Shown one piece after another: positions 1 to 64,000 of a stretch of DNA of 64,000 bases. How positions within the stretch are numbered: the first letter of the stretch is position 1; each line of letters begins with the position of its first letter. The notes under the pieces were generated by a model that saw only the letters and a program-made list of their open reading frames with translations, did not search any database and was not told where the DNA came from. Position numbers and translations under genes: made by a program. The DNA is from Paramacrobiotus metropolitanus. Its lineage: Eukaryota > Tardigrada > Eutardigrada > Parachela > Macrobiotidae. The DNA lies in contig NW_026570263.1 in the NCBI RefSeq assembly GCF_019649055.1, positions 62,001-126,000 on the forward strand. The letters run 5' to 3'.

Positions 1-43
1 GAACATGGCCCACGAGTGGGCAATTGTACGTAGCATGCTGCAG

Positions 44-660
44 TGCGTGCACAACCAGTTTTAAACGAATCCTGGACCACGCTGACCGTGTCGTTGCAGG
101 TTGTGCTGCAGCTACTCACCCTGGCCGTGATGATCATCCTCAACGCGATGCTCTTACGCGAAATCATCCGCACCCGCCAATTTCACCGTCCAGAGCTGGC
201 GCACGCCCGCGCCTCCTACTGCGTCTCGGACGGCAGCGAAATCTCCGCCCAACTGAGCAGCGCCAGTTCTACCACGCCCCCCAAGTACACGGTCCGCCCG
301 GAGCGCAACGCCCTGATTCTGCTGGGCGGCGTGGTGCTGCTGTTCCTCTGCACGCAAGTCCCGGCGGTCTACTTCGTCGTCCTCAACCTGCTGGAGAAAT
401 CATGCATCCGGGAGATGCCAGTGTACATTAAGGCGGTGGCGGTGCCCCTCCGCAACTTCTTCATGAACGTCAACTTCTCCGGCAACTTCCTGGTGTACTG
501 CAGCGTGGACCGGCGCTTCCGCAGTAGTGTGTACCATGTGTGTCATGCGCCGCCGGAACGGACCGCGGCGGTGCGCCGGGAGAACTTCCGCATGAATGAT
601 GTGCACAAGTTGTCGGAGAAGTCCACGGCGCCGTTGGTGGCCACGTTATCCCAAGAATGA
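44..660 (+). CDS. Rhodopsin-like GPCR, 3' exon (TM5-TM7 and tail)
   Basis: This is the last exon of a class A G-protein-coupled receptor of the plasma membrane; the 5' part lies outside the window. A splice acceptor ends at 43 (gcatgctgcag). A second possible acceptor at 99 is in the same frame, so the exon could start at 100. The protein has a TM5-like hydrophobic run, a basic loop 3 (ending RTRQF) and TM6 with a CTQVPAVYF stretch. TM7 is followed by NFSGNFLVY, a variant of the NPxxY motif, then a basic helix-8-like DRRFRSSVYH and a short Ser/Thr-rich tail. The layout resembles peptide receptors such as FMRFamide-type receptors, but the ligand cannot be told. Stop is TGA at 658-660. Family is confident, subtype is not. 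Confidence 0.75.
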
Positions 661-1366
661 TGACACCCTTCCGTTCAATACGATAATTCCGTATTACCTT
701 GCTGACTATACTGGCCAGTGGCAGTTCAATGCACTGCGGTAGTCGCTCTAAAACTGCGTCAGTTTTGTTGGCCGCACTGACACTTTTACTTTCACACAAA
801 CACTTTTAGAGCTCTATCTGGAGCGCGTGATGGCGTAATGATATAACATTCCGTGATCAGTTAATTTTCTTGTATTACTTTTTGCACCGTCCAGGAGCTA
901 TTGATCGCTACAAGTATTGTATCTCGGTAACTGCTCGATCATTGCAAGCAGTAGCGGTTTAATTGAAAGTATATCTGTAAACCACTTCGCCGTCGTCGAC
1001 ATGAACGTACTGAATCTGTTGCATGCATGTAAAAATGTAGAACAAATCCTAATTAGTAAAACTCTTTCGGGATCGGCGTTTTTGTTACTTAGTTAATCCT
1101 GATTAACAGATAACAGCCACTAGAGTAAGAAAACAAGGCAAAGGCGGTTGCAACGTACTGCGAACACAAGTAAGTACGAGTAAATGAATTCCAACACAAA
1201 TACAAATCACCGTTTCTTTTTCTCTTTGATTATGGGAAGCGCCCAGTAAAGATGTGCTGCGACCAATCACCTTCACCGAGTTATGTAATAATATCATAGC
1301 GAATACAGCGAACCGAAGGTGCTTTTGTAACTGGTCACCCTGGCCGACTGTGACGTGAAGAGGGAA
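661..1366. other. Intergenic, between GPCR 3' end and SLC6 3' end
   Basis: No coding exon is seen. The two flanking genes converge here, so both 3' UTRs should lie in this stretch. From about 770 onward it is homologous to 16960-17390, as part of a segmental duplication. Confidence 0.6.
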
Positions 1367-2160
1367 TTAAAAGCGCACCGGGTTGGTCTCAGGGTCCTGG
1401 CACTTCTTCTTCTGTAGGGCCACGGACTCTCTGGTTTCCGTGATGAACGCTTCCGGTCGAATTAGCTTGCGCAGCTTCTGTAAACCACATTCAATAGACC
1501 GGCTCGGAATCGGCGATGATAATGTGTGAGGTTAGCATGTTAGGGATATTGGCTGATTTGTACATAGGTCCTTACAATGCGAAGTGCACCGTTCCCGGTC
1601 AGCAGTGCAACGACAATGTATCCGCTGATGCAGAGGATGGAGGAAAAGGTCAGCGCCCAGCCCAGCGCTATGGACCACGCCGGAAACTCGTAGTTGCCCA
1701 GGGTCAGCGGGGAGTAGTGGAACAAGGTCATGAGGAAGACTGTCTAAAATAACTCTTATAAGGTATCCATTTCTTCGACTGCTTCTGTTGATAGGGCGAT
1801 GTGTACCGCTACTACGAAACTGGGACCAATGCCGGTCCAGCATATCATCCAAATTAATCCAGGCTTGGAGCTCATCATGCGACTGATATCATGCAGCTTC
1901 CGCGATTTAACTATAAACAAATGAAACACACTGAGTCGTGTGGGAAAGAAATTAGCTTTATTTCTTATCGGAGCTTACCGTACAAAAAACAAAAAGCCGC
2001 GATCTCCACTAACACAAGGAATGTACAAGCGATTGTCGGCCCGAAAAAGTCTGCACCGAAACGGAGGATGAACATCAGTTTTAGGTTGGATTTTTTCTAC
2101 TTTTACTTACCTAATAAAGTGACGACGTACTGTCCACCCTAATAATACGTATACAGCTGT
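770..2160. repeat. Segmental duplication, source copy (partner 16960-18178)
   Basis: This stretch aligns in the same orientation with about 16960-18178. Shared text includes ttttcttgtattactt, agcggtttaattg, cttccggtcg and ccaatgccggt. It carries the last five exons of the SLC6 gene plus about 600 bp downstream. Homology fades just upstream of the exon at 2111-2138. This copy is the intact one, and the partner carries disabling changes. Confidence 0.85.
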
Positions 2161-5100
2161 GTATTTGCGATACGGTCGCCTATGAACGACTTCGTACCAC
2201 TTCAAAAATGCGAACCGTTTTTTCGCTTCCGTATTCCACGTATCGGTAAGTAACTTATAAATATTCTCTATGCATTCCGCCTTGCCTGCGCAGTAACGCC
2301 AGTAGTGTCTGTCAAGCGGCATACGTATTGATATATTCCGCGTATTCTCACTATATTCTTAAGTGTTCCACCTGTTTTCCATGCAGAATACGCGAGAATA
2401 CCGGACGAATGGGTACTTAAGAATATTAAGAATACAAAGCTAAAAAATGGGTCGTATTTTTGAAGTGGTACAAAGTCGTCCATATATTATCCAGTATTAG
2501 AGATTACGATGTGTTTAGTTAATTAATTAACGTACAGAGGTGGTGCTGGGTAATGAGCACAGGAAACACAGCATGCATAATCCGAAACAGAAGAGTTTTC
2601 GATGTTTCCCCAAACGAACTGGGTATTCATCGGAAACTGCCGTTAGAATGGCTTCCAGTCCGTAAAGCTGGAAAAGACACCTGAACGGTCGTGCTTTGGA
2701 AGGGACTTGTAATTTCCCTCACATATATTACGGGAAAACCAGTGCCCAATGGTTCAGCTGCCGCTTAGACGATACAGCTTAAGGTCACTAAACCGATTTC
2801 AAACTGTAAGTGTAGAGCCGATCTTAAGCTTTATCGTCTGAGCGCCGAGCGGTAGCTGCGTGGCAGGAAAATGAATTTCCCGTTATATATCCGAGAGGGA
2901 AACTACAAATCCCCTCCGAATTACCGTGCTGTCTAATCCAAGGGTAATCAACATGAGGAAAAAGATGGCACTCCAGAACTGAGCGCCCGGCATCGTGCTG
3001 ACGGCCGTTCTAGCAGGAGAAAATAACTGTAGCGATACAGCAGAATGCAGAATAATCCTCCGGGGTTACTTGGGCACAGGAGAAGACTTACGGGAGTGCA
3101 ACGAAAACCAATCCGGGACCTAAATAAAAGTTACAAGTGACCAGTGTCCACTCAAACTGCTTAATCAGTCTGACAATAATTCTCACCATCGGTGACAACT
3201 TCTCTAAGGTCGCGTCCGCTGACGTGCGCCTGATAGCCTAAAATACTGAACACCACTAGTCCGCTGACGAAGCTAAAGATGAGATTGACCAAGCTCGTTA
3301 ACACGGCATCCCTACAAACAGCAAACCAGCTTTCACTGCATGAGACTTTTTGCTATTTTGTACAGGCATCGTTGCATGCGTCAAAAATGTCGACTGCATC
3401 TTTCAGTTACCGAAATGCGTTATTATGGAGTGGATTATAAGATGCCAGGGCCATGTACACGCCGTACCCGGGACCCAGGGAGAAAAAGACCTGGGCCGCT
3501 GCGTCTGACCACACTTCAACGGGCAACAAGCGGTCCCATTGTGGATAGAGGAAGTACTCTGCAATACAACTTGATAAGGTCTGCAATAGTCTGCGCCATG
3601 GGAATAAATACAGTGCCCGGCTTACGTAAACCGTGGTAGGAGCCCTCTAAAGTCAGCCCGTGGATCAGCAGGATGAGCAGCACAATGAAGGGCACTACAC
3701 CGGTTATCCACGCGGCCTTCCCTAAACTCTTGGGTCCTAGAAAATACTCACGATGGCGACTAACCGTCAACTGTTGGTTAATTACGCAGTGAATCAGCAA
3801 TGTTACCCTTCCAAAGCGCAAAATAAGTCACAACATAGACCACGGCCAATCCACAGACTAACTGCCAGCGCGGAGCACCGAGATCGTCGATGCCGGAGGA
3901 TTGGTGAATTCCCAGCACTTGTCGACTGCGACCACAGAAATAGTATATCAGCTCAAATAACTTTTATTTTTTGAACGTGTAAATTGAAATTATTTTAGGT
4001 AGTGTGACCGCACTCGCACTATAAATAAATACACTCACTATATTATAAACAGCACACTACAGTAAAATGCGCTCAGTTCAAGTGAGCATTGACCAAATTC
4101 CAGCAGAATATTGGAGACTGAACTGGTCTCGTGGAAATATGTTTTTAATTCAATTCGCCGATATGCACAAAAATGATGTCAATCATTTGTTTCATTCAGA
4201 GTAGCCGAATTTAAGCAAATTTGCAATGAAGCATTTGGTAAAGCAGTTTGACAGTAACAACAAGCAAGCACTTACAAATAATATTCCTCCGCTGAATCGT
4301 AGGCGCCTGGACTGCAGGAGTCCGTGTTCCAGGTGTGATTGCAATCTACACAGAAAAGGTCACGCATTGCTGTCCATACAGTATTCCATAACGAACGCTG
4401 CCCCATTGGTGGCAATTTGACAAGCGTATCCCGGCCACGTTCACTAATTTACTAAGCGGGATATGCTGTACCTGTACTAGCGTCATTCATACTAGCGGCA
4501 TAGCATTTCCCATAATTTTAAAATGAATTTAATAATTTTTTAAATTCATATGGATCTGATATTGGTTCACTTTCGACTTTATGGCCATGGGTCTTTTACA
4601 GCAAAGTTTCAAGAAGATCGAGCAATAACCAGACTATTGGTAGACAACATATGCCTTTTAAATTTTCGCCCATTTTAGTACGCCATATATCTCGGCAACC
4701 GGATGTTGCGCGCGCAAACGGTTTCCAGAACAATGCGTACAAATCATTCAGCTTTAAAATGATCTAAAGTATTACAAAAAAGTTATTCGGAGTGCCTGAA
4801 AGCGAAAGGTTTAGTGTGTGTATCCCATTTTTTTCGCAATGTACCGGGCCATTTTCCTCAATTGTACAGCCTAAGGAAAGAAACACGAAAGCTACAACAA
4901 GAAAGTCTCATTCAGTTTATCCAGCCCTTCCATCGTGCCCATCAACGAGGCGTATTTGTACCGAGACATACCATTAATTCTCTCAGCTGTCTTCTTTAAA
5001 TAGTTTTAAATCGCAGTATCTTGTAATAATCTTAAATCGTCTGTCATAAAGTAATATTTGCTTCAAAGTTTTAAGCTCGAAACTTGGCCGAAATTGTTGA

Positions 5101-6836
5101 GCTATTTACTTGATTAAGCAATCGGTGTGCAGTAATTTAACTTTTAAACCACGTTCTCAAGGTCACCTAAAATGGTTCGTGAACCCTGATCTATCGGCCT
5201 AGTCGATCGATCGATTAGTCATAAAAGATGTACGGCTTGTAAAGAAAGTGTTTTCTTCACTCACGTGTCCATGGTAATTCCGGTTGGAAAGAAGCCATCA
5301 GATAATACATCGCCAAGGAAATAATTGTGTTGTAATAAAAATTCTGCACGCGCAAGAGAAGGGCGTATTTAGTAAAATAAAATTCAGATAAAGAAGCTGC
5401 AAATGTCGGTACCATATATAGTAGGATCAGGCAAATTCCAAATCCCACACCTAGAGATGAAATAATCAGACTTGTTGAAATTTATTAACCTTGACTCAAG
5501 GTCCTTGAGTATAGTGGACACTGGGCAGCGTCATAAAAACAATATCCACAAATCAAATGAATAATTATTATATTATACTAATTATTTATCATTATATCAT
5601 TTATTATTATATATTACATTAACTATTATAAAAAATAATTATTATAATAATCGAAAGGACCTTGCGATTATTATAACGATATTATACTATAGTATATTAC
5701 ATATATAATAGCGATATTTTATATATTACGCAATTACACATCGCAAAAGGAGAAAAATAGGAGATTTTGAGGATTTTGTGCTTTATTCATAAATTCCGTC
5801 TTCTGTTTTATGTAAATTTTGCCTTCTTGCTTGTAGGAATTAGACGCTTAAACGTTTATACCTTTCAGTAGCGGGCATATGTAGCGCCAAATACTAATAC
5901 ATCCCGATCGGTAATGTTGTCCTATCGCTAGTTCCAGGTAGAGCAGCGGCATCCCGCCTACTACCAGCATCACTGTAATAAAAAGGCTTGTTTTTTGTTT
6001 TCTGTAATTGCTTTTCCATAATTGTTTTTCTATAAGCAAAATGGGTATACTAAGACTTTCTATAAAAAGGCAGAGCATACATATACTGTATACAGAGTGC
6101 AGATGAGCCGGAGTGCAGCACGTAGTCAAAATTTTAATAACTCACTAAGAAGACAAAAAAACCGGAAGTTACAAAGGTCGTTTATTTGCAAGAAGGCGCT
6201 TACCGATGTAGGGAATGAGGAAAGCGCCTGCAGTTGGCATGGACGCATAAAATAAAGTGAGAAAGACAGAATTAACAGCAGCCAACAAAGCCGACATTAT
6301 CCTAATACACTTCCTAATGTCCAGTGCTCCTCTGTAAATGATGCAATCTGCTGTACATACCTCCTCCTGCAACCAAACAACCCCGAATTGTTTCGCTAAA
6401 ACAAAAACGTATAATAATTATGTATTTGCCCAACTTTTTCAGTTTCTCCATTACCGACGTACATCAGCGGTTCAGAACTTTTTTTAAATTAACAATCTTC
6501 CGAATTTGTTCTGATGTTAATTTTCCCGGAATATTTAGTTCCCGGTAATCGAAACCGGGCAGTGATATGTCGGCCAATACTATAACTCTAATAGTTAAAA
6601 ATTGAGGGAGCGTTACTGGAGAGATTAATGCTCCCGTAGTTCGTACATTTAAACATTTACTGCCGTTTGGACTGACCATGCTTAGAGCACATGTAAGGGA
6701 ACCTCCACACATTGCCCAGATCCACGCAGAATCCGGTTATGGCAAGGAGATATTCGATCTGCCGATCCCATGTGCGGCGGTTGGCCGCATTGGCCGGCAC
6801 CGGCTGACCGGAAGCTGTAGGTACAGGGACCACCAT
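1367..6836 (-). CDS. SLC6 sodium/chloride neurotransmitter symporter, monoamine-type
   Basis: This is a complete 18-exon model of 568 residues. Exons in transcript order are 6836-6677, 6227-6204, 5972-5862, 5450-5413, 5343-5265, 4345-4276, 3925-3807, 3736-3632, 3558-3411, 3311-3187, 3119-3092, 3009-2925, 2667-2536, 2138-2111, 2050-1979, 1910-1807, 1743-1576 and 1477-1367; all junctions keep phase. SLC6 proteins are 12-TM plasma-membrane symporters. Visible signatures are TM1 [14 protein letters not shown] (residues 36-49), [15 protein letters not shown], loop-2 [10 protein letters not shown] (disulphide cysteines and glycosylation site), [15 protein letters not shown] (TM6), [13 protein letters not shown] (TM8) and C-terminal KLRKLIRPE. 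The Asp in TM1 matches the amine-binding Asp of SERT, DAT and NET, so a monoamine substrate is likely. Some exons are only 24-38 nt. One donor (gtttac) is weak. Inverted repeats sit in two introns. Confidence 0.9.
2183..2490. repeat. Inverted-repeat (foldback) element in SLC6 intron
   Basis: The left arm near 2183-2290 (gacttcgtaccacttcaaaa) recurs in reverse complement near 2370-2485 (ttttgaagtggtacaaagtc). The arms are about 100 nt and diverged. It lies in the intron between the exons at 2536-2667 and 2111-2138 and is absent from the duplicated SLC6 fragment at 18 kb. No clear target-site duplication was found. Confidence 0.6.
2690..2924. repeat. Second foldback element, abutting an SLC6 splice donor
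   Basis: Arms near 2696-2790 and 2825-2920 pair (ggaagggacttgtaatttcc against ggaaactacaaatcccctcc; agctgccgcttagacgata against tatcgtctgagcgccg). The palindrome fills nearly the whole intron 2668-2924 and reaches the donor at 2924, so the intron RNA could fold into a long hairpin. Confidence 0.6.
4560..4985 (+). repeat. Dispersed repeat copy (aaccggatgttgcgcgc family)
   Basis: It contains ggcaaccggatgttgcgcgc followed by an aacggtttcc...acaaatcatt block. The same block recurs near 13800, 21555 and, inverted, near 13290. It lies in the SLC6 intron 4346-5264. The function and class of the element are unknown. Confidence 0.6.
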
Positions 6837-7940
6837 TAGCAGTTAACACCAATTCCTATCCTTTTCAATCTCCCATCAAAGCCATCCCCACCCCCAACTA
6901 ACAGCAGATTCACACCATCCTTACCGACGACAGCGTTCACCATAACAACACCGTTCTGACAACAAAGGATTTAATGGCCACCGCACACGATGGACAGCTC
7001 CGTTCTGCAGAGAAAAAGGCTGCAGCTCAGTAAGAACATCCGCTGCGAGGCAACATCATTAAAATAAGACTAAACTTTTTGAGGATTTTGAATCGTCGAG
7101 TCGGCGAATGCGTAAAACAGTTCCTTGGTGTAATTGCATATCGCAAGCCAAATGTTTAGAGGCAAAGTTCTCGAGATCGTCCGCGACGATATCCGTACCC
7201 ATGTATTGATATGGTTAAGCCGACCGCTATCAACTTGAAGTAATAAAGACAATTGGAAAAATCTTGGCGATTCGAAATTACATAGCTGCGTGGAAGGTTT
7301 ACCGTGTAGTAACTGCTTTCCTTGACCAGGTGCATCATAACTGCAGATTTACCGGAAGCGGGGACGGTGCGTATACAGATAGGTTTAGCGTGTTTTGGCT
7401 CTTTGCTATCGAGGATTTATTTGTACAGTTTCTGAGTTGCAGGTTCATGAGGGAAATTTGTAGCTAAAAAACTATCGTTCGGCCACACTTCGCTGTCGTT
7501 GTGCCTAATTGCGGTTTCAGTTTGTTCGGGAGCAGAGAAACCCCCTGGAGCAGTCGTGAGTCTGGTCACCACATCGTAATATAGAAGACAAGATAATATA
7601 AAAGACAGAGAACTCACAAGAAAATAATAAAATCGGAGAGATCAAATGATCCGCCAGCATACGAGTTTACAAAAGATTTATAGACTACAAGTTCACAGAG
7701 CCACAATTAAAAATTAAAAATTTTTCATAGTCCATCGCCTCATACTTGAAAAATCCAACAGTTTTCCGAATTTTACAACTTCCGCATTAACCTTCTCTCT
7801 GTGATCAAATGTGCCTCCAAAAGCGAGTGCACTTTCCTCGTTACAAATGGACGTCAGAATTTTGTTACAAAAGGCGCGCCTGGCACTTTCTGTACTCAAA
7901 AAGCAAATTTGAAATTTGGGCCTGGCCATCGGCCTGCGGA
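6837..7940. other. Intergenic, upstream of SLC6 start
   Basis: No coding exon is recognised. The start codon at 6836 is chosen because it is the first ATG before the TM1 exon reading frame and gives a normal short cytoplasmic N-terminus. Any promoter or 5' UTR exon of the SLC6 gene should lie here, but no clear TATA box is seen. Confidence 0.5.
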
Positions 7941-7949
7941 CATTACCAC

Positions 7950-8310
7950 TTGCACCTTGCGCATTCCCCAACGAAAACCACCGACCGATATCTCAAGCGA
8001 ACGAGGAAAGAATTTCAAGAATTTTGATACCAAATAAGTTAGTTTTTATGAGATCTAAGAGAAAATCGACGCATCTGAAATTTCTCGTAGATATCTGTAT
8101 AGCATAGGATTTGAATCCACGGTTTGGATTCAGTTTTCACACAGAAATCGTGTGCTTTGTCTACGACACACTAAAATGGCTCGATTTTTTCTTAGATCTC
8201 ATAAAAGAGTACCTGTTTGGTATCAAAATTCTTAACATTTTTTTCTCTTTCGTTTGAAATATTGGTTGATGGTTTTCGTTGGGAAATGCATAAGAAGATG
8301 GTGTGTTTCT
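7950..8310. repeat. Inverted-repeat element, arms of about 110 nt
   Basis: The left arm is about 7955-8075 (ccaacgaaaaccaccgaccg ... gagatctaagagaaa) and pairs with the right arm at about 8188-8305 (tttcttagatctcataaa ... ttttcgttggg). The spacer is about 110 nt. It looks like a foldback or MITE-like element. Open frames on both strands here are artefacts of the repeat. Confidence 0.65.
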
Positions 8311-8339
8311 TTACTGGGCAAAAGGCCATCAACATAACA

Positions 8340-8935
8340 AAATATGTATGCATACGCGTAATACTACATAAAATGATTCGAATTTAAACGTTAAAGAAAC
8401 AACCAAAATCGTTAGCGCCGTCTGGCCGTTTAGGTCGCATATTCATAGTGCCCAAAACAGCAGCAGCATTTCCTTTAACAACTGCCAGACTAAATCTCTG
8501 CTTTAAAAATGCAGTAGAGCGGGGTTCTCCTGTCATGTCGCGAATCTTTCTGCCAGCAAAACGAATAAGCTCCGCGAATGCCGAACCAAATGCGCCAAAT
8601 GTCTCGACTGCCAGGGGGTAAAGCAGGTAACCTATTCCCTCCACAAAGCCATATTTACGGCGTTTGCTGTCTTCGGCCAGATGTGCAACACTACCGGAGG
8701 CTCTTGCGCTTGCCCGCACATGCGATGCAGCTACCGTGTCCCAACATGTGGCATCCCATACGAGCGCTTTACCATCACGTACAGGCACGAGCGTCATCCC
8801 ATCTGGCCGCGTGTTACCTTTGCCTGATAGTCCTAACGGCTCGCTTTGACATGGATACCCCGCATGTTCCAGAGCCTGCTTTGTTACAGCGTTAAGCTCG
8901 ACATGTCTTGACCATCTGCCTCTGCTGCTGGAACA
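8340..8935 (-). mobile_element. 5'-truncated retroelement end (pol C-terminus plus 3' tail)
   Basis: An open minus-strand frame runs from about 8935 to 8384. It carries RPDGMTLVPVRDGKALVWDA, then SKRRKYGF, YPLAVETFGAFG and GEPRSTAFLKQRFSLAV. I recall this arrangement from the C-terminal region of retroelement pol proteins common in invertebrates, where the D...K-x-x-K-Y pattern resembles a restriction-like endonuclease core; that assignment is from memory and is moderate. There is no start or upstream RT domain, so the copy is truncated. A second copy, with the same 3' flank (aaaatga...aatttaaac), lies at 48690-49027. Confidence 0.6.
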
Positions 8936-9085
8936 CGATAGGCCGTGGTGACCAGAAAGTGTTGAAATTCTTGCGCGTTTCCTTTTTATTGGTCATTTGG
9001 TCTGGGCCATTTATTTTTATTGGTCATTCGGTCCCGGACCGAATATAACAAAATTTTGAAGTCCATTGTACTCTGTAGCATAGTT

Positions 9086-9325
9086 TTACAAATTCTGGAT
9101 TTTGTAGCCGTGCAACAAGTCCCTACACGTTTTGCACAGCCACAGAAACAATGCGTAATTCGCCACCACAACAAGCGTCATTGTAAACCACTTCCGTGTT
9201 GCGGTTAGATAGCGCCCGTGGTTTGACGGCAGCTGATTAATAAACTGTAACCAATAATGCACAGTAGCCAGTAACCCTACCATAGCGAGATTTGTTTCGA
9301 ATCTGAGACCCACGATAATTAGCAT
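9086..9325 (-). CDS. Hypothetical exon with two hydrophobic segments
   Basis: This open frame of 79 codons contains two membrane-like stretches (around LAMVGLLATVHYW and TMTLVVVANYALFLW). A possible acceptor (gtgggtctcag) sits at its 5' side. No family was recognised and no partner exons were found. It could be a chance frame in repeat-rich DNA. Confidence 0.15.
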   Translation of the reverse strand: MLIIVGLRFETNLAMVGLLATVHYWLQFINQLPSNHGRYLTATRKWFTMTLVVVANYALFLWLCKTCRDLLHGYKIQNL

Positions 9326-9349
9326 TAATTAACTAATTAATTAATTAGC

Positions 9350-9395
9350 ACTAGCAGACCCCGCGCAAATTGCGCGGAATGAATAATGCGATAGT
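9350..9395 (+). repeat. Short GC-rich repeat, copy 1
   Basis: agcagaccccgcgcaaattg followed by cgcgg and an aataatgc block recurs at 11299-11345. It contains the small palindrome ccgcgcaaattgcgcgg. Confidence 0.7.
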
Positions 9396-10329
9396 ACACC
9401 AAAAGGCAAAATCCCATTATTGCGTTACTGTCAATTTCGGACACCCTATGATGTCCGTAATGTTCTCCTGCTTGTTTTACTGTTACTATTTTTCTGCCAA
9501 CGTGTTTACTGTTTACTTACTGTTACTTCCGGTTTTAAAAAGTTACTTAATAACTACGTACTAAGTCATAATTTTGTCTCCGGAACCAGCTCTCCGGAGT
9601 TCCGGCATAAATTTGGCGAATTTTGTTTTAAATCATAGTTGTAACGTGGGGCCTTATGGGCGCCCACGTACCTTCGACGGCGAAACAGCGGCGAACCCGG
9701 ATTGAGGCTTTAATGGCGAAATCTAAGGTGCGCACCGTGGCGCAGCAAACACCGACTAATGAGATCGGATCCTACAGCCAGCGCAGCTGTGCTGTAGGTC
9801 CGTCAAAACAGCAGCAATGTGTGGGATGGAAATCCCCAGAACAGCAAAACACAATGGCGAATGGCCAATCATGAAGGCGGAGCTATCGGCCTTCACATAG
9901 TAAAATTTGCAGTAACAGAACTTTACCTACTGGATACTATCAGCACAAAAACCTTGTTACTTATTATTACAAACCACAGACCGAAACTGTTACTTTTACT
10001 AACTTTTTAATATTAGTCGACTGGTGTTTACGCAGTAGGATACTCACTCGTCAGTAGACATTCCTACTCTGTTCAGTAAAGCACCACTGATTGAAAATCC
10101 AGATTTTTCATTAATGTACCGGAAAAGCTGCCTTTCACATTGACTGCCGCGATGACCTTAAACTTGCAAATGTTGCTCCAGATCGGTCACCAGTCAGTTA
10201 AGCTTCGTGGAGTGGCTGCACGGGTGCTCTCTATTTGATGCTTACGGTATATAGGTACCTGCTCTGATATAGACTATTCATTTTATTGAAATTTTCTAAA
10301 CCCAGCAACCGTTTCGCAAAATGTCATTT

Positions 10330-11290
10330 GCATCTTTGCTGCTTCGCGAGCTCCGCTCGCGCCGCAGCTCGGCGTCGCCTGCGGCTCCGCCTTCCATGGC
10401 GAACTGATGGAATCATTGCAAGTTTCGCAAAAGTCTCTCGTTCTCAATAACGAAGCGTTCCACGTTGGTTAACTGCAAGTTAACGCCTAAGGACCGCTAA
10501 GCAATCGCTCGAACGAAAAAATTTTGCTATATATACGTACAGATAAGTAGCATCTGATGATCATAAAATTCGTAATACACATTTACTATATTTAAGTGCG
10601 GAGGTAACAAACAACCCAAGATCATGTAAGATGTGCAGCTGACAGCATGCTGTCCTTTAATCAACCCTACTGATTACACATGCAATGCCGCCTTTATCGG
10701 ATATCGATTTTCACAGAATATAGGTACAGTAAATCAAAAGTAAATTTTTTGGACTTACAGCGGCAAATTAGTAAAAATTGCAACCGCCCAGGAAAGCGCT
10801 GTAACGTTAAACTGGTCAAACCACTGCGAACGACAGTTCCTTGGGAAATAATTTTGTGCAATTGAACTGTAGTTCCGTACTCGAAGACTGTGTTACGTCT
10901 TCGTTTTCAAATCCTCTTTTATTCTTGAAGCCAAATATGAAATATTGATCAGATAATTTATAAATTCATTAAAAGCTAAGGAATAATACGCGATCACGAT
11001 TCAAGAACATAAAAGTTTTCCCCAGTCCTAGCCACGTTGGTCAACGCGTTATGGCTGCCTAGACAGTGGTGAGATGGTCGGGTTTGCAGTGGTGGATTCT
11101 TGACTTTTCCCATAGTCTTTCTATGTTATGGTTTTTCAAAGTTTTCTTTCAAACGTTTATGTTTTTCAAAAATTTGACTTTTGCTGGCAAATATATTCGT
11201 TAAGATCTATCGAACGACATATAGACATCGGAGTTTGGTCGAGCGTAGCGTTAACGCATCGATGACACACACGGAATTTCGTTAAGGCTT
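10330..11290 (+). repeat. Long dispersed repeat, copy A
   Basis: The segment starts with tgcttcgcgagctccgctcg and ends with aaggcttatccttttac. The start block recurs at 12966 and the body at 14020-14700 (tctagacagtggtggggtgg, atcgatgacacacacgga). No protein-coding capacity is visible. It is a non-coding interspersed repeat of unknown class. Confidence 0.7.
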
Positions 11291-11298
11291 ATCCTTTT

Positions 11299-11345
11299 AC
11301 TAGCAGACCCCGCGCAAATTGCGCGGAGTAAATAATGCAATGGAC
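11299..11345 (+). repeat. Short GC-rich repeat, copy 2
   Basis: Near-identical to 9350-9395 (ctagcagaccccgcgcaaat). It follows directly on the end of dispersed repeat copy A. Confidence 0.7.
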
Positions 11346-11848
11346 AAATCAGAACTCAGCTCAAAAATAAAATCATAACTGCAGGTATGTAAATATATCG
11401 TATCATCGTATGTGAACTCGTAACTGCAGGTTTTATGAACGAAGCGTAGGATTCTATAATACACAAAATACACAATAATGTCCCTGCACACTGCACAGTT
11501 GATGTCCTTTGATGATAATAGCTACTGGAAAATTTGCCTGACCACTTAGTTGACTGTAGAATGGCTTAAAACCTAAAATGCGAAATTCTTAAAGTTATTT
11601 TTTTCCCAAAAACGGGTGCATTTTTTTGTTTCCGATCTATTAATTTCCAAATCAGTCGCCATCAGTGAATTTCGTGCAGCTGCTACATAGAGACCCTGTA
11701 ACTTTTTAAAACTTGCTCTCCCCTCTTTTTCTTTCCATTCTGAGCTTTTTCAACGTATCCGATAACAGTTTACTGAACTGCTTTATACAATTTTACATCC
11801 CAGTTTGACCGCTAATGCACCACTGCTGCTGCCCTTTAGCAATCGGTA

Positions 11849-12779
11849 CAGAGGGTTATTCAGCCAAGTGTGGTCAGCGCATTAAAAAAATTCCTATAAT
11901 TCAGCCGTTGCGCAGAGTCAGATTCTAATAATTGTTTTATTATGGCAAATTAGTTTTGATGCTTTTTGCAAGTTTTTGTGACAATCGGGTTTAAACAGCC
12001 CGCAATATTGGCTACTGACCTAAAGACTCCGACTCTAAACCTTTGACCAGGCAAAATTTGGCTTTCGATGATCTGGCCTTAAAAGGATCGTCTGCTTTTC
12101 AAATCTGGATGGTTTTAATTGTGAAAACGACGATCCGAATATTTTTTATAGCAAAACGATTCCATATTCTTGCGCGTTCTTGCGGTAGGACGGCTGGAAA
12201 AACGCGAAAACAGGAAGACACTCGCAAGAGCCATGCTCAATGTGCGAATTGTTACTCACGGAGCTATGGCTATCCTTTTCGTTCCTCCACAAACTAAAGT
12301 TGTAACGCAGGTCTTCCTTCACAATTTACAATGTTCATTGGTCGAAAAAGACGCTCCACGGATTAAGCCTGGCAGAGAGGAAGAAGTCATCCAGAACCAG
12401 AGATGTGCTCCGGGAGCACTGCTGAGAAAAACAAGGATGTTGCTTCCTGATCGAAAAAACTGGTAATTCCTTCTGAAAAGGTTTGTTCGAAACCCATGAC
12501 AGGTTTCCAGTCGATTATGGCGAAAACCCAAATTTTAAATTAATTTTGAGTAAAGGGAATCCATTTCCTATAGCTGAACTGGTCAACTGTTGCCAACATG
12601 GTGGGGATAAACTGAATTTTTTCCTGGGCTACAGGATAACGAAATCTTGGCTCGGTTGAATTCAAAATGTGATTGAATGTTGTGGCTATTTGATAAAATT
12701 TTTAAAAAAGTAAAATGAGCCTGCAGCGGCTAAGCAGAAATTTTCCAAAAGTGACCACACTTGGCTGAATAACCCTCTG
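11849..12779. mobile_element. Mariner-like DNA transposon remnant
   Basis: Terminal inverted repeats of about 28 bp start cagagggttattcagccaag at 11849 and end with the exact reverse complement at 12779. Both are flanked by TA (11847-11848 and 12780-12781), the target-site signature of the Tc1/mariner superfamily. The length is 931 bp. Interior frames are short and broken. One piece near 12270-12350 (AILFVPPQTKVVTQVF) is weakly reminiscent of mariner transposase. The element is inactive. Confidence 0.75.
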
Positions 12780-12959
12780 TACACTTAATAAGTGAAAATT
12801 AAACAGTAGTAGTCACCTTTTTTACTATTAATTGACCACAGAACTAAGTTAAACCACTTTAATTAAATAAGGACAGAAGCATTTCGTTGTATTTCCTTCT
12901 CCGCTGTTATCTCCTTCTATCTGTTAACTCCTTCAATCGAGGACTGCACCCAAAATTTC

Positions 12960-14700
12960 TTGCATGTTTGCTGCTTCGCGAGCTCCGCTCGCGAAGCAGC
13001 TGGGTGTTGCCTGCGGCTCCGCCTTCTGTGACAAACTAACGGAGGTATTTCAAGTTTCCCAAAACTTCTCTTGTTCTCAGTAGTCGCTGGTCAGTAATGA
13101 AGCATGCAGCTACCTTGCTTAAGGGATTTGGCCCGGTACTCTGTACATAGCACCATATTCGTGTATGTTCTGTTCGAAAACTTCCACTTTCGCGCACTGA
13201 TCGCACTCCCAAACCCATTTTTCTTTGTTTTAAGAAATATTGCAGCAAGAGGATTTGTATACATTGGCGTGAAAACCGTTTGGGCGCGCAACATCCGGTT
13301 CGGGAGTTATGGCTGTATTAAAATTCCAAAAAGTTTAAATGCATTCAGGTGTACCAAAAGTCTCGTTATCAACCGATCTTCTTCAAAATTTGCATACAAA
13401 CGCATGTGAGGAGAGAAGCGGGTCATATACAGCGACGAAGTCTTTAAAAGATTCAACACTTTGCGCCGTGGTGCAGTGGGGAAATCTAACGACGTAGCCG
13501 GGGTTTATTCCACCGATGGTGGAATAAACCCCGGCTACGTCGTTAGATCCGCATCGTTAGATTTCGGCCGTTTCTCGGTTTCCCTCGGATGCCACCCTGC
13601 TGAGACGCACATATGCACGAATATGGTTTTTACACCGAGCCACGGTTCTGACATTGTCTTCGCATCTTAAAATGAATTAAAAAATTTTAAAAAAATCTTC
13701 ATGGCTATGCGCATTTACGCGCAAAATTTGAAAAGGATCGGTCCATAATGAGACTTGTGGTAGACCTGAATGCATTAAAACTTGTTGGAATTTTTTTACC
13801 CCTTATAACTCCGCAACCGGATGTTGCGCGCGAAAACGGATTTCACGCCGATGTACACAAATCATTCGGCTACACAGTGTCAAAAGGTAACCCATAAAAG
13901 TGTTCGGAAGTGCACGAAAGCAAATACTCCCGTCAATGTACACGAATTTAGTACTATGTACCGGGTCCACTCCCAATTCCAATTCTCGCCTAATGACTGC
14001 CCATATTAATGACTACCAAGCAGTCGCTTAAATGTGCGGCTGCCAGCTTGCTGTCCTTTAAATCAGCCCCAAACACGCAATTCCGCTTTTCTTGAACATA
14101 ATTTTCCACAGAAAAAAAATTTAAAGTACTCGCAAGTCTGTAAATTTTTTACTTCAACAGCAAATCAGTACCAATGGCAAGCAAATCAGTACCAATGGCA
14201 ACCACCCGTGGAAGCGTGGCAACTTTAAGCGCGTCAAACCACTGCGAATGACAGCTCCTTGGGAAACCGTTTCGAGCAGTTTTCATGCTTGAAGACCTTC
14301 CTATGGCTTCTTGCTCAAATCATTTTTTCTTGATGCCAAATACGGATTAAACAATTTATAAATTCGTTCAAGACCACGGAATAACACGTGGTCGGGATTG
14401 CAGAATAACAAAGTTTTCCCTGCTCTAACTTGTAAATTGGTCAATTCGTTGTGGCTGTCTAGACAGTGGTGGGGTGGTCGGTTTTGCAGTGGTGGATTCT
14501 TAGCTGTTCCCATAGGCTTTCTATGTTAACGTTTTTCGAAGCTTTCTTACAAACGTTTGTTTTTCTCTCAAATTTGACTTTTGCTGGCAAATCTGTACAT
14601 TGAGGGCTATCGAACGACTTATACACATTGGAGTTTGGTTGAGTGCAGTGTTAATGCATCGATGACACACACGGAGTTTTGTTAAGGCTTATCCTTTTAT
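12960..14700 (+). repeat. Long dispersed repeat, copy B, with insertions
   Basis: The left block (12966-13080) and right block (14020-14700) match copy A at 10330-11290 in the same order and orientation. They are separated by about 900 bp holding inverted copies of the aaccggatgttgcgcgc repeat (13040-13420 minus, 13680-14000 plus) around a perfect palindrome. It looks like one dispersed repeat invaded by another. Confidence 0.65.
13484..13548. repeat. Perfect palindrome, 31-bp arms, 3-nt loop
   Basis: The arms begin atctaacgacgtagccgggg and end ccccggctacgtcgttagat, with centre ccaccgatggtgg. All 31 pairs match. It lies at the middle of the inverted repeat in dispersed repeat copy B. Confidence 0.95.
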
Positions 14701-15001
14701 TTATATAGATTATTATAGATTACGATAATTATCAGACGCACAAATCTGATCCAATGTAGAGATTGCAACGGCCGGCTATAGCCGCCGGCCTGACATCGGC
14801 TACGGCTTGCAAAACCGTCAGCCGGCCACAGCTAAGCCGTTGCCCTATATGTGAATAAATGGCGATCCAAAAGGTGAACGAGAGATTTGAGTTTTGAGGG
14901 TCCTTCATTTTTTTGCCAGCCTGAAGAAGTTTTCGATATTTTTGTATTGTCAGATTATTGTTTCGTTATTTTATCGTTTTATTCTTGCTGAATTTTCGAT
15001 A
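14701..15001. other. Upstream region of Ig gene
   Basis: No coding exon. It holds an imperfect GC-rich inverted repeat at about 14767-14850 (gcaacggccggc ... agccgttgcc). A promoter is expected but no clear core element is seen. Confidence 0.5.
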
Positions 15002-16270
15002 ATGGTTCATCTTCTCGTGGTTGCAGCCATAGTTCTGCTGGCCTTGTGCGTGCAAGGCAGCGTTAGCTGTTCAGCGCAAAAACATGAGAGAGCGCGGGCA
15101 GTGGAGAAAAGTAGGTGTCGGTAACTCGCCGTGCAGTTTTGGTAGGACAAACTTGTTGCAGCAAGATCTGCGCAGGCGACATACGACTTTTTGAATTCCT
15201 TCATGTCAGAAACATCCATTGGGAAGGGTATACACCAGTCACGCGTGACGATGTGTGGACCTGTTGTACAAAACGCGGATGCGTTGTAGAGACGTGGAAC
15301 TTGCAGTGACCTCTTGCGTTAAGTTATTACTTCATTGACCATAATTTCTTGTGCAGTGAACGAGATTTTGAACGAAGCCAAAGCAAGCAACGGCAGCGTC
15401 ACCATGCATTTGCGCGGCTATGGGATCGGACCGTCGATCCCGAATTATCCCACACCGGAATGGCCACCGCGGACGGAAATCCTGCGAGCGCCAGAAGGCG
15501 GCACACTCCTGGTTACTTGCAGCAACCAGGGCAACGCGCAGGTTTGTCTACAAAGCAGCCCGTTGAAATTAGCGGCATAAATCAACATTTTAATATTGTT
15601 AGGTGTCCCACACCGCGATTCCGCCGGCAATTTCATACAATGGATGGCGTACGACTATTGGTAACGTCACCGAAAGCCGAGAAGCGGTGGATGGACTGTA
15701 TCTTTGTTGCAACTGCACAAACGAAGTCGGTCCCGGGCTACCAGTGCCGTGGTGGTTGTCGTTGGCCTGGTACGATGTGCGGACGGGTGCGTTTGCCATC
15801 AAGCTGAACAACTTCTCCTACGCCTACACCGGTCTGTACGAGTGCCTGCACTCCAACGGGAGCCAACGGGTGGTGACCAAGCGCTACTGGGTCAGCGCCA
15901 CCCTCTTCCGCCACGACTCTTCCATCTGCCCATGCAGAACGTCACCGTCCGCTACGGCGACCCAGCGGAGATGGTCTGCCCGGTGCGCTTCACTTTTCTG
16001 CCCGGAGAACTAAGATACCGTTTTCTGTGGCGCAAAGGAAGCTACTTGCTTTGGGCCGAATCGATTCCAGCCGTAGCCGATGTTGCCTGGTCGCCTCGTG
16101 GTTTCAACGGGCGTTTATATTTCGGCAGTGACGAGCAGTGTCGCTGCAGTTCCACCATGAAGCTGAAGAGTGTTACGTGGGAACACGCCGGTTGGTACGA
16201 GTGCTGGTTCCGCATCAATGACCGGCTGGACGAGTGGATTGTTCAAGAGGCCTACCTGCACGTCATTTAG
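15002..16270 (+). CDS. Secreted protein with two immunoglobulin-like domains
   Basis: Exons are 15002-15110, 15357-15541, 15603-15890 and 15938-16270 (304 residues). The N-terminus is a clear signal peptide (MVHLLVVAAIVLLALCVQG). Ig domain 1 spans about residues 65-200, with LLVTC as the first Cys strand and TGLYEC as the Y-x-C strand. Domain 2 spans about 205-300, with EMVC, FLWRKG and AGWYECWF. No TM segment or GPI signal follows, and the stop is TAG at 16268. The third intron (15891-15937) is only 47 bp; without it the frame shifts, so splicing is the simplest reading. Several N-x-S/T sites suit a secreted glycoprotein. It may be an isolated adhesion or decoy protein, or the ectodomain relic of a receptor. 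The kinase pseudogene 5.5 kb downstream is not demonstrably linked. Confidence 0.75.
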
Positions 16271-16959
16271 GAGCAGTGCCAGCATTCGGCTAGACGGCCT
16301 GTACTTCGATCTTCGTTACTAGCCCGAAATCTGTGTGATCTCGTTTTTCTATTCTGAAATACTCAACGTGTTTGTTGGAACAGTATTTTACTTTATTTAT
16401 TTTGTTCATCGACGGCGTGTTCTCGATTTTTTCGCATTCTTGAATCATGCAGTTAAACCTGTGATCCGAATGCTGCTACAGAAAACACGCCTGCTGCTGT
16501 CAGCAGTTGCATGTATACAGAACCCAAATCTGTAAGTGACCCGATGCTGCCGGCCTCAATAATTACCAATGTGCTGCTAATGATTTTGTCCAATATTCCG
16601 CGTTTCCGACAGAAATTGGCCAATAATCCACTCAATCACCCTTGCTTTTCTGGCCATGACCATCCTAATTTGTTATCGTGACTTCTTACTGGTATTACTC
16701 GTATTAGTGGATTTTTGTTCAAAAATGGATTGTGGTCATCGTTTCCGCATATGCACTATGAATCTCTATGCTCTATAGATCTTCCTTCAAAAATACCAAA
16801 AAACGACTAATGTGTAAAGTAAAGGAGAGCAGGCGGCCTTTTACCTTACTGATGCTTCCGTTGCGTGAATTTTGTTTGCAAAACTTTAAAACAGAATAGG
16901 GTATGCGTGCCCTTTCCTCTCATTTGTAATCGGGTTTTTTGCCGCATAACATGCAAACT
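16271..16959. other. Intergenic, no gene seen
   Basis: AT-rich, with short open frames only. It separates the Ig gene from the duplicated SLC6 fragment. Confidence 0.5.
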
Positions 16960-17397
16960 GACACTTTTTCTTTCACGTGATGGCATACTGATATAGCATT
17001 CCGAGATTAATGAATTTTCTTGTATTACTTCTTACACCATCCAGGAGATATGGATCACCACTGTCCCTCGGTGATTGTCGATTGGAAGCAATAGCGGTTT
17101 AATTGGAAGCATAAACCACTTTGTCGTCTCCGATATAAACGCTCGGAATCTGTTAAGTATGCAAATGCCGAGGCAGTCCTAGAGTAGTAAGTAAATCTCT
17201 TCCGGCACTATTCGTTACCTAGTTAAACCTGATTAATAGGATTTTATTGGCCAGACACATAACCGCATTACCGCACTATATTTGACAGCAATATCATGAC
17301 AAACGAAGCGAACCGAAAAAGCAGTTCTAACTGGCAATGCTGGCCGACGATAACGCAAAAAAAGGAATTAACAGCGGACCGGGCGGATCTCCGGGTC

Positions 17398-18148
17398 CTA
17401 ACGTTTCCTCTTCTGCAGGGCCACGGACTCACTGGTTTCCGTGATAAACGCTTCCGGTCGGATTAACTTGCGCAGCTTCTGCAAACAACATTCAGTAGAC
17501 AGTCTCTTTGAAACGGCTATAATAACGACGGTGTGAGGATTAGTAAGTACTACTGCAGCTGCCAAGGGATAGTAATACATAGGTATACTGCGCAGTGCGC
17601 CATTCCCCATCAGCAGGGCAACGTTAATGAGACCGCCAATGGAGAGGATGGAGGAAATGGTCAGCGCCCACCCCAGCGCCATCGACCACGCCGGGAAGAC
17701 GCAGTCGCCCAGGGTCAGCGGGCAGTAATGGAACATGGTCATCAGGAAGAACGCCTAAAACAACCTTTATACGCTATCGGTTTATCCTCTCTTGTTAGGG
17801 CGTTTTGTACCGATACCGCGAAAATGGGGCCAATGCCGGTCTAGTATATGATTCCAAGTAGTCCAGCCTTGGAACCCATCACCCGACTGATATCTTGAAG
17901 TTTCCGCGATTTACTATGCACAGTTGGAACACATTTCATCGCGCGGGATAAAAGCGAATGCTATGTACGAGTATTTCATGTTTGAATTTACCGTACGCCC
18001 AATAAAACGCCGCACCCTCCACTAACACAAGAAACATAAGAGCGATAGTCGGCCCGGGATACTCTGCACCAAAGCGGAGAATGAACATCGTTCCAGGATC
18101 GATTTGTTTAGCTTTTTCTTACCTAATAATGTGATGACATACTGTCCA
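17398..18148 (-). pseudogene. Decayed 3' fragment of an SLC6 transporter
   Basis: Exons equivalent to the last five of the intact gene at 1367-2138 can be read: GGQYVITLL (about 18148-18121), GPTIALMFLVLVE (about 18060-17988), KLQDISRVMGSK (about 17920), the TM12 block with FPAWSMALGWALT, and [14 protein letters not shown] at the end. Two lesions are seen. One base is lost near 17912 next to the acceptor (frameshift relative to the intact copy), and TGG has become TAG at 17843-17841. No upstream SLC6 exons follow beyond 18180. It is a partial duplicate of the neighbouring gene's 3' end and cannot encode a transporter. Confidence 0.85.
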
Positions 18149-18179
18149 CCCTAATCATACATCTACAATACTGTCAACG

Positions 18180-18985
18180 GGCGTTTACAACCAAGTAAAT
18201 GGTTTGATGAAAAACACGAGAAAGGAGAAATAAAATGGCTCTTACCGCTTTTTCAGTTTGTCCACGGACCTTTTAAAACCGGATTCATTTTTTTATCCCT
18301 TCCGCCCCATTCAAGTTTTCGATGGTGAATTAAAAGTGTTAATAGCAAATAGTATGCTTAATATTTCCCTGATCGCAAATCATCTTGGAGACTTCAGGAG
18401 TTTGAGTAAAAATTTTTATACTCGAGACACCAAATTTTGTCTTATTCAGCCTTCTCGCTCCTATGAATTCAAGATTCTTTTCATCAATAAAAAGAACATT
18501 TTATGCGCAGTTATGCGCATCTAAAATACTAATGAACTTAAACTTACAGCGAGGACAATAATTTTTTTTCATGAAATTTAGACTTTTTCATCGTCTGGAA
18601 GTAGGGCGGCTTTATGGGGTTTGCTCCTAGTCATCGATAGTTTCTGTTTTCCCAGAAAAACAGTATGTGTAATTTCTTTTGTTTATTAACTGAGATTAAA
18701 AGAGAGAAGAATACTTAACTTGTGGACGCTTAGTGCGTTATAAAAAGTTTAGAGGATATTTGAGAAAAATTACAAAAACGGTCCTGGTAAAATCCGTGGC
18801 AAAAGTGCAAAAAGTGGTCGTAAGTTTTTTTGGTAATACTTTTCCATTTGATTGTACTTGAACTAAGTTATATTTTTCCTAAGTTCCTTAGTAAATGGCA
18901 TTTATATCTGTATGGATAATGAGAGCTAAAGGCATTTATTTGTGCTGGGAGATACAAAATAGGGAAACTTACTTTTGGAGCGTCC
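18180..18985. other. Intergenic, AT-rich, no gene seen
   Basis: It holds only short frames, without splice-linked exons or family motifs. It is bounded by the end of the SLC6 duplication and the 9-bp satellite. Confidence 0.5.
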
Positions 18986-18986
18986 T

Positions 18987-19250
18987 TTGTAATTCTTGTA
19001 ATTCTTGTAATTCTTGTAATTCTTGTAATTCTTTTAATTCTTTTAATTCTTTTAATTCTTTTAATTCTTTTAATTCTTTTAATTCTTTTAATTCTTTTAA
19101 TTCTTTTAATTCTTTTAATTCTTTTAATTCTTTTAATTCTTTTAATTCTTTTAATTCTTTTAATTCTTTTAATTCTTTTAATTCTTTTAATTCTTTTAAT
19201 TCTTTTAATTCTTTTAATTCTTTCAATTCTTTTAATTCTTTTCATTCTTG
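18987..19250. repeat. 9-bp tandem repeat, about 29 units
   Basis: The unit is ttcttttaa. The first four or so units read ttcttgtaa, and there are single-base variants at the far end. Because 9 is a multiple of 3, every frame stays open and gives long fake proteins (N-S-F repeats on plus, I-K-R and K-E-L repeats on minus). It is not a gene. Confidence 0.97.
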
Positions 19251-19940
19251 TATTTTTATCCTTCATATTCTTACAATTTTTAGTTTTATAATATTTTATT
19301 GAAATAACGTGAAAAAAATAAGATGCATGTATATAAGTCACTACGCTTTTTAAAATTAAATAAGTGCATCAAACAAAAAAGCCACGCTCCCGAAACTCTT
19401 TTACTAATGTAGATTTCCTTATACTAGTTCAAATTTGCAGCATTATCATCCAGATCGACAAGTTTATGCATCTGCCCGTGCAGCGTAGAGTAATGTCTTT
19501 CACCGCTCGCACACAGTTTGTTTAGTAGTCAAAGTCCACACCGGCTATGTTATTGTCAGCGACTCCCATGAATGGGTTGTCTGCTCCAGAAATGTAATAA
19601 TACTAGTAATAATGAGGGTGTCAGTTGTCGACGCCAGAGTCTGAGTGGTCAAAACGATCTTTTCTCCGTGAAGAAGTAATTAAAAGGCAATTAAGACTGT
19701 GCTAACTAGCATCCGGCATGGACACAGAGAGACGGGCCCGACTCCCAAAAGTGACAATCGGTAGGCCGCAAGTGCACATGCACATGCGATAGGTACAATG
19801 AGAGATGTGTTACAGGAGAAGGAAGAATTTGGTCTGCCCAGTGTCTAGCTGCCCACGGTTGGTCCATCGCGGGTGCAGTTTTTCGCAAGGCGAAAAAGGT
19901 AAGCACCTCTCTCAGACGCTGGACGCGATGCCTCTTAGTC

Positions 19941-20192
19941 ATGGTATCTATAGCATGGGTACTGGCCGTTTACTTATCGCAAATTCCGAAGTGGGACGGT
20001 GGACCACTCAGACCGGGCGCCTCTCAGCACATCAGTAAAGGTGGCAAGGTGATAGGGCAGGAAAGAAGCGAGACGCGTGCAGCGGAGTATCTACAGTACG
20101 CCAGAGGTTCAGCATTGAAATACAACGGGGGACGCGGAATCCATTCTGGGCCGGAACGGCGCCAGCCTCGGCTAATCTACTCGGGTATGTAG
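19941..20192 (+). CDS. Hypothetical small secreted peptide
   Basis: This 83-codon frame starts with a signal-like MVSIAWVLAVYLSQIP and contains a dibasic RR (PERRQPRLIYS). A good donor (gtatgt) follows at 20186, and a small exon flanked by consensus sites lies at 20341-20385. Joined in this frame, that exon ends after a few residues. An alternative in-frame intron at about 20035-20112 is also possible. No family was recognised. It could be a prepropeptide or a chance frame. Confidence 0.25.
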   Translation: MVSIAWVLAVYLSQIPKWDGGPLRPGASQHISKGGKVIGQERSETRAAEYLQYARGSALKYNGGRGIHSGPERRQPRLIYSGM

Positions 20193-20389
20193 ATCAAATT
20201 AATGTTCTCTATAGTTCGGCTGCATTTTTCCGCTGCTTGTTAATTCTGTGCGATGTTTCTATCCCGAGAGTTGGGTTGATAACCGTGTATCAGTACCTAA
20301 ATTCTTATAAAAGTACTGCATATCTACATAATTTTCACAGAATGGACAACGATATGATTTCCAACATCAGTAACAAGCCTAACAGGTAA

Positions 20390-21155
20390 GGAAGCAAATT
20401 TTCTTTTAGAAAAGTATGAAATATTGGATTTTAAAAGTGCTAAAGCACATATGGCGTTATGTTGGCTTTAAGGTAATAGATATTGTACAATTCGCTCAAA
20501 AAATTTATACGAGTACATAGTTTAGTTGCAACCTGCCACTCAGGTAACATTGTTGTAAGCTAGAAGTACCGCTTTGAAGAGAATAAGAGTTATCCACTGC
20601 GCATTTATCCCATGCACATTGCGTGGGGTCATCCGCATAAAGACCGCAAAGAGTGCCCGTTTGCGGGTGACGTACGACGGCGCGCAACGCCACATCGTTT
20701 ACGCGTTACAGGAATTAGGAAAGGATGGTGCACCCCAGATATTTTTAAATTCATATTCATTTATTTATTTTTATTATTTAATAGCAGCCGCGGGAATTTC
20801 TAGACGCGTTGTCAGGAGGGTGTTTACAGTATTTATTCGTTAAACGCACAATAACTTTCCTACAACAAAATTAATAATATCTGAACTGAAGCTTTTCATA
20901 ACTGAAGCTTTCCATAAACTAGTGGATAATAATTTGCATAGCCATGTATCCATCGCATGCACACTGCCTTGAAAACATAGTTATTGAAAATTGTAATAAA
21001 GTGAGCAAGGGTTGTGGGTGCTAGAATAATTAACGCACAGTAACTAAACAATTATTGGCGGCAAGTTTCCGGGCGCATATCATAAAAAGCAAGCATCGGG
21101 AATTTTTCGCGCGAGCTGTAATGAGAAATTTCTTTTACTTTCAGCAGTCTCACGG
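20390..21155. other. Intergenic, no gene seen
   Basis: Only short open frames and AT-rich tracts. No family motif or splice-linked exon was recognised. Confidence 0.5.
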
Positions 21156-21216
21156 AGTTTCGTGAATTCTTGAAGACCAGGTCTTGAAGACCAGGTCTTC
21201 AAGAATTCACGAAACT
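21156..21216. repeat. Palindrome, 23-bp perfect arms
   Basis: The arms are agtttcgtgaattcttgaag plus acc and its exact complement, around a 15-nt centre that is itself made of the same gaagacc/ggtcttc words. Its structure is similar to that of the palindromes in the kinase pseudogene just downstream. Confidence 0.9.
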
Positions 21217-21479
21217 AGTCCTAGGCAATGAGACATTCAATTCCATTCCTCTGTCGACGAAGAAGCACATCAGTTATATCTTGCTAAATTATCCCAGGTC
21301 AATTAATTTATCGACTTATTAGCTAACTAGCAAGACTCCAGCCCCTTCTGACAATGTTTCATTTGTGATTTTTTATTTTATTGCCGAGGGTGACGTTTTT
21401 GGTCATTGATGGTAAACATCTGCTTCGGTAAAACGAGATTCTCCCTAGGTTTAACTGCTATCGACATTCATGATCAAAA

Positions 21480-21790
21480 TTTGAGGGAGATCGGTCCATA
21501 ATGAGACTTTTGGTACACCGGAATGCTTTTAAACTTTTTGGATTTTTCTAACAGCCATAACTCCCGAACCGGATGTTGCGCGCACAAACGGTTTTCACGC
21601 AAGTGCATACAAATCATCTGGCTATAGAATGTCATAAAACGAAACAAAAATGCGTTTGGAATTACGCGGAAGTGAAAGATTTCGTGCATGTACACGAATT
21701 TGGTGCCATGTACCGGGCCACTTCCCTTAAAAGATGCAGGTGCTGGTACCGTAAACGACTCAATAGCCGAAAATTAAAACATTAAAAAAC
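21480..21790 (+). repeat. Dispersed repeat copy (aaccggatgttgcgcgc family)
   Basis: It contains cccgaaccggatgttgcgcg and the following acaaatcatctggctat block, as at 4685, 13290 (inverted) and 13806. It lies immediately upstream of the kinase pseudogene. Confidence 0.65.
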
Positions 21791-21868
21791 CCCAAAGTTG
21801 AAAGCTTCCGCGAAGACGGGCTGATGATTATCGACCCCGCCTGCCTGGAGTACGGCCGCAAACTGGTC

Positions 21869-21934
21869 ACGGGTAATTTCGGGACGGTGTAAGAACTTCG
21901 TACGAACTTCGAACACGGTCCCGAAATTGCCCGC
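21869..21934. repeat. Inverted duplication inside kinase Gly-loop exon
   Basis: The coding text cgggtaatttcgggac is followed within 30 nt by its near-perfect reverse complement gtcccgaaattgcccg, with an inner gaacttcgtacgaacttc palindrome. It interrupts the reading frame right after GNFGTV. Confidence 0.85.
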
Positions 21935-22936
21935 GAAACTGTACTACGACGGACTCTATGATTCGGAGAATAGCGAGCCGGCAGCAGGGGCCCGGCGGCG
22001 GGTGGCCATCAAGACCATTCAAGGTGCGTCACATCGGCGTTTTTAGCATTGTACCTAATAATACATCGGTGCACTGTACGTCTTACCATCCATCACTGTA
22101 GCTGCGCTAGACCTGCCAACGCCTAGCAGTCTGAAGGAATCCCTGTGTCCCGACGTGGAGCGTCGTGCTCTTTAATAACTACTCAACTAAATACGTAAAC
22201 TAACAAATGTAACAAGGAATTAATGTACCATTGCACTGGTACATGTTGCCATGCATCACATCCTGCTGAAGGAAGGCTTCGTGATGAAGGACCTGCAGCA
22301 CAACATTATGATCCTTTTAGGGATCTGCGACAGCTCGCCGGACGGCACGCTGACCAGTCCGGGCCTTGTGATGCTCTTCATGAGCAACGGCGATCTGCAC
22401 ACCTATATCCGCAAGAATGTAAACACCACGATAATCAAATACTACCGTTAACAATGTTAAACTAAAGCTTAACATGAAATTCGAATTAATCGAAATGAAA
22501 TCCTTCAGATTTTACGCGGCATTAGCCAAGTAGCAACAAAATCTTGTGCGCGGCCTTTCTCACGTTGAACGTGTTAGTGCGCGCAAATTGGCCGTCGCAT
22601 TTCCCTTAACAACAGCCACACTAAAATTATATTTAATTTCCAACAAAATTTGAATTTTAACTTTCTGTTATTTTTTTTATTAAATTTTTATATTTTTTTT
22701 AACTTTTCAAAATTTTTTAACATGGTTTTTGCTTTATTTGGAGGAAGTGAGAAGGACATATTAGGCTTCTCGGTGTTGCAGATCGCCGAAGGCATGACCT
22801 ACCTTTCCAGCCAGAAGATTGTCCACCGTGATCTGGACGCGCGTAACTGCTCGTCTGCTTGTAATCCTGCTTTTTGCTTGGTCCCAAATAACGCGTGACA
22901 ACGCAATTTATAAGACGGTTGTTTTAGGCTGGATGA

Positions 22937-23033
22937 TGCCCGAAATCCGCGATGTGCACATCGAGTTGGGAGTGCCCGAAATCAGCGATGTGCACATCGA
23001 GTGCATCGATGTACATATCGCGGATTTTGGGCA
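22937..23033. repeat. Inverted duplication of the DFG exon, two copies
   Basis: Two tandem units (gcccgaaatccgcgatgtgc and gcccgaaatcagcgatgtgc) are reverse complements of the DFG-coding text that follows (gatgtacatatcgcggattt). The coding strand copy at 23004-23033 appears to be the original. Confidence 0.85.
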
Positions 23034-23104
23034 CTCCCGCGACCTGTCCGAGTCAAACTTCTACTGCCACCTCCCATCGAAGACGCGTCTCCCCTACCGC
23101 TCGA

Positions 23105-23177
23105 ACGTCGGATTCGGTGGAGTAAGGACTGCGGCGGAATGCTTCCGCCGCCGTCCTTACTCCACTGAATCCGACGT
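23105..23177. repeat. Palindrome in kinase exon, 35-bp arms, 33 matched
   Basis: Left arm acgtcggattcggtggagta and right arm tactccactgaatccgacgt, with centre ggaatgcttcc. The right arm codes the real kinase text (FRRRPYSTESDV). The left arm is its inverted copy and replaces the expected activation-loop end. Confidence 0.92.
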
Positions 23178-23807
23178 GGTCAGTTCAGCGAGTGTAGCTT
23201 GATCAGGCGCAAGCCGAACCGCCAATTTTCTGTTATGTACTGGTAAACTGTCCTGTGTTGCAGACTTGCAGTGGAGCTTCGGCGTGGTGGTGTGCAAGAA
23301 GTTCCAGAAGGGTGACAACCCTACGGCGACCTGAACGCCAGGGCGCTGGTGGATGCCCTTGAGGATGGCTTGCATCTCCAGCACCCGCAAAATTGTCCCG
23401 AAGCAGTATACGTTCACCTGTATTTTTTCATTACAATTAGGAAGATAGCATATTTTTATGGCAGATTTTGTTAGGATTTTATCGAACATTTTCCTTTTCT
23501 ACCGCTATCTATATTTCGGTATAAGTTTTTTAGGGGAAATAATATGCAACTAATAATGTAATGTTTGTTTTACCGGAGAATATAGGCAAACACTGACAAA
23601 TTCTTTACAAACATTCCTGTATCTGTACAGCAACAGATTATTTCCTGCCTTCGAAAGGAATATTTATATAGCAATTTAGTGAGCAATTTGATAAACGTTT
23701 TATACATCTTCCAAAACGAAAGACATTTAATTATTTACGTGCCATATTTATTGAAATCTTAGTAAACATGTTGGTTTCCAAGAAAATGCTGGAATAAGTA
23801 CGAGTCG

Positions 23808-23876
23808 CTCCTGACTCCAGCACTCCTTCATTAGGTCGTACCGTACGACCTGATGAAGGAGTGCTGGTGTCAGGAG
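23808..23876. repeat. Palindrome in kinase exon, 34-bp arms, 1-nt loop
   Basis: Left arm ctcctgactccagcactcct and right arm aggagtgctggtgtcaggag pair at 32 of 34 positions around a single C. The right arm codes LMKECWCQE of the kinase C-lobe. Confidence 0.92.
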
Positions 23877-23987
23877 CCGGACAGCCGGCCGGATCTCCAG
23901 AGTCTCTGCGACAGGCTGCGCGCCTTCCAGAGCGCCCCACAGTTGAACGGCAGTGCGCCGCGCTACGAGAGCGTCTGCTGTTTGTAG

Positions 23988-25316
23988 CTCAGAACGCGCC
24001 GGCGGACAGCAACTACCTGAACAGGGGCTACTTCGCCGCGCAGCAGAATTGAGCAGCCGCTGCAGTTACACGGAGCGCGGCTTCAACGAAGTCCGCCGTG
24101 CCCGCCGTACTTCTTTCCCATTTATCTTACACAGCGGATTCTGCTGACGCTGGCGCTGATTCTGTTTTTCCTATGAGGCGCATCGCGGGTTTTTCCATCC
24201 GCCTTCCTGCGCGCCGGTATTTTTTCGGGGGACGTTGGCGGAATATTTTGTTCAGTTGTTGCGTCATCTTACGTGTACAAACACATACACCACAGAAATA
24301 AAAACTTGTACTCAAAGTGAGCTGAATATGAAAATACGTAACTAAATCCGAAGTAGTACTGATGGCTCTTTCTTGCAGTGTTCCCCATGCTCACTGTAAA
24401 ACAATTTTGGTTTTTTAACTACTAATTGACTAAACTGTCAGAAACTGCAGCGCTCAAAGGTTCGTCTATAGCTGGCGGAAGGACAACGTCGTATGTTGCT
24501 GGAAAAGTGTGATTATTATGCTCTATGTTACTGTTATGGTAATGAATGCCACGAACGTGATGGCTTCCGTGGCGGTGAATATCGGTTGGCGCGCGCTGTC
24601 GTCACGCCTGACTGGCCAAACTACGGACATGACATAAACGCTGCTGACCACCACAACGCCAGCTATACAGCGATATTATGGGCAAGTGCAGCGTCCAACC
24701 ATACGAGTGCAGATACACCGGTAAGCTGCGGCTTATTAATAAACCGACTTTTTAGCGGAATAAAACGCGTTGGCTCGTGCATTATAACGGTTTTACGACA
24801 CCGTGTACCGCTAGAAAAACCACACCGCAGCGCTACCACGCACCGGCGTAATGCGCTTTTTCACAGCCGACTAATTGACGGCCAGAACGTGCGTCTGTAC
24901 TCAAACTGTAGCGGCTATTCGCCGGTCCGCACAGCTGATGGTCAGCAATCAGTGCGGGGATTATTGACTGCCACTGCAGTTAACCTCCCCTTAACACCGC
25001 CGTAATATAACCTTAGACCTTCTCCTCGACAACATGATTTTCATAAACGCGGCATTAGAATAAAAATTATTCAGCAAACTGCACAGTCTGACTTTTGAAC
25101 TTGCACCGCATAAACAGTATTGTACCATGGAACGGTAGTTTTTTTCCTACACTTCTCCGCGGTTATGCCCTGACCTTCATCTACATTTCACGCACCCAAC
25201 GGGAATAAATGCCCACGCTTATTAGCAATGGAATGGATGAAGCCCAGTAACTGGAATTCCTAACTGGATTAAACGCGGTTAATTGGCGTTCACTATTAAA
25301 TTTTATTACCGGTATT
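23988..25316. other. Intergenic between kinase pseudogene and chitin-binding gene
   Basis: One 170-codon open frame (24493-25005, +) is present. It shows no domain, signal peptide, splice partner or biased composition that would mark it as real, so it is not called as a gene. Confidence 0.45.
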
Positions 25317-27648
25317 ATGGACTTTTTATTCTTGATGGTTTGCTGTGGAATGGCCAGTCTCCCGGGCGTAAGTACATTGTACACTGAACAGCTTTGCCCG
25401 TTTGCCGGCATGCTACATACAAAGCTATCTGTATATAGCATTTGTTTTTACGAGCATATAGCATTTGTTTTGTCTCGTACTTTCCAATACCTGATAAATT
25501 TCTCACTACTTATTATAAAAAACTCTTACTTTTTATTTTTTCGTTAGAGCGCTTTGTTTGTACACTTTCCCTTTACAATGATAATCATCGTAACTGAATA
25601 AACTATAACAAAAAATCAGTTAGTTAATTTTACGTGGAATTTTGCCTGCTGCAACAGCAAATGTCGCAACGCGCGTAAATAAAATTGGAATTCGTAACTG
25701 GATTTTTTTAGCAGAGCAGTATTTTTACGATTTTGTTATTGTCACTGGTTCTTGACATAGTTGTTAGTTGTTACCATTCTTGTAAAACCGCGAGCAGGCT
25801 TTAAGGAAAATCCAGAACGGGACCGTCACCCGCCCACTAACGACCCCGTCCCCGGAATCCCTCCTGGAAGCCTCCAGACTAATCCGCCGCGGCCGAAAGT
25901 CCAAACGGGAATTCTTCCACAAACCCGAATTCAACATCCAGACCTACAGCAACTCCCTCTCCATCGAACTCCAACCGGAAATCGCTCCCGCGGAACTGCA
26001 GAAGATCAAAGACCAGGACACCCCGCCCAAACAGGACCCGCCCGTGTGGGACGCCCTCAAGGACCTCCAGCGGCACTCCACCCAGGAATCGCAGGAGCTG
26101 CTGCGCTCGGCCATCCCGGGCGTGGACTTCCCGACGCTGGCCAGCATCCCCAACACCAGTTTCTCTTGTGATGAGGCCGGGCAGCCGGGGTTCTATGCCG
26201 ACGCGGAGACCGGGTGTCAGGTGTTCCGGCGCTGTGATTTCCGCGGGCTGAAGTGGAGCTATTTGTGTCCCAACGCCACGCTATTCAACCAGATCACGCT
26301 GGTATGGTACGTGTGGTGATGACGTTGCGCTGACGCCGGTAACAGGAAGAATGCGTCAATAAAGTGTTCTGTTTTGCAGTGACTGGTTTTTTAATGTGGA
26401 TTGCTCCAAGTAAGTGCAACTCAATAATACTGAACAAACAGTGAATTTATTCTTGCGTTTCGACATAATATTTAACTAAACTTTAAATTATCACTGTATC
26501 TGTCTGTCTCTGTACACGGCATTTTTGATTAATTTCTCTTATGTGGATTTATAATATTTTTTATTACGCTAACTTTTATTTACATCAGATTCTGGTAGTT
26601 GTTGAAAATATACAGAGCTGACCGGTTACATACCGGAAAGACGATTTTACCGCAATAAGTATACAGTGTAAAACCATTCCTCCACACATAGTACAAAAAC
26701 TTTCACAAATGCAATCTGAATCGGATGTAAATAATATTTAATATAATAAATATTATTATAACACAAAAAGAAAAAAAATTTGCTATCTCCATAATAAAAT
26801 CTATAATTCCTGATGTCTCGGCTGTTTTTTGTTAGACATAATAATGTTCTTGGGAACAGTATTTTGACCGCAACGCAATCATGGTAAGCAGAAGCAGTCC
26901 AAATATTACCGGGAAGCGTAGTGTAAAGGCTTATGACTGCCAAAACTGCTGCGAAATATCAAGAAGCTTATTGTTAGCAACTTAGCAGCATGCTGACAGA
27001 GATCACCGGATTTGTGTACTGTAGTCTTAACAGCTTTTTTATTTGGCACTTATTTCGAAGTTTAAACTAATGGCTTTTATTTTACGCACTTGTGGACATT
27101 TGTAATTACCGTATACGTGTTCAGATTACGTGTTTCTTACAATCTGTAATTAAAGTATTTGCAATTAAGCTCGAGAAATGTAAGTATTTGTAAGCTCGAG
27201 AAATGTATTTCCTGCGACCGAATAAATCACTAATTTGTATGTTTGCAGAACGAAACTATTTTATCATTACTCCAACTCCCGGTTATACCATCCCAACTGG
27301 CCGTTGCTGGATGACCAGAGTGTGCCGTATCCCGTGGCGGACGCCAGCGGACAGCTCAATGCCGACGACACCGACGAACGGCTGGTCCGCCGGAAGAACG
27401 GCCGCCGCACACTGGCCACTACCGCACAGCCCACGCGATCCACAACGACCACAATAGCGTCCACTATCAGCACACCCACGCAGCCGGCAATAACCATGAC
27501 CTCGACGGCGCGGAAGGCCGTTAGCCATCTGGCAGTGGAGCATTTGCGGAAACGGACCACCACCGCCCCCGTCGCCACGACCGCCGACCCCGACGCGTGG
27601 CGCCACCGGCCGTTCAGGCTGGTGTGGGGCGGCAGTTACGTTTCCTAA
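25317..27648 (+). CDS. Secreted chitin-binding protein (peritrophin A, CBM14)
   Basis: Exons are 25317-25367, 25798-26306, 26380-26409 and 27249-27648, all in phase, about 329 residues. A short hydrophobic signal (MDFLFLMVCCGMASLPG) ends exactly at the first donor. A basic and charged linker follows, then one CBM14 domain at about residues 135-200: FSCDEAGQPGFYADAETGCQ, VFRRCDF, WSYLCPN-x-TLFNQ, LVCDWFFNVDCS, then the characteristic N-x-x-LYH segment. CBM14 domains bind chitin in cuticle or peritrophic matrix. The tail is Thr-rich (TTTT, TTTAPVATT), as in mucin-like cuticle proteins, with a dibasic RRKNGRR. The intron of 71 bp between exons 2 and 3 splits the domain before the fifth Cys. Confidence 0.88.
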
Positions 27649-28295
27649 GCTAGTGGACGTCCTGGCAAAGATTCTTTGATTTAAATTTATTTTGTTGAAT
27701 TCAATCAAGTTTTTGTTATATACTGTAAACAAGATTAGGAAAATACGAAAATAACGAAGTTCTGGATGAGAAGAGTTTTTTTTCGTGTCATTCTTGTCGG
27801 TAAAGTGACGAGGAGCGAAAGCAGATGTGAGAGTGTTCGCGATCATAAAGTTTGTTGGTTACATCGTAACATAGAATTTTCATAACAGTTCAAGTTGAGC
27901 GTGTTTACGTAACTGTTCAAGCAGAATTATTGCGGCATTTTGCTGTGAATGCCACGCATGACTGCATCGCACGGCACCTTCACAATTAGCCGTAATGAAC
28001 GCGCCAAAGGAAGACGTACAGTATAACGCGCTACCGCGTAGGCGTGTACAGATACATAGTTTTATCTGTATATTAATTTCATTTCCAAACACCATAGATT
28101 ATGCATAATAATAAAATATTCAAAACGCTTGCTTTTTACAATATTATAACAGTACGATATGAACAAAAAACCAGGCGCAATTTCATCGACAAAAAATATA
28201 AATAAGTAAAGGATACCGGTACATACATTCTGTACTTATACTCCACCAGCAAATTTTGGTTGCGTCTTACGCCAAAAAAAGAACATCGCACGCGG
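27649..28295. other. Intergenic between two chitin-binding genes
   Basis: The two flanking genes converge here. No exon is recognised, and 3' UTRs are expected. Confidence 0.5.
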
Positions 28296-30657
28296 TTAGG
28301 CTATTTGTGCTGCGTGTGTAGTGGTCGGCATCGTCCGGTTGTGTACGGCATGTGGCGTGGAATGTGCATTGGTCGTCCGTTTATCCCCCGGCCGCTTCCT
28401 GTCCGCGCTGGTTAAGACCACTTTCGGGTGGATGCATTTGCGGCTGCTGCTCGTCAGCACCGGTGCAGCCGTAGTCACCAGGAATTTCTTCGTCAATCCA
28501 GGCTCGCTTTTTCCCGGCTTTTCACGGACGCAATCCAGCTTCTTTTCGTCGAAGACAGTGTCACCTACAAACGCACAGGAACAGGTACTCCGAATTCTTT
28601 CCACGTCATCCTTAACGCCCAATAACACTGCGGCATGGTGCCTAACTGTTTCTCAACGGCGTTGAAATGCGCAAATTAATCACACAACAGCGCAGTAATT
28701 AACGCGCGCCGGTGCAGAAAAGTAAGAAACTTGGCTTAACGTTTGATTAAGCAACAATACGCTGTTACAGGACATTTCACCGGCTCCCGTCAAATGCTGC
28801 ATATCCTTGACTAAGACCGGCAAAAAGCCCAGAGGCGATTTACGCGCAACGCCCCGGTTTGACGCACGTAAGAGTCGCGTTATTGGCCGTTAACCTTTCT
28901 TCCGGTACCTGGACACTGGGTCAGTGCTTTTGTTCGCCAGTCGGCTATACAGCTCTTCCCGGTATCAGTTAGTTTGCGTGGATGCAGCAAGAGCACAAAC
29001 GGTATAAAAGAGCCATGCGCCCTCTCCGTAAACTCCATTCCGATTACTCCCAGTTTTAGTATGTACAGATACATTAAGATTACATTATCATCAAAGAAAC
29101 TCAAAATGCGTTTTGTGGTGCTTATTAGTCTGGACGCTGCGGTGATCCTATGTGTGCTGAGTCCGTCGTACAGTGCGCCGGTGGCGCCGACTGTACAGAC
29201 TGTACAGTCTGGAACGGAGACGACCACGTATATGCCCATCTATCGTGAGTTATTATTCGCACATTAATTAGTTTGTCGATTTTCTAATCAACAATGTCAT
29301 TTTTTAACCCCTTCTTATGCGGTAATTTTGACCTTTCACCTTTTGATTTAACATTATTCGGAAGCAGTAATAATGTCTAAAACGTAACAGAGTATACCTG
29401 TAAAAAAACACAAATGTTTATATCGTCCTCAGGGCGCCTTACAGTTAATTTCAGTTACGCTTAGTTTTTTATTCGCGTAATGCGTAATTTTATGTGGAAT
29501 ATGTGTTGACAGGGAAGCTGCAGATGCAGTGTAAATTCTGCAATACGGGCCTGCTGCAGACCATCTATGATCGCGAGACCGGTCAGCCCAACGCCACGGC
29601 CGGCCTGAGCGCGGAGGAGCAGGAGCTGCAGGAAGAAGCCCACCCCGACCCCCACAAGAGCTACGGCATCGACACCTGGGCCACGTGGTACGTGGGCCGT
29701 CGCAAGCGCCAGCAGGCCCTGCCAGTGCCGCCCTTGATGATCATCGCACAGTAACCAACCGCTTGCTGCCTGCGCGTGTACATAGGCCAGGCAGCGAAAT
29801 TCATAATTATTACTAATTACGGTTAATTACCTATGCGCACATTGTTCACGTATTGTGTCTTATGGCTTTAATAGCAGTGTACTGTAGATAAAGTGGCTGC
29901 TTCGTTTTTAACGCATACTGCGCTAACAAGCGCTTACCGTGAGCTGGCAATTTATGCGCATTGCATGTGTTCCTGTTGCACACTGTTGGTATGGAGCTTT
30001 CTTACTAAATTTATTTGTGTTAACTGTTCACTACCATATACAACGATATGATATCTTCTGCTGTAATATACTGCTATACTGTATTAAACGCTTCTAATCT
30101 GATACTCCGTCCGATAATAAATCAATAAAATTATCTTAGTATTAATATCAAATTCAGCAATAAATATAAAATAAATATTAGTGCCTTACAAAGCAAAGTT
30201 ATGATGCTCGTTACAGTGCGGTACCACTCTGCTGCTGATGTTCAGTGTTATTACGTACCGGGACAGACCATCGAGAACTTTAGTCCACTGCTGGTGCATA
30301 AGTAGAACACTGTGAAGAGGAAAGGTCCTGTTGTACCGACCAGACGTTGAAGTCCCGTTAAACGGGTTGTCTGCTCTTGATGTAATAATAATAATTATAA
30401 TAATAATACTATGCTGTAGTTGGTGTCTGGCGCGATTCCAGTGCGTTCATTGCACCAGTATATGGGTTCACTAAAGGAACACCACGGTTCTCCTTACCGT
30501 GACCACCCCGCAAGCGGTCAGCGTACAGGCCCGCGGGACGTGTGGAACAGTTGAAGATGGTCCAGTCCGGGATGACGTGGGGTCCGGGCAGCGCGTTGGT
30601 CTCGTTGACAGCGTAACTGAACTGTCCATCCACCAGCGCCACGCCCGATATCGAGAG
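28296..30657 (-). CDS. Second CBM14 chitin-binding protein, 3' exons
   Basis: Three exons join in phase: 30657-30498, 30309-30259 and 28564-28296. The domain reads FNCSTRPAGLYADRLRGGHV, FYLCTSSGLKFSMVCPG and DTVFDEKKLDCV, a typical CBM14 order (Cys, aromatic, GLYAD, Cys, CPG, FD, Cys). A basic, Thr-rich tail ends at 28296. The 5' exon with the signal peptide was not identified with confidence; the first exon listed begins in phase 0 at an acceptor (ctgttgcag). The last intron is 1694 bp and contains a complete gene on the other strand (29106-29754). The role is probably chitin binding outside the cell. Confidence 0.8.
29003..29010 (+). promoter_or_regulatory. TATA box of the nested secreted-protein gene
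   Basis: tataaaag sits about 100 bp before the ATG at 29106, leaving room for a start site near 29035 and a 70-nt leader. It is a strong consensus match on the plus strand. Confidence 0.6.
29106..29754 (+). CDS. Small secreted protein, nested antisense in an intron
   Basis: Two exons, 29106-29244 and 29513-29754, joined in phase by a gtgagt donor and a gttgacag acceptor, give 126 residues. The signal peptide is MRFVVLISLDAAVILCVLS, with likely cleavage near SYSA. The mature part has a Q-C-K-F-C-N motif (two Cys), a Glu-rich stretch (SAEEQELQEEA) and a tetrabasic-like GRRKRQQ near the C-terminus, which could be cut by a furin-type protease. No family was recognised. The whole gene lies inside the 1.7-kb intron of the minus-strand chitin-binding gene. 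A TATA box lies upstream and AATAAA signals about 360 bp downstream. Confidence 0.75.
30116..30129 (+). terminator. Poly(A) signals downstream of nested gene
   Basis: Two AATAAA hexamers, at 30116-30121 and 30124-30129. They would end a 3' UTR of about 380 nt. Confidence 0.45.
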
Positions 30658-31902
30658 CTGCAACAGCATGCGACTGATTATTAACGATAGTGTTGACACC
30701 TTCTCTGCCGAAACATACATGTCGTCCACGCGAAACAACTGTACGCAGCTCCAGTATACTACATTAACTCTAATCATTATAAGCGTGTTGTATAGAACCA
30801 GATTTTCCAGGAAGAATACTTCAAGTATGTTAAAAAAAAATTATATTTTTTATTCAACAGTGAACTGCCTAACGTGTGTTAGCTTAATTTAACTACAAAT
30901 TACGTAAAAATTCCCCTTGATGAGAGGAACTCAACTATCGCCAACTCTGGCATGTACAGATCCGCAGAATATCACCAGAGAGTGCTGCCAGCCAAATCTA
31001 CGTACAGAAATTGTGTTTTTTATGTGCATCATATTACGTATGTTATAAAATTTGGCAACGGTAAGTGCAGCAGGTTTTAGTGACCGCTGGCAAAAATTTC
31101 TCGAAAAATGAAATTACTATTATGCGCTAAAGCCGTCATATTCTGCATACCTCGACGGTTTATATGGAAACCTGGGAGCATCGAGCTGACTTGGGAGTCA
31201 TTACACTGCGAAAGCTATTAGTGAAAGCGGCTACGGCTTCTCACGCTTCTGTTTGCACATCGTGCCGCAGCAAAGCATGTAATTTAAAATCACGTCCATC
31301 AACCGTGATTCTATATCTATCTTTACCGACTTCCCAAGCTCCCAAAACCAATATATAGCAAATATTAAGCAATGTACTCACAAAAAATAAGGACAGAAAG
31401 ATGCACCAGACAAATTCCATTGGCAGGAAATTCGTCGCGTAAAAATAGAGCTGAATTAACTACCGTCTGGTTGGACGGCGGTAGGATAATTATTAACAGG
31501 GTGAATAATTACCATACTTTCCCTTATTCCACCAAGTATACGATAAAGCGATCGAGTTTAAAATCCCCAAATAAACGGGATGGTTGAATTAAAGGATCTT
31601 GTAAATAAGGCATTTCCAGAAATGTACAAACATTGTTGGTGTATTGTAGTCAAAAGCTGCTGGCGTATACAACGAGCAAACAAAAAACCGTCGACGCTGC
31701 AATTTCACCGTTTACCATTCGGCTTCCCTTTAATTATGCATAACGCATACAAAAACCAGTGTGTAATTGCCGGGCGGAAGAAAAGAGGAATACATTACAT
31801 TACATCACCCTGTATTTTTCCGGCACTGGCAAATATTACTCAGAATGCAATATATCATATAGAGCTATGTAAGACTAGCTAGAAAATACCAGTACCGATT
31901 GC
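30658..31902. other. No confident exon; probable 5' end of the CBM14 gene
   Basis: The missing signal-peptide exon of the minus-strand chitin-binding gene should lie here. Candidate ATG frames on the minus strand (near 30777 and 31026) have phase-0 donors but weak signal peptides, so none is called. Confidence 0.4.
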
Positions 31903-32441
31903 TCACAACCAAAACACAATGCTAAACAGCACTAAACCGAGGTGTACAAAAAACCCCGCAAATATTCGCTGCCCGCCGCCCCGCTGGTGCTGCGGCATGG
32001 GGACCCCTTCGCCCTCCCCGCCCCCGGGCAGATGACTCTCCCCGCCCTCCTCCTGCTGCACCTGATCACAGTGGTCGTAGTACAGCAGGAATCCCGACTG
32101 CCAGTAGCACTCCCCGCCTTTTTGACACAGATACATCAGCCCGTTGTTGTCCAGCACCAGCTGCGAGTTGCCGTACTTCCGGCCGACCTTCCAGGGCTCG
32201 GCGAACCACAGAGCGCGGTCGGTGGAGACGTAGACGGTCCCGTACACCACCAGGCTGCCGTTGCGCTCCAGGGTGACGTTGCCGGCGGTGCCGGGATAGC
32301 TGTAGCTGCTGAACACCGGGGTTTCGTCGCATTTGCGCAGGACCAGGAAGTTCCCGTCGGGTTGCAGGCGCGCCTTGTACTCTCCGTTGGCCGACTCCAC
32401 CGTGTCGCCGACTTTGAGGGATTCACCGACGCGTAACACCA
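31903..32441 (-). CDS. Bulb-type (B-lectin) domain protein with GPI-like tail, 3' exon
   Basis: The exon starts at an acceptor (acgttgcag, 32442) and runs 178 codons to the stop at 31903. It encodes a beta-prism B-lectin domain: RVGESLKVGD, then LQPDGNFLVL (the Q-D-N mannose-site pattern), LERNGSLVVYG, the W of ALWFAEPW, LVLDNNGLMYL and CYWQSG. Such domains bind mannose in plants and in some fish and invertebrates. A low-complexity Glu/Gly linker leads to a terminal hydrophobic run (IFAGFFVHLGLVLFSIVFWL) with no residues after it, as in GPI-anchor signals. The first exon (signal peptide, phase 1) was not found. The acceptor and phase match the next lectin gene, so the two are tandem paralogues. 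Confidence 0.8.
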
Positions 32442-33547
32442 CTGCAACGTTGCGTTGTTATGCTTGTTTATAAAACACGGAATTAAACAAACAAAAACTG
32501 TTAATAGGTGGCTGTATGCAGGTATAATTTTATTTTGGTATACACATACTTTTAATTGATGGGATAGTTTTTAGCATAATCGTGGTAATATTATTTTATA
32601 ATGGATTTAAGATAATATGAACAACCGATGTACTTCTACTTGATTTTATGAACGTATACACTGCATAAGGAAAGTATACACTGCATCTTCTTTACGGATT
32701 TATACGGTACATACAAAATTTTCAGCTTTGTATGTTTCCGTTTTTACAGACCATGTTTTGCTCATATGTATTACTGTCATCGAACAAAGGATGGACTATA
32801 TCTAAACTGAAAACAGACAGGCATTTTAGTTCTTTGTTTGTGTATTGACGTTTGCAATGGTACCGAATAAAGAGTCGAATCGTAGTATAGTGGCACTAGA
32901 CAAAATAAATACAACTTCAGCTTGTCTGGTTTGCTCGTTGATTTGACTGTTGTTAAAAAGTTTTGGTTATGCCAGGTCTTTTTTTCGAAACACGAAGTAG
33001 ATTTCAAAGTATGCATTTTCGAATAACCAAAACTGGAGCTCTACAAACGTTAATTTACCAGGACACCACATAGGTCCCCTCCAAATTCAGAAAACTTTCG
33101 TTTTTTTTGTAAAATGGTAGCGCAATATCGTAGTATGCTTAAAAAAATAGTTTCATCTGCCATGGTCAAGGGGGCGTGGCCAGTCAACAATTTAAAGTTT
33201 GCATTTATCACATACTAATAATGATACTATGCAATGCAATGAGTACAAGTTATTCGTATTTATTTTTATAATAAGTAATTTTTTACTGCAGCACCGTGGA
33301 CTTTTGCAGGTGTCAAGTGGTAAGTCCACTTGGTGCAGTAGTAATACAAGTCGAATGGGATGGTAACACAAATCAGAATGTTAAAATTAGCGGGCCATGA
33401 GTGATAGCTTTTACGTTTCTACTTTTCCGGCTTGTCGTTACTTCCCCTGTACAGTTTACTGACAGCTTATCAGCAAAGATTATAGTTTATTTTAAAAAAT
33501 ATAAAAAAACTCGAAATTGCTTCTACAGGTTTAAAATTTGTATTATT

Positions 33548-34871
33548 TTAATTAGTTATCCCCGGCGCAGACATTTTTCTACTGTACACAATTAAAATGG
33601 TGCCTATACCTTGGGAGGCGTTGCCGTAGTCGTTCTCGCAGGTGCGCACCCGCACCCCGCTGGACTGCCAGTAGCAGCGCGCCTTGGCCCTGGCACACAG
33701 CTCCAGGAAGCCGTTATCCGTAAGTCGCAGCTCGGCATCGGAATAATCCGTGATGGCCGGACTGGAGCCGGAGCTCCACAGCACCGCGTTACGCCGACTG
33801 CCGTGACTGCCGGTCATAATCAGCTGGCCGTTGGTGGCGTCCAGCTCCAGCCGGCTGACGGTGGTGCTGGAGTCGTTGAAGGTGGCGAAGGTCGGCTTCC
33901 CGCTGCACTGGTCGTACACCGCTAGCCGGCCGCTCTCCAGGGCGAAACGGTAGCCGCTGTTCGGGGAGTACTTGTCGGCCGGTTTGTCGCTGCGCGCGTT
34001 GATCGACAGCGATTCACCCGGCTCCATAATCACTGTATGTAATAATATAATTACACTCGCATATACAAATAACCATAATACTAACAAAAAATGAGGAAAA
34101 AAGCATATGACATCATAGTTCAATTTTTTACTTCCTCACTTTTTGTTTTTATTATGGTTATTCGCTCGTGTTGGTTCATTTGCTCATGAGTCTGATAAGA
34201 TGTTTGCTGCGGAAAACTGGCCTTCTAACATTGGGGTGCGTGAGTGGCTGTTTACCCCCAAAGATGCGCAGTAATTCCGAACCTGGAATGCGGTTTCTTT
34301 AACTACACTAATAACTCTGTCTTGACTGGCTTGTGCTAATAAATACCGTTATTAACTTTTTGTTATTATTATTATTATAGCGTGTAAACCATGTACCGAA
34401 TGTTGCAGTTTGATTTTATAGTTTCATGGAATATGCGCATAATTTCACCTTTGTCTTAACCAAAACCGTTCTTCTTTTTATAATTTTTTTTGGAGATTTT
34501 CAACGTTATAATGCATTAGACAATTACTAAATAATTTTTCGATTTACACAAAAAAATTTAATAAATAAACAGCAACATTAATCAACAAGTACAACTAAAT
34601 TTTTAGAGCTTAGGCAAAAAGATCAATAAATAAGCAGAGTAATTATTATACAAGCACTGAGCTAATTTTTTAATATTCAGATAGTGAAAAATAGACCAAT
34701 GGACAAGAATCAATAAGTACTTTTACTTCTATTTGGCTCACATATACAGGGCTGGCTGTCGTTTTTACCTGAAAATTTCTTAGGTTCGGCGACATAAACC
34801 GAATGTACAATCCCCGCGAGGAATAGGCTACATATTAACGTAATAGTTGCGAAGAACCGAAACGTCGACAT
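33548..34871 (-). CDS. Second bulb-type (B-lectin) domain protein
   Basis: Exon 1 (34871-34769) encodes a clear signal peptide (MSTFRFFATITLICSLFLAG) and ends at a gtaaaa donor in phase 1. Exon 2 begins at 34032 and holds the domain: EPGESLSINA, YRFALESGRLAVYDQC, LELDATNGQLIMTG, VLWSSGSS, AELRLTDNGFLELC and CYWQSSG. The Q-x-D-x-N sites are less well kept than in the neighbouring lectin, so sugar binding may differ. After ENDYGNASQ a gtatag donor is possible at 33609; without splicing the frame ends at 33548 (195 residues). The true C-terminus is unsettled, and no downstream exon was found. Confidence 0.78.
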
Positions 34872-35334
34872 TTTTTCGCCTGCTCAAATTCTCTTCAGGA
34901 ATAATAAGATATGAAGCAATTTAACGAAAGCATGCACCTGTGCTGTACGTAGATAAATCACTAAAATTTTGATGCATGAATTTTTACGGAAAGACGATGG
35001 GCGCAAGAGCGAGAGCAAGTGTTGTGGTTTATTTGGTTAGCATACAGTATTATCGTTTGATCGTTATCGCACGACTAGATGTCAGAAATCAAAAAGACAA
35101 ATCAAGCATCCTGCCACATAAAAACCGGCAGCGGCGCAACCACGTTCGGCGGACAGCTGGCGCAATTATGCAAGAGCACTTGGAACAGTGTTAAGATCAT
35201 GCGTGACCTTTGGCCGCTGTTACGGGTACAGCCCATAAGCGGCTCGGTGTGCATGCAGTAATACTCTGTAATGTACTTAAATTTTTTCGAAACAGCACGA
35301 TAATATAGTCAACAGATGTTGATTTCCGCCCCGC
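34872..35334. other. Intergenic, no gene seen
   Basis: Short frames only. It lies between the second lectin gene and the first IG-motif gene. Confidence 0.5.
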
Positions 35335-36397
35335 TCAGTATCCACCGCCCTGGAGGAACGGAGCCGGCTCCAAAGGTCGCCGATGGCGATCGCGTCCGCG
35401 CTGCGGAAAATTCACTTCCTGGACGGTTCCCTCGTTCGTGCCGATCTCGCCAATATCGGCCAACGCTACAGTAGCGCAAAAAATAAAAAACAAACAGAGA
35501 ATTTTTTAGCGGTAGAATTAATGTCATTCTTGCGTTTGCGCCACACCGATAATCAAATCGTCGACGAAGAGCGGCGTATTAATAGGCGTTCTGGTTGAAC
35601 GGTTAGACACTGAGGCGGTATTTTCAGTTTTTTTACATACGAGTACTGTATCGATGCGATCGCAGTTACTACTGATTTAATGCCGGTTAAACAGTCTTTC
35701 AATACGAGCCTGCAACATTGTGTATCATGTAGAAGACCGTAGTGACGTGGTATGGCTTGGCTTCCCTGAATCTGGTCCACCAAATATCAGCTCACTATAG
35801 ACATGCTTGGTATATGTAGGTTTGTCTCGAAATTCTTTTTTAGTTCCCGCTATAGCACGCAGTGAAAAAGGCAAAGCAGAGCACTAAAAGGTGACGTACC
35901 TCCTAAGATTAGGAGTGACACTAAGGATTGTGGATGCTTTCTGCAGCGTTTTACAGTTAATCAGGAAATAAATTACCGGGCTGTACAAACGGAGATACAG
36001 GGCGCACAGTACAGGGTAGATGGTCCAAAAAAGTCCAGCAAGAAGTCATTTTTACTGTTTAAGTACAATCAGGGCAGGGTTGCAGGGACGCGTACCGAAC
36101 TCGATATCTAATTTGTATCGGTTATACGTACGAAAAATACATTTTTCTCGAATAAGCCTCACCTGCAGCCTGATCGTCATCGCGGTAGAATCGGGAGGGC
36201 CGGTTATAATCCCCATATGGCCGGAAGCGATTGTGTGGGGACACCTGGAACGTTACCGACTGGATGTTGCCTTCGTTCTCGCCCAGATAGTCGATATCGT
36301 TGAGGTCCATGCTCAACGGCGAACTGCTACTACCACCGGCAGCGCCGGGCGTCGGAAAGTACGGCAAAATCAGCGTCACTACAACCGTATATTTCAT
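35335..36397 (-). CDS. IG-motif secreted protein, paralogue 1
   Basis: Exons 36397-36163 and 35465-35335 join in phase to 121 residues. The N-terminus has a hydrophobic leader (MKYTVVVTLILPYF). The first exon holds a diverged unit (YLGENEGNIQSVTF). The second begins with the family motif LADIGEIGTNEG, then VQEVNFPQRGRDRHRRP. The same layout (a motif D-I-G-x-I-G-x-N-x-G, then [I/V]-x-x-[Y/V]-N-[F/Y]-x-x-R, in a last exon entered in phase 1) is found in the two genes upstream. No known domain was recognised. It is likely a secreted, basic, Gly/Asn-containing protein. The start lies 62 bp downstream of the stop of paralogue 2. Confidence 0.75.
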
Positions 36398-36458
36398 TTT
36401 ATATATGTACCATACGTCTATTCACAAAACTACCAGCGACCGTTCAAATGAAAGTCAG

Positions 36459-38361
36459 CTAACCGAAGCGTCGTCCGGCATCGATGCCAATCTGCCCGAT
36501 GCCCGGCGTCGCGGGCGGCTGCCCGATGTAGTTCTGCGAGATATCGCCGGTGTTGACGCCGATGGCTCCGATATCGGCCAGCGCTGCTGCAAAATGCACC
36601 GATGTGAACAGTAAAAAAATAGTATAACTGATAATTATGCGATGAAAATTATTTCCATTTCCACGTACGTATTCTCTAGTGTTGGGTAGTAAAAGTCCTT
36701 GCCAATATACTTATTTTTACTATCTGCTTTTGGAAGTTTACTTATTTTTACTTACTATTTAAAATTTCTCGGGACTTTTACTTACTTTTACTTACTATTT
36801 CAATTTTTCCAAGGACATTTACTTACTAAATTAAAGTAAATTTACTAAATAAATGTAATTAGGACTGAAAGTGTCGAATTGCGTTAGTTTCAAAGCGCTG
36901 AAAAGTACTGAAAATGGCGCAGAAAATTTTCTTATGCATTAATAGAGCTATACAGCCATGCAGGCGCATACTGAAAAGTAAATACTGCTGCTTTTTAGGG
37001 CGGTAGGCTGTCAGCCAACTACTGCGCACACTCACTTTACCTGCGAGAGGCGGCGGCTAACACGCCAATTTTACATAACGCTTGATAAAACGAATTAGTA
37101 AATAATTTAGTAATTGATTTTTATTTAGTCAACGCTAAACCTTAATATTTACTTACTTTTTACTATTCCGGCAGCACATTTACTTACTTTTACTTATTTT
37201 GTTTCCAAAACCTTACTATTTGCTAGACTTTTAATATTAGGCGGACTTTTACTAAGTAAATGGCCGTTATTTAATTTTATTTAGTAGCACAACACTAGTA
37301 TTCTCATAAAATTAAAAGTTTAATGTCAAATTCTGAAGCACCAATTTATTAAACAAATAATGAAATATCAAAATTCTAAAAAATTATATAAAAACAAAAT
37401 AAAAATATATAAAATATAAAAAAGTAAATAATATTATTAAATATAAATTCAGCCAGAATATTTGTGACCTATTTGCTGTGCCATGCTGCTGCATCAAAAT
37501 CGTCTTGTCACGAAAATCTGCGCACAGTCAGATAATGAAAGCGATGTGTGCCATTGTTTCTAATATTTGCCGAATCATTTTTTTGGCTGTGCCGGGATCG
37601 TTTTAACGTTTTAAGATAAGTAAAAGAATACCATCGCTGGGTATGTCGGCATCGTCCAGCACCCCCACGGCGTCTTCATCCCGGAAACGGCCGCGACCGC
37701 GCTCGGGGAATTTGACCATCTGCAGACAGCCGGTGCGCTGGCGATCCACGAAGTTGACGGTGTTGTACCGTCCACTGCCGTCCTTGAAGTTGACATCCTG
37801 AATACAGCCGCCCGGAGGGTTCTCCGGCAAAAAGGCAATATCGCCGCCTGCGTCGCGGAGAAATCACAAAATAATTAATCAGCCTCATGCTATACAGGTG
37901 TTTAATTTTCCACAATTTTATTTAATTCAAATATGATATTTAATTTTTTGCTCACGTATTTATATGCAGCTCACTTTAAATAAAACCACGTCTTTTAATA
38001 AAAAATAGTATTTAATAATAAATAATATTTATTAACGAAATAACAATTATTATTTTAATAAAAGTAAAATTAATAATTAATTACGAGAAGACTAATTAGT
38101 TTTTGTCAAAAGCGATTTCAATAAATATGCACTTTAATTTTTTACTGAGGAATAATTCATTCTAAATTAATAAATATCAGGTGAAACATAATATGCATGC
38201 AGTGTTTCACACTTCACGATACAAGCCAGAAAGAACACCAGCAAAAATTATTGGAAAAATACCGTTTACAGCAGCACTTGCCGTTGCTTACCCGCGATGG
38301 CGCGACCGTCACCCACGGCGAACAGCCAACCTAATACACCGGTGATAAATAACGCTCGCAT
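36459..38361 (-). CDS. IG-motif secreted protein, paralogue 2
   Basis: Exons 38361-38292, 37847-37632 and 36586-36459 join in phase to 137 residues. The signal peptide is MRALFITGVLGWLFAVGDG. Exon 2 holds two related halves, GGCIQDVNFKDGSGR and TGCLQMVKFPERGRGR, each with one Cys. Exon 3 begins LADIGAIGVNTG, then PGIGQIGIDAGRRFG to the stop. The halves of exon 2 resemble the Q-[D/E]-V-N-F part of the repeat in the sister genes. The intron between exons 2 and 3 carries a hAT-type MITE. Function is unknown. Confidence 0.75.
36677..37297. mobile_element. Non-autonomous hAT-type element (MITE)
   Basis: The 621-bp element starts tagtgttgggtagtaaaagt and ends ...caacacta. The termini are inverted (tagtgttg), and perfect 8-bp direct repeats GTATTCTC flank it at 36669-36676 and 37298-37305. 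An 8-bp duplication and a TAGTGTTG-type end are typical of the hAT superfamily. The inside is AT-rich with repeated ttacttactttt words and no transposase frame. It is inserted in an intron of IG-motif paralogue 2. Confidence 0.9.
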
Positions 38362-39117
38362 CTTTCCGGCGCCGACGTCTAAAAATCTCAGGAATCTTTA
38401 AAGAAAATCAAGGGCTTTATTAGAGCATTATTAAACTGATAAACTACTTTTGTGGTTGTACAAGTTACAAATCGGTGACTGACGACCGACCAAAAAATAA
38501 AATATAAATCAAGAGTTGCGCTACCAGGGCAATTTTTTGTACAGCATCCGGCTTTCCCTGTGTGCACTGTGCATTTGTATATCGCAACCGAAGTGTATCC
38601 GCAACTCGCACTGATGTAACAAGTCGCAAGGTCATCGGGTCACACACGCTCATGATCCGTTTTGCAGTACGGTTTTCCAGATGACCCTGATATGGTTTTT
38701 CTCCACAGTGCAATCTCATTCAGCGCCGATTCCATCCGGAATCGATCAAATCTTCTGTCCTGATTTCGTGTTATTTTTAATTTGTTAATTTTGGTGACCT
38801 TTGCTAATTTGAATTTACCGGTAATGTGGAACGCAGAATCACGAATCAGTCATGATCTTCTTTTTCTTCTGCATTTCCCTGACAAACAAACGCTTGCGCT
38901 TTGCATTTTCGTTGCTGCTCATATACGCTTTAATATAACATCATTTTTATATAAGTATTACTAATAAAAGTTTTGGGAAAACTTCCGAGACCAGACAATC
39001 AAGGCTTAAAAGCCGCTTAATGCTTAATAAGTTAATATAGTCCCAAACAAATAAACGGCGAATTCTTGTGGATCGCGTTGCCAGTGCCGCGGAGCAGTCC
39101 GTGGTGGAGACGCGCGA
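38362..39117. other. Intergenic between IG-motif paralogues 2 and 3
   Basis: No exon seen. The promoter of paralogue 2 is expected near 38400-38500. Confidence 0.5.
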
Positions 39118-40472
39118 TCACCAAATGGGATAGCGATGACGGCGATGGCCGTATCGCTGCTTGAAGTTGTACTCCGTGATCTGGCCGTTGTTAATCCCGA
39201 TCTCCCCGATGTCGTTCTGCTGAGCGGGCTGGTCGTCGCTGCTAGCTACAAAAGATATCGTAAAGATCACACCGGCATTTCTTAAGCACAGACTGTATAT
39301 TGCTAGAATTATGTTCGAATTTTCATGATCTTTATGGCAGACAACTTTACAGTAATAATCTGATTGTATGGGTAGTTATTCCGTTCTCGTTAAATCGTAA
39401 TGTGAGTGTTGTATAAAGCAGTTGGCTTACCGGCCACGTCATCGGCGTCGTAATAGGGCCGCGGACCGTAGATGCCGGGATAGCCGGCGCTGCGGTATTT
39501 CTGCTTGTAGTTGTACTCCTTGATCAGACCGTTGTTAATCCCGATCGTCCCGATATCGTCCACTGCAGTTAAATACATACGCTTTTAATTAACCGGCACA
39601 GAATCAATTGATACTGATGGCAGGCGTTGGATAATTAATTATCGGTAATGCGTAATTGAAAAATTTGTGGTTATTATTTCAAATATGTATCTGATGTATA
39701 TTATGTACTTGTCAAATTAATAGCATTATATATATAAAAATCTACTCATGTTTAACTAATGTTAAAGATGTTTAACGCATCAACTAACCCATCGAATTTT
39801 CATCCGCTTGGTTACCATCCCCGGAAACGCTTTCATCATCTGCAAATAAAAGAAATTATTCTTACGCATGCGCTGCAGCATTTCGAGCTGAAACTCATGT
39901 TAATTTAAATGGCACTTTCGTTGACGATACACTTTGTGGTAAACAGGTACACGTGTAAACAGCGGTATTATTTCAACTCCTTTTTTATTTCCGTTTTTTG
40001 GGTTTTTAAATTTGTTATAATTTTTTTTAATTTTTTAATGCCGGCTAGTTATTTTGAATTTAGTGAATTTAGTTATGTTGAATTTAGTGGCTTACTTTGT
40101 GTCACGATGAGAATTCGTGGTCTATCCGCCACATCAGTATTGCTATCAATGTCAATACCTGCAAACACCATACAGAAAAATTATGTTAAATTCGGATCTC
40201 TTTATAGTCGGATCTTTTAAACGAGATACGATTTTTTTTTTTATATGTATCAAAGTTTTATATTAGAAAAATTACGATATGAAGAGATCTTTGAATTTGC
40301 AGCAAAACAGACAACACGCTAGAAACGAAGACGAAACAACACTTGCAACAATTCACTGACCGGCGTCTCCCGGGAGGAAAGTCTGCGAAACACGGCCGGG
40401 ATTGAAACCGATCACGCCGATCTCGGCGCTGACGCCGACCAACACCATCAAACACGCTAAAGACCCCAACAT
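39118..40472 (-). CDS. IG-motif secreted protein, paralogue 3
   Basis: Five exons join in phase to 161 residues: 40472-40361, 40158-40096, 39839-39789, 39562-39431 and 39245-39118. The signal peptide is MLGSLACLMVLVGVSA. Directly after the likely cleavage site comes EIGVIGFNPGRVSQ. An acidic spacer (IDIDSNTDVADRP, DDESVSGDGNQADEN) follows, then two full units: DDIGTIGINNGLIKEYNYKQ with KYRS, and NDIGEIGINNGQITEYNFKQ with RYGHRRHRYPIW. A Tyr/Pro/Gly run (GYPGIYGPRPYYD) lies between them. The clean repeat units define the family consensus best. Function is unknown; Tyr, Gly and Arg content would suit a structural extracellular protein. Confidence 0.78.
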
Positions 40473-41595
40473 AGTGATGACCTTTTGATAAATCTGCAGT
40501 AAAATTAGTCAGAATATTCTGCGTAAGAAAATGCAGTTAAAGGAACGCATTTGCTCTGCTGCAAGAAGGATTTATAGGCTACTTCACCAGGATGCACAAC
40601 GCTTTTTCTGTGCGACTGTCAGTATATACGAGGATTCTACTCTGTATGGCGGCATCAAACTGTTATCAAGGTCAACGTATCCTATTGCGCAAATCAACGT
40701 ATTGCGCAAATTAACAGGAGACTGAAAATCAATGCTGTATTAAAACAGAAAATAATTCTTTAATATATAATATGGTTTTGCGACTTACGCTGGAAATTAA
40801 GAATTATTGGTTCCTTTGCTTGGCTTTGTTAGTAATACGTTTTACACTATCCGGCGACAATGGTCAGTTACAAATGACTGTACGGAAGAAAACAAATTAG
40901 ACGAAAATTATTGCGATTTAGAACGATAAATTTTCTTACGATCCGAATAATAATTTTATTCGTGTTGATATTTTTTTATCTGAAATTCTTGTAAACAATA
41001 TTCCAGAAACGTTGTCAGATGTTCTAAAGACAAAAAAGTTGCTTAATAATTTATCAAAGCCTTATCAAACGGGAACAGCAAGTATGTTATTCATCGGCAT
41101 GAATGCCACGCGGCGGGAACTGCAGGTACATTTTGTTGACAAGACACACAAGAGGCCAACGGCGCCATTAGCATAAACAAACAGCGCTCCATCCTCCGTC
41201 GATTGTCACCCGATCCGCAGACTTCATCTGCGCATGCCGACAGCGCAGGAGCCGGTGATTTCCGGTTGTGACAGGTTCAATGCTATCAACCGGCGATCAA
41301 ATTTCTCCCGGTCACTTAGTAAAGACTCTGTCGGCTGAAGAAGCGGAAGATACGTGATCATATTGCATCAGTTCCCTTTACTTATGTCGCATAGAACGAA
41401 GCCTCATGATTTCAAGGTTGCATCACACTCTTTATGTATGAATATGTACATGTCATAATGTACTAAATTCTTCCCACTTTTTTGGGATATGTCCAAGTCA
41501 TAAAAATTTGAAATTATAACATATATTTTCTAAGTAGAACCTTTACGTAATACTTATATGGTTGTGCAGAAATTCGGCATTCTGTTAGCGAAAAA
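40473..41595. other. Intergenic, divergent promoter region
   Basis: Paralogue 3 (minus) and the GPCR (plus) are transcribed away from here. No exon was recognised. A possible acceptor (gttgtgcag) at about 41570 hints at a 5' UTR intron for the GPCR. Confidence 0.45.
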
Positions 41596-42972
41596 ATGAA
41601 TTCTTCCTATTTATTTTCGGTCCAATATCTCAACGTCACCATCGAAGACCCGGAATTTCTCGGCTGGACATTCTACCCGGCCGCTAAACTCTTCCTCCTA
41701 ATCACCGGGATTATTTTCAACGCCGCGTGCCTCTTCCTCTCCCTGACCACCCCCTCCTTCCGCAACGCCTTCGCAGTGTACCTCCTGGCGGTGTTATCCA
41801 GCAATTTATTAACCCTCTTAATCTACTATCCTTTATCCATCATCCAGGACCTGTACTCCCAATGGCCTCTTAACCACGCCCTCTGCGGCGTGCTCCTCTA
41901 CGGAAATCTGGTGAGCCGCAGTCTCTGTCTCCATTTTCACGGTTTAATTACCCTCAACCGCTACTGGGCGATCCTGGCGCCCTTATCCTACCGCGTCCAC
42001 CACGCCCCGGCCACCGCCGTGACCTTTTGTGGGGTGAGCGCCCTGTACCTCCACGCCACCGAGGTCACGGCTATCGTTTTGGATTTCCGACTGCGGCGCT
42101 GGAGTATCGAGCAGGTGACGAAAAACCCAGTACGATAGGAATAATTACCGTAATAATCTGTTCTACCGACCTTGCTCAACGACAGAGTATGAGCTAATAA
42201 TCTCAATAGGGCTTATACTGTGTATACTTGTATAGCTAACAATTGTAGGTCTACGAATCTACGCAAACGAGAATTTGCAGCTCCGAAGCCGATTTTTAAC
42301 CGAGACCGCAAATATCAGATGAGACGCAGAACGTGTAGAAAGTTTAGAAAACAAAAACACAACCCAAAATAACAGAGAACATTCTAGAACGCACACTAAA
42401 GTAAGTACGAGTAAAAAAGCCGTAGAGTACGTACTAACTGGCTCCAGTATGCAACATTTTACAGCACGGAGGAAGTGTTGTTATAAATTATTCCTGGTAC
42501 TAAGTTTGCTTGTCCCGTGATGCTAGTTAATAAGGGATAGAAAATTATTTTTTCGTCGCAGGCGAATTGCTATCTGGACGTGATGGCGCAGCGCGTGTAC
42601 ATCGGGGTGATCTACGCGGTGAACTACGGCGTGGCGCTGCTGGTCATTGCGGCGTACCCCTACGTGTTGTGGACGCATGTCCGCCAGAAGCGGAAGGTCG
42701 TCGGGGCGGAGGTGCAGCGCGGTGCCGGGTGGGGCTTAGCCATTACCTTGCTAACGGGGAGCGTACTGGTGTGTTGGGTGCCCCACGGGATCATGATGTT
42801 CGTGCTGTTTGTGCGGGAGGAGTCGGCGCAGTTGACGGGCTGGGAGGTGGCCTGGCTGCTAAATATGCTGCAGCCGCTGCTGGATCCGTTGATCTTTTTT
42901 GGGACGGTGGAGCCGGTCCGGGAGAATTTGTTGGGGAGATGGCGCAGGTTGAGAAAGGCCTTGGCTGCTTAA
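41596..42972 (+). CDS. Rhodopsin-like GPCR, orphan
   Basis: Two exons (41596-42114 and 42562-42972), joined in phase 0, give 309 residues. Seven hydrophobic segments are visible, four in exon 1 and three in exon 2. An N-glycosylation site (NVT) lies in the short N-terminus. The TM3 end reads LNRYWAIL, where Asn replaces the usual Asp or Glu of the D-R-Y motif. TM6 has CWVPHGIMMF (C-W-x-P), and TM7 ends LLDPLIFF (D-P-x-x-F for N-P-x-x-Y). It acts in the plasma membrane, presumably coupling an extracellular ligand to G proteins; the ligand is unknown. The start context aaaaaATG is good. The short loops suggest an invertebrate lineage-specific orphan receptor. Confidence 0.85.
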
Positions 42973-44223
42973 TTCTTTGCAAAAACGGTATTTATCCGAG
43001 ATACCTTTTAATTATCGTTATTTCGTTTTCATGCTACTACTGTACATGTGTTGTTTCTCATTTTTTCGATTACATTTTTAGTTTTCTTCTTTTTTTGCAA
43101 TCTATGTACAATAATTTCTCCATTTTGATCTCTCTTTTCCTTATTTTTTCGTTATTTTTCATCAGTTCCACTTTCTGTTATTTTTAAATTTTCATTCATT
43201 TTACGTTTCAACTATGGCTTTATATTTCTTCGAAGCCATTATTCTTTCGTAATAGTAAAAATAATTGTTCTGCCAAACTGAAGTGGCAACTGAATTTCCG
43301 GTTATGTACAGATTTGTATAGTACTCACAGTCAGTACGTACTCTGTTTTTGTGCTTTGCTTCAAAACTATTTTGGCTAAATCCCTCTCCGGAAATATTTA
43401 AATTAGATGCATTCCATTCCGATGTTGTTTTGCTCGAATATTTGCCAGTTTTTTATCGTGATCGAGTGAAATAAGTACAAGCATAAAAGCGCCGCCAAAA
43501 ATATGTTTTGTACATACTTAGGTACCTTGTACATACATAATTATGCAGGTACCTCATACATGTAACGAACACGTAGATACATACATAAGCCGATAAATGC
43601 AAAGGGTGTGTTTTGCACATTTTGTCGGTATTCGGTGCTCACGTGAGCATAATACACGCATCGGTTTACTGCATCCAAAAGCCGGTACACGACAGCAGCC
43701 GACGGAAGGCAGCCTAACCCAACCGGAAATCCAGCAGGGCAACTTTACTGCTTACGTTACTGTACCGCTGAAATCTTGCTTGGGCTGGATGCGCAGTATA
43801 CTCGCCATACTGCAGCGTCTGTGCATCGTTTCGCTGTTTATTTATTTTCCCGGCGACAATCAGCTGAATAGCGTGGGAAGAGCGCGACGGTGAATGGCGG
43901 ACTGCTGCGTGAGCAGTCTCAACATCCTCGCCAGACTGCCGCGATCTATGGGCTTGTTGATTTACACGTTTCGTATGCAAATCGCCGGAATGCGACGAGC
44001 GCAGCGCCGTGGTCCAGGAAATAACTTGCCTGTACATGACGACATAATACATCAAAATCATTCGCCAGTGCGTTGTTTCTGTCCAGGGTGACTATTATTT
44101 CCGCTAGCTACTGATACCGGATTATCAAGTATAACACCACTATGTTCCTTTTACGGTTGATTCGGCAATTTTGCTAGCCATCGTCCTCTCTTTATAACCA
44201 GCAACGGACACACCATCTGCGAC
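42973..44223. other. Intergenic, no gene seen
   Basis: T-rich sequence follows the GPCR stop. Beyond that only short frames are present. The promoter of the SLC26 gene is expected near 44100-44200 (a ctttataacc stretch at about 44190 is a weak TATA-like match). Confidence 0.45.
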
Positions 44224-47200
44224 ATGTCGGAATCACCGCCGTTGCAGATGCGGGAAACCCCGGCACGGGATGGCACCCCGTCGCAGATGTCCGGTGAGTA
44301 TCATCACATGATACTTGTATTGATGATGCCGGCGGTGCGTAATTTGCTGGGTTAGTGATTGCGTTCGTCCTAGAGCACGGCGAGAATCCGGGCCCGGCGC
44401 AGTCGACCAGCAGTGATTCGGCGCACCGGGCCAGTCTGACCTCGTCGGTACTGGAGATCTACGGGGAATACGGCCGGCCCATCAAGATGACCCGCCAGAT
44501 GCTGCTCTCCAAAATTAGGTCCATGTTCTTTGCGTATAATTAACTCTACAGCCTTGTTTCAGATTATACGAAGGCTTTTACATTATTTATTACGGCACGT
44601 ACAGTATTAATTAAGTTTCGAATAAGGTAAGGGTTTATTTATGTGGACGCCAACTTTTACGGAATACATTAACTGTGGTGTCCTGATTAATAAGGAGTAC
44701 ATTTGCTGTAACATGTTCGGCACTGATTAAACAATGACGATTCTGCTGCGTGGTGTGCACTGTGCAGACGCTTCCTGCACCAGCGTGTGTACGGATTCAG
44801 TGTCCCGCTGGGCCGACGCTACACGGCCTTCTTCCCGCTGGTCGCGCAGCTGCAGCATTACGAGTGGTCGTGGTTAATGTGGGATGTCCTGGCTGGGATC
44901 ATCGTCGGCATGATACAGTTTACGCAAGGTATACGACCACCCAGTACATATGTCTAATATTATGGAATATTATACATTACAAGTAGTACAACCTATATTT
45001 ATAATAAAGACATCACATTTTTGTACTTGCCTGTAGGTAATTAGCTGTTAATTACAGGCAGCTCTAAATGGGACCTTTATGGCATGAATTATTTCCAGTT
45101 ATTTTGATAGGTTTATATCAATAATTATTATACATATTATCATATACAGTAACTGTATGTCCACATTGTCCAGCAATGCTTGACGTGAATCGTACAGCAA
45201 ACTCCAAATACTCGTAGTTTGCAGGCCGTGTACATCTGTACGACAGCAAGACGACACTGGACAGTTTGTGTTATGCTTTCTGCAGTGTTCGGTAACTCGC
45301 AGACGGCGCTGATCCGGCAGTGGCACGGCACGTACATCCTGCTGTTCCCCGGCCTGATCTACGCCTTCATGGCCTCCTCGCCGCACAACTCCGTCGGCGG
45401 CATGAGCATCGTGGTGGCCACGCTCAGCGTCTCCTTCATGCAGATCCAGGACGCCTACTACCCCAACGAGATGCGCGACGGCCGCAAGATGACGGCCGCC
45501 GAGCAGTTCGACCTCCATCTCAGCATGGGACCCGGCATCGCCCTTGTGGCCGGCTGCTTCCAGGTACGAGGACAAGTGCGTATGGATAAGTGGAAAATTA
45601 GTTTATCAAGTTAATTTATCCATTTTATAATTTAACGGGCACATCTAGAAATTAGTTACGTGCAGGTTTTATAACACTGTACTACAGTGTACAGTGTTAT
45701 AAAATATACCTCCTAACCATAAGCGCATTTACCAATGCACGCACCAGTAAAAGAATTGCCCGGTTTTTCCCATGCATCGAAATTGTTTTGCAATGGTTTG
45801 CCTGCCTCGGCATATCCTAAACGTGTGTAACTAACTGCACGGGAAAGCAGGATACCCTATTATGAAAGCGATGCAGAGTAAACCGAGGCGAATTGGCCGT
45901 TTCGCCTAAACGGTTAATCCAGTTATTGCTCCAAGTGTGTGTATCCAAATTCAAAGTGCCGCTAAAGAACATGATTACTAGACATGAAATATTGTAGAGT
46001 GATGGCTTCACGTACGGGATATGTGCAGACTACCATATTTGCCTTAACGGCCAGTCGTACATACAGTTTTCTTAGATTTGTCAGTTGTTCGAAACAGCTA
46101 CTATAAGATTTTTTTTATTGAAAAGTTGCAAGTTTAGTAATTTTTTATTGAATTTTATTTCATAAAATAAAGGTACATCACAGACCAAAAATAGTTAGTC
46201 ACGATTCACAACCAGCTATCACGTGAACGGTGTTTGCAAAATTTTTGTCATGTGGACCAGCGCAGAGAATACCGTGTTTCTGATTTCCGGTATACAAATC
46301 CGCCGTTCGAAAACTGCCCCAAACGTGAACAGCGCCGAAGAATGCATTGTGCCCTGAGTGTCTTCTGAATTTCTGCCGGTTAATTAGGTGGTGCTGGGCA
46401 TGTTCAAGCTGGGCTTCCTCTCGGCCATCCTCTCGCCCAACGTCATCCAGCCCTTCTCCATCGCCTGCTTCCTGCAGTCCATCTGCTCCAAGATCCTCAC
46501 CTCCTTCGGCCTGCCGCGGCTCATCCACTTCGGCTACGCCAAACACTTTAGAGTATGTTTTCCATCGCAAATAAACATCTCATTAAGCGGCTTTTTACAA
46601 ACGTCCGTCTAACCAACAGGACATCATCTACTTCCTGAAGAACCTGGACAACATCAACGGCTACGCGGTGCTCCTCTCCCTGTCCATGGCCTCCATCGTC
46701 CTGTGCTTCCGGGAATTCCTCCAGCCCCGCCTGTACACCGCCTACCGCGTAGTAGTCCCCATTGAGTTCATCCTCTTCGTCATCTACTGCGGCCTGAGCT
46801 ACTGCTTCGACTTTGAGAAGCGCTACAACATCTCGGTGGTGGGCAACTACAGCTACGGCTTCCTGCAGCCGGCCGTGCCCGACTTCACCTATGGCTGGGA
46901 TATGCTCTTCGCCGGCATCGTCATGGCTATCGTCTCCTACACGGTGACGCTGGAGTCGGCCAACGTGCTGGCGCAGAAGAACGGCGACCAGATCTCGCCC
47001 AATCAGGAGCTGCTTGCGCTGGGGTCCGCCCACATTTTCGGCTCATTCTTTACGTGTATCCCGGTGGCGGCATCCGTGGGGCGGGGCCAGGTTAATCAGG
47101 CCATTGGCAGTCATTCGCAGATTTCGACGCTGGTGGCCTGTCTTTTTGCTTTCTTCCTCGTGGAGTTTGCCGGACCGGGGATTGCTTATCTGCCGACAGT

Positions 47201-49741
47201 ACGTTATATACTGCAGTGTTATTACCTTCAGGATTTTTTTAAAAGTCTCGTTTTTTTGCAAAAAGGGTAGTCTGGTTAAACACACTATCATGCACTATCA
47301 AAATTCGAGAGCCTGCGATCTGCCCTAATGTCAACACCGTAGAGGTGCCTAACGTACTCTGAAATCAGAGTATTGCGCCTCGTTTTTAATTTGACCTTTG
47401 CAAATTTTAAATTACAGTTCGTATTAGATTTCATGAGTCATTGAGCAAACTGTTAAAATACTGATGCATTGTGGATTATGTGCAGTGTATCATTTCCGTC
47501 AACATGATCCTCTTCCTGTCCATGTCCATGGGCGCCTTCCTGGACGTCCCGCGTCTCTGGCGCAACAACAAAATGGATGCCGTAAGTACACGAGATTAAT
47601 ACAATATTAGCGTGTGTCCGATGCCAGCACGGTTGCTTGTGGTTAGTGCATCTGGATGATCACCTTCATCGTCTGCATTAGCACCACAGTGCAAATGGGA
47701 CTCTTCATCGGCAGCGGCCTCTCCATCATTAGCCTGTTGGTGCGCAGTCAAAGGTATCGCACGTGGAAAACATTCGCCTTGCGATAAAATTCAAAATAAA
47801 TTGGTTCCGATAAAGTTTATATTCACTGCAGGCCAAAGGTCAGGGTGATGGGCATCTTGCGGAACACCAACTGGGGATTCGTGGCGCTGAAGCACTACGA
47901 AACGGTAAGCACCCATCCGCTGTACCACTTCCGCGACCTTTGTAATAGCGTCTAGATTTGCAGGCGCGCGAACTGCCAGGCATCCGGGTGTTGCAGATCC
48001 AGAGCCCGATGAGCTACGCCAACTCGGAGTTTTTGGTCAAGCAAGTGACCAATCTGGCCTGGGAAGAGTATGCGGCCGCCGCCGAGTTCCCCGTCATCTC
48101 CGAGCCCAAAGAGGAGACACCGCTGCGTCGGCACGCCTCCCTCAACTTCCTCACCGGGCGGCAGGTATGCGACACCCAACGGTTCCTCGAAATATTGTTT
48201 GCTAGACGCTAAGTACAGTATCAATTTCTTGACGGTATCGTGCAGAACCCAGCGATTCGCGCACTGGTCGCCTCCAATATCCTGGGCAGTCTGGACAGCG
48301 CCGTGGGGACCTCGGCGTCCCTGCTGCGGCAGCGCGCGGCAGAGAAAAGCGGCCTGAGCGCCTCGATGAGTGACCTTTCCCAAAGATCAGCGTCAGACGG
48401 GACGAATCTGTCGGAGGAGACAGAGATGTCGACGGCCACGCGGATCATCCTGGATCTGGGCGGTGTCGGGTATATCGACTCGGTGGGCATTCGGGCGCTG
48501 GAGCAGATTGCCAGCGATCTCAAGCGTCTGGGTATCGAGACGATCCTGGCGCAATGTACCGGTACGTTAAAATTAACTCATCTCAACTCGAACACCAAAC
48601 AGGGCAATTAATTTCGTCGTTTTACCGGATGATAATTTTATTCGACATCAGTCAGTTCACAGACCATATGGGCTAGCACAGGTTTACACTACTTAAAATG
48701 ATCAAAATTTAAACATTGGAAAAACATCCAAAATCGTTAGTCCCATTAGTGATCTTAGGGCGTGCAGTCAGTGTACCCAAAACCGCAGCTGCGTTTCCTC
48801 GGACTACTGCAAGGCTTAAGCGCTGCCTTAAGAAGGCCGTAGATCGTGGTTCTCCGGTGACTTTGCGGATCTTACGGCCGGCGAAACGGATGAGCTCAGC
48901 AAAAGCCACTCCAAACGTACCGAACGTCTCGACCGCCAGAGGGTAGAAAAAATATCCCAGATCTTCGACGAAATCATATTTGTTGCGCTTACTGTTTTCA
49001 GCCAACTGGGCTACGCTTCCGGCCCAGTTTTACCAGATTACTTATATTAGCGTGCATACCTTCGGATTGTAATACAAACAACTGATGCCGCTAAATAATT
49101 TCCTGGTTTGTGGATAGCAAACTTACCGCCCCTCAGAGCAAGGTGATCTCTTCTGCTGCGCAGTAATGAAAACCGCGTAAAACGTTTTGGTTTATAAAAG
49201 TTTGTGGGATGCCTACTACTGCTTGTGTACGATTTTTTTCTTAAGAAGTATTTCACATCAGCAGGTAGACAGTTGAATTCTGTATCGATTTTTGCATAGG
49301 TTATTGTAAAAAGATGGCCAGCCAGTCCGCGGTTAAAAAAACTTAATCAAATCAGCAAACGGAGGGCAACAGGAACACCGCTAATGCGTTTAGCTACGTA
49401 AATACACTGAAGCTCGTGCTACTGTTTTTGATGGCGTAGTAGGTGTACTTCCGCGTGAATATAAATTACCGATAAAAGCGGTTATAAATATTGCAGGACA
49501 GATCCTAAAGCAGCTGAAGCGGCTGGAGATCCACAAGATCATCCCGGAGGCCAACATCTTCCCCAGCGTGGTGGACGCCGTGGAGGAGGCCATCCGGCGT
49601 ATCCGCAGCCATAAGGAGCCCAGCGGCGAGGGCGAGGTGGTCGGCGAGTACGAGGACGACCGCTTCTGGGACGTCCCGGTCGTCCCGGTGGAAGGTCTGC
49701 CCGTGGTCGACCTCGATAAGGTCAGGTTCACTGACGACTGA
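44224..49741 (+). CDS. SLC26 anion transporter with STAS domain
   Basis: Twelve exons keep phase and give 811 residues: 44224-44293, 44374-44518, 44768-44928, 45286-45563, 46388-46552, 46620-47198, 47486-47581, 47647-47753, 47832-47904, 47964-48164, 48246-48561 and 49497-49741. SLC26 proteins exchange sulfate, chloride, bicarbonate and similar anions at the plasma membrane. Visible are WDVLAGIIVGMIQFTQ (TM1), LLFPGLIYAFMASSPHNSVG, AHIFGSFFTCIPVAASVGRG, NQAIGSHSQISTLVACLFAF and LWRNNKMDA. The cytoplasmic STAS domain has GVGYIDSVGIRALEQI. The usual Q-G-M-A-Y-A-L-L-A after TM1 is absent; exon 4 continues VFGNSQTALIRQWHG instead. The last long intron (48562-49496) holds a retroelement remnant. 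The N-terminus is Ser/Pro-rich. An AATAAA lies at 49886. Confidence 0.88.
48690..49027 (-). mobile_element. Retroelement pol C-terminal remnant, second copy
   Basis: It is homologous over about 100 codons to the remnant at 8384-8935: GSVAQLAENSKRNKYDF, YPLAVETFGTFG and GEPRSTAFLRQRLSLAVVRG. The two share the 3' flank (cttaaaatgatcaaaattta). It is more truncated at the 5' side. It sits antisense in the penultimate-to-last intron of the SLC26 gene, which still splices around it in the model. Confidence 0.7.
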
Positions 49742-50109
49742 CCCGAACAGTGAACTAACTTACACGACGCGCATCCGCCAAACGAACGCGGATAAAATGG
49801 TTTTAAAATCAGTGCTGTCTGAAAGTGCTTGCCATATAAGCTGGCAGTTTATTCTGTTACTGCATGCGCCCTGTATCGTTATCAGAATAAAATTGGAGAA
49901 ATTTTATGGTAGTCCTTTATACACTGATTGTCTTAATCGTTTCTCGTACATAATTTGGCGCGAGTGCTGTCCACACTGTCCACACAAAACAAACCACAGT
50001 ACGGTCATCGTGGAAACAAAATACAAAAACAACAAGACGCATTCTTTGCGGACACTATCCTCCCGGAGGTAATTCCTCCCGCGTCGCGTCCAGATTATGG
50101 TAAGCAGCG
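49742..50109. other. Convergent 3' ends of SLC26 and a small secreted-protein gene
   Basis: It includes AATAAA at 49886-49891 for the plus-strand gene. No coding exon. Confidence 0.5.
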
Positions 50110-50666
50110 TTATGTTTTGGGTGGTGGTGGTGGTGCGGGAGCCGGTGTGGCGGGTGGAGCTACAAAGAAAGCGCGAATGAAAGCTTGACGCTGTCTTTCG
50201 CAGCCGCTACGCTAACACCGCTAACACCGTTAGCGTTAATGCCGCTACGCTAACACAGAATGCGTAGTGAACTCACTGAGTAGCTGATGGAGAATGTAGC
50301 CCCACAAAAAGCCGGTCACATCCCCGCCGATGCCCCAACCGCCGCTCGTTCCCGGGAACTGCCGTTTGGCGCGACTCAAGATGGACTCTGCCGACAATAT
50401 GTACAACTTTATCTGACCATGTTTTTCGCAATGATTCACTGCACAAATGTCACGCGAAACAAGGAGAAATCTATTTATAATAACTTCATGAGAATTACGT
50501 TGAGAAATGATTGCCGCTTACCTGAAGCAGCGGGCGCCACTGCCGCATAACTATCAGCAGCCGCTGCCGTCGCGGTATTTTCACCGAGCAACAGCAGGCA
50601 TAACACCGTACTCAGTAAACATAACCACGATAACCACGAAGTCCTTCGTAAGCCGTAACAATCCAT
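50110..50666 (-). CDS. Small secreted protein with Lys-Arg site and proline tail
   Basis: Exons 50666-50522, 50387-50277 and 50159-50110 join in phase to 101 residues. The signal peptide is long and hydrophobic (core WLSWLCLLSTVLCLLLLG). An Ala-rich segment follows, then SILSRAKR, a furin-like R-x-K-R site, and a Gly/Trp-rich piece (QFPGTSGGWGIGGD) with a hydrophobic FLWGYILHQLL. The last exon is Pro-rich (PPATPAPAPPPPPKT). No known family was recognised. The dibasic site could release a peptide of about 50 residues. It could be a prepropeptide, an antimicrobial-like peptide or a structural protein; none is established. Confidence 0.65.
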
Positions 50667-51843
50667 GGTAATTAGAACTTCTCGAAAGATAGTGCAACCA
50701 TAATGTGATACTCTTAGTGCGCGGCCTGACGCGGGGCTTCTTATATCCGATGGGTAATGCAGATTTTCGATGTTTTTGGTTATGTATGCATCTTGTGGTG
50801 GGTTCTTGTGGAGCGGAAGCGCTGCAGTGTCCATGTCATAACGTCAGTGATGTAAAATGTAAATATGCGTGTCTGGCGCTATTTCTGACAACGCTGGACA
50901 ATGGGGCAGGCCGTAGCCACTTCACCCGTGTTTGTCAGCGGCTGAATGTGTTTTTAAACGGCGGCCAAGTGCGCGCTCACATCTTTGTTTGCCGGTAAGC
51001 AGGCTAACCACAATACACAGTCATAGTCAGTTAACTGTTGTCGAGTGGTTTTGTGTATGTTTATCGACTGCTCTGCACAGATATGTGTAAACTGTAAACA
51101 CAGTCGAACGCATTAATAAAGGTCACTTTTATGCGCCCCAAATGTCGGGGCGCACAAATTAATGATAGGATTAAGCAGTTTACTGGAAACTTTACGGCTC
51201 GTATCAGATCAACTATGCGCTCCGTAGCAGTTTCCCTGAAAATTAAAAGATAACAGCAAGGTTTATAATAGACAGAGTCTCTGTGTATCTGGAGAATCCT
51301 ATGTACCTTGATAACAATGTCTATTTATCATGAAAACAACAAAATGAAATACGACTAAGTACTCGACTGATGTTCGTGTGATACGTGCAGACACGTGATA
51401 TGTCCGTCGTACACTAAGCCAGTCACGTACCGGAAGTGCAACGTAATCAACTTCAGTGTATGTTGGTTTTTTTATATTAGCCATAAAACGTCTGTATGCA
51501 TCTGCAGCAGCTACTGATGTAATCGTAGTCGGCCGCCGAGATTGTGGGGCAGTGTAGGCTAATTAACCGTTGTGTGTATTAGCGGCCAGGCAACTTCCGC
51601 GATGCGCTAGCTAGCGAAGATTTTATTGCCGGCAGAGAGCCCGCGGTCATGAGCATCTTCGTACTGTATACTGCAGTACTGATGCAGCGTTGTTTGCACC
51701 ATCACATGATGCCGCACGTCTGCCGCTTTCTGTGTCAAGATCAACGCCGAAATAACAACCGGATCCATCACATAAACACTGTTGTGACAAGCTGCATTTA
51801 GCTGATACGTTAATATATAAGTGCTGCGTTTCCTGGATCGGGA
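50667..51843. other. Intergenic, divergent promoters
   Basis: It separates the small secreted-protein gene (minus) from the glycoprotein gene (plus). No exon recognised. Confidence 0.5.
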
Positions 51844-54418
51844 ATGTGGACAACAATCTACGGTTCCTTGTTCTCCACGCTTCTCTTGCTATTCCATCCA
51901 GGTAGGTTGTCGCTTCATCTCCAGACAATATTCGGCATTACTGAACTGCATAGGATTTAATTTGTGCGCTAATAATTCTTGTTATTCGTTAATCATTCCT
52001 TAACCGTGGATGCAGGTGGCGCTCGGGCACAAAATGAGACAGCGGCAGCAACGGAGAATTTTCCCCTCCCGACCCAGCTCAACGCCACCGCCAATGTGAC
52101 GCTCCCGACGGAGCACAGCGCGCCGGTCATCGCGGTCGATGGCACCGTGCAAAACGTGCAGAACGCCTCCATTCCCGATGTCGTCATTATGACGGTAGGG
52201 TGGCTTTTGGCAAAAACAGCTATTCGCATACTTAGATATTTGTAAATATACCTTGTTTACCTGATAAAAGAATGTAACAGCAACAACTCGTGATTAATTT
52301 CCTAAATTCAAAAAAGCATAAACCTGCCTAAAATAAATGTAAATTTTATGAGCGTACCTACGTTTATGTTTTCAATTCATTTACTTTTATTAGTTTTTAA
52401 TATTTTTATTAGTTAGTATTTTTTTAGGTCTATTTATTTCAACTTATTTTCATTTTGTTGTTAAATAAGTTCATTATTTTGCTTATTTATTTGTTCTGCC
52501 TCGTTATTTGTTTCATTTTCTCATATATTCTGTTCGCTTATTTATTTGTTATTATTTTTGTTTTGCCCACCTGGGTAACTTGACTAATTTTTATATATTC
52601 TTAAAATCATTCTTACGTACTGAGAATTTATACTGTAAGTGCGTTTCAGTAAAGAAATCAAGAGAAAAATCGTACCAACCCATATACTGTATCAACTGTG
52701 TTTTCTTCCAGCGGTCGACCCTGTTGGGAAGCGTAGCGCAGTGGCTGCAAGCCGTGATGACGGTGGTGTGCGGCGGGGAGTCTGCCCCGGCGGTGGCCTT
52801 CTTCCACTGCATCAACCACGCCCCCTCCATCCCGGCGCTGTGGGCGGCCATGGGGCTCAACAGCACCTCCATCCAGGTGCAGACCATCCAGACCACGCAG
52901 ATCTCGGGACAGAACGCCTCGGTGGACGCTAATTCCCTGCTGACCCTCCTCAGCAGCAACGTCACGCAGCTCAACGACCTCCTGCAGCAGATCACCGCCC
53001 ATCTCGGAGATTTCTGCCTCAACGTCCCGCCGCTGATGCAGTGCGTTAGACCGTTCTTGCAGGCATGTATTACCAGCACCGGATTGCGGGTGGACCAGTT
53101 CGCGCGGAATGGGCTAATGAACGGAAAGGTGCCGGCGCCGGAAGTGGTCAATAAGGAAATCGCTAGTGTTACCAATGAAACGGTGGTTGCAAACACTGGT
53201 AGCATGAATGTTACCGAAGTAAGTGCCGGTAATGCTAACGTTACCGAAGCAAGTACCGTTACTGCCAACGTTACCGAGGTAACCACCGGTAACACCACCG
53301 TTACTGAGGTAACCGCCGCTAACGCCAACGTTACCGAAGCCCCACAGCTGCAGAATGCCACCGCTGTCCAAGCCAACGTTGCAGTGAACAGCAGCGCCCA
53401 GGAAATAGCCGGTAACAGCAACGCGACGATCAATGCCGATCCGGTGTTCAACCAGATCAATGTAACCGAAACGAATATCACCGGTCAAGCTCGAGGTATT
53501 TTGCAAAAAGTTATTAAGTTTACCATGTGACCTTTCACTTCCGGTTGCAGAATTGGATGTGGAAACTATTAAGCTGATTCAGGCTCAAGCGGCCGGTAAA
53601 AATTAACCTTCTTTTCTATTAATTCACCTTTTTATTTAATGGCAAAAATTAATAAAATTGATGTTGTTAGCGCCGGTTTCGAAAGTGTGGTTCAACGCCA
53701 ATTTCCCGCTGTCTCATTCGGCCGACGACGTCGCCCAGTTCGTGCAGGCCTCATTGGAGCACCTGTGCCAGAACCAATCGGAGAAACTGACCAGTAAAGC
53801 CGGGTCACGTGTCCGCGCAAGAAAGTTGCTGTAATTTAGTTTAAATTTTATAATTGCAGCGGTTGTGTCCAACGTGGCGTGTATCTTCAACGCCATCAGC
53901 ATGCCGTCATGCAGCAACGAGATCCTCGATTTGAATCAAGCGCAGGCCAGCCAGGAAAACGTCTGCAAGTATGCCGAACTCACGCTTCAATTCCAAATTA
54001 AACAAAACAAATCAAATGAAACTAAACAGAATTTTTATCAATTTTAAAAAAATTCAGAATAAATAAATAATTACCGGTAATCGTTTAGTACAGTATCGCT
54101 GTATCTGTATATGGTTGTACCCAATCAGTATGCAGATACACACATTGCTTCGGAAATTTCTGCTATCTGCTGAAACTTTAATTAAGCTTTGCTGTTTTAA
54201 TTTTCCTTTTTTTAAAACTTAATACGTCTATTTGTTTTTATAATAATTTTTTATTTTTGCGTCTATTTTTTTACAGAGCGGCGATGGAGTACGGATCGTG
54301 CTACCTGTCTTCCATCAACAGCGTCTGCAACAATCCCGCCCTGACCGGCATCTTCACCGACCTGGGCGTGGCCTACTTTGGCGCCACCGAATGCGCCAAA
54401 AATCACACCACCCACTAA
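51844..54418 (+). CDS. Secreted cysteine-containing glycoprotein with NVTE repeats
   Basis: Seven exons in phase give 479 residues: 51844-51901, 52016-52194, 52712-53495, 53551-53595, 53671-53793, 53860-53968 and 54277-54418. The signal peptide is MWTTIYGSLFSTLLLLFHP. An Asn/Thr-rich region comes first, then a cysteine-containing helical region (TVVCGG, FFHCINHAP, HLGDFCLNVPPLMQCV, LQACITS). Next is a run of 10-residue units N-V-T-E-V/A-x-x-x-x-A at about residues 245-290, in which most units carry an N-glycosylation sequon. A second cysteine region closes it (EHLCQN, NVACIFNAISMPSCS, ENVCK, GSCYLSSINSVCNN). No TM segment is present. It is a heavily N-glycosylated secreted protein of no recognised family. 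AATAAA is at 54669. Confidence 0.8.
53210..53341 (+). repeat. 30-bp coding minisatellite, about 4.4 units
   Basis: Units begin gttaccgaa or gttaccgag and encode V-T-E plus seven residues ending A-N. The 30-bp period keeps the frame. Units differ mostly at synonymous or Ala/Val/Thr positions. Confidence 0.9.
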
Positions 54419-55048
54419 GTGACGATTGTTTTCCCCAGTTTCTCACCAGAACAGCAACAAATGCTCTCCTAACAAGAGTTTGGCGAACTGTGCTGACACC
54501 CGCCATTTCCGGTTTCCAGGAATTTTTGTACGCATTTGTATGAACGTTTTTGCTGGTTGGCTTTTTAGCTGTTTAATGTTTTTTTTATGACGGCCACCAC
54601 TTCGTTTGTTGATATCTTTAACCGGTGATACATTACACTCGTTGTTCCGTTGAATTAGTTGTTGTTAAAATAAAGTAAATTATATACTACATGTTTCTTA
54701 ATTACTGTTTTTTTTAAATTTTATTTATGTATATTGTATAATTGCATTATAAGATAATATTATACTGGTATTAAATTTTAGGCATTTAAAAATGCAAATA
54801 CTCGGCAGTCGGCAATATTTACAAACCGCCATTTGCGTACGGAGTGCATTTTCGTGGCGATTAGAAGAACGAATTATGTACTTCGTACCGAGAAGGAAGC
54901 CGGTTCACGGTGATAAGTCATAACAGCGGCGTATCCGCTTATCCCAGCATATTTCTCAAGTATCGGCAAATGTTCTCAAGTAGACACATCGTTATGCATT
55001 TGTTTCCGAAGCACTGCCCCTATCACTTACTTACATGCATACCGAATC
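54419..55048. other. Intergenic, 3' UTR of glycoprotein and promoter of cathepsin 1
   Basis: It contains the AATAAA at 54669 and AT-rich sequence. No exon. Confidence 0.5.
54669..54674 (+). terminator. Poly(A) signal of glycoprotein gene
   Basis: AATAAA lies 250 bp after the stop, followed by a T-rich tract. Confidence 0.6.
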
Positions 55049-58000
55049 ATGCTAATACTCTGGGCTTCTCTCGTAATCGTTCAAGCGAGGACCGGGTAAG
55101 AATGTGCCGTTGACTAATACATGAATCTCGTAATCTGCCGGAAGTAATGACTGTGTAAAAACACACATGCGGGTACCTGCCTTGCAGTTGGGGGGAAATC
55201 CCGCCGGCCGGCACGGTGCCCATCAGCGGGGAGGCGGCGCGGGAGCTGCCGCAGTTCGAAGCCACGCCCAAGCACCGCAGTATCCTCCTCATCCCGGAGT
55301 GCTTCGATGCGCGCCAGAAATGGGCGGGCTGCCAGAGTATCGGGGATATCCGGCACCAGGGCCTGTGCGGCACCTGCTGGGTAAGTGAGCCTTCGAATAA
55401 AACCCGTGCGCCGGGAATTTTCCTTGCGCTAATCGTTCCTAATGAGATATCAGCTAAATCACGCTTTTATTAAATTTTGTTTCAGCGTTTAAGTTTGGAG
55501 ATTGTGCGTGGTAATGCTATGAGTGTATGATACACAGTCCCTTCAAAGTTCTCATGTAAACTGGGACAAACTTTTATTTGATGGTGTTTACTGAGGGGTA
55601 CTCGCTGATGTACATATTATTGTGAATAAAGTAGGAAGGATTACATTTATTTCCTGATTTATTTCGTTAATTTTAATTATATATTGTACATACGGACAAT
55701 ATTTGTAGACGAGTTATATCCTTCGCTGATAGCAACCATTTTTTATAGCATTGATAGTCAGTCGCACAGTGCGCTAAAATCTTAAGAAGATTTAATAATG
55801 CAGCCGGTGTAGATCAGTGGTAAGACGGACGGCTACAGACGCAGCTGCCACGGGTCCCAGTATGCTTGAGCAGAAACGAATTGGTTCGAGTCCCGTCATC
55901 GGCAGAATTTATATTTCTTCAGTATCTTCGGTACATTCAGAAATTCATATTTATATTCCAGTTATAAAATCAGCAGTGTTCTCCTGTCGCAGGCGTCCGC
56001 CCTTTTAAGAGCATCGATTTTCATTATATAAACGAATATTTTACGGGGTTGCCGGTTGCAGGCGGTCGCCGCGGCCAGCGTCATCTCCGACCGGATCTGC
56101 ATCACTTCCGGTCAGCGTAACCAAACCTACGTCTCGGCCATCAACCTGGCATCGTGCACGGTAGCGGGACGGAGTCCGCAGCAAAAGTACGCGTTACCTT
56201 CGCTTCCATAATACGTATCGATACAGCTAACTGGCGTCGTAGTTGCATCGGCGGTGATGATGCGGCCAACGCGTACAAACAAGCGACACTGTACGGCGCG
56301 GTGACCGGCGGGAACTACCAGAGCAGCTACGGATGCCAGCCGTACTCCCTCTCGCCCACCGACCAACTGGGGTTGTCCTGCCAGAAAACCTGCAGCAACG
56401 CCGGATACGATAGACCCTACGACGACGATCTGATCTTTGGTAGGCAGACTGTATTTTTAAAAAATTAATTTGAACGTTTCATTAAGCATTACTACTTTAT
56501 TATACGGACGACAGTGGACACGTTCTGGACGACGTACAGCAACACGCTCTCACAGGAGCAGAACGCGGCCAATGTCCACCAGATGCAGATGGACATTATC
56601 GCCAACGGGCCCATCACGGCGGCCATTACGGCCTTCAGCGATCTGGAAACCTGGACCAGCGATAAAGGTGCCCTGGTTTTGTACAAAAACTAACTCAAAA
56701 TACATATACGAACTATTGGTCCATTATTTCAAAAACTTGTATGAGTAAAAGAACTAAACATAAAAATTTTAAAGCATATATATTGTATGCTTATATAAAA
56801 ATTTATTTTGGGAAAATTAGGAGCTTATCGTGGACCCTCCCCGGAGGCGCTGAACAAAGCCGGCCACGCCATCCGCATCATCGGCTGGTGCAAAGACCAG
56901 CAGCGCGTCCCCTACTGGCTGGTGGCCAATTCCTGGGGCACCGAGAAGGGCGACCGGGGCTTCTTCTGGATCGAGCGCGGCCGCAACGTCATCGGCATCG
57001 AGGACCACATCTCGGCGCCCATCATCCGGCAGCCCAACAACTGCCCTTCCCTGTGCGATCAACCTCTGGACCAGCTGATCCGCCTGCATCCCTACGACCG
57101 GCAATCGCCGGTCTACGCCTTCCAGGGCACCTGCGTGACGGAGGTGCGGGTGGAAGGTGGACGGATCGTGCCGGTGGCGGCGCCGGCGCCCATTGGGACG
57201 GTGCTGGTGGGCGGGCCCCGGGCGCCGGTGACGCACTGGGCGGAGGCGAAGAATCAGGGCGAGTTGTGGTTTATCGGGGTGCGTTAGTTGCTTTATTTAT
57301 TCTTATATTTTATAATCATTTTAATACCAATGCTATTCAGTTATTTCGATGTTTTTGCGCAAATTTGCAATTGTCCTCCTGTTTATTTATATAAAGTATG
57401 CCAGTTTTTTCTTAGTTTCCATTTTATTGTTTTCCTGATTTGTACTTAAACAATCCATTACAGTTATTTCCTAGTTTTTTTTATATTTAATTCATTTTGT
57501 TCCTTTGGCTAATTTTTCGTAATTGTATTAAAATACTCCTATTGAATTTTCCAATAACATCGTTATGTTTATTTTCAGTGTATGTATAGCCTTTTTAAAA
57601 TATTATTAAAATTAGAGACAATCTCTGGAAAAATTATTTAAAAACGTTTCTTTCCGGAAATAAAAAATTAAAATTTTTCGGATAGTTTTTTTAATCTGTT
57701 CTTGTTTAGCCGAGCGGATTTGCCAGCGTCTGCGGTGACACGCCGGGTTCCAGCAAGAAAAGCTGCCGCGCCGGCAACGTCCATCCGGACGCCACCGCCG
57801 GCCCGCAGACCCTCAACATGGCCACACGCGACAAATACGTCTATTGTAAGTTTCCGCATCCACCCTTTCTTTTCTACAAAAACAGGTCAGGAAAATACCG
57901 GTGTAATTGCAGATACGGATGAAGCCAGGCGCCAGCAGATCTACCAGTTCATGGGCGGCATGTACCGGCCGCAGGCCATCAACATCAAGGATGCTTTGGC

Positions 58001-58226
58001 GAATAACTTCCAAAAGGTCACGGCGCTGCTGGACCTCGACGGGAAGAGTATGCTGGTGTGCGGCGTGGCCAAGGATGGGCAAGGTGCTTGCGGGACACTA
58101 TCCTACGGGTCCTGGAAGGTACGCTCAGAAAAATATCAATTTAAAAATAATAATTTACTAGCAAATTTTTTTATTTTGTAGCTAACTGGACAAGCCACCA
58201 TGGACAAGATTGTTACGCAGTGTTAA
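55049..58226 (+). CDS. Cathepsin B-like cysteine peptidase with long C-terminal extension, copy 1
   Basis: Nine exons in phase give 519 residues: 55049-55095, 55188-55380, 56062-56186, 56243-56439, 56515-56667, 56821-57278, 57710-57845, 57913-58118 and 58182-58226. The signal is [13 protein letters not shown], and a very short prosegment follows. The papain-family (C1A) domain has [11 protein letters not shown], the active-site HQGLCGTCW (catalytic Cys79), GCQPYSLSP, the catalytic His254 (GHAIRIIGW) and Asn275 ([17 protein letters not shown]). The occluding-loop His-His pair of cathepsin B is absent, so endopeptidase rather than dipeptidyl activity is likely. After the domain come about 210 extra residues ([49 protein letters not shown]) with paired Cys and no recognised family. 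It is probably secreted or lysosomal. Every exon edge from exon 2 on has a counterpart in copy 2. A tRNA-like sequence lies in intron 2. Confidence 0.9.
55803..55904 (+). tRNA. tRNA-like gene or pseudogene with enlarged middle
   Basis: The 7-bp acceptor stem gccggtg/catcggc pairs fully (one G-T). An A-box-like tagatcagtggtaagacg and a good B-box ggttcgagtcc are present. The length is 102 nt. The D stem and T stem have mismatches and no clean anticodon stem was found, so it may hold an intron or be a pseudogene or SINE head. It lies in intron 2 of cathepsin copy 1, on the same strand. Confidence 0.45.
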
Positions 58227-58877
58227 TTTATCAAAAATAATTTTTACTTTTTATTACGTGGATTTGGAATATCGTTACTTATTTTCAGCACTGGCTTAAA
58301 ACTGTTAACATGGATATATAAGCGCCAAATAAATGCGGTGGAAAAGGTCACGGAAATAATTATACGCACTAAAATTTTGATGAAAGTTAAATCAGTAATT
58401 ATTGCCTCGCGTTACTGAATTTCTTAGAACATACAACAAATATGCTTATTTGTAGCTTTGGCTGAACTAGCAAGGATAAAAATACGCCCAAAAATTCGGC
58501 CAAAAAGGTTACTCAAAAATAGATAATACGCATTAAAATTCAGGTGAATGCTGTGCTGGCGATCATCCACTTTTATATGGGAAATTTCCAGTGGGTCGAA
58601 GAAATAAAAATGCTGCGGCATCCCACGTGTTGTCCACACTCTATTAAGCGAAAGTTCGTGACTTTCGCGGTTGTTTTGCCCAAACCGTTCCCTTGCCAAA
58701 CTGCTGACCGGCAATTGTTAGTCGACGCATCAGCAAGTGCACTTGATCACTTCTTTGTCAAATTGTCGCTATATTAACGGCTGTTTGCCGGGGCTGGCCG
58801 GCTTCATTAGGAACGTACAAGTCAGTCCGTCGTGCTGCTTTCCGGGAATAACCATCTGCTTGTCTCCATCGTTCGCC
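58227..58877. other. Intergenic between tandem cathepsin genes
   Basis: AATAAA at 58328-58333 probably ends copy 1. The promoter of copy 2 should lie before 58878. No other exon. Confidence 0.55.
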
Positions 58878-61872
58878 ATGGCACCGGTAGTGAAGTGTTT
58901 ACTCTTCGCCGTAATTGCGGTGAATTACGTGTACGTGGAATTAATTGATGCTGTTGATCACAAGAAGGGATATGATGGTTAAATGAAGTGTTTTGCATCT
59001 GCAGTGTCGCCAAGATTCCTCCGCCGGGTATCAAGAAACTGAGCGATACGCAGTATGAGAGCCTGCCGAAGTTCGAGCCGAACAGCCGGCATCGCGCCGT
59101 CAAAGCGATACCTGATTGTTTCGACGCGCGGAAACGCTGGCCGAAGTGCAAGAGTATCGGGGATATCCGCAATCAGGGAATGTGCGGTACCTGTTGGGTA
59201 AGCAGTGCATAACATCCTGATTCTTCCTAATTTAGCGGCCCGCCCCGAACCTCACAAAGCAGACTGTTACAGCAATACTACATAGATAAAAATTTCATTG
59301 TTATGTTATTCGAAATACCAATTATTGTAACAAGTAAGAGTGAAGAACCAGCAAGCTACCCAACCTCGGCAGTATTTCTTTACTTCGCTATTTATGGAAA
59401 TACAGATAGCGCAGAGTTCCATTAGCAGAGGATCATGACCGCCATTGAGCCATAATCAGAATGCGCGTTGTCTTGCAGGCGGTAGCCAGTTCCGCCGTCC
59501 TCTCGGATCGCATCTGTATCGCCTCGGGAGAAAAGGATCAGACGTACATTTCCGCTGAGCACATTGCCGGCTGTACAGATCTGAAGCGCAATGGATACGA
59601 AAAGTGCGGGCCGAGTACTGAAATATTATAGTATTCGACAACAGCATGCTGACCTTAAAATAAGGACGCTATGCCGCTGCCGATCACTGTTATGATAAGG
59701 CTAGCTGCCAATTATTGGCGGATACCAGGCGCTGTTTACTATTGGCAATTTCTCTTTACTTCAAAGTTAACTGCGACACTGGCCACATTAAATGCGCTTT
59801 ATTTAGCTGTCAGGGAGGCAACGACAACGCCAACGCCTACCGGCAGGTAGCCACCTTCGGCGTGGTCAGCGGTGGCAACTACAACAGCAAATCGGGATGC
59901 ATGCCGTATCCGCTGCGCCCGCTGCCCGACTCGGAGGCCATCGACATCACCTGCCGCGATCAGTGCACCAACACCGGCTTCAAGCAGAGCTTCGAGAAGG
60001 ACAAACACTACAGTAAACATTATTGATATTAAAATTATAATTTACGTTTCCTAGCGTAGCATTTAAATAAATTTTGTATCATGTAGTCGATGCATTCTGG
60101 GCGTCGTACATCGGGCAGACGCCGCTGAACGGCATGCAGAACACCCCGGCCGCGGAGACCGCCAAGAACGTGGAGCTGATGAAGATGGACATTATGACCA
60201 ACGGACCCATCACCGCTGCCATCGTCATGTACACCGACTTCGAACCCTGGAAGCCCGAACAAGGTGCGGTTACTTATCAGTTATCACACTAAAGGTGATG
60301 TTACTATGAGTGGTCTTACCCGGTTAGTACTTAGTTTGCTTTAAAGAAGAGTAAATCTGCACCAATAACGTTGCAGTCTAGTAGCATTTCCTTAAATACT
60401 CAGTAAACAGTCAGGTGACTAAATTTCTGAGTAAGAACTTCTCCTCCAATGTTGGTGTCAGACAAGAGGCTGGGTGTTCAACATGAACTCATTAATTTCT
60501 ACAGGTTACTCTTCCCTTAATGAGACAGCCACAATATAGCGAACTTCATCCGCATTAATATACCGGCTGTCTTGGCCAAATAAAATTGACCAAATTTTTA
60601 ATCGACCGTTGCAGGTGCTTACCGAGGCCCGGGTGCCGGCGCCCAAGGCCCCATCGGCGGACACGCCGTCCGCATCATCGGTTGGTGCAAGGACCCCAAC
60701 GGCGTGCCCTACTGGCTGATCGCCAACTCCTGGGGCACCGACAAGGGCGACAAGGGTACCTACTGGATCGAGATGGGGAAGAACGTCATCGGGGTGGAGG
60801 ACATGGTGTCGGCGCCCATCATTAAGCAGCCCAACACCTGCCCGACGTCCCTCTGCGAGCAGGCCTTCGACCAGGTCATCCGGCTGCATCCCAACGACCC
60901 CAGTTCTGCCGTGTTCGTCTTCCAGGGCAACTGCACCCAGGAGGTCAAGGTCAGCGCCGACGGGAAGATCACGCCGGTCGGGGCACCGGGACCCATTGCC
61001 AGTACGTTCATGGGGGGTCCGAATTACGGGCCGATCCGCTTCTGGGTGGAGGCGCAGAACCCGGCTGAATTGTGGATCGCCAGTGTATGAGTATATTGCA
61101 ACGAATGAATGATTTTTCAGGCGGATTGTAATAGATTTTTGCGCGATAGGATAACGGAAAAGCCGGAGTGTGCTTCGACACGCCACGCGCCGGTAAAAAA
61201 GGCTGCCGTGTGGGTAAATTCAACGTCAACACCATGGACCAGAACGCTGGACCGATGACCATCACCGCTGGCGGCGACAAATATATTTATTGTAATTATG
61301 ATTTACTTATAAATAAAAAAACTTTTCTAATAATTATATACACTTTCTGGATGCATCTTCATTAGTTTTGTCGTATAAGTAAATGTTGACCCCTTTATAT
61401 AAGAATACAAGTATGTGCAGGAGATTTACAGATATTGGTGCGAAGAAAACTGGATTGTAACGCATGGGTAAAATGTATCATAAAACATACGCAACGTTTA
61501 TTTTTTAAAAGTTTTTATTGAATTTATTTATTTGTTATGTACGTCAGCTGGTTTGTCGTTGCAGATACGGATGCCGGTCGCGCCAAGCAGATCTACAAAT
61601 TCCCGGGACGCAGTCCGAGCGGTCAGGGCATCGACATCGGCGACGCCGTCAGCAGTAAATTCAAAAAGGTCACGTCCATCCTGGACATCGACGGCAGCAA
61701 GATGCTGGTGTGCGGTGTCGGCATCAAGGGACAGCCGGCCTGCGCCACGCTGGCTTACGATACGTGGAAGGTAAACGTACGACCTTTATTTCGCGCATAC
61801 CCACTGACAAGTGGTTTGTTATTGCAGTTGTCGAATCACAACACGCTGAAGAAAATCGTGACCAAGTGCTGA
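58878..61872 (+). CDS. Cathepsin B-like cysteine peptidase with long C-terminal extension, copy 2
   Basis: Nine exons in phase give 538 residues: 58878-58930, 59005-59197, 59479-59603, 59807-60012, 60087-60263, 60615-61084, 61150-61291, 61565-61770 and 61828-61872. Exons 2, 3, 8 and 9 are exactly as long as in copy 1 (193, 125, 206 and 45 nt), so this is a tandem duplicate. The signal is MAPVVKCLLFAVIAVN. The peptidase residues are NQGMCGTCW (Cys81), GGHAVRIIGW (His268) and IANSWGTDKGDKGTYWI (Asn289). The occluding loop lacks the His-His pair but keeps EKDKHY. The extension reads VIRLHPNDPSSAVFVFQGNC, AGVCFDTPRAG and SKMLVCGVGIKGQPACATL, parallel to copy 1. The first donor (gtacgt at 58931) is preferred because only it gives the phase that exon 2 needs. 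AATAAA is at 62070. Confidence 0.9.
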
Positions 61873-62554
61873 AGGAAGGCTGGCATCGTTTCGGGGAAAG
61901 GCCTGGTTGTTGCCACTGAACGACTGATTACTGTGAAAGATGGTTGTAACAATCAACTGAAGTATTCTTTTCCGCGTGCCGCGTAATGGGGTATTTTAAA
62001 TTAAGGGATGGTTTGGGTTCCATAGTCACGTTGGTTCTACCTAATTGTACGCTGGCGACTACGAGATGCAATAAAATTTTTTTTGTTTAAGTGAAACTGA
62101 CTCTCGATATTGTAATCGCGTTATTGGAAATAAATCAGTTCTGCATAAAAATCTGGATCGGCTTGCTGCACTGCACTCGCCGCCATTTATAAACGTGCTG
62201 AATAATGCCGCATTCAATCTGAACATGACGGTCACTATTCAATGTACTCCGTGATGTCCAGGTTATAGATTTATATTTATTTAACTGCGTTTACGCAATA
62301 AGCACAACTTTAAAAGACTGATAATTAAACCATGCTTGCGATTCTCTTAACATAGAGGCTTAAAAAGCAAAGCGTACGACATGAACTATGAAGGTACCGT
62401 AGTGTAGTGGCATATGCAGGCTCCATTTCCGCTGGTTGTCGCGATTATTAACAACTATTAGTATTGACTGATTACATGGTTCATTTGCTTTAGTATCAAT
62501 GCGAGAAATTTTTCCCTAATACTGTATTTCAGCAATAAATTATGTTTTATTTTA
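61873..62554. other. 3' UTR of cathepsin copy 2 and intergenic DNA
   Basis: AATAAA at 62070-62075 lies 200 bp after the stop. No exon is seen up to the MITE. Confidence 0.55.
62070..62075 (+). terminator. Poly(A) signal of cathepsin copy 2
   Basis: AATAAA followed by a T-rich run. Confidence 0.55.
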
Positions 62555-63072
62555 GGTGACCACTCCGTACACACCCTTTTACTCCGTACACAACCTTTCG
62601 CACTCCCTTTCATTCCGTGCACAACCTTTTAATTTTTTTTAATTTTTTCACAGCAGAGTTATTTCTGGAATAAAAAAAAACGCGCAATCTCGACCGTTTT
62701 TTGGATTTTGAACAGCAACGTTTTTCACCCTAATCTCCGCAAGATCTGCTCCGTAACACTTGTATATTCAATCTTCGCTTGCCACGTGAGTTATTTGTCG
62801 ACGCTGCCATACACCAGGACGTCTTCGTCGGAACGGTCCCATGATGTTGCAAAAACGTAGTAATATTTTTTTTGTAGTTTTGCTTTTCTGTAGTAATATA
62901 CTGTAGATTACAAGTATTTAAGTATAATACCTATATATAAATATATATAAAAGTTTGGTAGTGCACCGAGTGAATGGTAGTGCGCAAAAAGGTTGTGCAC
63001 GGAATGAAAGGGAGTGCAAAAGGTTGTGTACGGAGTGAAAGGGTGTGAAAGGGTGTGTACGGAGTGGTCACC
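62555..63072. mobile_element. Non-autonomous Mutator-like element (MITE)
   Basis: The 518-bp element has long terminal inverted repeats of about 75-85 bp. The left end starts ggtgaccactccgtacacac, and the right end is its reverse complement finishing gagtggtcacc. Inside each arm the words ccctttcattccgtgcacaa and actccgtacacaaccttt repeat. Perfect 9-bp direct repeats TTTATTTTA flank it (62546-62554 and 63073-63081). Long TIRs plus a 9-bp target duplication point to the Mutator/MULE class. There is no transposase frame. Confidence 0.9.
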
Positions 63073-63081
63073 TTTATTTTA

Positions 63082-63866
63082 TGCCTAAGTCCGTATCTTA
63101 AGTACACCGAAGAGAGTTAGCTTGTAACAGAAATTTGCGCATGCTAGACCGCAGCCAAATACATACAAATACTTATCTGTACTGCCTGAGAATTATTTCA
63201 CTATTGCACAAATACAGTAATCAAAGCGAATTTCTTATTTATTTTATTTTATTAGTTTTTATGCATCATTGGTTTACCGTTTATGCTTGGGGTAAAACTT
63301 GAAACTGTATAATTTTATGCTGGTTTTACGGCTAGTTTTTATGTGTTCTTCCCTTTATTAAATTTTCGGTATTAATTTTCTTAAAATTCCCAACAATCAC
63401 TAGAAATTTCAAATGGCATTTCAATTTCAAACGAGTTTAACATAGTAGCAATACCAATTAAAAAAATCCAATTGGAAAAATCCCGGAACTCAAAATGGAT
63501 GCTTCCTAGTTTCTATTTGTATTTGTATTTCAGCGTTAAAATATGCACGTCAACAGTCAACTAATACTATAAACCGTGCTGCGGTTTTCACGTGTTGTCC
63601 TGCTTGCCCAGCTCAGCCTACACAGCCGCGACGCGAAGTAGAACGTTCGTGACATTTCCACTGGCAGTGTGGAGACCGTACCCGGGAAACCGCTGACGGT
63701 CAGCGCTTATGGCCATCCACTTAACAGGCACACATTTCCGGTGTAATAATATAAGGAACGCCACCAAAATGTTCATCCATTGTACCCGGCAAATTATTTC
63801 GCGGTGTTGGTTAGGCGCGGACAACACCAGGGAACATTTATCCAACAGAGGATTATCGGCTGAACC
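63082..63866. other. Intergenic, no gene seen
   Basis: AT-rich. A minus-strand frame at 63618-63845 has no support from splice sites or family motifs. Confidence 0.5.
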
Positions 63867-63919
63867 ATGCGATCGGCAATCAGCATACTGGGACTGACCG
63901 TCATCGCCGCTACACTGGT
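63867..63919 (+). CDS. Signal-peptide exon of a probable third cathepsin copy
   Basis: It encodes MRSAISILGLTVIAATL and ends at a gtaatc donor in phase 2. Length (53 nt), phase, position in the array and signal-peptide character match exon 1 of cathepsin copy 2. The gene body would lie beyond the window, so the assignment rests on context only. Confidence 0.45.
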
Positions 63920-64000
63920 GTAATCATCACGCATCGTTTTATGTCATTATCCTGTATTCTTTGATTAGTTTATTACGTTATTGATTTTTCTCAGATTATT

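What the first reader, a model, noticed from the sequence alone, without database searches (positions are those of the whole stretch)
35335..40472. Unrecognised secreted protein family with an IGxIGxNxG repeat, three tandem genes
Seen directly: three minus-strand genes each start with a signal peptide and share units of the form [D/E]-I-G-x-I-G-x-[N/D]-x-G, usually followed by [I/V]-x-x-[Y/V]-N-[F/Y] and a basic run. Examples are DIGEIGTNEG, DIGAIGVNTG, DIGTIGINNG, DIGEIGINNG and EIGVIGFNPG. In all three the last exon is entered in phase 1 and begins one or more residues before the motif. I know of no described domain with this pattern. Inference: a lineage-specific extracellular, perhaps structural, family that grew by tandem duplication.
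Basis: partly seen in the sequence, partly recalled or inferred. Interest (0 to 1): 0.85.

Follow-up and report, generated by a model that had tools for sequence, protein, structure and literature searches.

The report
Orphan secreted repeat-protein gene cluster
Two or three neighbouring animal genes encode small, apparently secreted proteins built from an unrecognised repeated unit that was found nowhere else in the same genome; it looks like a small home-grown protein family, perhaps for building an outer layer, but its job is unproven.

Summary
Three minus-strand gene models at 35335-40472 carry five exact [DE]IGxIGx[ND]xG units, against none in 200 simulated windows. Codon use and GC3 support eight of ten exons; A2 and A3 are doubtful. 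All seven introns, not only the last, are phase 1. In some units the conserved part runs on as a second half (GTVQEVNFPQRGRDRHR-like). Four diverged units bring the count to nine, of uneven support. Protein and pattern searches of the own genome find the motif only here; two weak off-locus hits lack it. Pfam, NCBIfam, PHROGs and PDB give no credible match. Other animals could not be searched, so 'lineage-specific' is untested. B and C lie 61 bp apart without a polyA signal and may not be separate genes. Best reading: a secreted, mostly disordered polyampholyte whose units act as sticky modules in an extracellular layer (confidence 0.35). A hAT-like MITE enlarges one intron.

The parts
40361..40472 (-). 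Gene A exon 1: signal peptide by eye (MLGSLACLMVLVGVSA) and unit EIGVIGFNPGRVSQTF
   Evidence: leave-one-out HMM only 7.6 bits
40096..40158 (-). Gene A exon 2 (doubtful), acidic linker, no unit
   Evidence: splice sites fit, but GC3 0.35 and in-frame codon score -0.58; could be skipped in frame
39789..39839 (-). Gene A exon 3 (doubtful), acidic linker, no unit
   Evidence: splice sites fit, GC3 0.44, in-frame codon score -0.2
39431..39562 (-). Gene A exon 4: unit DIGTIGINNGLIKEYNYKQKY
   Evidence: 85% DNA identity to exon 5 over 68 bp
39118..39245 (-). Gene A exon 5 (last): unit DIGEIGINNGQITEYNFKQRYGHRRHRYPIW, stop
38292..38361 (-). Gene B exon 1: signal peptide by eye
37632..37847 (-). Gene B exon 2: two diverged units, each with one Cys at the same place (GGCIQDVNF, TGCLQMVKFPERGRGRFR)
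   Evidence: B2b to C exon 2 score 52 and B2a to B2b score 38, each 0 of 2000 shuffles; B2b and B2a to A4 and A5 not significant; HMM gives 3.2 bits for the first and does not list the second
36459..36586 (-). Gene B exon 3 (last): unit DIGAIGVNTGDISQNY and short possible unit GIGQIGIDAG, stop
36677..37297 (-). hAT-like MITE inserted in intron 2 of gene B, not part of the protein
   Evidence: 8-bp duplication GAGAATAC on both sides, terminal TAGTGTTG; 47 matching pieces in the genome, itself included
36163..36397 (-). Gene C exon 1: signal peptide by eye and diverged unit DIDYLGENEGNIQSVTF, basic then acidic tail
   Evidence: C1 to C2 score 55, 0 of 2000 shuffles; only 2.7 bits in the leave-one-out HMM
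35335..35465 (-). Gene C exon 2 (last): unit DIGEIGTNEGTVQEVNFPQRGRDRHRRP, stop

Best explanation
A small family of secreted modular proteins, encoded by two or three tandem genes. The module is about 28 residues: DIGxIGxNxG, then an I/V-x-x-x-V/Y-x-F-like stretch, then in most cases a basic Arg/Tyr/Pro tail, with acidic segments between modules. Shown: the motif repeats far beyond chance, lies in frames that look coding, sits mostly on exons entered through phase-1 introns, and occurs at one locus of this genome. Inferred: the proteins are exported, stay largely disordered, and use the modules as short beta-hairpin-like stickers turning at NxG. Opposite charge blocks pair copies so that they assemble in an extracellular layer such as cuticle, eggshell or gland secretion.
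For: Hydrophobic N-termini with plausible cleavage sites (by eye). Two of three mature proteins (A and C) fall on the disordered side of the charge-hydropathy line. The fraction of charged residues is 0.24-0.25 in all three, with acidic linkers and basic tails; charge segregation exceeds shuffles in A (0.0014) and is borderline in C (0.053). Exons A4 and A5 are 85% identical over 68 bp. One Cys stands at the same place in each of two B units, which could cross-link. Secreted disordered families fill the C. elegans pharyngeal cuticle (PMC9629831, passages only). A chitin-binding CBM_14 exon and two weakly lectin-like frames lie on the lower-coordinate side.
Against: B falls on the folded side and its charges are not segregated (0.33). 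The proteins look ordinary in composition rather than low-complexity (by eye), and no gene has more than about four units. No expression, localisation or structure evidence exists. The neighbours also include GPCR, sulfate-transporter and papain-like genes, so the neighbourhood is mixed and says little.
Confidence: 0.35

Rival explanations
1. Small folded secreted domain: the unit is one half or one blade of a compact beta domain that binds a ligand (lectin-like or inhibitor-like), and pairs of units fold together.
For: Fixed I, G, N, G positions with variable neighbours look like a turn and core rather than a loose tail. Each gene model carries two or more units. B has one Cys per unit in exon 2 and lies on the folded side of the charge-hydropathy line.
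Against: A and C lie on the disordered side. A profile of the unit finds no credible PDB relative (best E 0.11, an antibody light chain). No structure could be predicted.
Confidence: 0.25
2. Precursor of basic, Arg/Pro/Tyr-rich secreted peptides (antimicrobial or similar): acidic spacers keep basic tails inactive until they are cut out.
For: Basic tails such as KQRYGHRRHRYPIW and RGRDRHRRPLEPAPF follow acidic segments. R-x-x-R sites occur once in A and three times in C. The likeness to insect multi-peptide precursors is recalled, not from a call.
Against: Chains without the first 18 residues are acidic (pI 4.6-4.8). No cleavage site is shared by all three: A has one RR, C one RR, B one GRR, and B has no R-x-x-R. 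The end of B is hardly basic, and the best conserved part is the motif, not the tail.
Confidence: 0.17
3. Neuropeptide precursor with repeated peptides.
For: Signal peptide by eye, repeated short units, and a G-R-R amidation-like site near the end of B.
Against: Dibasic sites are single per gene and do not flank the units, and no G-basic-basic site occurs in A or C. The units are joined to tails that differ between genes.
Confidence: 0.06
4. Gene count wrong: B and C form one transcription unit, or are partly decayed copies; the protein reading stays the same. This can be true together with any of the readings above.
For: Only 61 bp separate B's stop from C's ATG, with no AATAAA or ATTAAA between; the one TATA-like site abuts the ATG.
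Against: C exon 1 starts with its own ATG and a signal-peptide-like stretch; B ends with an in-frame stop. All five B and C exons keep coding-like codon use.
Confidence: 0.3

Closest known systems
C. elegans pharyngeal cuticle disordered families (IDPA, IDPB, IDPC, APPG; PMC9629831, passages seen)
   Same: Secreted families, predicted disordered, proposed to assemble outside the cell.
   Different: No sequence comparison was made; those are described as disordered, low-complexity and prone to phase separation, while this one has a defined 10-residue motif. A working likeness, not membership.
Tardigrade SAHS proteins (PMC11127935, title and start of abstract in the listing only)
   Same: A secreted, tardigrade-specific family; here the tardigrade origin of the window is itself inferred.
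   Different: Direct comparison was not made. No credible match in the profile libraries for any of the three proteins here. A short repeat of this kind is not a feature I recall for SAHS.
Cuticle proteins with a chitin-binding domain, including CBM_14 proteins
   Same: Possibly secreted proteins of an extracellular layer; a CBM_14 exon lies about 9 kb away.
   Different: No Pfam match of any kind in the three proteins up to E 10.

Membership tests
Any Pfam, NCBIfam or PHROGs family | Profile match above the curated or a credible score | tested here: not met
   0 families for 3 of 3 proteins in Pfam and NCBIfam at E up to 10; PHROGs one match at E 0.35, for protein A, none for B and C at E up to 1
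Proteins of solved structure | Profile match in the PDB | tested here: not met
   3 chance-level matches at E up to 10, best E 0.11
Neuropeptide precursors | Peptide copies flanked by dibasic sites, often amidated | tested here: not met
   one RR in A, one in C, one GRR in B, none flanking units regularly
Neuropeptide precursors | Signal peptide | tested here: inconclusive
   hydrophobic N-termini by eye; no predictor available
Secreted disordered matrix proteins | Disorder over most of the mature chain | tested here: inconclusive
   charge-hydropathy only: A and C disordered side, B folded side
Secreted disordered matrix proteins | Location in an extracellular layer | not testable with these tools
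   no expression or proteomic data held
Tardigrade SAHS, CAHS, MAHS | Sequence similarity to named members | not tested
   no member sequence was at hand; whether the profile libraries hold these families was not checked

The most novel reading that the evidence does not exclude
A new self-assembling extracellular module (a roughly 28-residue DIGxIGxNxG hairpin with a basic tail) that arose in one animal lineage and spread only by duplication of exons with phase-1 borders within one locus, serving as a building block of a specialised outer layer.
Probability: 0.2. Interest if true: 0.55.

Novelty: new member of a known kind. Interest (0 to 1): 0.33.

Why it matters
Ecdysozoan, and especially tardigrade, outer layers are poorly known at the protein level (recalled). 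A new secreted module with a clear signature gives a search handle for finding such proteins, and the locus shows repeat growth by exon and gene duplication of different ages in one place. As an orphan family of unknown role it is otherwise ordinary.

Tried and rejected
Chance motif: rejected; 5 strict matches against 0 in 200 simulated windows. A very loose pattern in the same call also hit two unrelated places (31453 on the plus strand, 1018 on the minus strand) and had no control, so it was not used as evidence.

Family dispersed in the genome: not supported. A stricter DNA pattern has 3 matches, all here, control 0. The motif as a DNA pattern has 5 exact matches, all here. At up to one mismatch there are 24 matches, of which 6 are here, against 29 for the reversed control pattern, so the other 18 are background.

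Two weak off-locus hits of protein C (C102 and C355, E 0.30 and 0.44) cover its residues 4-57, that is the signal peptide and the C1 unit. I fetched 301 bases at each. Both align over that stretch; the signal-peptide part and the unit part, each tested apart, had 0 of 2000 shuffles as good, the unit core 16 of 2000, but the motif's G-x-N-x-G is not kept, and the frame belongs to a dispersed family with 10 matches in the genome. With genome-wide E near 0.3-0.4 I take this as chance, though it is not excluded that C exon 1 shares an origin with that family. It also shows that shuffle counts are too kind to pairs picked after a large search. A first script for this stopped half way on a file name.

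Bacterial, archaeal or viral origin: scans with the 161-aa protein A only gave no relative (40 and 8 pattern matches, none confirmed). These are weak tests, because the query is spliced from several exons and B and C were not scanned.

Selection test: dN is below dS in 8 of 12 usable unit pairs. The 4 exceptions all involve C exon 1, and 3 of 15 pairs were saturated; 18 codons are too few to weigh.

Idea that exons B3 and C2 descend from first exons carrying a signal peptide (the DNA before the motif reads FAAALAD and ATVALAD): set aside. No in-frame Met stands between the last stop and the motif, and a T-rich intron end tends to read as hydrophobic residues anyway.

Intron of C as a repeat: its 681-bp interior matched only itself in the genome (that search skips very common words).

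Papers: searches (11 of 11 papers listed; 6 of 6; 1 of 1; 12 of 36; 10 of 13; 0 papers; 2 of 2; 10 of 12; 0 papers) listed nothing whose title or shown start of abstract describes this family. No body was read except passages of two papers, and the motif itself was not searched as text. So I do not claim that it is absent from print.
Full report
What is there. The window is contig C43:62001-126000 of an unnamed 169.8-Mb genome in 533 contigs. Its size fits the 170-Mbp genome reported for the tardigrade Paramacrobiotus metropolitanus (PMC11191345, one introduction passage), but the species was not tested. The minus strand from 40472 to 35335 gives three gene models: A with five exons and 161 aa, B with three exons and 137 aa, C with two exons and 121 aa (A and B junctions also). 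All 7 introns have GT donors and AG acceptors and are phase 1. The internal exons A2, A3, A4 and B2 are therefore phase 1 on both sides and can be duplicated or skipped without changing the frame; the last exons A5, B3 and C2 are entered in phase 1.

Is it more than chance? [DE]IGxIGx[ND]xG occurs five times in six frames of the window, all at this locus. 200 second-order Markov windows gave none, and a looser form, which also finds C1, gave 0.005 per window. The pattern was taken from the finding, so it was chosen after the fact; the genome-wide search answers that objection. Over 169.8 Mb the same motif written as a DNA pattern has 5 exact matches, all five here; a stricter form has 3, with 0 for its reversed control.

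Are the exons coding? Codon scores trained on 1456 codons from ten stretches of the same window that I picked are best in the predicted frame in 10 of 10 exons. They are positive in 8 of 10, while seven intron segments score -0.67 to -1.59 in every frame. The synonymous-only score is best in frame in 8 of 10. GC3 is 0.61-0.81 in those eight exons, and introns have 0.26-0.42 GC. Exons A2 and A3 are the two that fail: scores -0.58 and -0.2, GC3 0.35 and 0.44. Both have lengths divisible by three (63 and 51), so A may really be A1-A4-A5. No transcript data could be consulted.

What the unit is. Six units align with I, G, N and G invariant. In leave-one-out HMM tests A5 (36.8 bits), C2 (33.6), A4 (25.9) and B3 (15.2) exceed 11.3, the best score of 9000 shuffled proteins (6366 gave a score) under the six-unit model. 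A1 (7.6) lies between the 99.9% point (6.5) and that maximum; C1 (2.7) does not stand out. In the same call the six-unit model gives 3.2 bits to the first unit of B exon 2 and 0.8 to GIGQIGIDAG, neither clearly above background (99% point 3.2), and does not list the second unit of B exon 2. Pairwise shuffles of 21 chosen pairs gave 9 with 0 of 2000, 5 between 0.001 and 0.032, and 7 above 0.05: both B exon 2 units against A4 and A5, and the three pairs with A2 or A3. No correction for multiple tests was made. The C2-B2b match (GTVQEVNFPQRGRDRHR against GCLQMVKFPERGRGRFR) shows that the conserved part can run on past the motif. B exon 2 thus seems to hold two degenerate units with a changed or lost DIG half, each with a Cys at the same place. 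Counting GIGQIGIDAG there are nine units: five exact, four diverged and of weaker support.

History. A4 and A5 share 85% of 68 bp, B3 65% over the same stretch, so A4-A5 look like the youngest pair. Searches with A, B, C and a consensus unit found only this locus at convincing scores. Protein C alone also had two weak hits elsewhere (E 0.30, 0.44), which cover its signal peptide and C1 unit. They lie in a dispersed family of reading frames, and the two read lack the motif; I take them as chance, but a shared origin of C exon 1 is not excluded. In this genome the family thus appears to have grown at one place by exon and gene duplication. Searches there are exon by exon and may miss weak matches.

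What is known. Pfam and NCBIfam give nothing for 3 of 3 proteins up to E 10. PHROGs gives one E 0.35 match for A, and the PDB profile search has best E 0.11 to an antibody chain. Bacterial and archaeal and viral contig scans with protein A alone gave none.

How it may work. The proteins start with hydrophobic leaders (by eye). After these come acidic stretches, motifs, and Arg/Tyr/Pro-rich basic tails, with about a quarter of residues charged. A and C fall on the disordered side of the charge-hydropathy line, B on the folded side. Charge segregation is significant in A, borderline in C and absent in B. NxG between two I-rich stretches suggests a hairpin turn; this is my inference, since structure prediction was off. 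I favour a sticky-module matrix protein at 0.35, with a small folded secreted domain at 0.25, a basic-peptide precursor at 0.17 and a neuropeptide precursor at 0.06; the rest is for readings I did not think of.

Surroundings. Only 61 bp lie between B's stop and C's ATG, without a polyA signal, so the count of three genes is uncertain. B intron 2 (1045 bp) holds a 621-bp element with an 8-bp duplication on both sides and 47 matching pieces in the genome, itself included; the best three others are 99-100% identical (40 of 101 candidates scored). I call it a hAT-like MITE from recalled features: the 8-bp duplication, TAGTGTTG ends and small size. Towards lower coordinates lie two weakly lectin-like frames and a CBM_14 exon; towards higher ones a rhodopsin-like GPCR, a sulfate transporter with a STAS domain, and papain-like proteases.

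Verdict. The finding is real and the family has no credible match in the libraries searched. Orphan secreted families are common in animal genomes (recalled), and nothing here yet points to a surprising mechanism, so interest is moderate to low.

Noticed in passing
window 36677-37297 (-): A 621-bp hAT-like MITE (class recalled) with TAGTGTTG ends and an 8-bp target duplication GAGAATAC; 47 matching pieces in the genome, itself included, six other near-full-length ones 97-100% identical, so probably recently mobile.
   Followed up: partly
L001 (C102:329300-329600) and L002 (C355:29080-29380): A dispersed family of reading frames (10 matches, frames of 97-491 aa) whose N-terminal part weakly resembles gene C exon 1; possibly a mobile-element protein.
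   Followed up: partly
window 31906-34135 (-): Two neighbouring frames look like mannose-binding (bulb-type) lectins by eye; Pfam B_lectin is only E 0.021 for one, and the other has a weak uromodulin-like match (E 0.092), both below the curated cut-offs.
   Followed up: partly
window 52469-53527 (+): A long frame with Thr/Asn/Val-rich repeats (NVTEVT and variants), no Pfam match at E up to 0.1.
   Followed up: no
window 18871-19368: A repeat array whose translation has a three-residue period: RIK on the minus strand, NSF or LLI on the plus strand.
   Followed up: no
window 56799-57284 and 60602-61087 (+): Two frames with the C-terminal part of a papain-like protease domain, each followed by about 90 residues without a Pfam match.
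   Followed up: no
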